From Magnolia sinica (Eukaryota > Streptophyta > Magnoliopsida > Magnoliales > Magnoliaceae), in assembly GCF_029962835.1 (NCBI RefSeq), contig NC_080574.1, forward strand, positions 21,240,001 through 21,304,000: a stretch of 64,000 bases of DNA, given 5' to 3'. A program made the translations under genes and the position numbers. How positions within the stretch are numbered: position 1 is the first letter of the stretch; each line of letters opens with the position of its first letter. Positions 1-64,000 of the stretch are shown one piece after another. A model generated the notes under the pieces. The model did not search any database. It saw nothing but the letters and a program-made list of their open reading frames with translations, and was not told the DNA's origin.

Positions 1-64
1 TAATTAGCTTGGCTTGGCTCGAATCGACCATTCAAGCCGAGTCAATCCGAGCTGACTCGAGCCG
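1..64. mobile_element. Fragment of hAT-like 'gagccgag' element
   Basis: The first bases are rich in repeated GAGCCGAG/GCTCGACT-type words, the same vocabulary as the elements at 5618 and 48254. It is cut by the window edge, so no ends can be checked. I infer a relic of the same hAT-like family. Confidence 0.3.
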
Positions 65-119
65 ATGAAAATTGTTTTTCCTCTTAATTCAAGTATTTGT
101 GACCTTATGATTAGATTGG

Positions 120-2863
120 ATGGAAAATAGCATTATGGTGGGCCCTACAATTGATGCATGTGTTGTATTTCTCCGCCATCCATCTCTTAGGCGGGTGGGG
201 CCCATTATGATATATGCGTTTTATCCATTCCATCCGTCCATTTGTGCGGCCTACCATGATGAGTGTGTTGCATGCACACCGTTCATCCACTTTTCTAAGG
301 CCGTGGGCCCCATTGCCTTATGTCGCCCACTTGATGTATATAAGGCCCATTGGCCCATTGATGTGGCCCACTTGATGTATTTGAGGCTCATGTGCAGGGC
401 TCACCTGTTGTGTATTTGAAGCCCATGGGTTGTGACCCATTGCGATATATTTTCGATCCATGGGTGCGGCCCATTATGATGTATTTTCGGCCTATGTATG
501 CGGCCATTTGTGATGTGTATGGTGATGTATATAAGAGGCCCATTATGATGTGTTTTCAGCCCATGTATGCGGCCATTTGCGATGTGTATTGTGACATATA
601 TTGGACCTTTGTGTGAGGTCATGGGCCCACTATATGTTTGGCCCTGTGAAGGCCACTCCTTAGGAGTAATGTTGGTTAAATGTCCATATTTATGGGCAAT
701 GATGGTTAAATGTCCACATCATGACCTTCCCTTATGCCCTTGTTAGGCTGATTATCGAGGTCAATTTCGATTGTCAAGGCCGATTATCAAGGTCGATTAT
801 AAATGTCGAAGCCGATTCTGATTATCGAGGCCGATTCCGATTGTCGAGGCCGATTCTGACTGTCGAGGCCGATTCTGATTGTTGAGGCTGATCATCGAGG
901 CCAATTAACGAGACCCAATGTGATGTATATGCTGCCCGTATTTGAGGCCTATTGATATGTGTATTCAGCTCATGTTGAAGGTCCATTTTGATGTATATTA
1001 GGCCTATGTGATGAGGCCCATTGCGATGCATTTGAGGGCCAGGTGATGGAGTCCATTGTGATGTATATAAGGCCAATGGGAGAGGCCCATTGTGATGTGT
1101 ATTAAGCCCTTGAGTGGGGTCCATGGTGTTGTATATTAAGCCCTTTGTGAGGCCATGAGCCCACTATACGTTAGGCTCTATATGGGTCATTCCTTGGGAG
1201 TGATGTTGGTTAAATGTCCACATTGTTAAGGTCAATTGTCGATGACGGTTATTGATACCGATTATGAGTATGTGACAGCATAGCATAATGATACATGCCC
1301 ATATGCATCATCTGCATGTTTGTTATGAGATATGATCGACCATTGCATATGCCATAGTACCGGTTGTTATGAGACTCCCTGATAAGCAGAGATTGTTTCA
1401 CATGAGTGCACGGTATGCGCAGGATTGATGCATGATTGGACTATATGACTCATGCATCTTGTATTGTGTGATTGTGATTACTATACGCCCTAGTGACATC
1501 AGGGTTGTGGCCTCCACAGGCACATCGTGGATGGCTAGATGGGACACCAAAAATCTGTTACTAGCATTGGGATGTCATAGATGGCCCTGGATGAAAATTT
1601 CTAAACCCTCTTAGTACCAGAGGACACCCCAACATCGAGACCAAGTGGATATATATGAGTGGATGAGGCCCATATACCAGTAGGGCGCGTCTTCCATTGC
1701 ATCGTGGTCTGTTAGGAGGGGGTGTGACTTTACCCGCCTGAGTGAGGGGGCAATGTCTAGGTTAAGTTTGACCAGCTTGAGGAATGGGTCCGTTATTGAC
1801 GAGCCGGGCCCGATATTGGCAGGCGGATAGTGAAGTCTCTTCCACTTACCCAGTTGTGCGCTCAGATAAGGGCAGCAATCTGCGTAGAGTGTACTAGACC
1901 CCGTTGATTTTCCAAAAAGGAACCGTACCGATATATGAATTTATTGAGCAGGAGTTGCAAACTCATTCATTCATTCATTCACTATCCACTCGGGTTAGTG
2001 GTGTGTAACTATTTGTTACGTATGCCTTCGCAATGGCTAGGATTTTGGTTGGGTTGCACGACTAACCTGAGATCAGGAGTTTACCACATTGAATTTGACT
2101 ATCCAAATTTAGGTATGAGACTGGTTTGGATAGAAGTCCCTTGTGGTAGACCCCGTAGCCTGCGATACTATGTACTATCATCCCAACTTCACACTCCAGC
2201 TTGGTCATTTCATTTGCATCGCATATTGCATTATAGTCGCAGGCATATGACATTTTGAGATGTTATGTTTTTGCACTTATATGGCCTAGACGGACTCAAC
2301 AGGATTTACATATTGCATTGTATCCTCGACATCTGATGTTTGACTCTATATGACTCCTCATTTGCATAGTTGATCTGTATTGCGTACTCTGATATTGTAT
2401 GGTTTATAGACTTGTCAGTATATCCGCTTACTCTGATTACTTTGATATTGGTTACTTGGCACTTACCTTGTGCACACATTTTCACCACATACTAAGCTTT
2501 CTATAAGCTCATGCACTATAGATGCGTGCAAGTGGCGTTAGGTTGCAACAACGTTGAGCTTGGAGCATGCAGCAGACTTCTGGAGCTTTGATTTTCGATA
2601 TATGTATTTTCCTTTCAGCTTTGTATTCAAATGATTATATTAATGGATATATGATAATGATGTTGCCTTTGTGATTTGGATAAACTTGTGGTTATGTTTC
2701 TTACGAGAAAAATGTACGTTGAAAAATCCTCCGTATAGGATCTCAGGATCGGAATCTGGCGTATAGACGCTGGGAGCCGAGAATGGGGTATTACGGAGGT
2801 TGTCGGCACCGGATTCTGCGATCGGATTCTTATGAGTCCGATCTTCGAGTTTGGGGAGTGACA
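120..2863 (+). mobile_element. Long gypsy-type LTR, copy A
   Basis: This stretch matches, in opposite orientation, the sequence at 12925-15820 over almost its whole length. Matching blocks include the GGCCCATT/GATGTATAT-rich part at 300-620, the 'gaggccgattctgatt' repeats at 740-905, the block at 1430-1560, and the last 250 bases before 2863. It ends in a TTTGGGGAGTGACA-type terminus at 2863, as plant Ty3/gypsy LTRs often do (CA end). Decayed gypsy pol follows on the same strand, which supports a left LTR. The 5' boundary is not clear; it could begin before base 120. Short open frames inside show no protein family and are chance. Confidence 0.55.
740..905 (+). repeat. Short tandem repeats 'gaggccgattctgatt' within LTR A
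   Basis: A run of about seven diverged copies of a roughly 22-base unit centred on GAGGCCGATTCTGATT. It corresponds to the 70-bp tandem block at 15020-15340 in the inverted LTR copy, so the two LTRs carry differently expanded versions of the same repeat. Confidence 0.6.
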
Positions 2864-3223
2864 ACAATGGAACCCATAATCATCGTGTTCGTGGTGCAAC
2901 AATGGTGATGAATCGCAGGCCATCATCCGATAATGGTGAATCACATGCCACCACTCTAATCGTGAAGAAGTTATTGTATAAGCTAAATGAAGATATACAT
3001 CTACAGTGGCATAATATATCTTGAACAAGGTGCACCGTGAATCAAAATGTCTGTGATTTTGATCATAAAGGGTGAGAGTAGTAATTAGAACATCATGTCG
3101 AAGACTGGTGAAAAAGCTACAACTAGATATAGAAAGATAACCAACCCTCTTTGTAAACAATTGGATGGATCAAGGAGATCAACAACACAAAGATAACTGA
3201 ACAATGTTGTATTCCATTCTCTA
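2864..3223. other. Untranslated leader region of decayed gypsy element
   Basis: This lies between the LTR end and the first recognisable pol fragment. I see no standard primer-binding site (no TGGTATCAGAGC) directly after 2863 and no gag-like frame. It is probably rearranged leader or gag debris. Confidence 0.3.
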
Positions 3224-4110
3224 TTGGTAATTATTATAAAGATGGTAATGTGTGACGTGGTTGATATGGATACTTTTCACATGCTACTTGGTCAACCATG
3301 GCAATACGATATTGATGCCACGCATAGAGGCCGGGATAACATATTTATATTTATTAAAGATAGTAGAAAGATTATCCCTACCCTTGTGAGAACAAATAAC
3401 GAACTCAACACTTTTTAAATTAATGTACGATCTCTCGTATTGTCAAAAAATCTAAGGAGACGAACAAGATCAATGCATTAACTGAAAAGAAAAAAAAAGT
3501 ATAACGCATGGATATTGCAGAGGTGTTGAAACTAATATTGCTGAAGTCTAAGGGGATTATGCTTGATGAACTTCTTGACAAACTGCCCTCCATGCATGTT
3601 ATTGCTCTTGCTCAGGCAGAGTTTACATGCAAAATCGATCCATCAACAAGTCCCCTTCAAAGTTGTGTATGGTTATGTTCTTAAACATACACTCAACTTG
3701 AGCTATTTGCATGAGTTACTGACTATGAGCGTTGCGGCCGAAAATATGGGAGGCTAAATCGTGACAATACATGTCAATGTCCAAAGGAAGTTATAAGAAT
3801 CCAATGTCAAGTATAAGAAAGATATTGATAAATGTAGGTGTCAAAAGGTGTTTGATAATGTGCTAGTTTACCTGTGCAATGAGATATTTTTCGATCGGGA
3901 TGTATAACGAGTTGAGGAATGAGAAGATATGTTATGTTCCTATCATCAGGTAAATCAATGATAATGCCTATATTGTTGATCTTCCCGAGGGCATAGAGAT
4001 ATCATGAAGTTTCAATGTAGCAAACATGTATGAGTATTGTGAGTCAAGTTCATTGAATAACTCAAGGACGAGTTCTTTCAAAGTGGAAGAGACTGATGTA
4101 GGACGATGCA
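3224..4110 (+). pseudogene. Ty3/gypsy pol remnant, RT/RNase H deleted
   Basis: The first part, 3230-3418, reads CDVVDMDTFHMLLGQPWQYD, the conserved stretch at the end of the gypsy aspartic protease region, followed by HRGRDNIFIFIKDSRKI. A linker with a DELLDKLPSMH motif follows near 3560-3600. The frame then jumps to SIHQQVPFKVVYGYVLKHTL at about 3630-3690, which is the distal integrase 'HxS...SPFxVVYG' region. Shifted frames further on give INDNAYIVDLPEG (about 3955-4000), then FNVANMYEY and NSRTSSF, the usual gypsy integrase C-terminus. Reverse transcriptase, RNase H and the integrase catalytic core are missing, so the element is dead. Several frameshifts and stops mark long decay. It probably belongs with the LTR at 120-2863. 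Confidence 0.8.
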
Positions 4111-5378
4111 TAGATATATTCTTAGCATTGTTAGACTAAAATAAGGTCAAGCGAATGCAAAAGTAGTTCGTTAGATCTACACCGAGTCTTACGTAAGACG
4201 TGACATAATTAGGCCCCAAGCATGCCTGGTTTGAAGAATTTCATTTTGGCTAGGGAGAAATTATCATTTGAAATATGAAACATAAATGGGCCTTAACTTT
4301 TGATTTGGGTATCATTACGAAATGCATGTACTATTGATCTTTATGTGGCGAGCCATCCGGGGTTAACCGACTTGCATAGAAGGTTACCTCCATTCATTTC
4401 ATGAGAAAATGCACGCTTTTCTGTTAAAAATTGTGATTTTTAGAATAAATTATTATTTTTAGTAATTCTAATTTTTATTGTATTTCTTTATTTTTAGAGT
4501 TTTAGATTTTCATTATTTTTAGTAATTGATTATAATCATGTCAAGGATACTTTGGTGAAGTTGGTTTATGACTTTTTATTTTTTTATAAAACTTACTATT
4601 TTGGATAAATTCTAATTAAAATATGATTTCTATTATAGCTAATATTTTATTACTTTAGGATAATTTTCAATTATGATTTTATTTTTTCTTTTTGTGATAT
4701 GATAAAAAAAATATACATATTAAACATTATTCAATAAAAATATTTAAATTTTATCTTCTTCTTTTTACCTCGTGGATTCAAGAAACTATCTTACGGATTT
4801 AAAGTTTTAATCACTCGGAGAGATAGTGATCTTCCTCTTCGCGCTCTTTCCTGTCTCAATTCACCTTGGAGACACTTTAGGATTTAGTTCCCGATGCATC
4901 ACCTAATCAGTGTGATTATCAGCCATCCATGGTGAAGCCTACTGCATGAATGGTTCTGATCATGGAGAATGGGACCCCAGTAGCATGGAGAGCCAGATGA
5001 CGGAGGTGTCTATGTACTTTGTGTCAAGAAAAGATCCAGTGACATCAGTATCATCTAAGCCACTAGTAATCAATATATTAATAACAAAACACGTGTGACA
5101 CGCGTGCAAATCCGGACCTTTCATTTATTGGGCCCTACACAGGAGAGGATGTATCCCAAAAATCACATTTTTTGTAGACCTTACCCAATTGGGTTCTTGA
5201 TGTTTTCAAACGGGCAGTTGACGTTTGGTGGAAAAAAACCTTGCTAGGGCCATTTAATTGGTGCAGGCTCTGGTGAGTGGCTTATCCACTGTGGGGTAAG
5301 GAAAATCTGGATCTCTTACACGTATAGCACGTGTACAGAGATCGTGCACTTGAAAGCTATCTCAGGTGGACGTAGATC
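4111..5378. other. Gene-free stretch, AT-rich 4430-4760
   Basis: I see no coding frame, RNA gene or clear transposon here. The part from 4430 to 4760 is AT-rich with long T and A runs. Confidence 0.4.
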
Positions 5379-5566
5379 AGGTGTTGTTAACACCACCCCA
5401 GCGGTGCTGTGTTGATGTGTTGTGCACCGTGGGGCCCAACGTGATGTATATGCTTTATATCATTTCAGGACATGAACTAAAAATCAACCATATATGAAGC
5501 TTAAGTGGACATACATCACTTTTGGCCTTACAGACATCATCGCCGGGGTGGTGTTGGCAACACCAC
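5379..5566. mobile_element. Small foldback MITE
   Basis: The left end reads GGTGTTGTTAACACCACCCC. The right end, read on the other strand, is GGTGGTGTTGCCAACACCAC followed by CCCG. Both ends are therefore inverted copies containing their own small palindrome. The inside has the GTGGGGCCCAACGTGATG-type word. No target-site duplication could be read. Confidence 0.45.
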
Positions 5567-5617
5567 CTAATTTCGTCCAATAGCTGTGAGCAGAAGAGGG
5601 TTTTGATCTGATAAGGC

Positions 5618-6036
5618 TAGGGGTGTACACGAATCGAGTTAGCTCGCTCGACTCGATTCAACTCGGTTTGAAGTTGAGTTCGAGCCGAGTCGAGCTGATT
5701 TTTTGAGTTCGAAAAAATTTCGAACTGAACTTGACTCGACTCGGATCTAACCCCAACTCGAATCAAACTCGGATCGAACTAGTTCGGTGACTCGATTACT
5801 CTGATATTGATGTTGCTCGCCTAGTGTTTGATGAAATGACTCAATGAAGTGTCGGCTAGTGACAAAAAAGGTATATATATATAAAATACTTGTAAACAAC
5901 TATTGCTGTTTTACATTCAATGAAAAATTGAAAGTGCAATGCATGTGTTTGTGAAAATGCTACAAAGGCTTGATTTTGGCTCGAATTAGCCCGAGCTGCT
6001 GACCAAACCAAGCCGAGCTGAGTTCGACTTGAATAG
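5618..6036. mobile_element. hAT-like non-autonomous element, 3' end lost
   Basis: It starts with TAGGGGTGTACA, the terminal sequence seen in the complete copy at 48254-48986, followed by the same CTCGACTCGATTCAACTCGG-type body. The opposite end (TGTACACTCCTA in the other copy) is absent; the similarity fades near 6036 after GAGCCGAGCTGAG-like words. No open frame is present, as expected for a non-autonomous element. Confidence 0.55.
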
Positions 6037-7671
6037 TCAATATCTCAAGACAGATTTGCTATCATTTTCTGGTAGTTCCAGCAAGTGTCAACGTAAGAAA
6101 TCTGCAAATTGTCTTCAGGATACAATGAACTCTCAATTTGAATTTCAACACAAAAATTTGCATATTTAAGTGTTGAACAGATCTCTAGATTTGACACCGA
6201 TACGCCTTTAAGATGTTCAGAAAAAACTTAACAAGAGGTCAGATCGAAAGTATTTGCGTAGAAGATGATATAATTTTAAGAATTAAGAGTAGTATCTTCT
6301 AGATTATAGTATCCAGGATTTATATCAATTGAAGAGTCATCTTCCAAAAGAGATACTAATGTGCCTCTTCAAAAAATTCATACTCATTCATAACAATCAA
6401 TTCTCTTTCATGAGAAGACACAACTCTTTGTCATATGGCGATTATTTCTGTACCCATTCAGATAGAAATAGTTATCCAACAGGAAAAACTATAGCCAAAT
6501 GTTCTAATTATTTTAATTGTTACCACATAAGCAACACGTGGTATAGGTGCCACATGTATAATCATGTCACAGTCACTCTCAATCAACACTAATGTTAAAA
6601 TACTTTAGACCTTAGTCCAATTCAAGTTGCACCATAGCTCAAAATGATTTGAACCAGTGCCAAAAAAACTAAGACTTTTTTGGCTCAATGCGAAGTGCAT
6701 CTAATAAAGCGCCCAAGCAGCCCACCCTACGCAAGCAAAAACTTTTCTCTTAACATTTGACTGTTAACTCTATTTATGAAAAGTTTTAATTATTAATATA
6801 TTTATTTACTTATTAAAATAAATCTTTATTTTTAAAATTTAGTTTTTATTTTAAAAAACACAACAGATCAGAGCTATTCTAAACTCAAGAGGCCTTCCTA
6901 AGAAAGATTTAATTTGAATTGATAAATGTGCACAAAGATGAGTTGGGAACATTGAAGTGTAAATTTTTAATGGCTTATATTCAAATCCAAAATCAAAGGT
7001 CAGGATCATTAATGAATCACGATGGTAAGATCATAGCTTTTATGAGATAGTAATAAAAAAGAGTACGAACTGTTCATATCATCATCTAAAATCCAATCTA
7101 AATGAAAACCAGCCCTCGCGTTGAACCACTGCATTACTTCAGTAGTTGCAATTTGAGTCTTGTTTGGTGATCTAAACCGTTGATCTGGCCAGATAGAGAT
7201 ATGATCGTGGCTTCCTAGAAAATCTTTGATCAATGGGTAACAAAATAATGGTGCAGGACATTGTTCATATTTAAATACGAAAATAATTAAAATATTGAAG
7301 AGTTTGAATAATTATAAAAAGGGACCCTTTTGGGTATACTCCATCCACGGTGACGCCCATTGTATAAACGGTTTAGATCGTTGGGACGTGAACCCAAATC
7401 CAACGGCTATAGTTCGGATGTTTCCTGCAACAATACGTAGGGATTGAGATGGAGCATGTAAGTTAGATTTGACACAACTTTCGGCCGTCCATTATAGGGA
7501 ACTAAAGTCCCATCCAAATAAAGGAAGAAAAATCACGAGAAGTTTCCGACTGTACGACCCATTTATGGCCCATTCCCGAGACGAAGCCCGCCTCATTTTA
7601 CTTTCGAAGAATAAGCCCCAGATGTACGGACGCCTTCCAAAAGGTCGATAATGCCTCTGGTTTTTCCTTCA
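6037..7671. other. Gene-free stretch
   Basis: There are only short frames without recognisable motifs. The longest, 6329-6592 on the plus strand, shows no family signature and no splice context. AT-rich at 6770-6860. I see nothing to annotate. Confidence 0.4.
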
Positions 7672-8165
7672 AGCGGATCAGCTGGTGCTCGAGGACGAGC
7701 GCTCTCCGAGTTGTACGAACGGTTCAAAGGAGATCAACGCTACATGTGCCTAACAGTTATGTATTTATTATATCCACAACGTTCATCAATATTTTGAGAT
7801 CATTTCGGAGCATTATCCAAAAATAAATAAAATCATATGCAAAGATCAACTGGACCACACCACAAAGAGCAGCGGAAAATTGATTTTCACCGTTGAAACT
7901 TTGTAGGGCCCACCATAACATTTGTTTTCCGTCCAACCTATTCATAAGGTCACAGAGACCTGGATGAAGAGGAAAAACAAATTTCGTAATTCCGTAACCC
8001 CTAAAAGGGTTTCAACGGTATACGGTTCAATTCCCCACTGCCTTTTCAGTGTGGTCCACTTGATAGTTAGATATATCTTATTTTTCGTCTCAAGCTTTAA
8101 TATGAACTTGCCAAATAGATGGACGGTTTGGATATAACACAGACCTCATGATGGGACCCACAAAA
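7672..8165. mobile_element. Partial Mutator-like MITE (AGCGGATCAGCTGGTG end)
   Basis: The left end AAGCGGATCAGCTGGTG resembles the GGAAGCGGATTGGCTGGTG ends of the elements at 19851 and 48162. The inside follows the same plan: a 'gttcaaaggagatcaa' block, a GTGGGCCC-type block near 7910, and a closing CTCATGATGGGACCCAC near 8150. The right terminal repeat is missing, so this is a truncated copy. Confidence 0.5.
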
Positions 8166-8471
8166 ACAATACAGGGAAAAAGAAATGCTAAGGAAGTTTG
8201 GCAGATTTATTTATTTTATTTTTTGTTTCTTGTTTACGGGGAGAACTTTTTCTCCGTTACAATTTTCTCAAATACATAAATATGTATATATAAGTATATA
8301 AAAATATTTTTCTATCTCTCAATTCATTTCTTTGTCTAATTATTTAACAAGCATATCTCCTAAACTAATGAGTTACTTAACGTACCATATATGATTTTAG
8401 GACAAGAGAAGCTAATTTAGCCAACCAACATAGTAATTTTTTAAGATTCCATCGGGTCGATGGTTAAAAGT
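8166..8471. other. AT-rich flank of the satellite array
   Basis: T-rich and TATATA-rich sequence with no frame or repeat of note. It abuts the tandem array directly. Confidence 0.4.
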
Positions 8472-11400
8472 CCACTTCACGGTCAATTCACTTCACTTCA
8501 TGGCCATTTTCATGCACTTCACGGTCATCTCACTTCACTTCACCATCATTTCCATGCATTTCACGGTCATTCCCGGCGATTCCGTGTTAATTCACGGTCA
8601 ATTCGACGCACTTCACGGTCAATTCACTTCACTTCACGGCCATTTCCAGCACTTCGCGGTCAATTCACTTCACTTCACCGTCATTTCCATGCATTTCACG
8701 GTCATTCCCGGCGATTCCGTGTTGATTCACGGTCAATTCACTTCACTTCATGGCCATTTCCACGCACTTCGCGACCAATTCACTTAACTTCATCGTCATT
8801 TCCATGCATTTCACGGTAATTCCCCGCGATTTCGTGTTGATTCACGGTCAATTCAACGCACTTCACGGTCAATTCACTTCACTTCATGGCCATTTCCATG
8901 CACTTCGCGGTCAATTCACTTCACTTCACCGTCATTTCCATGCATTTCACGGTCATTCCTAGTGATTCCGTGTTGATTCACGGTCAATTCGACGCACTTT
9001 ACGGTCAATTTACTTCACTTCACGGCCATTTCCACGCACTTCGCGGTCAATTCACTTCACTTCACCGTCATTTTCATGCATTTCACGGTCATTCCCGCCA
9101 ATTCCGTGTTGATTCATAGTCAATTCGATGCATTTCACAGTCAATTCGATGCACTTCACGGCCATTTCCATGCACTTCACGGTCAATTCACTTCACTTCA
9201 CCGTTATATCCATGCATTTCACGGTCATTTTGGCGATTCCGTGTTAATTCACGGTCAATTCGACGCACTTCATGGTCAATTCACTTCACTTCACGGCCAT
9301 TTCCACGCACTTCATGGTCAATTCACTTCACTTCACCGTCATTTCCATGCATTTCACTATCATTCCCGGCGATTCCGTGTTGATTCACGGTCAATTCGAC
9401 ACACTTCACGGTCAATTCACTTCACGGCCATTTCTACGCACTTCGCGGTCAATTCACTTCACTTCACCGTCATTTCCATGCATTTCACCGTCATTCCCGG
9501 CGATTCTGTGTTGATTCACGGTCAATTCGATGCACTTCACGGTCAATTCACAACCATTTCCACACACTTCGCGGTCAATTCACTTCACTTCACCGTCATT
9601 TCCATGCATTTCACGGTCATTCCCTGCGATTCCGTGTTGATTCACAGTCTATTCGACGCACTTCACGGTCAATTCACTTCACTTCACAGCCATTTCCATG
9701 CACTTCACGGTCAATTCACTTCACTTCACCGTCATTTCCATGCATTTCACGGCCATTCCCGGCGATTCCGTGTTGATTCATGGTCAATTGGACGCACTTC
9801 ACGGTCAATTCACTTCACTTCACGGCCATTTCCATGCACTTCGTGGTCAATTCACTTCACTTCACACCCATTTCCATGCATTTCACGGTCATTCCCGGCA
9901 ATTCCGTGTTGATTCACGGTCAATTCGACGCACTTCACGATCAATTCACTTCACTTCACGGCCATTTCCACGAACTTCGCGGTCAATTCACTTCACTTCA
10001 CCGTCGTTTCCATGCATTTCACGGTCATTCTCGGCGATTCCGTGTTGATTCACGGTCAATTCGACGCACTTCACGGTCAATTCACTTCACTTCACGACCA
10101 TTTCCACGCACTTCGCGGTCATTTCACTTCACTTCACCGTCATTTCCATGCATTTCACGGTCATTCCCGGCGATTCCGTGTTGATTCATGGTCAATTCGA
10201 CGCACTTCACGGTCAATTCACTTCACTTCACGGCCATTTCCACGCACTTCGCGGTCAATTCACTTCACTTCACCGTCATTTCCATGCATTCCACGGTCAT
10301 TCCCGGCGATTCCGTGTTGATTCACGGTCAATTCAACGCACTTCACGGTCAATTCACTTCACTTCATGTCCATTTCCACGCACTTCACGATCATTTCACT
10401 TCACTTCACCGTCATTTCCATGCATTTCACGGTCATTCCCGGCGATTCCGTGTTGATTCATGGTCAATTCGACGCACTTCACAGTCAATTCACTTCACTT
10501 CACGACCATTTCCACGCACTTCGCAGTCAATTCACTTCACTTCACCGTCATTTCCATGCATTTCACCGTCATTCCCGGCAATTCCGTGTTGATTCACGGT
10601 CAATTCGACGCACTTCACGGTCAATTCACGGCCATTTCCACACACTTCGCGGTCAATTCACTTCACTTCACCGTCATTTCCATGCATTTCACGGTCATTC
10701 CCGGCGATTCCGTGTTGATTCACGGTCAATTCGACGCACTTCACGGTCAATTCACTTCACTTCATGGCCATTTCCATGCACTTCGTGGTCAATTCACTTC
10801 ACTTCACTGTCATTTCCATGCATTTCACGGTCATTCCCGGCGATTCCGTGTTGATTCACAGTCAATTGGACGCACTTTACGGTCAATTCACTTCACTTCA
10901 CGGCCATTTCCACGCACTTCATGGTCAATTCACTTCACTTCACACCCATTTCCATGCATTTTACGGTCATTCCCGGCAATTCCGTGTTGATTCACGGTCA
11001 ATTTAACGCACTTCACGGTCAATTTGACGCACTTCACTTCACGACTCAATTCACTTCACTTCATGCCCATTTCTATGCATTTCATAGTCATTCCCGGCAA
11101 TTCCGTGTTGATTCACGGTCAATTCAATGCACTTCACGGTCAATTCACTTCACTTCACGGCCATTTTCACGCATTTCGCGGTCAATTCACTTCACTTCAC
11201 CATCATTTCCATGCATTTCACGGTCATTCTTGGCGATTCCGTGTTGATTCACGGTCAATTCGACGCACTTCACGGTCAATTCACTTCACTTCACGCCCAT
11301 TTCCATGCACTTCGCGGTCAATTCACTTCACTTCACGCCCATTTCCATGCATTTCACGGTCATTCCCGGCAATTCCATGTTGATTCACTGTCAATTCGAC

Positions 11401-12499
11401 ACACTTCACAGTCAATTCACTTCACTTCACGCCCATTTCCACGCACTTCATGGTCAATTCACTTAACTTCACCATCATTTCCATGAATTTCATGGCCATT
11501 CTCGACGATTCCGTATTGATTCACGGTCAATTCGACGCACTTCACGGTTAATTCACTTTACTTCACGCCCATTTCCACGCACTTCGCGTTCAATTCACTT
11601 CACTTCACACCTTCATTTCCATGCATTTCACGGTCATTCCCGGCAATTCCGTGTTGATTCACGGTCAATTCAACGCACTTCACGGTCAATTCACTTCACT
11701 TCACGACCATTTTCATGCACTTCGCAGTCAATTCACTTCACTTCACCGTCATTTCCATGCATTTCACGGTCATTCTCGGTGATTCCGTGTTGATTCACGG
11801 TCAATTCGACGCACTTCACGGTCAATTCACTTCACTTCACGGCCATTTCCACGCACTTCGCGGGCAATTCACTTCAGTTCACGCTCATTTCTATGCATTT
11901 CACGGTCATTCCCGGCAATTCCATGTTGATTCATGGTCAATTCGACACACTTCACGGTCAATTCACTTCACGCTCATTTCCACGCACTTCGCGGTCAATT
12001 CACTTAACTTCACCGTCATTTCCATGAATTTCACGGCCATTCTTAGCGATTCCGTGTTGATTCACGGTTAATTCGACGCACTTCATGGTCAATTCACTTC
12101 ACTTCACGCCCATTTCCACGCACTTCGCGGTCAATTCACTTCACTTCACGCCCATTTCCATGCATTTCACGGTCATTCCCGGCAATTCCGTGTTGATTCA
12201 CGGTCAATTCGACGCACTTCACGGTCAATTCACTTCACTTCACGCCCATTTCCACGCACTTCGCAGTCAATTCACTTAACTTCACCGTCATTTCCATGCA
12301 TTTCACGGCCATTCCCGGCGATTCCGTGTTGATTCACGGTCAATTCGACGCACTTCACGGTCAATTCACTTCACTTCACAGCCATTTCCATGCACTTCGC
12401 GGTCAATTCCCTTCACTTCACGCCCATTTCCATGCATTTCACGGTCATTCCTGGCAATTCCATGTTGATTCATGGTCATTTCCATGCATTCCGTGTTTT
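8472..12499 (+). repeat. 136-bp satellite array, about 30 units
   Basis: A continuous tandem array. The unit is 136 bp and splits exactly into six related 21-bp monomers (for example ACTTCACGGCCATTTCCACG+C, ACTTCGCGGTCAATTCACTT+C, ATTTCACGGTCATTCCCGGC+G) plus a 10-base spacer, ATTCCGTGTT. I count 30 spacers between 8579 and 12460, mostly 134-142 apart, with a few short units (for example near 9420 and 10620) that lack monomers. In the last third, units alternate between GGCAATTCC and GCGATTCC variants, giving a 272-bp dimer. The array is unusually CpG-rich for its surroundings. It has no protein function: 136 leaves a remainder of 1 when divided by 3, so each reading frame rotates and stays open over about three units, producing regular chance frames of about 309 or 405 nt. 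Confidence 0.95.
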
Positions 12500-12500
12500 T

Positions 12501-12680
12501 TGTTGCTGATAGATGTCTTAAATATGTCAATGAGGGTTCGATGACACCGAACTAACTTCGATGTCATTGAAGCCAATTTGACGACATCGAAGTCGGTCGA
12601 TGCCATCGAAGTCGGTTGATGCCATCGAGTATTTTTTGGATTTTCGCCCCTGCTCGCTAGACATATTTTGTCATTTTGTC
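12501..12680 (+). mobile_element. 5' fragment of copia-like LTR inside satellite
   Basis: It begins TGTTGCTGATAGATGTCTTA, closely matching the start of the solo LTR at 23325, and shares the following 'cgatgtcattgaa' and 'gccatcgagtattt' blocks and the 'agacatattttgtcattt' block. It stops where satellite monomers resume at about 12681. Satellite lies on both sides, so the LTR probably inserted into the array and then lost its 3' part. Confidence 0.6.
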
Positions 12681-12833
12681 ATGCCCATTTCCATGCATTT
12701 CACGGTCATACCCGGCGATATCATTTCCACGCATTTCACGGTCAATTCCCTTTGCTTCACGGTCATTTCCACGCATTTCACGGTCAATTCGCTTCACTTC
12801 ACGGTCCATTCCGCTGATTCCACGTCATTTCTA
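12681..12833 (+). repeat. Detached satellite remnant
   Basis: Diverged copies of the 21-bp monomers (CATTTCCATGCATTTCACGG, CATTTCCACGCATTTCACGG) continue for about 150 bases after the LTR fragment, without the regular 136-bp order. It is the eroded distal end of the array. Confidence 0.75.
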
Positions 12834-12924
12834 CATATGATGGCCCACCTTGTCGCACTCTCTCGTCCATTGACATCTCCTGCACCCCCTTCTATATGTA
12901 AACTGAGCTCCTTACTGGGTAGAC

Positions 12925-15820
12925 TGTCATGCCCCAAACTCGAAAACTGGGCCCACAAAATTCTTGATCGCCGAATCCGGTGCTGACAGCCTCCGTAATA
13001 CCCCATTCTCGGCTCCCAGCGTATATACGCCAGATTCCGATCCTGGGATCCTACAAGGAGGATTTTCCAACGTACATTTATCTCGTAATGAGCATAACCA
13101 CAAGATTACCCAAATCACAAAAGCAACATCATCATCACATATCCACTAATATAATCGTTTGAGTACAATACTGAAAGGGAAATACATATATAAAATAAAT
13201 GAAAGCTCCAGAAGACCGCTGCACGCTTCGGGCTCAATGCTGCTGCAACTTAACATCACCTGCACGCATCTATTGTGCATAAGCTTATAGAAAGCTTAGT
13301 GGGTGGTGAAAGTGTGTGCATAAGATAAGTGCTAAGTAAGCAATATCAGAGTAATCAGAGCAAGCGGAAATACTGATAAACCCATAATCATACAATATCA
13401 GAAACACTAGCAAGATCATAAATCATACGAAATCAGAGTAATGCGAAAATATGCGGTGAGTCCATGAATGTTATCAGCTGTACCAAAGCTTTGTGATGCA
13501 AGGCATGAATACTATCGGCCATACCAAGGCCATGCGATATGAAACATAAAAAGACAATAACAGATGCTGAGGATACAATGCAATATGGAAATCCAGATGA
13601 GTCCACGAATACCGTCAGTTGTATCTAGATCATATAAATGCATAAACATAGTAACCCGAAATGCCATATGCGGCGGATGTAATGCGATATGCGGTGCGAA
13701 TGGAATGACCATGCTAGAGTGTGAGGTCGGGATGATAGTACGTAGTATCGCAGACTACGGGGTCCACCACAAGGGACTTCTATCCAAACTAGTCCCATAC
13801 CTAAATTTGGATAGTCAGACTCAATGTGATAAACTCCTAATCTCAGGTTAATTGCGCACCTAACCGAAATCCTGGTCATACGAAGGTACACGTAATAAAT
13901 AGTTACGCACCACCAGCCCGAATGGATAGTGAATGAATGATTGAATGAATATGAAATTCCTGCTCAATAAGTCCACATATCAGTACGGTTACTCTCTGGG
14001 AAATCACCGGGGTCTATTACACTCCAAACCAGGTTGCCGCCCCATCGCGCGCAACAAGGTGAGTGGAAGAGACCTCACTATCCGCCTGCCAATATCGGGC
14101 CCGACTCGTCGATAGTGGACCCATTCCTCGAGCTGGTCAGACTCAGCCTAGCATTGCCACCTCCTCTCGGGCAGGTAAGGCCGTACCCCTTTCCAACCGA
14201 CCACGACACAGTGGGAGACGCGACCTAACGGTATACGGCTCTCATGCGCTCGTGCATCCACTCGGTCTAGACGTTGGAGCAACCTCTAGAACCAAGAGGG
14301 TTTAGGGACTTTCACCCAGGGATATCTATAGCACCCCATGTAGAACAGATTTTCGGTATCCCATCTGGCCATCCACGATAAGCCTGTGGAGGCTACGACC
14401 CTGTTGTTGCTAGGGCGTACAGTAATCATAATGCAAGATGCATGAGTTATACAATCCAGTCATGCATCAATCCTGCGCATACCGTGTGCTTATGTGAGAT
14501 TACTTCCGCCTATCAGGGAGTCTCATAACAACATGCTCAATGACATATGTAATGATCAACCTCATCTCATAACAAACATGCAGATGATGCGTATGAGCAT
14601 GTATCATGATGCTATGCTATCACATACTCGTAATCTGTATCAACAATTAGCCTTGACGATGTGGACATTTAACTAACATTACCCCCAAGGAATGGCCCGC
14701 ATAGAGCTTACCATATAGTGGACCCATGGCCGCACACAAGGGCCTAGTATACAACATCATATGCCTCACTCAAGAGCTTAATACATCATAATGGGCCTTT
14801 CACATGGGCCTCACATACATTACATAAGCCTTAAATGCATCAGGCCGAGGCCGAATGCTCATCAGAATGGACCTCAATAGTAGGAATTGGCAATCGGAAT
14901 CAGCCTCGATGATTAACCTCGATAATCGGCCATAATAATCGGAACTGATCAATAATTGGCCTCGATGATCGGAATCGGCAATCGGCCATAACAATCGAAA
15001 TTGATCGATAATTGGAATCGGTAAATCGGACACGAGAATCGGATCGATCGATAATTAGAGTTGGCAAATCGGTCACGTCAATCAGAATTGGCAATCGGCC
15101 ACGACAATCGGGATCAATCAATAATCAAAGTTGGCAAATCGGTCACGTCAATCAGAATCGGCAATCGGCTACGACAATCGGGATCGATCGATAATCAGAG
15201 TCGGCAAATCGGTCACCTCAATCAGAATCGGCAATCGGCCACGACAATCGGGATCGATCGATAATCAGAGTTGGTAAATCGGTCACGAGAATCGAATCGA
15301 TCGATAATCAAAGTCGGCAAATCGGTTACGAGAATCGGCTGAGCAAAGCCTAAGGAAAGGTCACAATGTGGACATTTAACCATCATTGCCCATCAACGTG
15401 GACATTCAACCAATATTGCCCCCAAGGAGTGGCCCACATAGGGCTAAACATACAGTGGACCCACGACCTCATACAAGGGTCTAATATACGTCACCATGGG
15501 CCACGACCCATGATCCACAAATACATCATAATGGGTTGTGACCCATGGGCCTCAATATACATCAAGTGGAGTGCATTAATGAGTCTCATATACACGACAG
15601 GTGGGCCCTGTACATGGGCCTCAAACACAGCATGCGGGCCCTACACTTGGGTCTCACACACATCAAATGGGCCTTGCTGATAGACCATGAATATGTCACA
15701 ATGGGCCGTACTAATGGGACTCAAACACATCAAGTGGGCCTCATACTTGGGCCTTATGTATATCAAATAGGCCATATCAAATGGGCCACTGCAGCTACAC
15801 CATTCATCCATTTGTAGAGA
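12925..15820 (-). mobile_element. Long gypsy-type LTR, copy B (inverted)
   Basis: It starts on the plus strand with TGTCATGCCCCAAACTCG, the reverse of a GGGGCATGACA terminus, and runs as the inverted counterpart of 120-2863. The 12960-13200 block mirrors 2620-2860, the 14340-14460 block mirrors 1430-1560, and the 'aatgtggacatttaac' blocks near 15370 and 14660 mirror 660-710 and 1200-1230. No pol sequence adjoins it. It may be a solo LTR or the edge of a deleted element. The far boundary near 15820 is approximate. Confidence 0.55.
15020..15340 (+). repeat. 70-bp tandem repeat, about 4.5 copies
   Basis: A 70-base unit (GGCAAATCGGTCACGTCAAT ... CAATCGGGATCGATCGATAA) repeats at about 15062, 15132 and 15202, with further diverged copies to 15340. 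It lies inside LTR copy B. Confidence 0.85.
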
Positions 15821-16290
15821 TCACTTTAAAACATTATCCAGACAAATAAATCATATCAAAAGATCATCTGGACCATACCACGATTAACAGTGGAGATAAT
15901 AATTGTCATCGTTAAAATATTAAGGGCATGCCACAGGAAGCCGTGGGAGTAGCCACACCCACCGTTAAAACATTTATAGGACCCGCTGTGATGTACTTTG
16001 AGATCTAACATATTCATCAGTTAAATTTTATAAAGTGAAAACAAAAAAAAATATCAGCTCGCTTGGAAGGGCTATGGCCCTTAAGAATTTTTGAATGGTG
16101 GATGTCACTGTCCCCATTATTTCAAATGGTGGGGTCCGTTAGAATTCCAAATCTAACTCATTCTTTTACTCGTGCCATAAAACAATCTCTCAAATGGTTG
16201 GATGGTATGGCTATGGCACATGCATCATGGTAGGTCCCACCGTCCAAATCTGGACAGTGTGGATAAGACCCATATATCATAGTGTGCTCC
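15821..16290. mobile_element. Relic of the GTGGGCCC MITE family
   Basis: It contains the family's internal blocks: 'atctggaccataccacgatt', 'ccgtgggagtagccacaccc', a 'gtccccattatttcaaatgg' part and a final 'acatgcatcatggtaggtcc'. The closest relative in the window is 54520-54840. Terminal repeats are not recognisable. Confidence 0.4.
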
Positions 16291-17680
16291 TCAGATGGAT
16301 GGACAGGAGGTAAACATCATCAAGGTGGGTCACTGCACAGACAGTGCAGATACAATACTACATCATGGTGGGCCAGACGGTGTAAAGGAAACACATACTA
16401 TTAAGATGGGTCTCACGGAACTTGCTGACGTCCGTCAGCCAAACAGATGGATGGTGTTGTTAAAAATTCGTACATCACGTGGTACACCAGGTACGGACGG
16501 TGTGTATTTCACATGTCCAGGCAGGAGTTCCACCGTCCAGAACATATGGACAGTGAGGACGCAAGTCAAATACAGTAAGGTAGGTTCCCACGTGGGGCCC
16601 ACCAACCCATACATATATATATATAACAAGTACATTATATTATCACATATATTATATAATATTCTTTTTTTTTTTTGTCTTTTAAAGCAACTTCCAGCAT
16701 CCAGGCGATCAGTGATCTGGATTGGCTGCAACTACCGTGCAGCCCACATGTGCTGGATCTGGACCGTTGGTGTGGTGGCAACACATATATCATAGTGGGT
16801 CTCACATGGCTCGAACGGTCTGGATGAGACACGTTTATGGGTCCCACGTGCAAGGACAGTGTGGCTCACAATACTCACACCACGTGGGCCACTCAAATGG
16901 ACGGTTAGTATACAACACATACCTCGTGATCACAGAACTTACTGTTGCCAAAGCAGCAGCCAATGGCTGACTGGTCACCACCGTTCCGTGGACGGTGGGA
17001 TACAATACATACCAAGGTGGGTCCACGTCAGTGTGGCCCACAACATCTGATCAAGCTGATGTTCGTGTTTTGCCACTGTCCAGGGCTACTGGACGGTGAG
17101 GATGGGACACATACCACACGTACACGTCCATAGAGCCTGGTGGACGTCTGTGACAACATCTGCCTAGCTGTACGAGGTACACCAGCCACCCCTTTCTCCG
17201 AATCAGGTGGGTCCCACGTGGGGCCTTCCACATATATTATAATATAATATTATTTAATATTTTGGTTATTATTATTATTTTTATTTATTTATTTTGAAAT
17301 GGGGCAACGTCCAGGCCTTGTAGACGTTCTGGACAGCAGGCCACCCAGCCATCCCTGGCCCATCTGGCCGTTGGATTTGGCCACTGATGGATGGTCTAGA
17401 TATGTAGTGCATACGATACAGGTGGGGTCCACATCAACGTGGTCCACTCGATTTGGATCAAATTGATACTTGTGTTCTCATCCATGTCAATAACTGCTAC
17501 TGAACAGCAACCTGTCCAGCAGAATGTGGGTGCCTGCCCAACTTTTTGAATGATCAGGGGATGGGCGGTGAGGATGGAAGGCATACCTCAAGGTGACGTC
17601 CACATAAGTGGGCCACACGGCCCCGGGATCAAGCGTGTTTCCATATAGGTAGGCCTGTATGGCCGCTGAACGTCCAACAC
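16210..17680. repeat. Degenerate repeats, LTR-like region
   Basis: Units of about 100-130 bases recur with diverged order: 'gtccagg...ctggacggtgaggatggga', 'acacatacca...aggtgggtcccacgt'. Two AT-rich strings (16610-16680 and 17228-17300) each follow a 'cccacgtggggcc' word, suggesting a diverged duplication about 620 bases apart. The 166-codon frame across 16295-16795 shows no family and consists of these repeats. It may be part of an old LTR; I cannot place ends. Confidence 0.4.
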
Positions 17681-18480
17681 TTGGACAGCAAGGGCGTCCT
17701 TGCTGCTGGACGGTCCAGATTCCCCTCACATTCATTGGGTGAGCCACGAAATATGGGAAGGAAAGAGAGGGAGAGAAAGAGAGAGGGAGAGAAGCACCCA
17801 CCTCAAGGCTCTAGATCTCCTTCTCCTTCCACCTTCGGTCTTCTCAGCTTCAAGGGAAGGATTTTAACGGTGGAGATGGGATTTGGAGGGTTGGATTAGG
17901 AGGGGCTAAAGCTTGAAGTTGCTAGATGTGGGAGCTTTCATGGCCGGTTGGAGATTTCAAGCCATAAAAATGGAGAAGGAGAGAGAGGGGTAAGAGAGAG
18001 ATATGTAATGATGGCTTTGTAAGGCCATCATTAATTGTAAGGAGGCATGTCATAATGAGGTATAAGACAATCAATGCTTTGACTAAAAAGCAATGATGAC
18101 TTTGGGTGATGTCACCCCAGTTGAGAATGATGTCATGTGATAAGTGGGTCCCGCAACATGCGGTCCACGACCTTTATAGTGCGCGGGCTACAACTTATGA
18201 TCTAGACGTCTGATTGGCGCACGAGACGCAACATCGGAACCACGGCGACGACGCGGTCGCAATGGCGCAGGTTTAGGGCTAAATTGCTTCGGGTTTACAG
18301 GATGGAACTCAAGGTCATGCGCAAATGAAATTTAAGGGTTGCAAGTCGTTGAAATTTGACCGGAAGGACCGTGGGATCCTACGGAACGAGATGGACACTA
18401 GGACACGGGCTTGACATACACGGTGGCCCCACTTCCTCCACTTGGAATCCTTAACCAGAACATGATGACGGCCATTTATC
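17681..18480. other. Purine-rich, possible LTR transcript-start region
   Basis: 17755-17795 is a GGGAGAGAAAGAGAGA-type purine run; 17960-18020 repeats this. The rest holds no coding frame. The layout resembles the R/U5 part of a plant LTR, but this is inference only. Confidence 0.25.
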
Positions 18481-18887
18481 TTTGAATCGATGGAGTAACA
18501 TACCCTCCAGTACATTACCATTTCCTTCTACCCCTTTAAAAAAATCAAGACTCTTGATTGGTGGAATAACATATCTTCTAAATCACTACCATCTCCTCCC
18601 CCTTCATGCAAATAGAGATTCTCAATTGGAAGATGGTGGCCTACCTTCTCTACTTCAGATTCTCCACCAGATGATAAAATTAACCCTTTCTCTATTGATG
18701 AAAATGATGTCTCCAAATTGGTATGGAAATAAGAAGCTCAAGTGGGCCACATGATAGAAAACAATGGATATTGAATGTTGTCACAATGAAAAACAGTTGG
18801 GGTCTAACCCGGTCGACCCAACTAGCTAGACAGTTACCCGGTCGACCGGGATGAAAAGGCAGGGGCATTTTCGACGTGAGAAATGGG

Positions 18888-18973
18888 GCCGTACAGTTGG
18901 GGCTTATTCTTAGGAGGTAAAAAGCGAGTGGCCGTACAGCCGGGGCTTATTCTTGGGAGGTAAAAAGCGAGTG
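18888..18973 (+). repeat. Two 43-bp direct repeats
   Basis: GCCGTACAGTTGGGGCTTAT followed by TCTTAGGAGGTAAAAAGCGA is repeated 43 bases later with three or four changes. A partial third word, 'cgtacagttgg', occurs near 19007. There is no gene around it. Confidence 0.75.
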
Positions 18974-19510
18974 GGCTTCAAAAGGTTGATGGGCCATATA
19001 TGGGTCGTACAGTTGGAAATTTCTCCAAAAATCACCGTTGGATCCAGCTTTGTCTAAAGAATCCCATGCTTTGCCGGATCACCGTGGCTAGTACGGGCCA
19101 CCTTGATGCATATGATTCCATCCACTCCGTCCATGTGGATTTGCAAACTCATTTTAGGCCGTGATCTTTTAGAAACCTAGTTTGATGGAGCATGGATAAT
19201 CACTAATAACCATTACCCAAACTCTAACTCAACTTAAGCTACAAGCTATTCTAAGCAATTAACTAAGCTAATTCACACCTAAACCATTTTCAAGCCAAAC
19301 CCATACCCAAACTATTACTTAAACCAAACCATTTTCAAGCTAAAATCAGATAGGGGTAAAACAGCCAATTTCTCAAAGATAACATACCAAAGAAGATCTA
19401 CTAAGGGGAGGTTCTCACAATAACCCAAACCAGAAGGAGTGTCTTTGTAATTGTTAGCAAATAGAGGGGAGTCCGTTGATAACTTTAATGGGTGGGAGAT
19501 CCTACCCGTC

Positions 19511-19541
<31 letters not shown>

Positions 19542-19850
19542 TCCCTGGTTGAATGTGACTGTCACTGTATTATTTTCTTTCTTGCCTATTCGCAGGACAG
19601 ATGGAAGAAGATCCATGAGCCTTTCGGTGGATTTCGCATTCAAAGTCGGTCCCACAGTTTCGATCGGTAAACGATGGGGCCCAAGTACAGACGTGCAAGA
19701 CAGCTTTTTACAGGAAATTATCAGATGTAAAAGCAACATGTGAACTTTTCACTACATCCGTTTCTTTTCTGCCAACGTCTTATATCTGTAGAAAATCCAA
19801 CCGTGAAAAAGATGGCCCACACCGTCATGATCACCTGGTATCAAAATTAG
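18974..19850. other. Gene-free stretch with TTTA microsatellite
   Basis: A (TTTA)n run of about 30 bases lies at 19513-19543. Otherwise I see short frames only and no repeats of note. Confidence 0.4.
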
Positions 19851-20470
19851 GGAAGCGGATTGGCTGGTGCGTCACACACCACCGATCTGGCTAGTGTGTT
19901 GACGTCACCAAGTTCTGTGGGTCCCATCATGAGATATGTGTTATATCCAAACCGTCCGTCCATTAGGTGAGTTCGTCGTAAGGCCTGAACCGAAAAATAA
20001 GACAGATCCAAAGATCAAGTGGACCACACTGTAACAAGCAGTGGGGGATTGAACGTCTACCATTGAAACCCTTTTGGGGATCACAGAAGTTTTGGATCAA
20101 TATGATATTTATTTTTCCTCTTCATCCAGGTCTTTGTGACCTTATGAACAGATTTGATGGAAAATAAACGTTATTGTAGGCCGTACAAAAGTTTTAACGG
20201 TGAGAATCATTGTCCCCACTTCTATTTGTGGTGTGGTCCAATTGATTTTTGGATATGAATCGTTTTTGGGCTCGTACCCTGAAATGATCTCGGAAAATGG
20301 ATGAACGGTGTGGATATAATAAATACATCATTTTCGGGCCCATGTTAGTTTGATCTCCTTTGGACCGTTCGTACAGCTCGGAGCTCGAGGAGCGTCAGCG
20401 CTCGTCTTCAGACGTACGTATCCACACCAGCCAGGTCGGTAGTGTGTGGTACACCAGCCAATCCGCTTCC
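19851..20470. mobile_element. Mutator-like MITE, 620 bp
   Basis: Ends are GGAAGCGGATTGGCTGGTG on the left and, read inverted, GGAAGCGGATTGGCTGGTG on the right. It is flanked by CAAAATTAG (19842-19850) and CAAAATCAG (20471-20479), a 9-base target-site duplication with one mismatch. The body carries the family's inverted 'gtgggtcccatcatgagat' and 'catcattttcgggccc' blocks. It has no coding capacity. A 9-base duplication and long inverted ends fit the Mutator superfamily. Confidence 0.8.
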
Positions 20471-20479
20471 CAAAATCAG

Positions 20480-20990
20480 GCCAATCCACTCGAGAATTTA
20501 ATCAAGAAAATTCATAACAACTAATATCATGGTGTGCACAACTTTTGCACGGATCAGATCTTCTACACGTGCGATGCTTTGCAATTACAAAAACGAGTGT
20601 AGGGGTTCAAATTGTGGGACCCACATTGGATACCTTATCACCTCAAAATCAGATCAACCGAGCGATCCTAAACCCTGATTAATGGACACTGTTTATTGGA
20701 TTTGGATCATTGACTAGTTTTCATGACGACCGTCCATTAAGTGTCCGGCAATCCTCCAGCCAAAAAATTTAGGGTATGTAGTCCATCTACATTAGTCCCG
20801 ATTATTTGGACGGTTTTAATTTCAGTTACATGTATGGTGCATGTATAGTTTCTTAGTACCAGTTTATCAACATCGCACTCTGCCAGAGTATTCAAAGTTT
20901 TTTCTCTTATGAGATCGTAAGGAAGAAAGAACACAATACTCTTTTCAATCCGTTGTTATCATGTGGCCCAAGGACTGCTGTTGAAAGTCT
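20480..20990. other. Gene-free stretch
   Basis: I see no recognisable frame, RNA gene or repeat between the two MITEs. Confidence 0.4.
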
Positions 20991-20999
20991 AGAATAATA

Positions 21000-22650
21000 G
21001 GGTGCGGATTAGTTACATCCTTACCATGGGGTCCACCTTGATGTATGTATTATATGTCCACACTGTCCATATCATTTTAGCACATAAACCCAAAAATGAA
21101 GTAGATCCAATTCTCAGGTGAACCATACCATAGGCAGTAGTGGTGATTGACCATGAATGGGCCACAAAAGTTTTGGATCAAGCTAACATTTTTTTTCCTT
21201 ACATCCAGATTTTTGTGACCTTATCAACAGGTTGGATGGTAAAATAACACTATAGTGGCCCCCAAGAAGTTTCTAATGGCAGGGCATTCAATCACCACTG
21301 TTTCCTATCATATGATCCACCTGAGATTCGGATGTTCTTCATTTTTTGTGCCCATACACTGGAATAATCTGGCAAGTTTCTAATGGCAGGGCATTCAATC
21401 ACAACTGCTTTCTGTAATATGATCCACATGAGATTTGGATTTTCTTCATTTTTTGTGCTCATACATTAAAATAATGCGGCAAGTTCTAATGGTAGGGCAT
21501 TTAATCACCACTGTTTCCTATAATATGATCCACATGAGATTCAAATCTTCTTCATTTTTTGTGCTCATACATCAAAATAATTTGGCAAGTTTCTAATGGT
21601 AGGGCATTCAATCACTACTGTTTCCTATAATATGATCCACATGAGATTTGGATTTTTTTTTTTTCATTTTTTGTGCTCATACATTAAAATAATATGGCAA
21701 CTTTCTAATGGTAGGGCATTCAATCACCACTGTTTCCTATAATATGATCCACCTTATATTTGGATCTTCTTCATTTTTTGTGCTCATACACTAAAATAAT
21801 CTGGCAAGTTTCTAATGCTAGGGCATTCAATCACCACTGTTTCCTATAATATGATCCACCTGAGATTTGGATGTTCTTCATTTTTTATGCTCATACAGTA
21901 AAATAAACTGGCAAGTTTCTAATGGTAGGGCATTCAATCACCACTATTTCCTATAATATGATCCGCCTGAGATTCGGATCTTCTTCATTTTTTGTCCTCA
22001 TACGCTAAAATAGTCTGGCAATTTCTAATGGCAGGGCATTCAATCACCACTGTTTCCTATAATATGATCCACATGAGATTCGGATTTTCTTCATTTTTTG
22101 TGCTCATACATTAAAATAATATGGCAAGTTTCTAATGGTAGGGCATTCACTCACCACTGTTTCCTATAATATGATCCACCTGAGATTCGAATCTTCTTCA
22201 TTTTTTGTGCTCATACACAAATAATCTGGCTAGTTTCCAACGGTAGGGCATTCAATCACCACTGTTTCCTATAATATTATCTACCGGAGATTCGATCTTC
22301 TTCATTTTTTGTGCTCATACACTAAAATGATATGGCAAGTTTCTAATGGTAGGGCATTCACTCACCACTGTTTCCTATAATATGATCCACCTGAGATTCG
22401 AATCTTCTTCATTTTTTGTGCTCATACACAAATAATCTGGCTAGTTTCCAACGGTAGGGCATTCAATCACCACTGTTTCCTATAATATTATCTACCGGAG
22501 ATTCGATCTTCTTCATTTTTTGTGCTCATACACTAAAATGATATGGGAAAATGGTTGCGGCCTGGATATAGAATACATACATCAAGGTGAGCCCCACATT
22601 AAGGGCTGCATCAATTTGGGTGAGGCTGGAGCGGTGCCTAATCCGCTCCC
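21000..22650. mobile_element. Mutator-like MITE enlarged to 1.65 kb
   Basis: The left end is GGGTGCGGATTAGTTACATC; the right end, read inverted, is GGGAGCGGATTAGGCACCGC. Flanks AGAATAATA (20991-20999) and AGATTAATA (22651-22659) form a 9-base target duplication with one mismatch. Inside the ends are the family's 'ggggtccaccttgatgtatg' and 'catacatcaaggtgagcccc' inverted blocks. The usual length is about 510 bp; the excess is an internal minisatellite at about 21270-22550. Confidence 0.85.
21270..22550 (+). repeat. 107-bp minisatellite inside a MITE, 12 units
   Basis: The word GGGCATTCA or its close variant recurs at 21282, 21389, 21494, 21602, 21713, 21821, 21928, 22033, 22141, 22246, 22352 and 22457, a period of 105-111. 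Each unit carries 'accactgtttcctataatat', 'gatccacctgagatt' and 'cattttttgtgctcatac'. The last four units are two near-identical 211-bp dimers. The unit is a stretch of the normal MITE body. Confidence 0.92.
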
Positions 22651-22659
22651 AGATTAATA

Positions 22660-23031
22660 CATAGAAACAATGATACTCTGGTAGAGTGCGATGGATGGTA
22701 GAGGCATTCAGGAATTGTATATGTGGTATGCCTGCAACTCAATCAAACCGTCCATACAATGTGTACCTCTTTAGAAGTTTAGAAAAGAAAACTATTAAAA
22801 CGATGGATTCAGAGCATGTGTAGCAATGCAATGATATTTTCAGCATAGAGTAGAGCATGGAATTAATAGCAGCAGCCCTACCTGTTCAAGGTTAACCAAC
22901 CTGGGTTCACATTCACGACCTAATTGGGTTTTTCTTCTTTTGATCACAGATGCTATTTCTTATTTCATACATTCCTAAATATTGCTGGAAAGCTTCTTCG
23001 AAATGGAAAATTCTTTTTATTTTTATTTTAC
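22660..23031. other. Gene-free stretch
   Basis: I see no frame or repeat of note between the enlarged MITE and the Harbinger MITE. Confidence 0.4.
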
Positions 23032-23034
23032 TTA

Positions 23035-23230
23035 GGGAGCGTTTGGAATTACAATAAAAATGAATTACAATTGAAGTAATCCAATTGTAGCTTACTTCAT
23101 TAGCATTCATAATGGGAGGCTTAGGCTCCAAATTGCAATTAGGTTGCTTTCAAACTGGATTTGAAATATGGGTAATTGCAATTAAAGGGCCGCTTCCTCT
23201 TATCATGGATTTGTGCATCCAAACGCCACC
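23035..23230. mobile_element. PIF/Harbinger-like (Tourist) MITE
   Basis: The left end is GGGAGCGTTTGGAATTACAA; the right end, inverted, is GGTGGCGTTTGGATGCACAA. Both sides carry the trinucleotide TTA (23032-23034 and 23231-23233), the target duplication typical of PIF/Harbinger. Its 196-bp length and lack of coding fit Tourist MITEs. Confidence 0.7.
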
Positions 23231-23324
23231 TTAAACAGTCCATGGGGTGAAACCCACAAACATGCTCTAAACTAGAGTAATTAAAGGAATGGGAACACGT
23301 GAATGCAACCAATGCAACCGGTAG

Positions 23325-23978
23325 TGTTGTTGATAGATGTCTTAAATCTGTTAAATCAGCAGTCTGTCGATGACAGGTTCGATGTCATCGAGTAGGTTTC
23401 GATATCATCGAAGTCAGCTCCATGCCATCGAGTATTTCCCGAATTTCCTCTGATTGGTTGCTGGACATATTAGTGCCATTTTTCAATGACATCGAAAGGC
23501 TTTCGATGGCATCGAATGTGTTTGATTTCATCGAAGCTGGGTCGAGCAATCAAAGATTTCTGGAAAATCCATGTTTTGTCATTGGACAGTTTTGGCGGCT
23601 GTTTAATGTCATCGAACGGTTTTGTGCAGAATTTTGCAGATCCACCGGATTTGCGAAATTTGCTTCCGATTTCATTTGGGATTTTTAAAAAAACTATATA
23701 TGTGGGTGTAAGCGGGATTGGGAGGTATTCCAAAGGTTTCTAAATAGTTCTAGGGTTTCAAAGGGGTGGAGTAAGGGTGAGATTCGAGGTTGTTCGAATC
23801 GGGTAAGCCTTCTCTCTTTGTAATTTCTGCTTTCATAGTGAATTTTTGTCGCTTTATGCCGTGGTTTTTTCCTGAAAGGGTTTTCCACGTTAAAATCCGT
23901 GTTCTTTTTGTGTTTGCTTGGTACTTTTGGATTGCTATCCTAGATTCATCTTTGTGTGATTCCGTCGTTCCCCCAACA
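23325..23978 (+). mobile_element. Solo copia-like LTR, 654 bp
   Basis: It starts TGTTGTTGATAGATGTCTTA and ends CGTTCCCCCAACA, matched TGTTG...CAACA termini. Flanking pentamers GGTAG and GGTAA differ at one base, consistent with a 5-base target duplication. Many 'tcgatg(t/a)catcga' words fill the first 200 bases. A TATA-like ACTATATATG lies near 23690, followed by the putative transcribed part and a 'tttccacgttaaaatccgtg' block before the end. No internal domain follows, so it is most likely a solo LTR. Confidence 0.65.
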
Positions 23979-24002
23979 GGTAATTGGTGAAAACCAATAT
24001 GT

Positions 24003-25682
24003 TGTTAGTAATTCATAAAGTTCACATGTGCCAGCGAATCATACAAATGCAATATCCAAGCCATCCATCAGGTGAGTCTGACCGTGTAGATGTTCTAACA
24101 AAAGTAAAACTGCTCTGCTCAGTAGGTGACCACCCTGTTTGAAATAGGTGGATGGGCTCAGCAGGTGACCATAATGTTTGAAATAGGTGGATGGGCTAAA
24201 GTTTTTTTTCTCAGCCATACATTTGTTTTGGAAATTGTAGACCCTCCGGTCTAGCAGACCGACCTGATTATGTTGGATCCCAAGCATACAAACGTAGGGA
24301 ATATAGTATAATACAATTTGATCATGGGATCCATCCCAAGAATTCCCGTTTGCAATAATATCAAATTTCAACAATATAATAATATGTATAAACAGTGGAG
24401 ATCATAAAGGCATACAATTTGCACAAAAGAGATGTCTGTGATACCGATCTCTTAAACCAAGGAGTCTCTCCCTGATCTATTCCCATACCGAAGAATTGAT
24501 ATAGCCCAACGTCTAATCCTCTGGTAGGTGCCAAGAAAGATGTATACCATTCACAAAAGTAGACCACACGTGAGGACAATCAAAGATGATGGAGTGGATC
24601 TCCGCTCTGAACTCTGACATACTCTCTTTTTTCTTACACTCACACGTCCCATGGGGTAGGGACGTTCAGAGCTAGCTATGAACTCTTCTCTAGATAGGAT
24701 CATATAAATAATAAGAGGTTAAGGTTTCAGGAGTGCACCCAATATGGTGCTCTGTCACCCTACGTACTTCGATGTAATCTACTGTGAAGGAAACCCATCA
24801 ATCCGCCTCATCCATGCATGTACTCATGATTCAATCCCTCCAATGCCATGGTGTATCCACTAATGATCATGCCACATGGCAATCAAAAGTGAGCCATTAG
24901 ATCTAGGCCATCAAGTTATCATCAAGCGTGTTCAAAACAGTTTTAATGGTTAAAACCAGTAGATCACTTGTTGGCCCATGCAAGAATCAATGACTCCTGA
25001 TGGAAATACCCATCTAAGTCTACTTTATTGGCCCCCGCGTGGACCTCATATGAAGAGCCAAAGCCGACCATTCAAGATCATGACCCTTACATGTCTTCAA
25101 GTCTAAGGATCAAACTATTTTTCATGCATCATCAAGTCCAGATCTCACAATCACAATCCAAGCTAATGAGCCCCCATACAATTTACTTGATCTCGATCCA
25201 CCAATGTGAATGACCAAAGGTCCAAACCTGGATCACTTGTTCATGGTACACTCACACTCTTGTGCAATGTAAGGAGAAGGCATAAACCAATGCCAAGTCG
25301 GCTCCCGATGGTGGAGACTGTCCATCCTAACCCAAGCCAGTCCCCTCATACAAGATGACTGTGCGTCTCATAAACTGATGTCCACATGTGTGTCCCATGC
25401 ACATGTGACAATCATAGTCTAATAGGGTACTGAGATCCATCCATGGACCATGACTCTCCCAGGTCAATGACCGTCATGTCCAATCTCAAGTTCCCAAGGA
25501 CTATCAAAGTAATCACTCAAAAAACCCAATAAATGAAAGCAACATTAAATCTGTCTAAGGCATATCACATGTTCAATCTAGGATCCATGGTCACCACAAT
25601 CAACAGTTGAGATCCGCCCAATCACATCCACATGGCTAGTGGATAAAGGCATGGATGGTTTCCTAGGGCACTAATTCCAACA
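24003..25682 (-). mobile_element. LTR-like sequence, minus orientation
   Basis: Read on the minus strand it begins TGTTGGAATTAGTGCCCTAG, a very common plant copia LTR start, and ends GAATTACTAACA near 24003. A minus-strand TATA-like TATTTATATGATCC lies at about 24700, upstream of a presumed start. No 5-base target duplication was found and no internal domain is visible, so the boundaries are uncertain. Confidence 0.4.
24118..24195 (+). repeat. 39-bp direct duplication
   Basis: AG(T/C)AGGTGACCA followed by GTTTGAAATAGGTGGATGGG occurs twice with a 39-base offset (24121 and 24160). Confidence 0.75.
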
Positions 25683-25787
25683 GATTCATGGTCCAACCAT
25701 CTACATAGTGGTACCCCTCTGATGGATGGGTTGAACCCCACACCAATGTGTGGTGTTGTCACATGTGTAGCATGTACATTCTTGCAG

Positions 25788-25858
25788 GATTAGCAAAGCT
25801 CCATGACAAATTAGATGCTGACGAAGTAAAATCACTACTCAGTAATGTGTTTGGAAAT
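25788..25858 (+). CDS. Candidate internal exon, product unknown
   Basis: A pyrimidine-rich acceptor (TGTACATTCTTGCAG) precedes 25788. From there one frame reads LAKLHDKLDADEVKSLLSNV and then FGN up to a possible donor, AAT|GTAAAT, at 25858. The frame needs one base from an upstream exon and ends in phase 0, the phase at which the candidate exon at 26976 starts. I do not recognise the peptide. A longer alternative exon on the same strand remains open to about 26210, so this is a tentative call. Confidence 0.25.
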
Positions 25859-26239
25859 GTAAATATGCTTGTGTAAAATTTCTGCAGATTCTCCATTTCA
25901 CAATCATAGAGACAAGGTTCTGGTGCTATGCCATAAGAAAACAGATGAAAAGGACAATTGTGAATATTCCAGTTAACAATGCAACACAAAAGAGAAGTGC
26001 AATTACCAATTACCACTTGCGTACCTGTCAAGGAAGGCAAGTTTTCCAGAGAGAAGATATGCTCCACATTGAAAAGTGGAAGAAATCGATCCATCCATGC
26101 AGAGGGATTATAATAGAGCACCCTCTATGGCCTGCTGATATTTGGATAGGTGGATGGAATTTTAGCAGGATCATTTGGTCAGATTTTTCCCATTCCTTGC
26201 ATACTGATGTGAGTGATCCCTGATGCAGGATGCTATTAT

Positions 26240-26640
26240 CCATTGCTTTGCAATTATTTCATATATACTCGAATTCCGTAGACAATATCGGTTTGAACAA
26301 AGCCAACAGAAAATATATCACTTCATCCTACGCTAATTCAAAAAAGAATTCCAGAGCTCCTCACAGTAGCTTTGGCAACACTGCCAATTCTTGATGAGCC
26401 TTTTGAGTTCCGAAAGCTGAACTTCTCACCAAGAGGACAAATCAGCTTCTGTACTTCGAAGCATAGGCTGCTGCCGTGCTCCCAAGCATGATTTCAATTC
26501 ACTCTGTGGAATCAGAGCGGTGGAGTATCTTATACATGCTCACTTCATAGATCAGTGTAACTTCCCGTCAATGAAAGTTCCTGTCATGGAAAAAGAGGAT
26601 TTACTTGAGAATACGATTCAATAACTATACAGTAGGTAAT
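26240..26640. other. Region with competing exon-like frames on both strands
   Basis: On the plus strand, a frame of about 60 residues ending near 26490 includes LPILDEPFEFRKLNFSPRGQ. On the minus strand, ALIPQSELKSCLGARQQPML is followed by a stop near 26445, and another minus frame gives EVTLIYEVSMYKILHRSDST. A good minus-strand acceptor (CTCTTTTTCCATGACAG) lies at about 26590. The readings contradict each other, so it may be an eroded exon; I cannot choose the strand. Confidence 0.2.
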
Positions 26641-26975
26641 AGCTCTGGTTAGAATTCATTTAAGTAGAAACATAAAACAGTAAAAAAAAAAAAAAGTGAT
26701 AAGAGCTGACGTCTACATGTTTTTGGTACACGACTGAAGGGCTGACAATGGGTCAGGCCTGGGGTTGGCTTCGGCCCAGATTTTGAACTTTTCTACCTGG
26801 GCTCGTCAGTCCAGCCCTATCGAAAATTGACTTTGCATGTTTGGGCCTGGCTCATTGACAGCTCCATTCATGGGTACTTAAATTTCTCACCAGTTATGTA
26901 CAAAATGACTGAGTGAACTTAACAATGATTGATACTAATGAAATGTGCTTGTGCTTCATTTCTGCTTGCATTCAG

Positions 26976-27056
26976 ATTACTAACAACAAACCAGAATATC
27001 TTTGTGGGCTGTCTGCTGCGGTAGCTTTACAGTCGCAGCTTCATGGGGAATTCAAG
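26976..27056 (+). CDS. Candidate internal exon, 27 codons, product unknown
   Basis: This is an 81-base stretch bounded by a strong acceptor (TTCTGCTTGCATTCAG) and a donor, AAG|GTTTAG. It reads without stops as ITNNKPEYLCGLSAAVALQS followed by QLHGEFK, in phase 0 at both ends. It is phase-compatible with 25788-25858. I do not recognise the family. The lack of neighbouring clear exons could mean this is a gene fragment. Confidence 0.3.
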
Positions 27057-27235
27057 GTTTAGAAACCCTTATCCAAATCATACTCAATGGGAGACTACTG
27101 ACAGACCAGAATCACGGTTGAATTGACTAGACGCTTGTAAATTTTGATTGATTACATAACAAAAACACTACAGATATGACTTTTGTTATTCTAATAGTAT
27201 GGTCTCTCTGTTTAACACGTCAAGTGCCAGCTTCT

Positions 27236-27238
<3 letters not shown>

Positions 27239-27269
<31 letters not shown>
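27239..27269. repeat. (TA)n microsatellite
   Basis: About 15 uninterrupted TA dinucleotides. Confidence 0.95.
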
Positions 27270-27271
<2 letters not shown>

Positions 27272-27405
27272 CCATAAGCTAGTTTTAAAGTGTCAAGGTA
27301 AGGGAAGTTCTCCAGGACAAATGAAGTTAGTTTCCCTTCAGAAGACCAGACCTTAATGTGACAAGCTTTAAGATATAACCCTATAGTACCAAGGCTTTCT
27401 ATATT

Positions 27406-27865
27406 TAATAGAGGTTGACGACATGGCTGCTAGAACAGCTTGAAATCTTCATGAGTGAAACCTAACATGAAAGTCTGCCAGGCACTCAACATCTTGAGTG
27501 GAATGCATGGCCAAGAATGTCTCCCTTCTTTGAAGTCTTGTTATTGTATTATAAATGCTGTATTTAACAGAGTTGGTCTTATTATTGTAGAAGAAGGTCT
27601 CCCTTTTATAAAGTCTCAAAGTCTTATTATTGCATTATAAATGCTGTATTTAACAAAGGTTGTCCTATTATTGTAGAAGAAGAAGAAGAACATATTTCCC
27701 TCTTCTAAAGTCTTACTATTGTATTATAAATGTTGTGTTTAACAGAGGTTTGTCTTATTATTGTAGAAGAAGGCAAAGAAGACAGAGAAGAAGAAATTCT
27801 TCTTGCTAGGTTTCACTCATTAAGATTTCAAGCTGTTCTAGAAACCATGTCGTCAACCTCTATTA
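27406..27865. mobile_element. Foldback element with 65-bp inverted ends
   Basis: The left arm, 27406-27470, starts TAATAGAGGTTGACGACATG. The right arm, 27801-27865, is its inverse, ending CATGTCGTCAACCTCTATTA, and the match holds over about 65 bases with few changes. The interior is a tandem repeat. A second, more diverged copy of the right arm follows at about 27870-27935. No protein is encoded and no target duplication was identified. Confidence 0.75.
27519..27773 (+). repeat. Three tandem units of 80-95 bp inside the foldback element
   Basis: Each unit runs from a 'ctcccttct..aaagtctt' word, through 'attgtattataaatgctgta', to 'cttattattgtagaagaag'. Units start near 27519, 27598 and 27690. 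The GAA-triplet run at the end of the second unit is expanded. Confidence 0.85.
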
Positions 27866-28549
27866 CATTTCTTGCTAGGTTTCCCTTGTTAAGATTTCAA
27901 GTTGTTCTAGCAGGCATGTTGTCAACCTCAATTGGCATAATTGTATGTTAACAAGAACACAAATACAACTTTCATTACAATGAGATGCAGCAATTAGAAG
28001 ATATATCCAGGTTTAACCAACAAAAATACTCAAAATATCAAGCCAAACATAAAGAGATCCGCATAAATACATTTGCATTGAGTGCGATATGAAATGTGTA
28101 TATTTTGGTAAGAAGGCACATTGCTAAAATTGATCTCACAAGATAAATTTAGCAAACTAGTTGCTCAATATTTTAAACTGTTCATTGACAGATTTATTTG
28201 AGAGAGAGAAAATTTTACTATCCCTATGTGAGAAATCATGATGTGCAATTATAGCATTAAGGTCCACTATGGACTTCCCCCTCTGCACAGACCAGGGGCA
28301 TCCACGTTAAAACATGAGAGACTATTGAATGCATGTTTTGGCACAAACACAGAACTACCGTACTTCAGAAAGCAAACTGTACTTCCCCTCTATTAGTCGA
28401 CTTTTAAGTGCATGTAAATGTCTCAGTATTTTGTGAGCCCATGGGACCATGTATTATTTGCATGCAGTATGTTCATGCTAGATTGAATTATTCTACATTC
28501 ATGTCTCAGACTTTCCAAGATGGTGCAGTCGTTCTGGTTGTTTCAATTC
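27866..28549. other. Gene-free stretch
   Basis: Apart from the extra arm at 27870-27935, I see no frame, repeat or RNA gene. Confidence 0.35.
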
Positions 28550-28561
28550 AAGAATTCAGAT

Positions 28562-28966
28562 CCTTTTTTTTTTAAGGTTTACACATGCACTCACACCACA
28601 GTGGGATTTCACCACAATGGGTACTTGAACCCATGACCTCATGTTGAAACTCTTATGAGTCTACCACTGAGCAAGGTATTCAAAATTGGTTACATAACGG
28701 CCGTTACGTAACGGTAACAGTCATAACCGTTACACGTTACGGGGGGTCGAAACGGCCGTAACAGCCATTACAGAAAAAACTGGCTGTAACGGTCCCTTAA
28801 CGCCCCGTAATGGTCCCCTAACAATTTTTTCAAAAAATTAAAAAAGGGCCATAATGGCCGATACGGGGGCTGTAATGGCCCGTATCATAACAGTAAAGGT
28901 GGTGGCCATTACGGCTACCGTTAACGTTTTGGAACACCTTGCCACTGAGGCATGAGCAAGGACCCC
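28562..28966 (-). mobile_element. tRNA-derived SINE, split by a hAT MITE
   Basis: Read on the minus strand, without the insertion at 28672-28941, it has GCCTCAGTGG+TAGAC (a pol III A-box-like word), GGGTTCAAGTACCC (B-box-like), a short unique part and an A-rich 3' tail (the T-run at 28564-28573). It is flanked by AAGAATTCAGAT (28550-28561) and AAGAATTCATAT (28967-28978), a 12-base target duplication with one mismatch. The SINE itself is about 127 bp. The hAT insertion falls exactly within the A box. Confidence 0.75.
28672..28941. mobile_element. hAT-like MITE, 270 bp, perfect 8-bp target duplication
   Basis: Ends are CAAGGTATTCAAAA and, inverted, CAAGGTGTTCCAAAA. Both sides carry CCACTGAG (28664-28671 and 28942-28949), a perfect 8-base duplication as made by hAT transposases. 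The interior is built from 'taacggccgttac'-type palindromic words. There is no coding capacity. Confidence 0.88.
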
Positions 28967-29146
28967 AAGAATTCATATATAAAGTGACACATTCTATAAA
29001 ATTATGAATGTATTTTGCCTAATCTATTTTGCATTTTTACTTTTTATTCTTTTCAAGATGGTGCAATCTTTGTGGTTGTGACTAAAAATTCAGGTTCAAA
29101 ATGGGGCATCCTATGAAGTTCTGCTGTTCACCTCAAGTTTTCACAC

Positions 29147-29280
29147 TGTTAGAGTACACAATCATTGGTGTATATGAGGTTCACTATTCTATTGCAAGCA
29201 TAATGTTGTGGTCCTCCAAAACAATATGCTTAGAATATATTAATGCACCTCATGTACACCAAGGACTGTATACCCTAACA
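29147..29280. mobile_element. Short MITE with 34-bp inverted ends
   Basis: The left arm, TGTTAGAGTACACAATCATT followed by GGTGTATATGAGGT, matches the inverse of the right arm (TGTTAGGGTATACAGTCCTT, GGTGTACATGAGGT) at 29 of 34 positions. Total length is 134 bp. The target duplication is unclear. Confidence 0.7.
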
Positions 29281-30321
29281 CATTAACAAGGGCTTATAAA
29301 TCAGTTAATGTTGTATTCTTGGTTTTGAATAACAGTATTGGTGGGTGAATCGGACGGGCCCAAAAGTGAATTAGATATGGGGCAATATTGGGCACGTATT
29401 GGCAGATTTTTTTAGCACAAAAATCTTGAAAATTATTGGAAAACCAGGAAAGCAATGTAAAACACTTGAATCTATCATTACTTGATTGTGTTTCTAACAT
29501 GTATTCAATGGTATATCATATCATTCTTTGATAACATTGCTGTCTGACAGCTTTACCTGCTGAAAGTCAATCAAATGGGCCTTAATTGAACACAAGTCAG
29601 GCATGATTTGGTGGATTATGACCCACTGCATATAAATACAACAAAAAGAAGATGAAAAAAACTACAATAAAAAATAAAAAGGTGATGGTTTATCCATTCT
29701 TTCAATATTTCCCAAAATGGTCCATTCTGCTTCTATTCATCAAATCCCACTAAAATATTGTGTTTTGATCCTCAATTTTGTTCTATGAAATCCCCAAGAG
29801 CTTCTCAAGTGGACAGCCATGGCCACCTACTAGAGCATGACAAATCATATTCACAATCATAGTTGTCAATATTGTAACATGGCCACTGCCCCCTAGTCTC
29901 TTAGGAGATACCTGTCACCTAAGGGCCTTTCAACTAGGAGATGGAAAAGTTAGGCGCATCACACAAATACTCAAATTAAGATATTTGGGTTGGGTTTGCC
30001 TGGGACACTTTCCAATTTTTCCTCTCATATCTAAAATGACAATATAGGAGACCCTTTTTCTTCTTTGATGCAACCCCCCCAAGGGCAACAAAGGGATAAA
30101 GGAAAAAAGATGGAAAGTCCCTGGAGATATTGCCTCCATTCATCAAGAGCAACCCCCCACCCCCTCCTTTTAAGGTTTTTTTTTCCTCAGTTGGTATGTG
30201 TGTGCATGGGTAGGGGGTTAGCAGACAACTTCCTCCTTGAGGGCCAACTTGCAGCCAAGGCATTGTCCTTGCTACACCTCATTGGGCACACCTAAACACG
30301 TTGTTAAAATTACACACCTAA
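29281..30321. other. Gene-free stretch
   Basis: There are no supported features. A 14-base direct repeat CACACCTAAACACG occurs at 30286 and 30312, just left of the LINE. Confidence 0.4.
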
Positions 30322-30336
30322 ACACGTGTGTCGGGT

Positions 30337-30535
30337 CGGCAATTTTTTCAGTTCTTCTCAATGGATCTCCTCACGGTTTCTTCAAGAGTTCAAGGGGACT
30401 CAGGCAAGGGGATCCTCTGTCCCCATTTCTATTCCTCATTGTGATGGAGTCCTTCTCCAGAATGCTGCAGCAAAGGCAGGCAGAAGGAGTGCTGCATGGG
30501 ATCTCTATTTCAGGAATGTGCGACCAGATGGAAAT
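30337..30535 (+). pseudogene. LINE reverse transcriptase fragment, catalytic motif deleted
   Basis: The frame reads GSPHGFFKSSRGLRQGDPLS, then PFLFLIVMESFSRML and GISISG. In intact relatives the YADD/FADD box would follow about 30 residues later. Here the sequence passes within a few codons into the 'YLSLGGRITLIKA' motif, which lies about 150 residues further on in intact LINEs. The catalytic part and thumb are therefore deleted, with a frame change near 30510-30535. Confidence 0.8.
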
Positions 30536-31809
30536 GCCGTTACCTCTCTTTAGGCGGTCGCATCACTCTCATTAAAGCCTCCTTATCCAACCTCCCAATC
30601 TATTTCATGTCCCTTTTGAAATGCCCAAGGGTGGTCCTTGTTTCGCTGGAAAACATGAGAAGAGATTTCTTATGGCAAGGTTAGGAGGTCAAACAGAAAT
30701 TCCCTTTGCTCAGCTGGAAGGAGGTGTGTAGGAATTGCCAGGATGGGGGGGGCGCAGGGATCCGGAACCTTAAAGACATGAATCGGGCGTTGATGGGCAA
30801 GTGTATCTGGCGTCTGGGAACAGAATCTGGAAGTTTTTGGAATAAAGTTATCAAGCTTAAATACGGCCTTTCCAATGACGGCTGGTGGATTAAAGAGTCC
30901 TCCACTCGCAAGGCGTCCTTCATATGGAAGGATATCCTCCACACGAAAAAGGACGTGATTAGAGGCATTGCTTTCGGTTTGGGCAATGGTAAAAAAATTC
31001 GTTTATGGGAAGACATTTGGATTGGGGACTCTCCGCTCAAAGTCCGCTTTCCTTCTATCTTCGCTCTTGCCTCACACAAAGATGCATCCGTAGCGGACTA
31101 TTTCGAGATTATCAATGGCCTGCCTGTTTGGAACATTGTTTGCAGAAGGAATTTGCATGACTGGGAAATCCCTGAATATGCTGATTTGCTGACTCATCTC
31201 TCAACTTCTTGGCCTTCTTCAAAGAATGATATTCTGAGATGGATCCTCGATAAGAACGGAGTTTTTTCGGTTACATCCCTATATTCTTCCCTGTCAGCCT
31301 CCACTTCCTCCACCCAGCTTCGTCACGTGCCTCTCCTGTGGAAGTACGCTGCTCCTCCCAGGGTAGTGGCTTTTGCCTGGCTTGCAGGTAGGAAGAAAAT
31401 CCTCACTATTGACAATCTCAGACGCAGGGGTATGACTATCCCGAACATCTGCTTATGCTGCATGCGTGATGCAGAATCAGTCGACCACCTTCTGCTTAAC
31501 TGCTCGTTTATTCAAGCCGTTTGGGTTGGGATTTTTCTTTCCTTTTGCATCTCCTGGTGTCTTCCTGAGAAGATCGACAACCTTCTTTCTGCTTGGCACG
31601 GTGTGCATCTTGGCAAATCAAAGACCAAGCTCTGGAGAATGGCGCTTCTTGCAGTTTGGTGGTCTGTTTGGGAAGAGCGAAATAACCGTTGCTTTCGGGA
31701 CTTGGCAAATTCTGCTGACTTTGTGCAGTCTAAGGCCAAAAGGGCTATTATTGAGTGGGCTGTTTATGGCTCCTCCTTTGTAGAGAGCGATTTGCTTTTC
31801 CTTTCTTAA
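30496..31809 (+). pseudogene. LINE ORF2 C-terminal part with one in-frame stop
   Basis: One frame holds RYLSLGGRITLIKASLSNLP and FLWQG, then a single TAG at 30682-30684. It then continues in the same frame as FPLLSWKEVCRN to the stop at 31807-31809. The distal part contains the zf-RVT domain: 'WILDKNGVFSVTSLYSSL' near 31240-31295, the 'PPRVVAFAWLAGRKKILT' core at about 31350-31410, and the Cys/His cluster CLCCMRDAESVDHLLLNC near 31450-31505. The zf-RVT domain is characteristic of plant LINE ORF2. The nearly intact frame suggests a fairly recent insertion. Confidence 0.9.
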
Positions 31810-31905
31810 CTTTCTGATCTGCTATCTCAGCGGATCTTTGTTTTTCTTTTTGTTCTTCTGTGTTTTCTCCTTTTTTAATGAAATCGTTATCTTTCAAAAA
31901 AAAAA

Positions 31906-33306
31906 TTTACACATAAAACCTAACCTAGGGCAAATAACAGCTTGGTGAGAAAATAAGGATACATTTGAAAGAAAGAAAAATTACAGTCAGTGTTCAAGTA
32001 AATAAGTTTAGGATCGGTGACATCCATCTCAACATTGATCGAATACAGAGACACTACAGATGGACAACCAAATCTAAAGTAAGCCATATCAATGTGATAA
32101 CAAGGACTGGTCTGCAGAAAGACAGTGTGGAAATGCTAGCACAGAGAAAACTTAGTTAGGCGGGCCTTAGACAGTAATATTTTTGCAGAAACAACTGACC
32201 TGGCAGGACTATAACCCAATTAATTGCACTTCACAGAGAAAATGCTAATTAAAAAATAGTCCTCGCAACATTTATGTAGCAGGATAACATCAATAGAAAA
32301 CATATAAAGCAGGGTGTCTTATTGGCATTTGCTATTTTTCTCGGTTGGATCAGAAAACTGTAAAGCAAGATGCAAGGCAATTTTATGCAGAACAAGTTAA
32401 GAATGTCATAACATGATATGCTAAATTTTAACGGTAGTGAATGAATTCATGAATGGAAAGACGGCATATTTGGAAATAAATACTATCACTAGAATGATGG
32501 AAAATTTTAAAATGATGCTTTTAGACCACAAATTTGTAATAGGCCTTTTCCAATTCCACGTGAGAGAGAAAGGATAAGACCAAACAAAAGGAACATCGAC
32601 TTACCGGCAGAGACACGTAAGACAATGTGTTCCAAATACATAACAGAATGCACATCATGCAACTTCATGGACAGAACAAAACCCATAAAACAACTGTACA
32701 AAAGGATAGAGGTGATGAAGATTGTCTTGCTTTATTTTCCTGTACTGTCCAACGCAAACTCTAATGCAGGAAATGGATTATAAAAATTTTAGATCAGAAA
32801 AGGATGCATCCAGTGTGCGTTGGATACCATTTAATAAATGTTATAAGCCCCACAACCAGAAGATTGATGAATATGCCGACCTATCCGTACCAACCAAAAG
32901 ATAAGCTACCTCATGAATGAACCGATCGTATAAAAAAAAGCATATTGGATATTTCTAGCCACTTGATCTTAAGGACTTCTTTTCTGGACAGCTTTAAACT
33001 TTTCTTGAGCTTTCAAAAATGGGTGCCGGAACAGTTGGTCATCAACTTCCAAACAGTGCAATTTTCATAACATGGCTCATCCAAGAGGTGGTGCACCATG
33101 GTAACTAGTAAGTGCACCAATCAATGGTTTATAGGGTTGAAACTACTAAATGGCAACCAATGCAAACTGTGTCCTAAACCAGATTGCAAGCATTCAATAA
33201 TCAAAACCATTTATCTGCAATAAAACTAATAAAATCACAATTACTTGTATCTCCATATAAATTGAAGCGAATAGGCAGGCAGAAATTCACGAGGAGCTAA
33301 CAGAGC
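31906..33306. other. Mostly gene-free region 3' of the F-box gene
   Basis: This region lies downstream of the F-box gene on its strand and should contain its 3' UTR. Apart from the candidate exon at 32771-32904 I see no supported feature. Confidence 0.4.
32771..32904 (+). CDS. Candidate terminal exon, product unknown
   Basis: After a possible acceptor (ACTCTAATGCAG, ending at 32768) one plus-strand frame reads MDYKNFRSEKDASSVRWIPF followed by NKCYKPHNQKIDEYADLS and a stop at 32902-32904. The composition is protein-like but short, with no recognised family and no clear partner exon. It could equally be chance. Confidence 0.2.
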
Positions 33307-35220
33307 TCACCTTGGAGAAGGCAAACAATGTGAGGCGCTTGCAGAGCCTACAAACACATTCGAATGTGACTTGGTCAAATATGAAAAATTGAAAATTGCG
33401 GATAGAGCTGGCACCCTTTCGCCTCTCTTCAGGAGATTTTGTAGGTTGAGCCGCTGCAAGGTCAAGACTGCCTTGGTTTCATTCCAAACGAAGGCAAGAA
33501 GTCCATTTTGAGTCACGAACAATGCACCAGGCTTCGAACCTGGATATCTAAAACCATACCCATTTGCAATTCCCTCTCCATGGTAAGCTTGTTTTATTTC
33601 CACGCGAACAGAATCTCCATCAACATCCCATGGGAATGGATCTGATGATGGCTCATCAACCTTAACGATAAACATCGCGGATCCATTGGGATGAAGAACA
33701 TAGTGGGTCCCTTCCAAAATCTTCGTTGCAATGAGCATCCGCTGCCCCTCTGTCTCATCATACGAAATCAAAACGAAGAACAAGGCCTTTGCTGGCTTGT
33801 CTTCGGTGGGCCGTCCAGGTGGCCAACCGAAAGACCCGCCCCACAAACCAGCATATTCATGATCAGGCCCCGGCACCTGTAATGGCAACTTGTACAGGGC
33901 ATAGCGATTGTCATGCATATTGGGCCATGCTCGATAACTAGAGAGCTTCACCTTTGAAGCGACCAAGCTCAGTCCAATCGTGTCACTCGCTCTCAGAAAT
34001 TCCTGCAGGGGAGCATGCTTACGCTCACTAGTGCTTGGAGAGCCATTCTTCAAAAACAGCATGCTACTGTTACCATTTGCTGAATTCGACCTCCCGAGCA
34101 TTTGTTTCAGACCGTCTTTGAAATAGCCAGCGACACTTCTCCTCTTCCCGGTCTGCAAAGGGGCTCCCTCATCCCAATTCACAGTCAATGAATGCCAAGT
34201 CCCTGAACGGTCGAGAATTTTCTTCGTTGTCTTGCCGGAATCCATCTGGCGCCCATCCGACCACAGCCCAGGCATTCCCCACCAATTAACACGCCCCTCT
34301 CCAACCTTGTACATCTGGACAAGCAACGATCTCCGCTCCAGCAATAGCACCATCTCCTTCGCTACTTCTTCACCCGATCTCACAAACAGCGGGCTGCGAC
34401 TCAAAGAATCAGGAACCTTGAGCCCGACCTGGTTCGCAACGAGCTCCAGCATCTTCCGCCGGTCTCCAAAAGCCAAGCGGCTGAACGGCACCACGGCAGA
34501 CGCCGAGGCCGCAGCAGTTGCCGCCATCCTGCTTGATCTCGAAAGGCTGCTGTTGGACCGTCCGATTGCCCTTGATGGCTCCGCATCCGAATCGCAATGG
34601 CGGGCCATGCTCTTCGTGTGCGACAGCTTGCCTCCGCTGCTGCCACGCGGCTCGACCTCGAGCAGCAGCACGTTGCAGTTGCTTTCGACGGATCTCAGCA
34701 AGCCAGGGTAGAAGTAGTCGGAATCGCGCTCACGGCCGTGGAGGAAGAAGGCAGGGGAGCCGTCGGGCAGGGCAACGATCTCGAAGACTGGGGCCCACAG
34801 AAGGGGACTGCCGTCGATGCCGGATGGACCCAGCTCCTGAGGGATGACGCGGCAGGCGACGACGGAGGCGAAGCCGGGCATGATGTAGACGACGTTGCCG
34901 AGCTCGGGGTTTTGGTGGACCCACAGGCCGAGGAGGGGCTGGATGCGGAGCAGGAAAAGGCATATGGATTTGTACGAGGGGAACGCGACACGCCATTCGG
35001 TGAGCTCGCGGGGCGGGAGAAGCTGAAGGCGGGAGCACTGGACGTGCCAGATTTTGTCTGAGTGGGCCAGGGATTGAAAGGCACGGCAGCAGAGGCTGAG
35101 ATTGCATGTGTCGCGGGGGTGGAGGGAGCGGGAGATGATGGCCAGGACGTCGTCCGGGAGGGAGAGAAAGAGGTGCGAGCCACATGGATCTGTGGACTCG
35201 AGGCTCGCACCAGATAACAT
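33307..35220 (-). CDS. F-box protein, At5g39450-like (637 aa)
   Basis: A single open frame. I choose the ATG at 35218-35220 (MLSGASLEST) because the F-box follows at once and the frame upstream of it reads through a CT-rich leader into transposon sequence. Residues 20-60 (SLPDDVLAIISRSLHPRDTC ... SLAHSDKIW) are a typical F-box, the part that binds Skp1/ASK in SCF ubiquitin ligases. Around residue 100 lies LGLWVHQNPELGNVVYIMPG, which I recognise from the plant At5g39450-type F-box family. A Ser/Ala-rich linker follows (SRMAATAAASASAVV), then a long conserved C-terminal region (for example EYAGLWGGSFGWPPGRPTED, YHGEGIANGYGFRYPGSKPG). The role is presumably substrate recruitment for ubiquitination; the substrate is unknown. 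GC content falls from the start to the end of the frame. The final codons overlap a strong donor-like CCAAG|GTGAGC, so a different spliced C-terminus cannot be excluded. Confidence 0.93.
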   Translation of the reverse strand: MLSGASLESTDPCGSHLFLSLPDDVLAIISRSLHPRDTCNLSLCCRAFQSLAHSDKIWHVQCSRLQLLPPRELTEWRVAFPSYKSICLFLLRIQPLLGLWVHQNPELGNVVYIMPGFASVVACRVIPQELGPSGIDGSPLLWAPVFEIVALPDGSPAFFLHGRERDSDYFYPGLLRSVESNCNVLLLEVEPRGSSGGKLSHTKSMARHCDSDAEPSRAIGRSNSSLSRSSRMAATAAASASAVVPFSRLAFGDRRKMLELVANQVGLKVPDSLSRSPLFVRSGEEVAKEMVLLLERRSLLVQMYKVGEGRVNWWGMPGLWSDGRQMDSGKTTKKILDRSGTWHSLTVNWDEGAPLQTGKRRSVAGYFKDGLKQMLGRSNSANGNSSMLFLKNGSPSTSERKHAPLQEFLRASDTIGLSLVASKVKLSSYRAWPNMHDNRYALYKLPLQVPGPDHEYAGLWGGSFGWPPGRPTEDKPAKALFFVLISYDETEGQRMLIATKILEGTHYVLHPNGSAMFIVKVDEPSSDPFPWDVDGDSVRVEIKQAYHGEGIANGYGFRYPGSKPGALFVTQNGLLAFVWNETKAVLTLQRLNLQNLLKRGERVPALSAIFNFSYLTKSHSNVFVGSASASHCLPSPR

Positions 35221-35345
35221 GGCGAGGGTGTACTGAAATTGGATTCTGAGAGAGAGAGGGAGAGAGAGAGCGGGGACATGTAAATGGGATGGGGTGTGGG
35301 TTTTTGGATGGGAGAGGAGGACGGAGTCCCGTACAACACTTGATT
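35221..35345 (-). promoter_or_regulatory. 5' leader of the F-box gene with CT-rich tract
   Basis: On the minus strand a (CT)n-rich run (GA-rich at 35245-35270 on plus) sits 25-50 bases upstream of the chosen ATG. CT repeats are common in plant 5' UTRs. There is no clear TATA box in the next 150 bases; the transcription start is not determinable. Confidence 0.5.
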
Positions 35346-35374
35346 GTAGCGAACCAGTGCAACAAAAAGCTGCG

Positions 35375-35800
35375 CGTGGCCCGCAGTAATGTCTGTGTGA
35401 CATTCAGTCCGTCCATCAGTTGCGACATCTGATGGTAGCGTGTGGGCCTGGAAATCATGAAGATGCACGACTCAAGTGGGCCATACCATAGGGAAGAGTG
35501 GAGATGCGGACGCTTACCATTGAAACCTTACCGGACCCCACCGTGATGTTTATATTCCATCCAACCCGTTCATACGTTGCTCCCCGCAAGGATAAATGGA
35601 TAGAAACAAATATCGGCCTTACCGAATACTTGAACCTGCCACAGTATAGTTTGAACGGTGGTCGTCCCATCCCACTCTTTCCCGTGCTGTGCTCTAGTTG
35701 AGCCGAGCTTTAGCTCGACCCGATTCGTAACATGATCCGACGCAAATGATGGACGGATTGGATGTGACGCAGATATCACGGTGGGCCCCACAACACTTGC
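35375..35800. mobile_element. MITE relic in the F-box upstream region
   Basis: It contains the family blocks 'aagtgggccataccataggg', 'accccaccgtgatgtttat', 'ccatccaacccgttcat' and a closing 'gatatcacggtgggccccac'. The ends are not well preserved. It lies directly upstream of the F-box leader and may supply part of its promoter. Confidence 0.5.
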
Positions 35801-35913
35801 TGCAGGCGATCGAGTCGCGGAGTGGACTCATGTGGTGAGAGGCCGATTGACGAGAAGGATTTTTAGATGCTGGAGTCTTCGTGGGGCCCACGTGACTGTC
35901 GGCTATTTTGTTT

Positions 35914-36425
35914 GGGAACGGATTGGCTACTCCCTCTGCCACCAGCCCCGTGGCTGGTGGTCGGTGCTCTGTGGGCCCCACCATGATGTATGTGTTTTCT
36001 CCATTCCGTTCATCCATTTTTAAAGATCATTTTAGAGCTTGATCATAAAAATGAGAGGAATATAAATCTCAGGTGGACCACACCACAGGAAAACAATATT
36101 GATTGGATATCCACAATTAAAATCCTCCTAAGGCCCACTGTACTGTTTATTTGACATCCAATCTGTTGATTAGGTCATACAGACCCAGATGAAGGGTAAA
36201 AAACATATCAGCTTGATCCAAAGCTTTTATGGCCCTAAAAAAAATTTAATGGTCAAAATTCATTAAACACTGTTTCCTGTAATGTGGTCCACTTGAGATT
36301 GGGATATAACTCATTTTTGGTCTAATACCATAAAATGATCTAGAAAACTAGATGAACGGCATGGATGAAATACAAACATCATGGTGGGGCCCACATAGGG
36401 TAGGGGGAGTAGCCAATCCGTTTCC
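35914..36425. mobile_element. Mutator-like MITE, 512 bp, perfect 9-bp target duplication
   Basis: Ends are GGGAACGGATTGGCTACTCC and, inverted, GGAAACGGATTGGCTACTCC. Flanks are ATTTTGTTT at 35905-35913 and ATTTTGTTT at 36426-36434, identical. Subterminal blocks GTGGGCCCCACCATGATGTA and CATCATGGTGGGGCCCAC form a longer inverted pair. There is no coding. It is the best-preserved copy in the window and serves as the family reference. Confidence 0.92.
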
Positions 36426-36918
36426 ATTTTGTTTATGGCGTTGGTGGGCCCAGTGAGAGTAGGACAGTCATGGGCCGTCTACGGAGGTGTCTGGTAAGAG
36501 GAAAGTCCTCGACCGGACCAATGATTTGGCCAGTATACTCGGGTGTTACTTGGGAAAAGTGGGGCCATAAACAGCGATCCAGACCGTTCGTTTGTTGAGA
36601 TCGGTCCTGATTGAACATCGAACAAAAATATCCTTCATAAGACAATCATTACTTTACATTATTCACCTAAAAATATATCTCCTGTCATGAGTAGAAATAC
36701 AGAAATGGTTCACGTTCAACTTCAAAAGGGTCAAGATTAGTGGGCAGGATCTTCCAACCTACGCAGAGATTCTTCAATAGCCGTCCATCTACTGGTGGAG
36801 CAATGAACTAATGGCTTAGATAATTGAAACATGACCCACTTAAACAAAATCAGAACCTTACAATTATTGGCTAAAAATATATATGGGGTGAAGGGAAATA
36901 CACCAATAATTCACATCA

Positions 36919-37429
36919 GTTACTCAGTACGCTTTTATCGTACTGAGTAAACTCAGTTGGGCATACTGTGAATGTACGTGGTTTATCCATACTGTCCATC
37001 CATTTTTAATGCTAATTTTATGGGTTGATCTCAAAATTGAAATAAATCCAGTGGAACATTACACAGGAAATAATGTGGAATAATGATTTTCTCTGTTGAA
37101 ACCTTCCTAGGGTCTAAAGTAAATTTTTTTTTTGTCATCCAATCTGTTCATAAGACTACAAAGACATATATGAAGAGAAACCACAAACATCAGTTTCATC
37201 CAAAACTTTTTTGGCCTTCAAAAAATTTTCAATGGTAGAGATTCAATCAAACTGTTTCCTGTAGTGTAGTCCACTTAAAATTTTAATTTGCTTCATTTTT
37301 GGGATTAAGATCTAAAATTATCTGTTAACATGGATTAACGGAGTGGATAAAATAAATAAATAACAGTGGACCCCACACAGTTTACTCAGTACGCTAAGGG
37401 TACTGAGTTACTCAATACGCAATCCGCTT
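36919..37429. mobile_element. MITE between 29-bp direct repeats, left end truncated
   Basis: The right end, inverted, reads AAGCGGATTGCGTATTGAGT, related to the element at 54297. The left end starts only at GTTACTCAGTACGC, so about 18 terminal bases are missing. On both sides lies the same 29-base sequence starting GAAGGGAAATACACCAATAA (36890-36918 and 37430-37458). That is far longer than the 9-base duplication of its relatives. Confidence 0.8.
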
Positions 37430-37703
37430 GAAGGGAAATACACCAATAATTCACATCAACTTGAAAAGTGCCGAGATTGGCTGTAAGGATCTTCCAACCC
37501 AAGCAGAGATTCTTAAATAATGGTATTTCTACTGTTGGAACAGCTAACTAATGGTTACCTTACAATTATTCCCTTCAAAAACATATATCATAATAAAGAG
37601 GCATACACCAATGGCTTACATTCAACTTGAAAAATGTCAAGATTGGCAACCAAACGTAAGCAATCGACATCTGCAGTCAGCACATCTCTCCACTGAGGCT
37701 GTG

Positions 37704-37721
37704 CATCCGTACGTACGGATG
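37704..37721. repeat. Perfect 18-bp palindrome
   Basis: CATCCGTACGTACGGATG is its own reverse complement. There is no gene context. Confidence 0.9.
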
Positions 37722-38540
37722 TTGAAGCCTTATTTTTGTCTTTGCACACGTACTCTCTCTTATTGTATACTCTAGTTAGTGAATATCATAAGTGGAGAGA
37801 AGTATTTTATTAATTTTATCTTTTATAGTTTTTTTAATATTCTTTATATAAATGGAAAAAATGTTATGTTTTTCTTATCTTTTTAGTAAAGAGGAAAGAT
37901 ATGTAGTATTGCCAACGAATTAAGCATATTGCATTTTTTTAAAAAAAAACTTTATATATCGTCTTCTGTTTAATTCGACACTTTTGATGAAAAAAGCCTT
38001 TGAGCATGAGATTTGCATTGGTTTTTATTATGTAATTCTATTTCAAGTGGTTAAATCAAGTACTATTAGATTCAAGGGGTTAAAGTTTAACATATCTAAT
38101 TAAGTATTACCTGGAAATGAAAATAATATTGAGAAAAAATATAAAGTCATAGTTAAAGAAAATGAAAAGAAACTTATGGAATGCATTTTTTCACAATACT
38201 TTCAAATTAAGTGGAGATTTTTAGATCATAGTTCATCTGCCATGTTATTAACAAATTGATTATATTTGAATAATTGAACAACAACCTACCTATCCAAAAT
38301 CTTATATGTGGCTAACGATATGCATAACCAAAGAGAAAAATACAACATGGTCCACACTCAACTTGAAAAGTGTCAAAAGTGATGGCCAGCATCTTTCAAT
38401 ATGAGCAGAGATTCTTAAATGCTGGTCCATCTACCGTTGATTTGGCTAATTGAATATGACCCATCGTCCAAAATTGCAACATCATATTTATTGGCCTAAT
38501 AATATATAAAGTCATAAAGAGAAATATAAAATTATTTCTC

Positions 38541-39802
38541 ATTTGAAAAGTTCTAAGATAGTGTAGACACCCCACATAAAATGATGATAAACCACTCTTT
38601 AAGCTTCAGCTTAACTTCAATAGATTATTTCATACTGACATATAAATAATTGAAAATCCAAATGGGTCAAATATGGAACATACTCAATACGTTTCGGAGA
38701 CAATCAGTGGACCCAATCGGCTAGCACCAAATTTAGTAACGATTCGATCACAGCTGTGCATCTGAACTCCAAAAATTCAAGAACTCTCTATACGTAACAA
38801 CTGATGTGCGGAAAAATGATAAAAATGAACTCTATCTACCCAAGGATCACGTTTTGCACTACTTAGTATTCTTGTATAATGTTGTGTTGAGGCGTGAAAG
38901 GTCGCACTTCAAGTTAAGGAAAGTACGGTCGTTCTTGTATACAAAGTTTTTATAATGTTATTGAAATTAAACTTTGACCAATCAAGATGATTTATGGTTC
39001 ATTGGAAAGGTGGTCAAATAATATTCTTAACAAATTTAAGTTTCCTCTAATCTCAGTTATAATGAGGAAGATCTTATTCATTTACTAAAACCACGCATTG
39101 TCGAGCGGCCAAAGTCGTAAAAGCGCTGGCTGCACTTTAAACTAATCAAATGGGATCCGATTAAAGTAATTTTAGTTCCATTGAAAAACTTATCATGTAA
39201 CATTTTTAATGAGCCTAAGATCATAAAAAACGGACAATCGATCAAATTACAAACAACTAATTTCATATGTTGAACAGGCGTATTTTTGACAGGTCAAATG
39301 GAGTCCGATCGAAGAAATTCTAATCTTAATAGGAAACTTATCGGATTATATTTCCAATGAGACTAAGATTATCAAAAAGAGAAAGACAACGAATAGGATA
39401 CAAGCATTTAAACAGTTTATAGAAAAAGATAAAAACTAATCTTAACATTTCATACATATATTTATATATATATATATATATATTAAAATGCAATTATTAT
39501 TGTTATAAATAAATATTTATTATAAAATAAATATATAAAAAAGTCATACTTACATTTAATTTTTATATATAATATATTAAAATCATCACTTTATATCATA
39601 AGTACAATATATATATATATATATATAGTTTTACTATTTAAATAGTAGGCACCCACAGCGAAATCCAATGAACTGCGGCCGTTGGCAACAAATTGTGGTT
39701 GCTAATGCCTATATAAGAAGCCTGTTGTCGAGGAGGAAAAATGACCAACGGTGGAAGGTGAGACATAGAGGGGGAGAACGAAAGAGAAAGAAATAGAGAA
39801 CG

Positions 39803-39806
<4 letters not shown>
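38541..39806. other. AT-rich gene-free stretch
   Basis: Several (TA)n runs (39460-39482, 39608-39628). There is no supported gene. Confidence 0.45.

Positions 39807-39842
<36 letters not shown>
39807..39842 (+). repeat. (GA)n microsatellite
   Basis: About 18 uninterrupted GA dinucleotides in a purine-rich stretch, 39755-39842. Confidence 0.95.
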
Positions 39843-39843
<1 letters not shown>

Positions 39844-42199
39844 AGCAAAAGATATAGGAAAAATACAGAGAGGGTTCGAGGATTGAAGTTCACCTAAAAG
39901 TGCTGCTCAATATACCTTAAAGATTTCCAACATGTCAACATGCTGCCTGACATATGAGACAAAAAAAGTCATTAAAGAAGTCATTGAAGCTAAGAGTTTG
40001 TCCACTTTCATTTAAGTCGCATTCCACTCCACACATTCAAAGTGCATCAAATACATTCATATTTCGTTCTATCTCGTTTTGCATTATTCACCCTTTTTCA
40101 TTTTCTCTTACTTTATTTGCCTGCCTAGGATATAAAATTCTCTGAAGCAAGACTAGTTGGTACTTCATCTTATTTACTGCATATTTATTTTATTTGCCTA
40201 CCTAGTGTTATTTAGCTCTACGAAGTAAATTTAGTTTGCATTCATTTTACTTATTGCATTCTTACTTTATTAGCCCACCTGGAACCACTTAGCTCTGCGA
40301 TGTAAGGTTAGATAGTTTTTTTTTTTCTTTATTTTCGCAAGCTCGACCCTTATGGGTTATGCAAAGCGTGGTCAAATATAAATATGCCAAAAATCCATTG
40401 AATCCTAAAAAACTGTAAAAATCTTGAAAAGTAGAGATTGCGCCTTATGTGAGCAGAAAATGGTGCCTAATCTCTTCATTTTCCATTAGTGAGGCCCCTT
40501 ACTCAGAATCTATAGTTGCAAACCAACTGTGAGATTCGCTTGAGTTAAGGAATCGTGAGATCTCCCAACCCTTAAGCAATTATATGGTTTCTAGTGGACC
40601 GTAGATTTTAAACTTCATTTGTTTAGTGATGACTCCGAATTAAATGCATTTTTATATATGAGTCAATAACATATTCTGACAATACCAATAAATCAATACA
40701 AAAGCTAAGAGAGTGAGGACACCTATAATGCCCAAGGTTTTTTATCAAATGGAAATTGGACGTCCTTGAGTGTTACCTTTGATTTCTCAATTTGAGCGCA
40801 TATTCGTGCTTGCATTTAAATATGTTTGAGACCAAAAAGAGTGATGTGGGATCTACAAAAACTACCCAAAAGAGTCGAAGTTCAAAATATACAGACCGTG
40901 GATAGACCCCACATAATGCCAACCCCAATCTAGCGGTGTCACCACAAAAAAAAAAGTGCTTTTGGACAGACCCAGGCGGTGCCACCGCCAAAATTAGATA
41001 GCAAGTGGCAATGCCACCCCCGAATTGACAATGCCACCTCCACCCCCGTGTTCAGCACCGTTACATGTTCAAAAAATGGCAGTTCCTATATACTGACTTC
41101 AAAAATTCATAAATTTTTTATAACTCTGATTAAGGTGATTCAAAAGGTAGATTGAAGATTGATAAGTCTAGTTTCATAAATAAATAACTCAAATAAAGTT
41201 TATTTAGGATATTTTGGAAATTATACTAAAAATTAATAGTTTCGGGCAGCCGATACTTCTAAAATCTTTTTAAAAAAAATTAGAACTCAAAATGAAATGA
41301 AATTTGGTGGGGATAAAGTAAACTTGTGACGAATTACTAGAAAAAATATAAAAATAATCTAGAAACTAAAAGTATAAAAAACATGATAAGAAATAGACAT
41401 ATTAAAACTGAAATTTTTTGTAATTACGCGTTGTCAATGAGTCGCACATCTTTTTCATCTTAGAGTTCTATATTCGGTGTCGTCTTAGGAATTGCTTCTA
41501 ACCATGCTAAGAATCATCCTGTGTGATTAAATTTAGATTATATATTTTATTAATTCGGGTAGTTTCTAGTGTAGTCGAAATAAGGTTCTTGATTACGGTG
41601 ATTAGACTTGAATTACAATTTCGACTAATTGCAAAAACGATGCACTATAAACTTAGCTAATCCAAACCCTAGTTGTTGTGGACAAGAAATTCAGCCGCCT
41701 AGTTTATTCGAGAAATGCCCTCATTAATGAATTAGCTCTACACCACCCGTTAGTGGGTTGTTAAACTCGAAACTATAAATAGATGTCCATCTTAGCAAGT
41801 TAGACATTCATCGCGATACATCAAGCCGAGATCGCATCTTGAATCGCTCAAATTAGGCTCGTAAAGTGAGTGCATGAGATATGCGAATACCTTTAGAGTT
41901 TGTCAGAAATTTAAGTTAAATATCCATTTTTCACTCTTGGCTTAAGTTGTGGCTTTCGGGTCATTAAATTGTAGCCAAACTTAGAACGCTAACGTAGAGT
42001 AATGTCTTACACATATCCGTATATCCATGGCATCGATCGATGATCGATGGCCATCAAACTGACTTTTAATCATACCCGTCAATTAACGCATACAAATAGT
42101 GAACCGATCATATCCATATGTAAATCATCTCTAAGGAAAGCTATCATATGTCATAGATTGACCTGTACGTCCCATGGTGGATCCCAAAGGTTAGAAACA
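39843..42199. other. Gene-free stretch
   Basis: Only short frames without motifs. The sequence may belong to the LTR element whose end is at 44671, but I cannot show this. Confidence 0.35.
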
Positions 42200-44671
42200 A
42201 CCTCCCACAGGCTCGTATAATGAAAACTCCGCTTTTGTGGCCATTTACACTGTTTCTGTTGCTATAAATAATGCATATGGGGGGCAACCCTTGCTCTCAT
42301 CCGAATTTTGTCCTAGAGCAAGAGAGAAGAGAGAAGAGAAGGATGGGAGAAATGGTGAGGCATGGTGCTGGATCACACTATCCAATTCCCGTTCTCACTG
42401 GGTCTTGCAAGATATCGCCTCTACGCTTGGTTTCATGTCTTACCGACCGAAATCCAAAGATTTTGGCTTAGATTATCCACTCATTGTTAGGTAACAGGTT
42501 CCCTAGTTGTCCTTCCACTTATTTCTTCCGTTTTCTATATTTTTAAGTCATTAGGGTTAAAAACCCACTCTCGTTTCTATCATTTCTTGGAAACCCTAAC
42601 CTTAGGGTTTGATCATGCTAGGAATTGGGGTCCTCGCAATCGAGTAGGAGTGGCTCAAGCTCTTGCGAGAGCCATAATCGACGTTAGCTCCATAAGGTTT
42701 TGATTGAGCATCGATTTTGGGCCATAATTCGTCGAATCAAGTTGATGGATCATTCCAATCGAGTTAGTTAAGCTCTAATCCATTGTTTAACATTTAAATA
42801 AGATTAAATCAATATCATCAACTATAGTCTTATACTTTAATTTAAGTTTGAAGCATTTTTCTATTTTTTGACGCTAGGGCCTCATCTGAGTCAAAGATTT
42901 CAAATTTAAGGTGAAGATTTACCCTCAAGCTTTTACTTGGTATTTAAAATAATTAAATATGTTTGTTTGCTATTTGGTTGATAACATGCTCAATGAAATG
43001 CTTGAATGACCTAAAATTCTTAATATTAGAAATCTTCGATGTCGAATGTTAAGAAACGTTAATATAATTGAATTGTATTGATATGTATTAAATTACATTG
43101 AATTGGACATGTGTTCAGTTGGTATTCCATGTTTTAGTATTGAATTTCCTTGCGATCGTATTTATGTAGTGGATAAATTCGAACTGTTGTTGTGGTAGAT
43201 CGAGTTCCGTAAATTATTTGAATATGCGGATAACTATCTTTAGTGTGGGTAACACAGGCTTATACGGGTGACGGAAGTTGAACACAAACGATCGACAGTA
43301 ATTGGAATTACACGGGATGCCTTGCACCCAATGTCGGTTTGTCCGAGGTTATTCGCAGTCGATTGCATTAGTCTAATGCAGAGCTTAATCATTTTTATGC
43401 TTGGTGATTATATAACATTCAATAAAATATGGGATACCACTATTACAATTGATTTAAGTCTACTTATAATCATTAGTATGTTACGATCATACACAGACTT
43501 ATGAGTCGGGTATAGTGGTATGAGACACCATGTTCGAGCTGTCGACTTACGCTAGGGTGACATGCTTGCCACCCAAGCAAAATATTAGGTGACGAGCCTG
43601 CCATGTTCGTAAAACACTGGGTGAAGAGCCTCCTCGTAATGGTCACTAGGCATCGATGAATGTTGCGACCCTACCATGTTGTTAATGGTTTGGGTGACGT
43701 GCCTTCTCCACATTCTGGGTCTGGCTGATGGCCTTCACCCTAAATATTAACCTGATTGAGTTGTAGGTACTATTAGGTGATGAACCCAAATTTGGATTAA
43801 GGGACACTGGTGAGAGGCCACTACGTGCTGCCATGAGCTACGTGAATTCATTTAATAACTATTGATAGAATGGATATATCTTAGCTTCGCCAACCGGCTT
43901 TTTGAACTTAACATTAATAAATACTCGACTAACTATGCACTCCATGACATTTAGTGGGTTGTGCTTCGGGCCAACCATTGCGCATATGTTAACGTCCTTG
44001 CCAGCGATAGCCTTGATGTGGTTCTATGTTGCTATCGTTGAATCCCAAGTCATGCATAAGCATATTATCTCATTCATGCATTTAAAGAACCAGATTTAGG
44101 GCTCACTTTTTCTTTGTATTTTGATATGTTATTGTTGTCTATGCTTAATTGTATTGATAATATGTGTAACTTGCTTGGTATCTATGTGTTAGAGGTAACA
44201 TGCTTACGAGTATTACGTGTAGAAATATGTAATTATTCTGAATATATTTATTACTAAGATGTCCCAAGTATAATCTTTGGAATATTTCTTCACTATATTG
44301 GCATTTTCACCTCTTATTTGACATGTGCAGAAAACTCAATAATACGAATATATGGTGGTGTACTCGGGGTACCCCGGTAGACTCATACCTCCGCACTTTG
44401 GGTAGTTGGACTTTTATTGTGATTTATATAATTCTCATACGGGTAGACACCATGTTTGAAATTGTATATTTGCATATTAGCCCTATAGTTTTGGATTTTA
44501 TTATCTCTACCTCACTTTGGATCTGCTAATCTAAAATGCCTTACTTTAATTATTTGTGCATGTAATGAAAGTGAATCTGAATGAGGACACATATACATTT
44601 TTATTAAGTTTACACCTGAAAACTCGGAAACAAAATTTCTGTAGTCGGGTGTCGATTTTCGGGGCATGACA
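42200..44671 (+). mobile_element. Probable gypsy-type LTR, 3' end at 44671
   Basis: It ends TCGATTTTCGGGGCATGACA, the same terminus type as the LTRs at 2863 and 12925. Before it are repeated 'gggtgac(a/g)tgc/cctgccatgttcg' words (43540-43760) of a kind seen in plant gypsy LTRs. The left boundary is a guess. No pol domain adjoins it. Confidence 0.4.
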
Positions 44672-45603
44672 GCACCGCTACGCTCCCACGGGGAGGTGTT
44701 CACAGATAGTAGGGAGGATCTTCCAATCTAAGCGGAGATTTTTAGATGGTGGTATATTATAAACATCCATCCCTATGTTGATAAGCTGATTGAGTTTGAA
44801 CCAATGAGTGGTAAACCAAATCTCAATCCTAAACTCCAACCCTAGAAGCCTAACCCTAGAAACCCTAATTTTAAATCATAAACTTAACCTAGTCAACCTA
44901 GTCAACCCATCAACCCATACAACCCAGTCAACCCAATCAGCCTAGTCCTAAACCCTAGGAACTCAAAACCTTAAAGCCTTGAGTCAGCTCGACGAGTCAA
45001 CTCACCTAATTAACCTGCTAAGTTAACTTACCTAGTCGGCTTACCCAATCCAACAACGCAGTTAACTCACCTAGTTAAGCCCAAAACCAAGCCCGAATCA
45101 AAGCCCAAATACAAGCCCAATTAGAGTATGCAAAATCTCAAAACAACGACCTTCATAGCAAAGCCTCTGCACGCTTGGGGAGGCTGTCTGCTGAAGTAGG
45201 GAGTCTAGGTGGGGACCAATGGCAGCTAGCTTGCTGCTGGCCACATGGCACTCCACCTCTTTAGGGTGGTGTCCCTCAAGCATGTGAGATTTTCATTTTT
45301 TGGACCCTGAGTGTGCGATTGATATGTATTTATTCAAATGCCCATCTCCTTACCTAAAATTACCATTTTACCAACTCATCTAACCTATAAGATGGTGCCA
45401 TGTGACAATCTCTAATCCTAGCCCTTCAACCATATTTTGCCCCGAAGATTATCATCAATAATAAGAAAACCATGTTTGGAGGTTATAAACAGTCCATTCC
45501 CATTCTCATTTCAAGCATACAGTAGATTCAGAGACTCACACTACATTCAAGAGATCCAAAAAGGGGTCCACCCTCATTTTAAAGCCATCTTATCCCTTCG
45601 TCA

Positions 45604-45644
<41 letters not shown>

Positions 45645-47212
45645 CAGCCCTGGTTTAGCATAACCTAACTAGAGTCTAAGCCTCTTGAGACACCTAAGTT
45701 CAAATATGAGCCACTCGATCTAGCCTTGCAATACTACTGTTCAAGCTTCAATCAGTTTTATCAAATCAAAGCAATGACATTGTACAACACTCATTCCCTT
45801 CTTAACTCCCTTGCTCCTTGTATACACCATCACCATATTGCATTTCATTATTTTCTCGTATCTAATTGGCGAGCGTATGCTTTGTGGCTTACTGATATAA
45901 TCGGAAATGACTCACTAGAAACCTTAGCCAGTTAGCCATTATTTTGTCATATACATTACATCGCATTTTGTCATTTTCTCGCATATGACTGGCGGACGTA
46001 TACTCTGTAGTTTGCCATATAATCAGAACTAGCCACCATAAGCCTTAGCCAGTTAGCCGACATTTTTTCATAAGCATCAATATAGTACCGGGCATCCCAC
46101 ACATCACACTTTTACATATTTTATATTTTGCACTCGATCGTTTAGAATGTATGATCTATGACTTATCGATATAATCGAATCCTGCCCATTCCAAAATTCG
46201 GATGAATCAATCATCATTGCTGTTGCATTGCATTACATTTTTTGCATGTGAAAACTAATCATATTCCTCAAAAATTAGTAAGATCCTATGAAGCAAAGAC
46301 TGTACATACGTATAAACAGAGTAGGTGCCTAATACATTATTTCTATGTAACCACAGTAAGTTATTCATAATCTTTATAATACAAACTCAAAAGTCATCTT
46401 AGAGTTAAGAATCTTTGAATTTTTTATTCTAGGTGTTTTTACATAGTTTAATCCATCATAGGATTAAAATAATTAGTTAGTAGCGATTCTTATAAAATAT
46501 AACATCTTTTATCTCCAAATGAAATGAGGCGATCCATGAAAAAAGCGAGCCAATCTCCCATTCCTTAATAAATCTTCCTCCAATTTCCATATCCATCTAA
46601 TGCAAAACAACAAAACAATGGTCTAGATAATTGAACATGGGTCACACCCGTCCAAAATTAAAATCGAGTACAAATTGGAAAGACAAGACTCCGGATCCTA
46701 TGGTTCCCTTCTTCTTCTTCTTCTTTTTTTTTTTCTCTAATTGCTGGCTTAGGATGGAAAGTATAAGGTTAGCACGTCCAAATAATAAGATGCAGATTAT
46801 ATACTGCATCGAAACCATCCATACGAAGGACCATAAATTAGATGGATCAATTCTAATAAACCACACAAATTGGATCGTACACGATATATACATTTTCTCT
46901 TTAAATGGATGGTTAAAAATGCATCATAAGTATATGAGTTGATCATGGGACATGGTTCTTCGAACAATTTGATTTATGAACTATCTGTTACTGAGTACTT
47001 ATCCCACTTGATGAATGGTCCGGATCTTCTATCCCTTGTTCCCCGTGTAATTTTGTATGGCCGGTGTACCACATTCTAGTAGAGAAGTCACTATGGCATC
47101 GTTTCCGGTCGTTGCGCGATTATCACGTGTTGCATCAAGGCGAAGATGCTGAAATGGTCACCGCCGTGGATTTCGTTTTGAATGCTTCGCGATGGCAGAA
47201 GCGAATTGGCTG
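44672..47212. other. Gene-free stretch with GA microsatellite
   Basis: A (GA)n run of about 38 bases lies at 45605-45642. At 44860-45060 there is a run of 'ccta/aaccca/gtcaac' words. A (CTT)n/T run lies at 46709-46735. No gene is supported. Confidence 0.4.
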
Positions 47213-47221
47213 GTGTACCGC

Positions 47222-47733
47222 GGAAACGGATTTGCTACTCATTGGCTGGTGGTTGGTGCTCTGTGGGCCCCACCATGATGTATGTGTTTCATCCATGCCG
47301 TCCATCTATTTTTCTAGATAATTTGATTTGATGAGACCAAAAAATGAGTATCTCCCAATCTCAATTTGACCACATTACAGGAAACAGTGTTGAATGAACG
47401 TTGAGCATTTAAAACTTTTTGGGGCCCATAAAAGTTTTGGATTAAACTGATATTTGTTTTTTCCCTTCAACTGGGTTGGGTCTGTATGACCTAATCATCA
47501 GATTGAATGTCAAATAAACAGAACAGTGGGCCTTAAGAGGATTTTAATGGTGGATATCCAATCACCATTGTTTTCCTTTGGTGTGATCCAGATGAGTTTT
47601 ATATCATTCTTATTTTTGGCATGAAGTTCTAAAATGATATGTAAAAATGGATGAATGGAATGGATGAAACACATACATCATGGTGGGGCCCGCAGAGCAC
47701 CGCCGGTGGCAGGGGAGTAGCCAATCCGTTTCC
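47222..47733. mobile_element. Mutator-like MITE, 512 bp, 9-bp target duplication
   Basis: Ends are GGAAACGGATTTGCTACTC and, inverted, GGAAACGGATTGGCTACTCC. Flanks GTGTACCGC (47213-47221) and GTGTACCAC (47734-47742) differ at one base. It has the same length and subfamily as the element at 35914. It sits inside another element whose left end resembles GCGAATTGGCTGGTGTACC. Confidence 0.9.
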
Positions 47734-48253
47734 GTGTACCACGCGCCACTGACCTGGCTGATGTGGGTACGTGTCGTGCGAAGATAGGCGGTTCATCCAG
47801 CTCTTGTGAGAACGGTTTAAAGGAGATCAAAGCTACGTGGGCCTGGTATCCACGGTGTTCATCCATTTGGTGAGATCAGCTCCAAAATGAGTCACATCTA
47901 AGGCTTACGTATACCACACCACAAACAACAATAGACAATGATTCTTACCGTTCAAATACTTATAGGGTTATTATAATATTTATTTTCTATCCGCTCTTTT
48001 CACAAGGTCACATGGATACATATGAATAGATTAAGAGAAAAACAAATATCATATTAATCTAAAATTTTTGTGTGCCTTAAGAGGGTTTCAATGATAGACA
48101 TTTAATCCCTCTTTGCTCATCGTACTAGCAAGGTATGTGGTGTGTGGTACCACGTGGAGCAGGAAGCGGTTTGGCTGGTGGATCACACACCACCGATCTT
48201 GCTAGTGTGTTATGTCACTAAGTTTTGTGGGTACATCACCAGGTAGGTGTAAT

Positions 48254-48986
48254 TAGGGGTGTACAGAAGCTAGCTAGTTAGCTCGCTCAACTCAACTCGA
48301 AAAAGCTCGATTCGACCCGGTTCGAAGTTGAGTTCAAGCTGAGTTGAGCTGATTTTTTAAACTCAACTCAAAAAAGCTCGATTCGTCTTGGTTCGAAGTT
48401 GAGTTCGAGCCGAGTTGAACTGATTTTTTAAGCTCGAAAATGAGTTCGAGTCAAGTTCGAGCAGGCCCCAACTCGACTCGATTCGGATTGAATCCAACTC
48501 GAAACAAACTCGGATCGAACCAGTTTGGTGACTCGGTTACTTTGCCATTGATGTTGCTCACCAACTGTTTGATAAAATGACTCAACAAAATGTGGTCGCT
48601 GGCAAGGAAGGTTTGGCTGGTGGCAAGGAAGGTTTGGCCAGTGGCAAGCAAGGTATGTACATTAAGCAAATACTTTTTTTATTTTTTATTTTTTTATTTT
48701 TTGGTTTTTGGTTTTTGGTTTTTATGTTACTTAGAAGGTGTTTGATAAAACATCTATAAAACCATTGTCTCTGTTTGTAAAACAATGAGTTTTTGAAGTT
48801 GCAGTTCAGGTGTTTGTGGAAATACCTTAATGGTGAACTCGGCTTGATCTTGGCTTGAACTCGACCGAGCTAGCCCGAGCTGTTAACTGAACCGAGCTGA
48901 GCCGAGTTCGAGTTGAGGTCAGCCAGTGTTCGAGCTGAGTCGAGCTGAGGCCGACTCAACTTGGTTTGACTCAATGTACACTCCTA
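48254..48986. mobile_element. hAT-like element, 733 bp, perfect 8-bp target duplication
   Basis: Ends are TAGGGGTGTACA and, inverted, TAGGAGTGTACA. GGTGTAAT occurs on both sides (48246-48253 and 48987-48994). The body consists of GAGTTCGAGC/GAGCTGATTTTTTAA words, partly duplicated at 48290-48440, and a short 'ggcaaggaaggtttggct' duplication at 48600-48640. No transposase frame is present, so it is non-autonomous. Confidence 0.88.
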
Positions 48987-49413
48987 GGTGTAATATCCAA
49001 ACTATCCGTCCATTTGGTGATTTGGTCATAAGGCTTGAGCCTAAAAAAATACGAATCCAAAGATTAAGTGAACCACAATGCAAAAAATAGTGGGGTATTG
49101 GATGTCTGTCAGTGAAACTCTTTTGGGGTGGTATAAGTTCTAGATAAATATGATATTTACTTTTCATCTTTATTTAGGCTTATGTGACCATATGAATAGA
49201 TTAGATGGAGAATAAGTAATATAATGGGCCCTACAAATATTTTAATAGTAGTAATTATTATACTCACACCTATTTGTGACATGGTACACTTGAGCTCGGA
49301 TATGGCTCACTTTTGGGCTCATGCTGTAAAATGACATGGCCGAATGATGAATGATGTGGATATAATAAATACATGATTGTATAGCCATGTAAATTTGATC
49401 TCTTTTGAACTGC

Positions 49414-49940
49414 AGAAAAGGATGGGCTACTCCCCTGCCACAAGCACTATGGCTGGTGGTCGGTGCTCCATGGGCCCCACTATGATGTAGGTATTTCATC
49501 CAATTTTACATATCATTTTAGAGCTTTATCCCAAAAATGAGAGGGATATAAATGTAAGGTGGACCAAGCCACGTGAAAACACACACCACTGGAAAACACT
49601 ATTGTATATCCACCATTTAAATCCTCTTAAGGCCTACTGTACTGTTTATTTGACATATAATCCGTTGGTTATGTCATATAGACCTAGATGAAGGGAAAAA
49701 ACAAAGATCAGCTTGACTAAAAACTTTTATGGTCCCCAAAATTTTTTGAATGGTCTACGTTCATTCAACATTGTTTCCTTTAATGTGGTCCATTTGAGAT
49801 TTGGATATACTGCGTTTTTTGTCTCATGTCAGAAAATGATCTAGAAAAATAGATGAATAGCATGGATGAAACACATACATCATGGTGGGCTTACATAGCA
49901 CCGATTGGCTGGTGGCAGGGGGAGTAGCCAAGCCGTTTCC
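49414..49940. mobile_element. Mutator-like MITE, 527 bp, nested
   Basis: The ends AGAAAAGGATGGGCTACTCC and, inverted, GGAAACGGCTTGGCTACTCC belong to the same subfamily as 35914. The target duplication is TTGAACTGC (49405-49413) and TTGAACTGT (49941-49949). It is inserted in the composite element 48162-50058. Confidence 0.85.
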
Positions 49941-50073
49941 TTGAACTGTTGGTACAGTTGGGACCTCGAGGAAAAGCGCCAGTCTACTCACGACACCTAT
50001 CTACACCAGCCAGTAGGTGGTGGGTCGTATACCAGCAACTCCCACTCCGCATTCATTGTTCCATTGCATCCGC

Positions 50074-51055
50074 AGAATCCGATTGGCTGGTGTACCTGTA
50101 CTGACATGGCTGGTGTGTGCGTAGTGTCGTGCGAAGATGGGTGCTGCGAGTTGCATGTAACGGTTAAAAAAATAATCAAAGTTCCATGACTCCCGTGCAT
50201 TTGTTATATCCGTACCTTTCATTTATTTTTTGAGATTATTTTAGAACATGAGCCTAAAAATAAGTTATATCTAATACTTGAGTGGATTACACCACAAATA
50301 ACAGTGGATACAATTATCTTCACTGTTAAAAACATTCATAAGGCTTGCTATAATATTTATTTTAAATCCAATCTATTTATAAGGTGACACATACTTGAAT
50401 GAAGAGAAAAAACAAATATTATATTAAATCAGAGCTTTTCTGAATCCAAAAAAGGTTTTAATAGCAAACGTTTAATCCCCATTACTTTTTGCATTGCGGT
50501 CCACTTCATCTTTTTATGTATATTATTTTTAGGCTCAAGCTTTTGAGGGAGCTCACCAATTTGACCGGCAGTTTGGATATAACACATATCTCATGATGAG
50601 ACCCACGGAGCTAATCCGTTTGGAAATGTCACTCTTGAGCATGAGCTAAAAAATGAGCCATATCCTAAGCTTAATTCTACCATAGATATTAGTGGGACTG
50701 GTTCTCACCATTAAAACATCCTTAGGGTCCATCATCGCATTTATTTTCCATCCAAGGAGATGAAGAGGAAAAACAAATATCATGTTGTTCAAAACTTCCC
50801 TGACTCTGAAGGCATTTCAATGGTAGACGTTCAATCGCCCACTAGTTTTATATGAATTCTTGTAATGTAGTTCACTTAATCTTTGGATCTATATTATTTT
50901 TCAGCTCAAGCCTTACGAAGGACTATCCAATTGGACGGACGTTTTGGATATAACACATACCTCATTACAGGACCCACATAACTTTGTGACGTCAACACAT
51001 CATCCAGGCGGGTGGTGTGTGGTACACCAGCGTAACACCAGGCCATCCGCTTCCC
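50074..51055. mobile_element. Mutator-like MITE with duplicated interior, 982 bp
   Basis: The left end is AGAATCCGATTGGCTGGTGT; the right end, inverted, is GGGAAGCGGATGGCCTGGTG. Flanks TGCATCCGC (50065-50073) and TGCATCTGG (51056-51064) match at seven of nine. The 'aactcatgatgagacccac' and 'ggcctcaagctttt..' blocks occur twice (around 50540-50620 and 50900-50980), so the element holds a partial internal duplication. Confidence 0.6.
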
Positions 51056-51065
51056 TGCATCTGGT

Positions 51066-51598
51066 GCGCGGATTTCCTGCAAAAGGCTTTCGCAGGAAGT
51101 TCCTGCGCAAGGATGCTGGGTGGGGCCTACTACGATGTTTGCGAGAAATCTAACCCTTCCATCCGTTTTAGGATCTTATTTTAGTATATAAGAATAAAAA
51201 TGAGATAGATCAAAAACTCAAGTGGGTTATGAGAGAGGAAACAGTGTTGATTCAGTGAGCACCCTTGAAACATTCTTATAGCCATAAAAGTTTTGTATCA
51301 ATCTATAATTTTGGTTTTTTCAGTTCATCCCATTGTTAATGATCTTATAAACGGTTTGGATGGCATATAAATATCAAGGTGGAGCCCTGAAAGGTTTCAA
51401 CGGTAGGAATTTCTCCCCTAATTTTCTTTCTCGTGTGATTCAATTGAGCTTTGGATCCATCTATTTTTTGGTCAAACGTCCTAAAATGAGCTCGAAAAAC
51501 GGATGGACAGGGTGGATTTCTCAGAAACATCACGATGGGACCCACCCAGCATCCTTGGCAGGGACTTCCTGCGAAAGTCTTTTGCAGGAAATCCGCGT
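51066..51598. mobile_element. Mutator-like MITE, 533 bp, palindromic ends
   Basis: The left end is GCGCGGATTTCCTGCAAAAG; the right end, inverted, is ACGCGGATTTCCTGCAAAAG. Target duplication: GCATCTGGT (51057-51065) and GCATCTGCT (51599-51607). Each terminal repeat itself contains a small palindrome, TTCCTGCAAAAG..CTTTCGCAGGAA, which is absent from the other subfamilies. Confidence 0.85.
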
Positions 51599-51626
51599 GC
51601 ATCTGCTGGCGACGGTGCAGAAAAAG

Positions 51627-52172
51627 GGCGCCGATTAGGTACTACCCCGTCTGTTCGGACATCGGGACAGGCGGAGGATCCGAGGGCCATTGGGGGGCCA
51701 CCGTGATGTATGAATCTTATCCACACCGTCCATCCTTCTTTTTATATAATTCTAGAGTACTGAACCCAAAATAAGATATATCTAATGTTCAAGAGGACTA
51801 CATTATAGGAAGCAGTGGTGCTGAGGACGTCTACCGTTGAAACCTTCTTAGGACCCATTTTGTCGTTTATTTTCCATCCAACCCCTTGATATGGTCATAT
51901 ACACCTGGATAAAGTGAAAAAACAAATATCATCTTGATACAATACTTCTGTGGTCCCTAAGAAATTTTCAACGGTATAAATTTAATATAAACTGTGTGGC
52001 CCATTTGAGATTGTATCTTTGCTGTTTTTGGGATAGTATCCTAAAATAATATGAAAAAATGTACGGACGGTTCGGATAAAGTTCATACATCACAGTAGAC
52101 CCTCAGTGGCCTTAGGAGTCTCTGCCTGTCCCGAGCTCGAACAGGCGGGGCAGTACCTAAATCGCACCGCCA
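51627..52172. mobile_element. Mutator-like MITE, 546 bp
   Basis: The left end is GGCGCCGATTAGGTACTACC; the right end, inverted, is GGCGGTGCGATTTAGGTACT. AGAAAAAG flanks both sides (51619-51626 and 52173-52180). Both ends share a 'CCCCG(C/T)CTGTTCG' block close inside the terminus that is not found in other subfamilies. Confidence 0.8.
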
Positions 52173-52180
52173 GAAAAAGT

Positions 52181-53434
52181 AACTGAAAGGATGGTCCAAA
52201 CAATGGTTTGTCGCTGTCAAAACATGTGTTTGAAAAGTAATACTCGACGGTGTCAATGGACAGATCATTGGTCATCATTAGTTTCTTCGAAGCATCCAAT
52301 GTAGATCACATCATATAGATGGTTGAGATCATCAAAATAGGTATGGGTTCCATCATATAGATGGTTGAGATATTCAAAATAGGAGTAGTTAATTTTTTAC
52401 TATGGAAGTAACGTTCCATCCACCTTTTTTTTTTTTTTTTAACTGAACAAAACCTACCTTACACGTATGGATAGACTAATAAAGACAAAAATACTCATAC
52501 TTTTTTAGTTACTTTTATATGAAAATTAAGGATTTTTTTATCTAAAATCCTCCTTTCATATCATAAAAATTTACTTCCGTAACCTAAGTTTTCGGCTCAT
52601 ATCTTAAAAATTTACTTTCATAACTTATATTTCCGGCGGTTCATAATAAAAAAATGCATAAAAGGTAAGAGTCCACACTGTTAATTTTTTCGGGGAAAAA
52701 ATTATAGCATTGTAGATGTTTGCCTTTCATGTGTTTTTGTGTCTCTTTCTTTCTTTTTGAAAGGCCGAAAATTTATGCCAAGAAAGTAGGTTTTTAAGGT
52801 ATGGGAAAAAAGTTTTGGACAAAAATAATCATATTTTTATGTAAAAGTACTTAAAAAGGTGGAAATATTTTTATCTTTATTAGTTTATATATACAAGTAG
52901 AAGTCTAAATTTGTAAGATAAGTTTTATTCGTATCAAATAAAAAAAGTTGATAGTCGGTGAAGCCTATAGTAGAAAATTACCCATTTTCGGGAGTGGGCA
53001 AAAGCACGAGTAAGTTTGTTTGATACTCAGGTGCAAATTGTAAATGTGGTTTACGTGCAAATTTAAACCGTCCAAATAACGGGACCCGTCGTAGATGGGG
53101 CACAAAACCAAAACCAGACTGACCAAATAAAACTATCTTTTGATTAGTATATATGTATCTTCATACTGAATCTAGACCGTTGATTATTTTCCATTTCAAC
53201 CATCCATCGATCATCCATCTCGCACCACGCATCCAGTGAAAGTTTAGGGTTTTTAATCCATCTACATTCGGATCCACGGTTTGGGCCTTTTAACTTGACT
53301 TAAATGCATGCCACGTGTACAATTGATTTGTGCATGTGTACAGACTATCAGAATCTTGCGGAGTATCAAAGCTTTTCCGAGAAAAGCACTCCAGGAGCAT
53401 GGAATCAAGTCGTTTCGTTTTCGAAAGGTGTTCC
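52181..53434. other. Gene-free stretch
   Basis: AT-rich with T and A runs (52420-52440). No supported feature. Confidence 0.4.
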
Positions 53435-53443
53435 ACTTCCCCC

Positions 53444-53952
53444 GGGAGCGGATTAGGTGAGACCCGGGATTCACGAGGTGGGATCCCTGACTCCGGGGCT
53501 CACAGTGATGTATTTGTTTTGAATCCAAACCGTCCAACCATTTTGAAATATCATTTTAAATCTTTATCCAAAAAATGAAGCTGACTCGAATTTTAGGTGG
53601 ACCACACCATCGAAAACAATCTTAATTGAATTCCCACAAATAAAAAATTAATGGATTCCACCGGAATGTTTATTTGCCATCCAACCTGTTAATCAGGCCA
53701 CAAACACGAATATCATCTTGATCCAATGCTTGTGGCTCACAAGAAGTTTTTAATAGCCAATCACCACTATTTCCTATACTATGGCCCATTTGGGTTTTGA
53801 AATTGCTTCATTTTTTAAGATCATGCCCTAAAATGAGCTTTCAATACGGAAGTACGGCCAGCATGGCTGTAATCTCATACATCACAGTGGGCCCCGCAGT
53901 CAGGGATCCCACCAAAAGTTGGTGGATCCAGGGTCTCACCTAATCCACTCCC
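53444..53952. mobile_element. Mutator-like MITE, 509 bp
   Basis: Ends are GGGAGCGGATTAGGTGAGAC and, inverted, GGGAGTGGATTAGGTGAGAC. Target duplication: ACTTCCCCC (53435-53443) and ACTTCCACC (53953-53961). The subterminal inverted pair 'gggatccctgactccggggc' and 'gccccgcagtcagggatccc' extends the match to well over 60 bases. Confidence 0.9.
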
Positions 53953-54296
53953 ACTTCCACCTGTGTCCAGGAAGCAAGGTAAGGCATCCTCCGCGTTCAC
54001 TAAATCGGCCCAGATATGGACGGCAAGATGTAGAGCATTGATTAGATGATCCCAACCGTATGGTTGAAAAAGGACCGCTCAATCGGTTAGATGCGCAATG
54101 TCTACGTGGCAAAATTACAGACCACAATGTAGGGTGGTGGGGCGGTTACCTAATCTGTCTATTCTGGTAATCTTAACAGTCAAAAGCATTGACTGGCTTT
54201 GAGTGGAGAGCTTTAAGGTTTCAGAGAACGGATATTTACACCCACTCTCAATTGCTAATGCAACCCCACTGTCTACTTTTGGTAATGGAATTAGTC

Positions 54297-55200
54297 AGCG
54301 GATTGCTTACTGAGTAAACTCAGTGGGGCCCGCTGTCATGTTTGTGTCTTATCCGGAAGCGGATTAGATACAGACAAGGTCAGTATCGAGATGGCTACGG
54401 AAGTGACGTCACTAAGGATGCGTGTGTTGTCTCCATACGGTCCAATTATTTCTAGAGATCGTTTTATGGCATTGCGAAAAGAATGAAATAGATCTAAAGT
54501 TCAAGTGGACCGATCAGAGAAAACCGTGGGAGCAGCCACACCCACCGTTGAAACATTTACAGGGCAAGCCGTGATGTATTTTTGAGATCGAACCTATTCA
54601 TGAGTTAACATAGAGATGAATGAAGTGAAAAAAAAAAATATTAGCTTGATTGGAAACTATTGTGACCCCTAAGAAGTTTTGAATAGTGGATGTCACTATC
54701 CCCTCTATTTTCTATGGTGGGGTTCAATTGAACTTTAGATTTATCTCATTCCTTTTGTAATTCCATAAAATTATCTCTCCAAATGGTTGGACAGTATGGA
54801 TACAATACATACATCATGGTGGGGTTCACAAAGCTAGGTAACGTCACTTCAGTAGCAATTTGGCTACTGACCTTGTCAATATCTAATCCGTGCCCATCTT
54901 ATACACGCTGTTGATCCATTTGTTCCATATCATTGTTGGGCATGGGCCCAAAATAGAAACATATTTGAAGTGGATCACACTACGGGAAACAATATCTGCT
55001 TATTCAAAACTTCTGTGGCCTCGATAAATCTTCAACAGTGGGTGTTCAATTTCCCTTGTTTCACGTGGTCCACTTGCATGTTGGATATGCTTTAATTCTG
55101 GGCTCATTACATAAAATGAGCTGCTAAAATGGATGAACGACAGGGATAAGGCACATACATCACTTGTGAGCCCTACAGAGTTTTCTCAATATGCAATCAT
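54297..55200. mobile_element. MITE with AGCGGATTGC ends, split by another MITE
   Basis: The left part, AGCGGATTGCTTACTGAGTA, runs to 54354; the right part runs from 54896 to about 55200, ending in GAGTTTTCTCAATATGCAAT. The two parts rejoin as 'gtgtcttatc|cacgctgttgatcc', the family's usual internal block. Without the insertion it is about 360 bp. It is related to the copy at 36919. Confidence 0.7.
54355..54895. mobile_element. Nested Mutator-like MITE, 541 bp
   Basis: The left end is GGAAGCGGATTAGATACAGA; the right end, inverted, is GGCACGGATTAGATATTGAC. Both are followed inward by a 'caaggtcagta' block. Flanks GTCTTATCC (54346-54354) and ATCTTATAC (54896-54904) match at seven of nine. It lies inside the element 54297-55200. 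Confidence 0.75.
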
Positions 55201-55202
55201 CT

Positions 55203-55959
55203 CTCCCACCACTTAGCTGGTGGGAAAGTTATAGCCCAATCATGAAGTATGTATTTTATTTATGTAGTTTATTGGTTTTGCCATCTTATTTTAAGGCATG
55301 AGTTAAAAATAAAATCGATTCAAAGTTTAAGTAGAACACGTTATAAAAAAAATTAAGTGAAAATTGAACACTTATAAACTTCTTAGGACTAAAGAAGTTA
55401 AAGACGATATTTGTTGTTTTCCCTTTGCCTAGAGTTATTTAACTTTATGAATAGGTTGGATGGCAAATAAATATTACGGTGGATCATTATAAGAAGTTTT
55501 GAATGGAAGTTGTTCAATCCCTACCGTTTCTCATGTAGTCCAACTTTAGATCTGCCTCATTTTCATTTTAAGGCTCCCTTCTTAAATTGAGTTGGCAAAA
55601 ATAGGGATAGCTCCGATGAAACATATATATCATGGTAGGGTCACAGATAAAGCATATACCTGTGAAAACTTCTTAGGACCAAAGAAGTTGGAGCTGATAT
55701 TTGTTGTTTTATCTTTACCTAGGGTTATGTAACTTTATGAACAAGTTGGATGGTAAATAAATATTATAGTGGGTATCGAAGTTTTCAACCGTAGGCGTTC
55801 AATCCCTGCTATTTCTTATATTGTAGTCTAACTTTGGATCCTCATTTTCATTTTAGGGCTCCATCCTTAAGCTGAGCTGGCAAAAAGGACTAATGGCCGC
55901 ATGAAACAAATACATCATGGTTGGGCCGCAGGGCTTTTCCACCAGTTATCTGGTGGTGG
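55203..55959. mobile_element. MITE with internal 291-bp tandem duplication
   Basis: Ends are CTCCCACCACTTAGCTGGTG and a closing 'ccaccagttatctggtggtgg'. The block beginning 'aacttcttaggac(t/c)aaagaagtt' occurs at about 55377 and again at about 55668, followed in both by 'gatatttgttgttt' and 'aggttggatgg(c/t)aaataaatatta'. The target duplication is not readable. Confidence 0.6.
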
Positions 55960-56580
55960 TGAACGGGATGGGTTCACCAGCGAAGCCAAATGCATTCTGG
56001 TAAATTCCTCAGCGGAGATTTTGTGGGGCCCATTATTATTCACTGATCCAAACCGTCCACCAATCCACCCATGAAGAAAGCGCAGCAATGTTTAGCGTTC
56101 AACCAGGAGGTTAAATGTTCTACGGCTAGGATCCTCTGATCGGGGGATTATGGGTCCACGCACGAGCTGTTTGCGGTGAGGCCCACAACATTACTAGTTT
56201 GGATGACTGGACCATGGGCCCCACCTGTAGAAATTCTTTTCGCATTAACTGGACGTTAGGTCCACTTTCTCCTTTTTCTTTTTCGCCTTAAAAAAAGAAA
56301 TATAAATCTTTGTTTATTCTTTAAAAGTGAAAATAGGAACGGAAATTTAAGGTTGAGAAATGATTCGGGGCTTTTCATCTGCAACCGTCCATTCACTTCA
56401 TTGGGTGAAATTTCAGCCACTGGATGGAGCCAGTTTAGTTCGGCTAAGAGTAACGGCTCCATCAAATGCGCCTCCTTTCACTCGCAAATTCAAACAGACG
56501 GTGACAGATGTGGAGTCTTGAAACGGTTATAGGTCTCCTGGAGTGTCTCAACACAACACTCACTTTTTGAAGAGTTAGGA
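55960..56580. other. Gene-free stretch
   Basis: I see no supported gene or intact element. Confidence 0.4.
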
Positions 56581-57840
56581 TAACACCGAATTCGGTCAGG
56601 CCATGACAGTGGAGCCCACCTTGGTATATTGGTTATGTAAATCCATTTTGACAGCTAATTTTAGGTCATGACCAAGAATAAAGCAGATCCAAATCTCATG
56701 TAGACCACACTATAGGAAACCGTGGTAATTGAATATTAAAAACTTATTGAGGCCACAAACGTTTTAGATCAAGCTAATATTTGATTTTTCACTTTATTTA
56801 GGAATGTTTGGAGCTTGGATTCAGAATGCATTGGAATCCAAATCTTAATTACATTGGAATCAAGGAGATTTCTACTCTTCATTTGTGTTCGTTTGAGATG
56901 TACTATAATCCAAATCTCCCACATAAAAGCTTATATTCGGAGGGAATTGAAATTCTTCGGTATATTTACAAGAGTTAGATTTGATTTACTAAATCAGCTT
57001 TTATATTCTAAATTATTATATATAGGATATATTTGTAAACCAAGAAAATACATACTTCGAAAAAAAATAAAGATATTCAGAGCCTTGGGTCAGCCACAAC
57101 TACAAGGATTACAAACAAGTGAATCATTGATATTTTTAACCATCCATTTAAATGTCCAATGTTTACATGGTTTATATCATTCTACTAATGTGATTTTATT
57201 ATTGCAGCTAATAATTGAATTATTTTCGGACAAAGTAAATACTTCAGTAGGCTTATTATAATTTTAGAGTCAAACATCATATTAAAGTTAACTTAGTAAT
57301 TAAATTCAAACTTATGTGAATATACTATATAATTTCAATTCAAGATACTCGGAATCCACGGTGCCAAACGAGGCAAATGCTACGTCAATTCGCTGAGAGG
57401 CTACACGTTCAGATTGGCCCTGTTACAGCAATACAAAACTCGATGGGGCCCACCTTGATATATATATATATATATATATATAGCATATGATCTGCTCCTC
57501 ACCTGAGGCAGCTCATTTTAAGAGCTACGGAAAATGACGTCAATCCAAAAGTGGGCCACACCATTGGTAAACGTGGGGTTAGAGGCATGTACTGTTGATA
57601 TCTTCCGGGGGGCCAATGTGATGTTTATATGGCATCCTAACCATTCGTGAGGTGAGTAGACTGAGGATGAAGCTTTATCCAAGACTTTGGTGGGTGCCAT
57701 GAAGATTTCAACGGTGCGTGGTCCGCTTGAGTTTTGGATGGGCCTTATTTTCAGTTTTACCTCTTAAATGGGCTGTACGAGGAGATGGATGGATTGGATT
57801 TCACATCATACATCACAGTGGGTCCCATAGATTTACCTTA
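56581..57840. mobile_element. MITE relics, one possibly split by a Tourist-like element
   Basis: 56600-56800 holds the left body of a family MITE. From about 56804 a different sequence begins (GGAATGTTTGGAGCTTGGAT) and ends near 57371 with CACGGTGCCAAACGAGGC, end words of Tourist/Harbinger type. 57500-57835 is another eroded family MITE. An (AT)n run lies at 57459-57482. The 148-codon frame at 56815-57261 has no family and is AT-rich chance. Confidence 0.4.
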
Positions 57841-57886
57841 CTTGCGCTGGGAGGAGAGCGCAGATGTCAGTAATGCGGCAAATCGC

Positions 57887-58403
57887 AGGAGCGGATCAGG
57901 TGTTATCTGCCTAACGCCTTGGGTGTTTCCGTGACCGTTGGACCCACCTTGATGGTATGTTTGTATATCCATGCTGTCCATCAGTTTTTCCAGCTAATTT
58001 TAGGGAATGTTGCAAAAAATAAAGCAGATCCAAATCTAAAGTGAACCACATCATATGAAAAAGTGGTCATTGAACCCCCACCATTAAAAACTTCCCAGGG
58101 TTCACCGTAATGTCTATTTGCCATCCAAACTCTTGATAAGGTAAAAAAGAATTGGATGAGGGGCAAACACAAATATCAGCTTGATCCAACACTTTTGTGG
58201 CCCCCTGGGAAGTTTTTAATGTTGTGCATTCAACTCCACTGTGTGGTCCACTTGAAATTTGAATCTGCTTCATTTTTCTGACCATGCCCTAAAATGAGCT
58301 GAAAAAACTGATGGATGGATATACAAAAAATATATCAAGGTGAGTCCCACGTTCAGTTAAACACCCACTAATGTGTTACCGGGGTAACACCTAATCCGCT
58401 CCC
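57887..58403. mobile_element. Mutator-like MITE, 517 bp
   Basis: The left end is AGGAGCGGATCAGGTGTTAT; the right end, inverted, is GGGAGCGGATTAGGTGTTAC. Flanks GCAAATCGC (57878-57886) and GCAAATCCG (58404-58412) share their first seven bases. It is the same subfamily as 53444. Confidence 0.82.
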
Positions 58404-58412
58404 GCAAATCCG

Positions 58413-60520
58413 TTGGCAGATCGCTTGAGCAAATCCGTGTAGCATTTACACCTGAATATTGGAAGATTATGGCCAGGCCATTTGTTAGCACTGAGCATGA
58501 ATAGGCTTGACAAGTAAAAGATGGATTGAAAATGAGAAATTAACATTCTAAATTATGTTAACAGGGTAAAAATCTGTTACTTTCTACACCAGCGCAGATA
58601 TGATTATAAAGTTTCAAGGCTTGTTTGGTTTTATGTTGTTTGTTTCTGTAAATTTTTTTAAAATGCTATTTGTTATTTTATTTTATTTTTTTGTTTCTTC
58701 TTTGTAGAAAATACCCCCCTTTTGTTTCCTTTTGCATACTTAGAAAAGTCATTTCCAAGACTAAACTTGCTTGATATGATAGAATGTCAGGTAGTCCAAG
58801 ACCGACATATTGATAAACAGTGTAGCTGAAATAAGATATTTAATATGGATGATTGATAGGAAAGGAAAGAATATAACTAGAAATGCATGTATTTGACCAA
58901 ACTTAGAATTATCACTTGTCCACGATGCATTGCAATTAGTCCTGGGTAGGGGGCATTAATGAGTAGTTTGGGTTGTGACTAGCTCTCTAATCTACTGATA
59001 TTTGTCTTTAAAATTCATTACGCGAGTGGTTCAATTTTACTTCTATTTTTCTCTGTGTAGCCTATTTTAGGGTGATCATGCAACAAAGGCTTTAAAGGAT
59101 CTATCGTAATGATAATGTGATGTTGATGCTATACAGCTCTTATGCTTGCTTATGTTGGGACTTTTGCCCAAAAGCAAGGTAGGTCTAAAGCTTCAATGGG
59201 CCACAACGCCAGAAAATAAATTGGAATAGGTAGCCCACCATAGGAGGCCTCCGCACTCCTCTCTCCACAGTCCACACTCTTTACCTTGGCCTCTATTCTT
59301 TTTATCTATGAAATTTTTTCTTCGAGTTGCACGTTTTATACCCCTGGTAGGTTATAAGACGAGGCAATAAGCCTAGATACTTTTGACCATGTGTAACAAA
59401 GACCAAATACTTCATTGATTAGGAGCGAGTTAGTTTTAAGTTCAAGGCACTAAAAGGGCAATGAGAAGGCCCAAAAATACATCACTAGAAGCAGTAAAAA
59501 AAGATTTGATAACCTATGGTTAAATAGATGATATAGTCCTCAATGGAGTGAACGGTGAAACATGATTCATAAAACTGACCCCAATTAATTAGGATAAAAG
59601 CTTAAGCCCAGGTTGCCACTTAAAAGCGAATTTTCTCATTTTGGTTGACAATAATTATGAACTATGGGTCATCAATATTAGTTTTAATCCTTACCAAAAT
59701 CCATGTACCACACAATTGTAGTATGGTAGGACGGACTCAACTGCTCAGTTAGATGCATGCATGCAGATCCATTGTCAAAAACCAGCGCATGCCAAAAGAC
59801 GAGGACGAAAATCTTCATGTTTAGTTTCATTTTGATCTACAAATTGTGCGGTCAACAGGGCAGGCCTGGAGCTTCTGCACGGATTTTGAATTGGTTGCAC
59901 TGAGTCTATCCAAGTAGGCCCTAATGAACACAAACACACGCGCACAAATAAGAATGAAAATGGTGGGTTCAATGCAGTCAAATAAGGAGAAAACAAATAG
60001 AAAGAGATTTTAAAATGAGTTTGATTCAGTTTAGTAAAGAAAACAGAATTTATTTTTAATTTTATTTTTTCCGCTCAATCTAACAAAATGTAATGCAAGG
60101 AGTTCTAGACATTGAGGCTAGTATACAAGTTTTCCTATACAAAAAGAAAAAGAAAAAGTGTTTACTAAGTTTTGCTAACCATGGTGGACCTAGTCATGGG
60201 CACCAATCACATTGTAACCACTCAGTTTTCGGTCAGAGGAGTTCGAGTCCCAACTGATGTCATGAAAATGGGCGGCTGTCTTGCATGAATGTAAAAATAA
60301 TTTAAAACTCTTCCATCTTCAATGTGGAAAGCTCTTCTGCTTGTTTATGACACTCCTTTAAACCTGACTAGGATTGCCAATGCCAAGGGTAAATTTATTT
60401 GAGTGGAGGTCGCGGCAAACACCATAAAAACAAAAAACCAAGAAGCTCTCTCTCTCTCTCTCTCCCTAATATTTCCGTAATAACTGCTACTGACTGCAAA
60501 CGTAACTGTTGGACATGTCA
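58413..60520. other. Gene-free stretch 3' of the right-edge gene
   Basis: I see no reliable exon on either strand. A CT microsatellite lies at 60446-60464. A GGAGTTCGAGTCCC word near 60238 resembles a pol III B box but has no convincing A box upstream. Further exons of the right-edge minus-strand gene could be hidden here. Confidence 0.35.
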
Positions 60521-60778
60521 TTACATTTGGTAGTTTGGAAGTACCCCAATCTACATTTGGTGGAATATGTCAGTGGGTGATTTTTCATTGTGAACTAATT
60601 TGCATATGGGGCAGTGGCAAAGAAGGAAACCTGAGTGGGCAGGTCACTGGGGTTAATGCTTTTCTGCCGACTGAACAATACTTCATTTGTTCCAAGTAGA
60701 AAAACAAACATTATTTCGGCAGAAAAGCATTCTGTTTCTGCCCATCCATTTCCCAAGGTACTTCCAAATGTACCCTTA
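60521..60778. mobile_element. Foldback MITE at the 3' end of an exon
   Basis: An inner perfect inverted pair, AATGCTTTTCTGCCGA (60655-60670) and TCGGCAGAAAAGCATT (60716-60731), lies within a weaker outer pair ('acatttgg..aagtacc' at 60523-60544 and GGTACTTCCAAATGTACCC at 60757-60775). TTA occurs at both outer edges (60521-60523 and 60776-60778), compatible with a Harbinger-type duplication. The right TTA is, on the minus strand, the TAA stop of the adjoining exon. Confidence 0.5.
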
Positions 60779-61279
60779 GCTTGGTTGCTCAAAACCTGGA
60801 AGAGCAGCCGGTTGCAGGTTTGATTTTTGGTGGTGACCTGCAGGGAACTTGTCAGACTTGTGCCTTTCTTTTCCGTGATGTTGTTGCAATGATGAGTTGG
60901 GCTTCACAGAATGAACACGGATATCCACCAGATTTGATTCTGGTTTCCTCTTCACTTTTTTCTTCACAATAGCAGAATCGGTTGTTTTGCCCATGTCATC
61001 CCCAAGCATGCTTGTACTTCCTCTTACCTTCTCGTGTTTCAGCTGATCCATGCTGGAACTTGTGTATGGACTGGATGTCCGGCCCAATGTGGCAAGGTGT
61101 TGGCTGGTTGTTGGATTGGAAGCTGGCCTGTCAGATGATGTAAACGCTTGTGAGCTAGTATCAGTAGTCTGCCTCTCTTGGATGGCTCGTAGCTGAGCAT
61201 TCGAACTAGCTTCCCCCCTTGCAGTTTCTTCCATCCTAACTGCAGGGGAGGGTTTTCTCCTCTTGATCTTCTCTGCCTC
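60776..61279 (-). CDS. Exon of a lysine-rich, probably nuclear protein (unrecognised)
   Basis: On the minus strand, an acceptor TTTGAATGTTCAG is followed at 61279 by an open frame of 167 codons starting EAEKIKRRKPSPAVRMEETA, with RGEASSNAQLRAIQERQTTD next. It is Ser/Thr/Gln-rich in the middle and basic later (VKKKVKRKPESNLVDIRVHS), ending ALPGFEQPS and TAA at 60776-60778. Basic clusters of the KRRK/KKKVKRK type suggest nuclear import. It joins in phase 0 to the exon at 63457-63558. Two possible donors near the end (CTGCAG|GTCACC at about 60837 and TTCCAG|GTTTTG at about 60795) mean the true end may be spliced and the written stop unused. I do not recognise the family. Confidence 0.65.
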   Translation of the reverse strand, partial: EAEKIKRRKPSPAVRMEETARGEASSNAQLRAIQERQTTDTSSQAFTSSDRPASNPTTSQHLATLGRTSSPYTSSSMDQLKHEKVRGSTSMLGDDMGKTTDSAIVKKKVKRKPESNLVDIRVHSVKPNSSLQQHHGKERHKSDKFPAGHHQKSNLQPAALPGFEQPS

Positions 61280-63456
61280 CTGAACATTCAAATATCCAGA
61301 AAATTAATATAAAAAACAATATTCATTCAATAGTATATCCCCAACTGGAGTCCAGACCAATTGCATAATGTATCGCATCCTTGAGATATGGATACATATT
61401 AGTTATCACATGGGATATATCGGTTGTATCACGTAATGTATTGCTTTTGTTGGGAAACATGGGAAAACATTGAGAAATTGGTCAAAATTTTCAATGAAAC
61501 TTCAGGGATTGTTAAAGAAGACATCAACACACAAGTGCACAAAATAGGTTTCCTTTATATGGCGTCCTAATCTATCCGTTGTCTAACTGAACTAATGCAA
61601 GTATATTCAAAGTCAATTTATATATGTAAGAAGACGTGTATGGAAACACAAGCAATACATTCAAAAGCAAAAGAAGAATTATAAAATTAGAAATGTATCA
61701 GTGAATAATGTGTGTGGCCGTGGCTCATACCCACGTAGAGATGTATAGTGGCTCAAAATCATCATCTCCATCTCAACAAGGCCCAGCATAGTATTCCTAC
61801 TCCACAAACCGGCAATACTATACTCAGGTCATAATAGAAAGATCCTAGTGAAGATACTAACAAAATCTAACAAAACACCGGTACCCATTCTCTCCAATTT
61901 AAGAAAATTTGGAAAATTTTCATTTTTTTTTTTTTTCCAATTTTCCACAAATCGGTTAATCTTCCCCAAAATCCCAAAATTAGAGCGTATGTGATGATAA
62001 TTTCAAAAAACACTCCTAAATACTTTGAAATAGGGGCCATTTGATCAAAAATTGAAGTGGAGTTTTGAAAAAAAAAATATTTTTAACATTTAAAAGTTTT
62101 TTTTAATTAAAGATTATTATTATTTTTTTTTGAAAAATCCCCAATTGCTAAGAAACACTAGATCAGGTTACAAACATGTTTGGACACTAAGATTGCAACC
62201 GATTTGGAAAAAAAAAAATGATTAAATTTTTTTTTTCCCAAAGTTCGCAAATCGGCACATCTTCTCCCACATTCCAAATTCAGTGTATGTTATGATGGTT
62301 TTATCAAACAGTCCTGAGTACTCTAAAATGGGGGCCAATTGACCACTGATCAAAGTGAAATTTTGAAAAAAAGAATTAATTTTAAAAATAAATTTTTTTT
62401 CCAAAAAAATTTTCAAATTACCAAGAATCACTAGACCATGTTAGATACGTGTTTGATTTTGTATTTGGACACAAAGTTTTAGAGAAATTGGATTTTTTTA
62501 AATAATTTTCTCAAATTTCCAGAATTTGACCCGTTTCTCCAAAATCTCGAAATTGAAGCGCTCCAAATCCATGAATTTTCATGCAAAATATGAAGAATCA
62601 TGGATTACTAATCATTTGACATTGATTTAACATGATTTACAGAAAAAATGAAAATAAGAAATGCTCACTAGTCGAAAACGGTCCGAAATTTGCTTGGATT
62701 TTGATTCCGGCTCAAAATTTGTGTTTTCTTTTAAGAGATTTACAATGATGGGTCAAAATTCACTATATATCTATTTAAAAGTGGAGAGAAATCCAGGAAA
62801 AGGGGTTTTGATGAATTATTATTATTTTTTTCGAATTTTCTGTCCTTAGACCCAAACCTTCCACGCGTTCATGCAAAATATTTGTCAATATCGTCAAATA
62901 CCGTTGATACAAAGTATTTTTAGTAAAGGACTGGATGATACAAAAAATTTTAGACACTAGGTATGATACACAATATATCGGCCAATATCATCAGTACTGA
63001 AAACATTGGTCCAAATTGCCTTTGATGTCGACTAAATACTCATGCGATGTAAGATAAATGAAAAAGGGGAAATATGAGAAGAGGATCTTTTTTTGGCACA
63101 GGTGCTAAACACGTGCAAGATCCAGACCCAAAAATCAGGCCGTTCGGCCCATTCCAGTTATCAGGCGGTATACATGTATGATAAAAATGGACAGATAGAA
63201 CAAAAATTATCAACAGCTGTATTCTGCATACACGTGAAACCAACATGAGTGGACCAATAAGTTTTGGCGGAGCACATTCATGGTGATGAATGAAGATAGT
63301 TTGAGAGGATCATTTGATATAAAAGAAAGTAAATGCATAAAGCAGAGACGAGATTCAAATATGCTGAAGGATTCAACAGCTTTCACACAAGATTTTGAAA
63401 AAGAAAGAAAGGAAAAAAGAATAAAAAGAAGAAAAGGAGATGAGAGGATACATTAC
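61280..63456 (-). other. Intron of 2.2 kb with repeat-derived interior
   Basis: It runs from the donor CACAAG|GTAATG at 63456 to the acceptor before 61279. It contains three diverged units of about 290 bases near 61915, 62215 and 62480, sharing 'ccaattttcc', 'aaatcgg', 'cttcccc' and 'ggggccatttgatca' words, with A/T runs. 'gatatatcggttgtatcac' (about 61410) and 'acaatatatcggccaatatc' (about 62965) lie at its edges, suggesting one inserted element of about 1.6 kb. Confidence 0.55.
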
Positions 63457-63558
63457 CTTGTGCCGCTTATACAGGGCCCTTTTTCGCTCTTTCGCCCTGT
63501 AGACAGCAGTTTTGATCCCAAGGTTGTCCATGGACCCAGTGGGCCACAATTCTGCAAG
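63457..63558 (-). CDS. Internal exon, 34 codons, of the same gene
   Basis: After an acceptor with a good pyrimidine tract (CCTCTTTTCTGCCACTCAG) the minus strand reads LAELWPTGSMDNLGIKTAVY then RAKERKRALYKRHK up to the donor AAG|GTAATG. It is exactly 102 bases, phase 0 at both ends, and continues into EAEKIKRRKP at 61279. An alternative acceptor 7 bases further in (CTTGCAG) is possible. The composition, high in Lys/Arg with a conserved-looking core, argues for a real gene. The upstream exons lie beyond 63.6 kb or beyond the window. Confidence 0.7.
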
Positions 63559-64000
63559 CTGAGTGGCAGAAAAGAGGCAAACATGTTCATGAAAGTCAGA
63601 ATTACCCCAAATAGCTAGAAAAGGTTCGCACCCATGACAGTCATTTGCAACTAATTAAAGGAGATGAAGACTTTGCTCATCTTTTTTATATGGAAAACAA
63701 TGTTTCGTATACCAAAGAGCTGCAAAAAATTGCTTTCTGTGCCTCTCACTGAAAAGAATAATGTAGAAATGCGAAATAAGGGGAAAAAAAAAAGAAAGAA
63801 AAGAAAAGAAAAGAAAAAAGGAAGACTAGTTTAATGTATGGATGCACAAGGAGTGAAAGGAAAACTGCGGCCAATTTGGGTACAGAAGCAGGGGAAGCAT
63901 CTGTTTCAAACTGCTATCATGTGTAAACAGCTAGGAAGCAGAAGCAGGAATGGGAGTGCGAGCTTGAAGCGCAATTCGAACGAGACCAACACTTGGTCGG
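63559..64000 (-). other. Intron or 5' region of the right-edge gene
   Basis: A/G-rich on plus (63780-63825). On the minus strand the last 65 bases are open in two frames up to about 63935 and could be an upstream exon or leader. I cannot decide. Confidence 0.3.

Follow-up and report, generated by a model that had tools for sequence, protein, structure and literature searches.

The window analysed here, a stretch of 64,000 nucleotides from Magnolia sinica (contig NC_080574.1, positions 21,240,001 to 21,304,000 of the forward strand), contains a tandem array with nested periods that the original prediction described as a three-level, centromere-like satellite of 21-base monomers, 136-base units and 272-base dimers. 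Is the array a satellite of this kind, or does it belong to an element with a different way of spreading through the genome?

Results

The array is a nested tandem repeat

Tandem Repeats Finder (TRF) placed the array at 8473–12482/12497 and recovered all three periods, 21, 136 and 272 bases. When the array was cut at the spacer ATTCCGTGTT, we counted 30 units, as against the roughly 30 foreseen, and a 31-base remnant; 20 of the 30 units are exactly 136 bases long, and their mean pairwise identity is 0.912. The 136-base consensus consists of six related 21-mers and the 10-base spacer, that is, exactly 6 x 21 + 10, the composition read originally from the letters, and the description of the array as a hierarchical tandem repeat is supported. 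Pairwise, the six consensus 21-mers agree at 12–20 of 21 places (mean 0.708); when the sequence was shuffled 5000 times by two-base blocks, this value never exceeded 0.375. Monomers 2 and 4 (20/21) and 3 and 5 (18/21) are the closest, and because these pairs are the most alike, a 42-base level is also present.

The array occupies one arm of an element with inverted termini

The array is one part of an element that spans 7537–19026 (Table 1) and has inverted GAGAA(A/G)TTTCC termini. Homology to other copies stops near 7537 and at 19026, and most alignments to these copies start at about 7527–7538. The window copy is one-sided, with ~4 kb of array in its left arm and a right end made up of ~180 bases of terminal repeat without any array; the two ends are unlike (71% identity over 190 bases). 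In most ends compared, the terminal repeat contains the MITE-like segment of the flanking domain (it was not seen in the short left end of locus C6), and segments resembling it are scattered nearby in both orientations. The insertion that interrupts the inner domain is 5.5 kb long and solo-LTR-like, with TGTCA...TGACA ends and near-identical 5-base flanks (TAGAC/TACAC); it encloses a 70-base tandem array (15015–15299, TRF), and a relative of it occurs elsewhere in the C19b locus.

Table 1. Parts of the element in the window and the sequences that flank it (window coordinates).
Feature	Position	Strand	Evidence or remark
Left target-site duplication AAAAATCAC	7528..7536		Identical 9-mer at 19027–19035
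Outer flanking domain of left terminal inverted repeat; starts GAGAAGTTTCCGACTGTACGACCC	7537..8472	+	Alignments, aligned termini
Self-complementary MITE-like segment in flanking domain	7740..8165		Matches own reverse strand and, in both orientations, many other places
Satellite part of terminal repeat, 30 units, consensus 136 bases	8473..12466	+	TRF, unit cutting, alignment
Alternating units, GGCAATTCC versus G(C/T)GATTCC types	11097..12459	+	Parity, run and linkage tests
31-base array remnant	to 12497	+	Follows 30-unit array
Inner domain, degenerate array remnant at 12679–12812	12498..12924	+	12500–12923 is 85% identical to C1 copy
Later insertion, not part of element	12925..18416		Missing at matching C1 place, where flanks abut
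Inner domain, continued	18417..18847	+	86% identical to C1 5963–6372
Short right terminal inverted repeat without array	18848..19026	-	94 bases at 79% to left terminus; end cluster 4
Right target-site duplication AAAAATCAC	19027..19035		Found with right end shifted by one base

Outside the element, the window holds a separate tandem array at 21267–22546 (12 copies of a 107-base unit, or six 213-base dimers, by TRF), a frame with a zf-RVT domain (PF13966; 30685–31809, plus strand) that is probably a LINE-type remnant, and a 698-aa open frame with an F-box domain (PF00646; 33307–35403, minus strand), likely an ordinary host gene.

Other copies share the ends, the layout and the target duplications

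A search of the genome (1.84 Gb) with 11097–12459 returned at least 156 matches, with 33 of 3711 candidates scored, and many of the array matches form opposite-facing pairs a few kilobases apart. We read 22 array-found loci, the window included, and in these one layout recurs: a unique flanking domain of ~0.9 kb is followed by an inward-facing array, a variable middle and often the reverse of the same. Arrays of at least 300 bases occur on both strands in 14/22 of these loci, with varying arm lengths, while 8/22, some of them read in short stretches, lack 300 bases of array on one strand. Since some loci hold more than one element (C6 and C18a), arrays on both strands need not belong to a single element. 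Judged by eye, one common flanking motif precedes the array in 26/27 edges, the right edge of C17 being the exception. At least one end was detected with a 36-mer in 20/22 array loci, and the remaining two (C19a and C1b) gave flanking-domain or end matches.

The converse search used the first 203 bases of the end, which contain no array, and gave at least 40 matches of 1709 candidates. Four of the 40 listed ends were fetched (L036–L039), one of them chosen for two ends lying 6.4 kb apart, and all 4/4 copies carried, on each strand, array sequence of at least 300 bases. Transposon ends or the flanking domain lie beside the array in each of the 26 loci read. These loci make up a small share of the copies in the genome and were picked out by their close likeness to the window copy.

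Paired ends were available in 11 copies (7 of the 22 array loci, the other 15/22 being without an end pair, and the four end-found copies). Six of these are flanked by perfect 9-mers (C17, C13, L038 and L039 and, after a one-base shift of one end, the window and C2c), four by imperfect duplications (C18b 8/9, C7 8/9, L036 9/10 and C6 8/10), and one, L037, in which the first ~47 bases are missing, by none. The four best of the seven array-locus pairs scored 7.8–9.0, compared with a maximum of 7.4 in 196 cross-pairings, and the weak duplications are near chance, a score of 4.8 being reached by 3/196 cross-pairings and that of the weakest pair, 3.4, by 8/196; for the end-found copies, the maximum of 12 cross-pairings was -0.6. 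Both features of the foldback class, namely long inverted termini with tandem repeats and a target duplication, are therefore present.

All 30 ends compared have GAGAAATTTCC-like termini and fall into four clusters, one of them a singleton. Left–right identity within a single element ranges from 71 to 95%, and an element's left and right ends often differ in kind: clusters 3 and 4 are paired in C17, C13 and C18b, 1 and 4 in the window and 2 and 1 in C7, while C2c pairs 1 with 1 and C6 pairs 4 with 4.

The arrays are short and dispersed

The 26-mer at the unit junction occurs 10,632 times genome-wide (5451 + 5181) with up to 2 mismatches, compared with 0 for the reversed control, and 468 of these occurrences lie within the 22 array-found loci. 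At 136 bases each, the array total comes to ~1.4 Mb, less than 0.1% of the genome, a figure that misses decayed units. When 30 of the 31 listed array loci (all except C16) were binned, arrays were present in every tenth along the contigs. The longest continuous array in the 26 loci read, where several arrays run off the edge of the stretch and which lie outside denser places such as C1:44.32–44.33 Mb, measures ~4.4 kb. Long homogenised arrays concentrated at centromeres, the mark of a centromeric satellite, were not found among the loci listed, whose arrays are short, dispersed and little homogenised. The proposed search of the assembly for other arrays did find many, mostly inverted pairs bounded by transposon ends. 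A separate observation concerns C1:44320623–44334952, where exact junction 26-mers in both orientations are distributed along 14 kb; several of these elements may be clustered or nested there. Among the paper titles listed in literature searches, none fits a satellite or foldback family already described with this sequence.

Units differ almost as much within an array as between arrays

We compared 453 units of 105–145 bases from 49 arrays of at least three units. Identity was 0.902 within arrays and 0.889 between them, and 8.4% of units had their best match in their own array, compared with 2.6% expected by chance. The gap between the two identities is small but real (0 of 500 label shuffles), and because within-array similarity exceeds chance, homogenisation is weak rather than nil. 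Neighbouring units are no more alike than distant ones, all lags from 1 to 8 giving 0.900–0.907.

Unit length is exactly 136 in 358/453. Unit sizes and spacings of 136, 115, 94, 73 and 52 bases, found in L036–L039 and the array loci, differ by steps of 21, and this ladder corresponds to the 10-base spacer with 6, 5, 4, 3 or 2 monomers; the off-ladder lengths among the 453 units are 135 (27), 131 (13), 137 (8), 141 (5) and 126 (5). Transitions, scored against the consensus rather than a known ancestor, amount to 13.4% of site-units at CG, 8.5% at CHG, 3.0% at CHH and 1.1% at A/T, and the CG/CHG excess is the pattern expected of long-methylated plant transposons. Since units are nearly as different within as between arrays and show CG/CHG decay, the array probably predates the spread of the element, with decay setting in afterwards. 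Most simply read, the data suggest that the array was built a single time, was carried along as the element spread, and has undergone mostly decay from then on.

Alternation of two unit types is a local feature of the window

The original prediction also held that eleven successive units alternate without a break, and this proved real. At the position preceding the spacer, units u19–u29 carry A G A G A G A G A G A in turn. The parity statistic was equalled in 44 of 20000 order shuffles, and the longest alternating run of the window array, 11 units, was matched in 33 of 5000 shuffles; the unit alignment therefore shows alternation beyond chance in this block, and no parity effect in u01–u18 (6236 of 20000). 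The G/A marker is itself a CpG-decay site, and it is linked to a second difference, CACCGTC versus CACGCCC/CACACCC. Among the 424 of 453 units classified (the other 29 were of neither type or without A/G at the marker), CCC-type units had A in 69/79 and GTC-type units had G in 300/345 (table 69/10 versus 45/300). Because the marker and the second difference are linked across units, two unit types exist, and the linkage of GATTCC with CACCGTC and of AATTCC with CACGCCC/CACACCC indicates that they are old.

The 272-base dimer inferred from this block stands as a local alternation, but not as a general feature of the arrays. We ran run and parity tests on the 31 arrays with at least six units. 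In the run test the window stands out; the next-longest runs were those of C19b (run 8, 358 of 5000), C13 (run 7, 418 of 5000) and the 7-unit C3a array (501 of 5000), and those of C19b and C13 were not significant after 31 tests. The whole-array parity test gave low values for C1b (16 of 1000) and C6 (44 of 1000), about the chance expectation for 31 tests, and 182 of 1000 for the whole window array. In the eight arms of L036–L039, alternating runs did not exceed 4. Alternation as a rule across arrays was not found, being strong only in the window among the 31 arrays, and we reject a 272-base level for the family as a whole on these arrays and the arms of L036–L039. A 544-base, four-unit level, suggested by eye from variants common to u21/u25/u29 and u22/u26, was likewise rejected, as it fell short of significance when parity was preserved (1619 and 989 of 20000), and so was collinear descent of the alternating block in C1 or C19b, where the best registers lay only ~0.01 above the mean. 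What we see as a 272-base alternation seems to be a local ordering of the two old unit types, which may have arisen by local duplication of a pair made of one of each.

Length of the duplications and sequence of the ends suggest a probable Mutator-like element

Target duplications of 9–11 bases characterise Mutator-like elements, and those of Galileo/P and hAT elements measure 7–8 bases. Our clean copies have 9-base duplications, and the 30 ends compared belong to long terminal inverted repeats whose outermost bases are conserved, as in Mutator-like elements. No transposase was found between the ends in the copies examined. Frames outside the arrays were collected from the first 16 loci (at least 150 aa), the window, the four end-found copies and the last 7 stretches (at least 130 aa); of the 10 compared with Pfam, a comparison that smaller or interrupted genes may escape, 9 had no match and 1 matched cytochrome P450 and lies outside the C19b element. 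The MULE domain PF10551 gave at least 150 scored matches of 1104 candidates in the genome, many with open frames. An autonomous copy was sought by the nearness of a MULE match to an end, and the nearest pair among the matches and ends listed is 54 kb apart (125 of 150 matches and 39 of 40 listed ends, on contigs in common; the C41 end and 25 matches fall outside this set). Since no transposase was found between the ends, the assignment to Mutator rests on duplication length and end sequence, and the element is most likely moved in trans by a Mutator-like transposase.

Discussion

We consider it very probable that the array forms the inner, tandem portion of a foldback transposon's long terminal inverted repeat, the transposon being one with 9-base duplications and no visible transposase gene that is most likely Mutator-like and moved by a transposase encoded elsewhere. 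The element ends, the target duplications, the inverted pairing of arrays and their dispersal were all seen directly in the copies analysed. For the history behind them we propose that a 21-mer in an ancestral terminal repeat was duplicated, from 21 to 42 to 136 bases, and that the array was already in place when the element spread. Unequal exchange would since have lengthened and shortened the arms, in many cases by 21 bases or a whole unit at a time, while copies became methylated and decayed, and the copy in the window would be a one-sided form that was later hit by the 5.5-kb insertion.

The alternative that survives best keeps the element and assigns it to another cut-and-paste superfamily, as with Galileo in the P superfamily. 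We regard this as unlikely, given that clean copies have 9-base duplications, a size associated with Mutator-like elements, and that the genome contains many MULE frames. Such an assignment would nonetheless accommodate the fact that no transposase is tied to the ends, and the foldback shape is common to unrelated transposase classes, going by Galileo and PMC3169594. The original reading as a centromeric or heterochromatic satellite, whose higher-order repeats are kept alike by ongoing homogenisation, would account for the clear nesting of periods (21, 136 and, locally, 272 bases) and for the slight similarity within arrays. Arrays that, in the loci read, are short, dispersed, mostly arranged in inverted pairs and furnished with transposon ends and target duplications, units that are hardly more alike within arrays than between them, and an alternation that is local make it extremely improbable, and we have abandoned the centromere-like interpretation. 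Nor do we give any appreciable credence to a free satellite repeatedly invaded or flanked by transposons whose ends adjoin arrays by chance, common as transposon invasion of satellites is in general, since a single flanking motif precedes nearly all array edges and is inverted at the two ends, the target duplications lie outside the whole element and the search with the end alone led to arrays in every copy fetched.

The foldback element has its closest known counterparts in Tetris, Tm1 and FARE, a likeness of architecture, by description rather than by sequence. The FARE elements of Arabidopsis, which resemble the Magnolia element in their plant foldback architecture as described, reportedly carry long palindromic repeats at both ends and are said to be classed now with MULEs. 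Tetris, a foldback transposon of Drosophila virilis, is apparently non-autonomous, makes 8–10-base duplications and varies in repeat number, and its terminal repeat runs from an outer flanking domain (up to 866 bases) through tandem repeats to an inner domain, the same succession of parts as in the window (PMC4079207). It differs in its ~220-base repeat and its animal host, the Magnolia unit being 6 x 21 + 10, and its repeats are described there as also forming longer, more alike satellite-like arrays, whereas we saw no long free array in 26 loci. Tm1, a Mutator/foldback family of root-knot nematodes with 9-base duplications and arms of unequal length, likewise has terminal repeats that consist mostly of short tandem repeats in variable number (PMC3169594); unlike the Magnolia element, it has a ~14-base motif and known members with a Phantom-like transposase, and the available text of that report mentions no higher-order unit such as the Magnolia array possesses. 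In the plant MULEs with tandem terminal repeats described in PMC3310237, whole long terminal repeats were duplicated and such elements multiplied, whereas in Magnolia a 21-base piece was amplified to kilobases inside the terminal repeat.

Could the array have a function in the transposon end instead of being carried along passively? We hold this to be improbable, but it is worth setting out. Because 21 bases make two helical turns and the 10-base spacer one, the 136-base unit corresponds to thirteen turns, and the shorter units (115, 94, 73 and 52) also keep to the helical phase. In that case one face of the DNA would present CACGG-type motifs for kilobases, and the transposase, or a host protein involved in pairing or silencing the ends, might use the array as its landing strip. 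What speaks against this reading is that 18/453 units measure 131 or 141 bases and are half a turn off. A binding role would be plausible by analogy with Galileo, whose internal tandem repeats are stated in PMC4079207 to hold additional transposase binding sites.

The Magnolia element would be an example from a plant, counting about ten thousand unit junctions, of a tandem repeat that arose and was dispersed within the end of a foldback transposon, a route to satellite DNA that the authors of the Tetris work proposed for Drosophila (PMC4079207). Little homogenisation has affected the arrays since their spread, so they may preserve an early, transposon-bound stage of a satellite, and a handsome repeat hierarchy in a short stretch of DNA need not mean a centromere.
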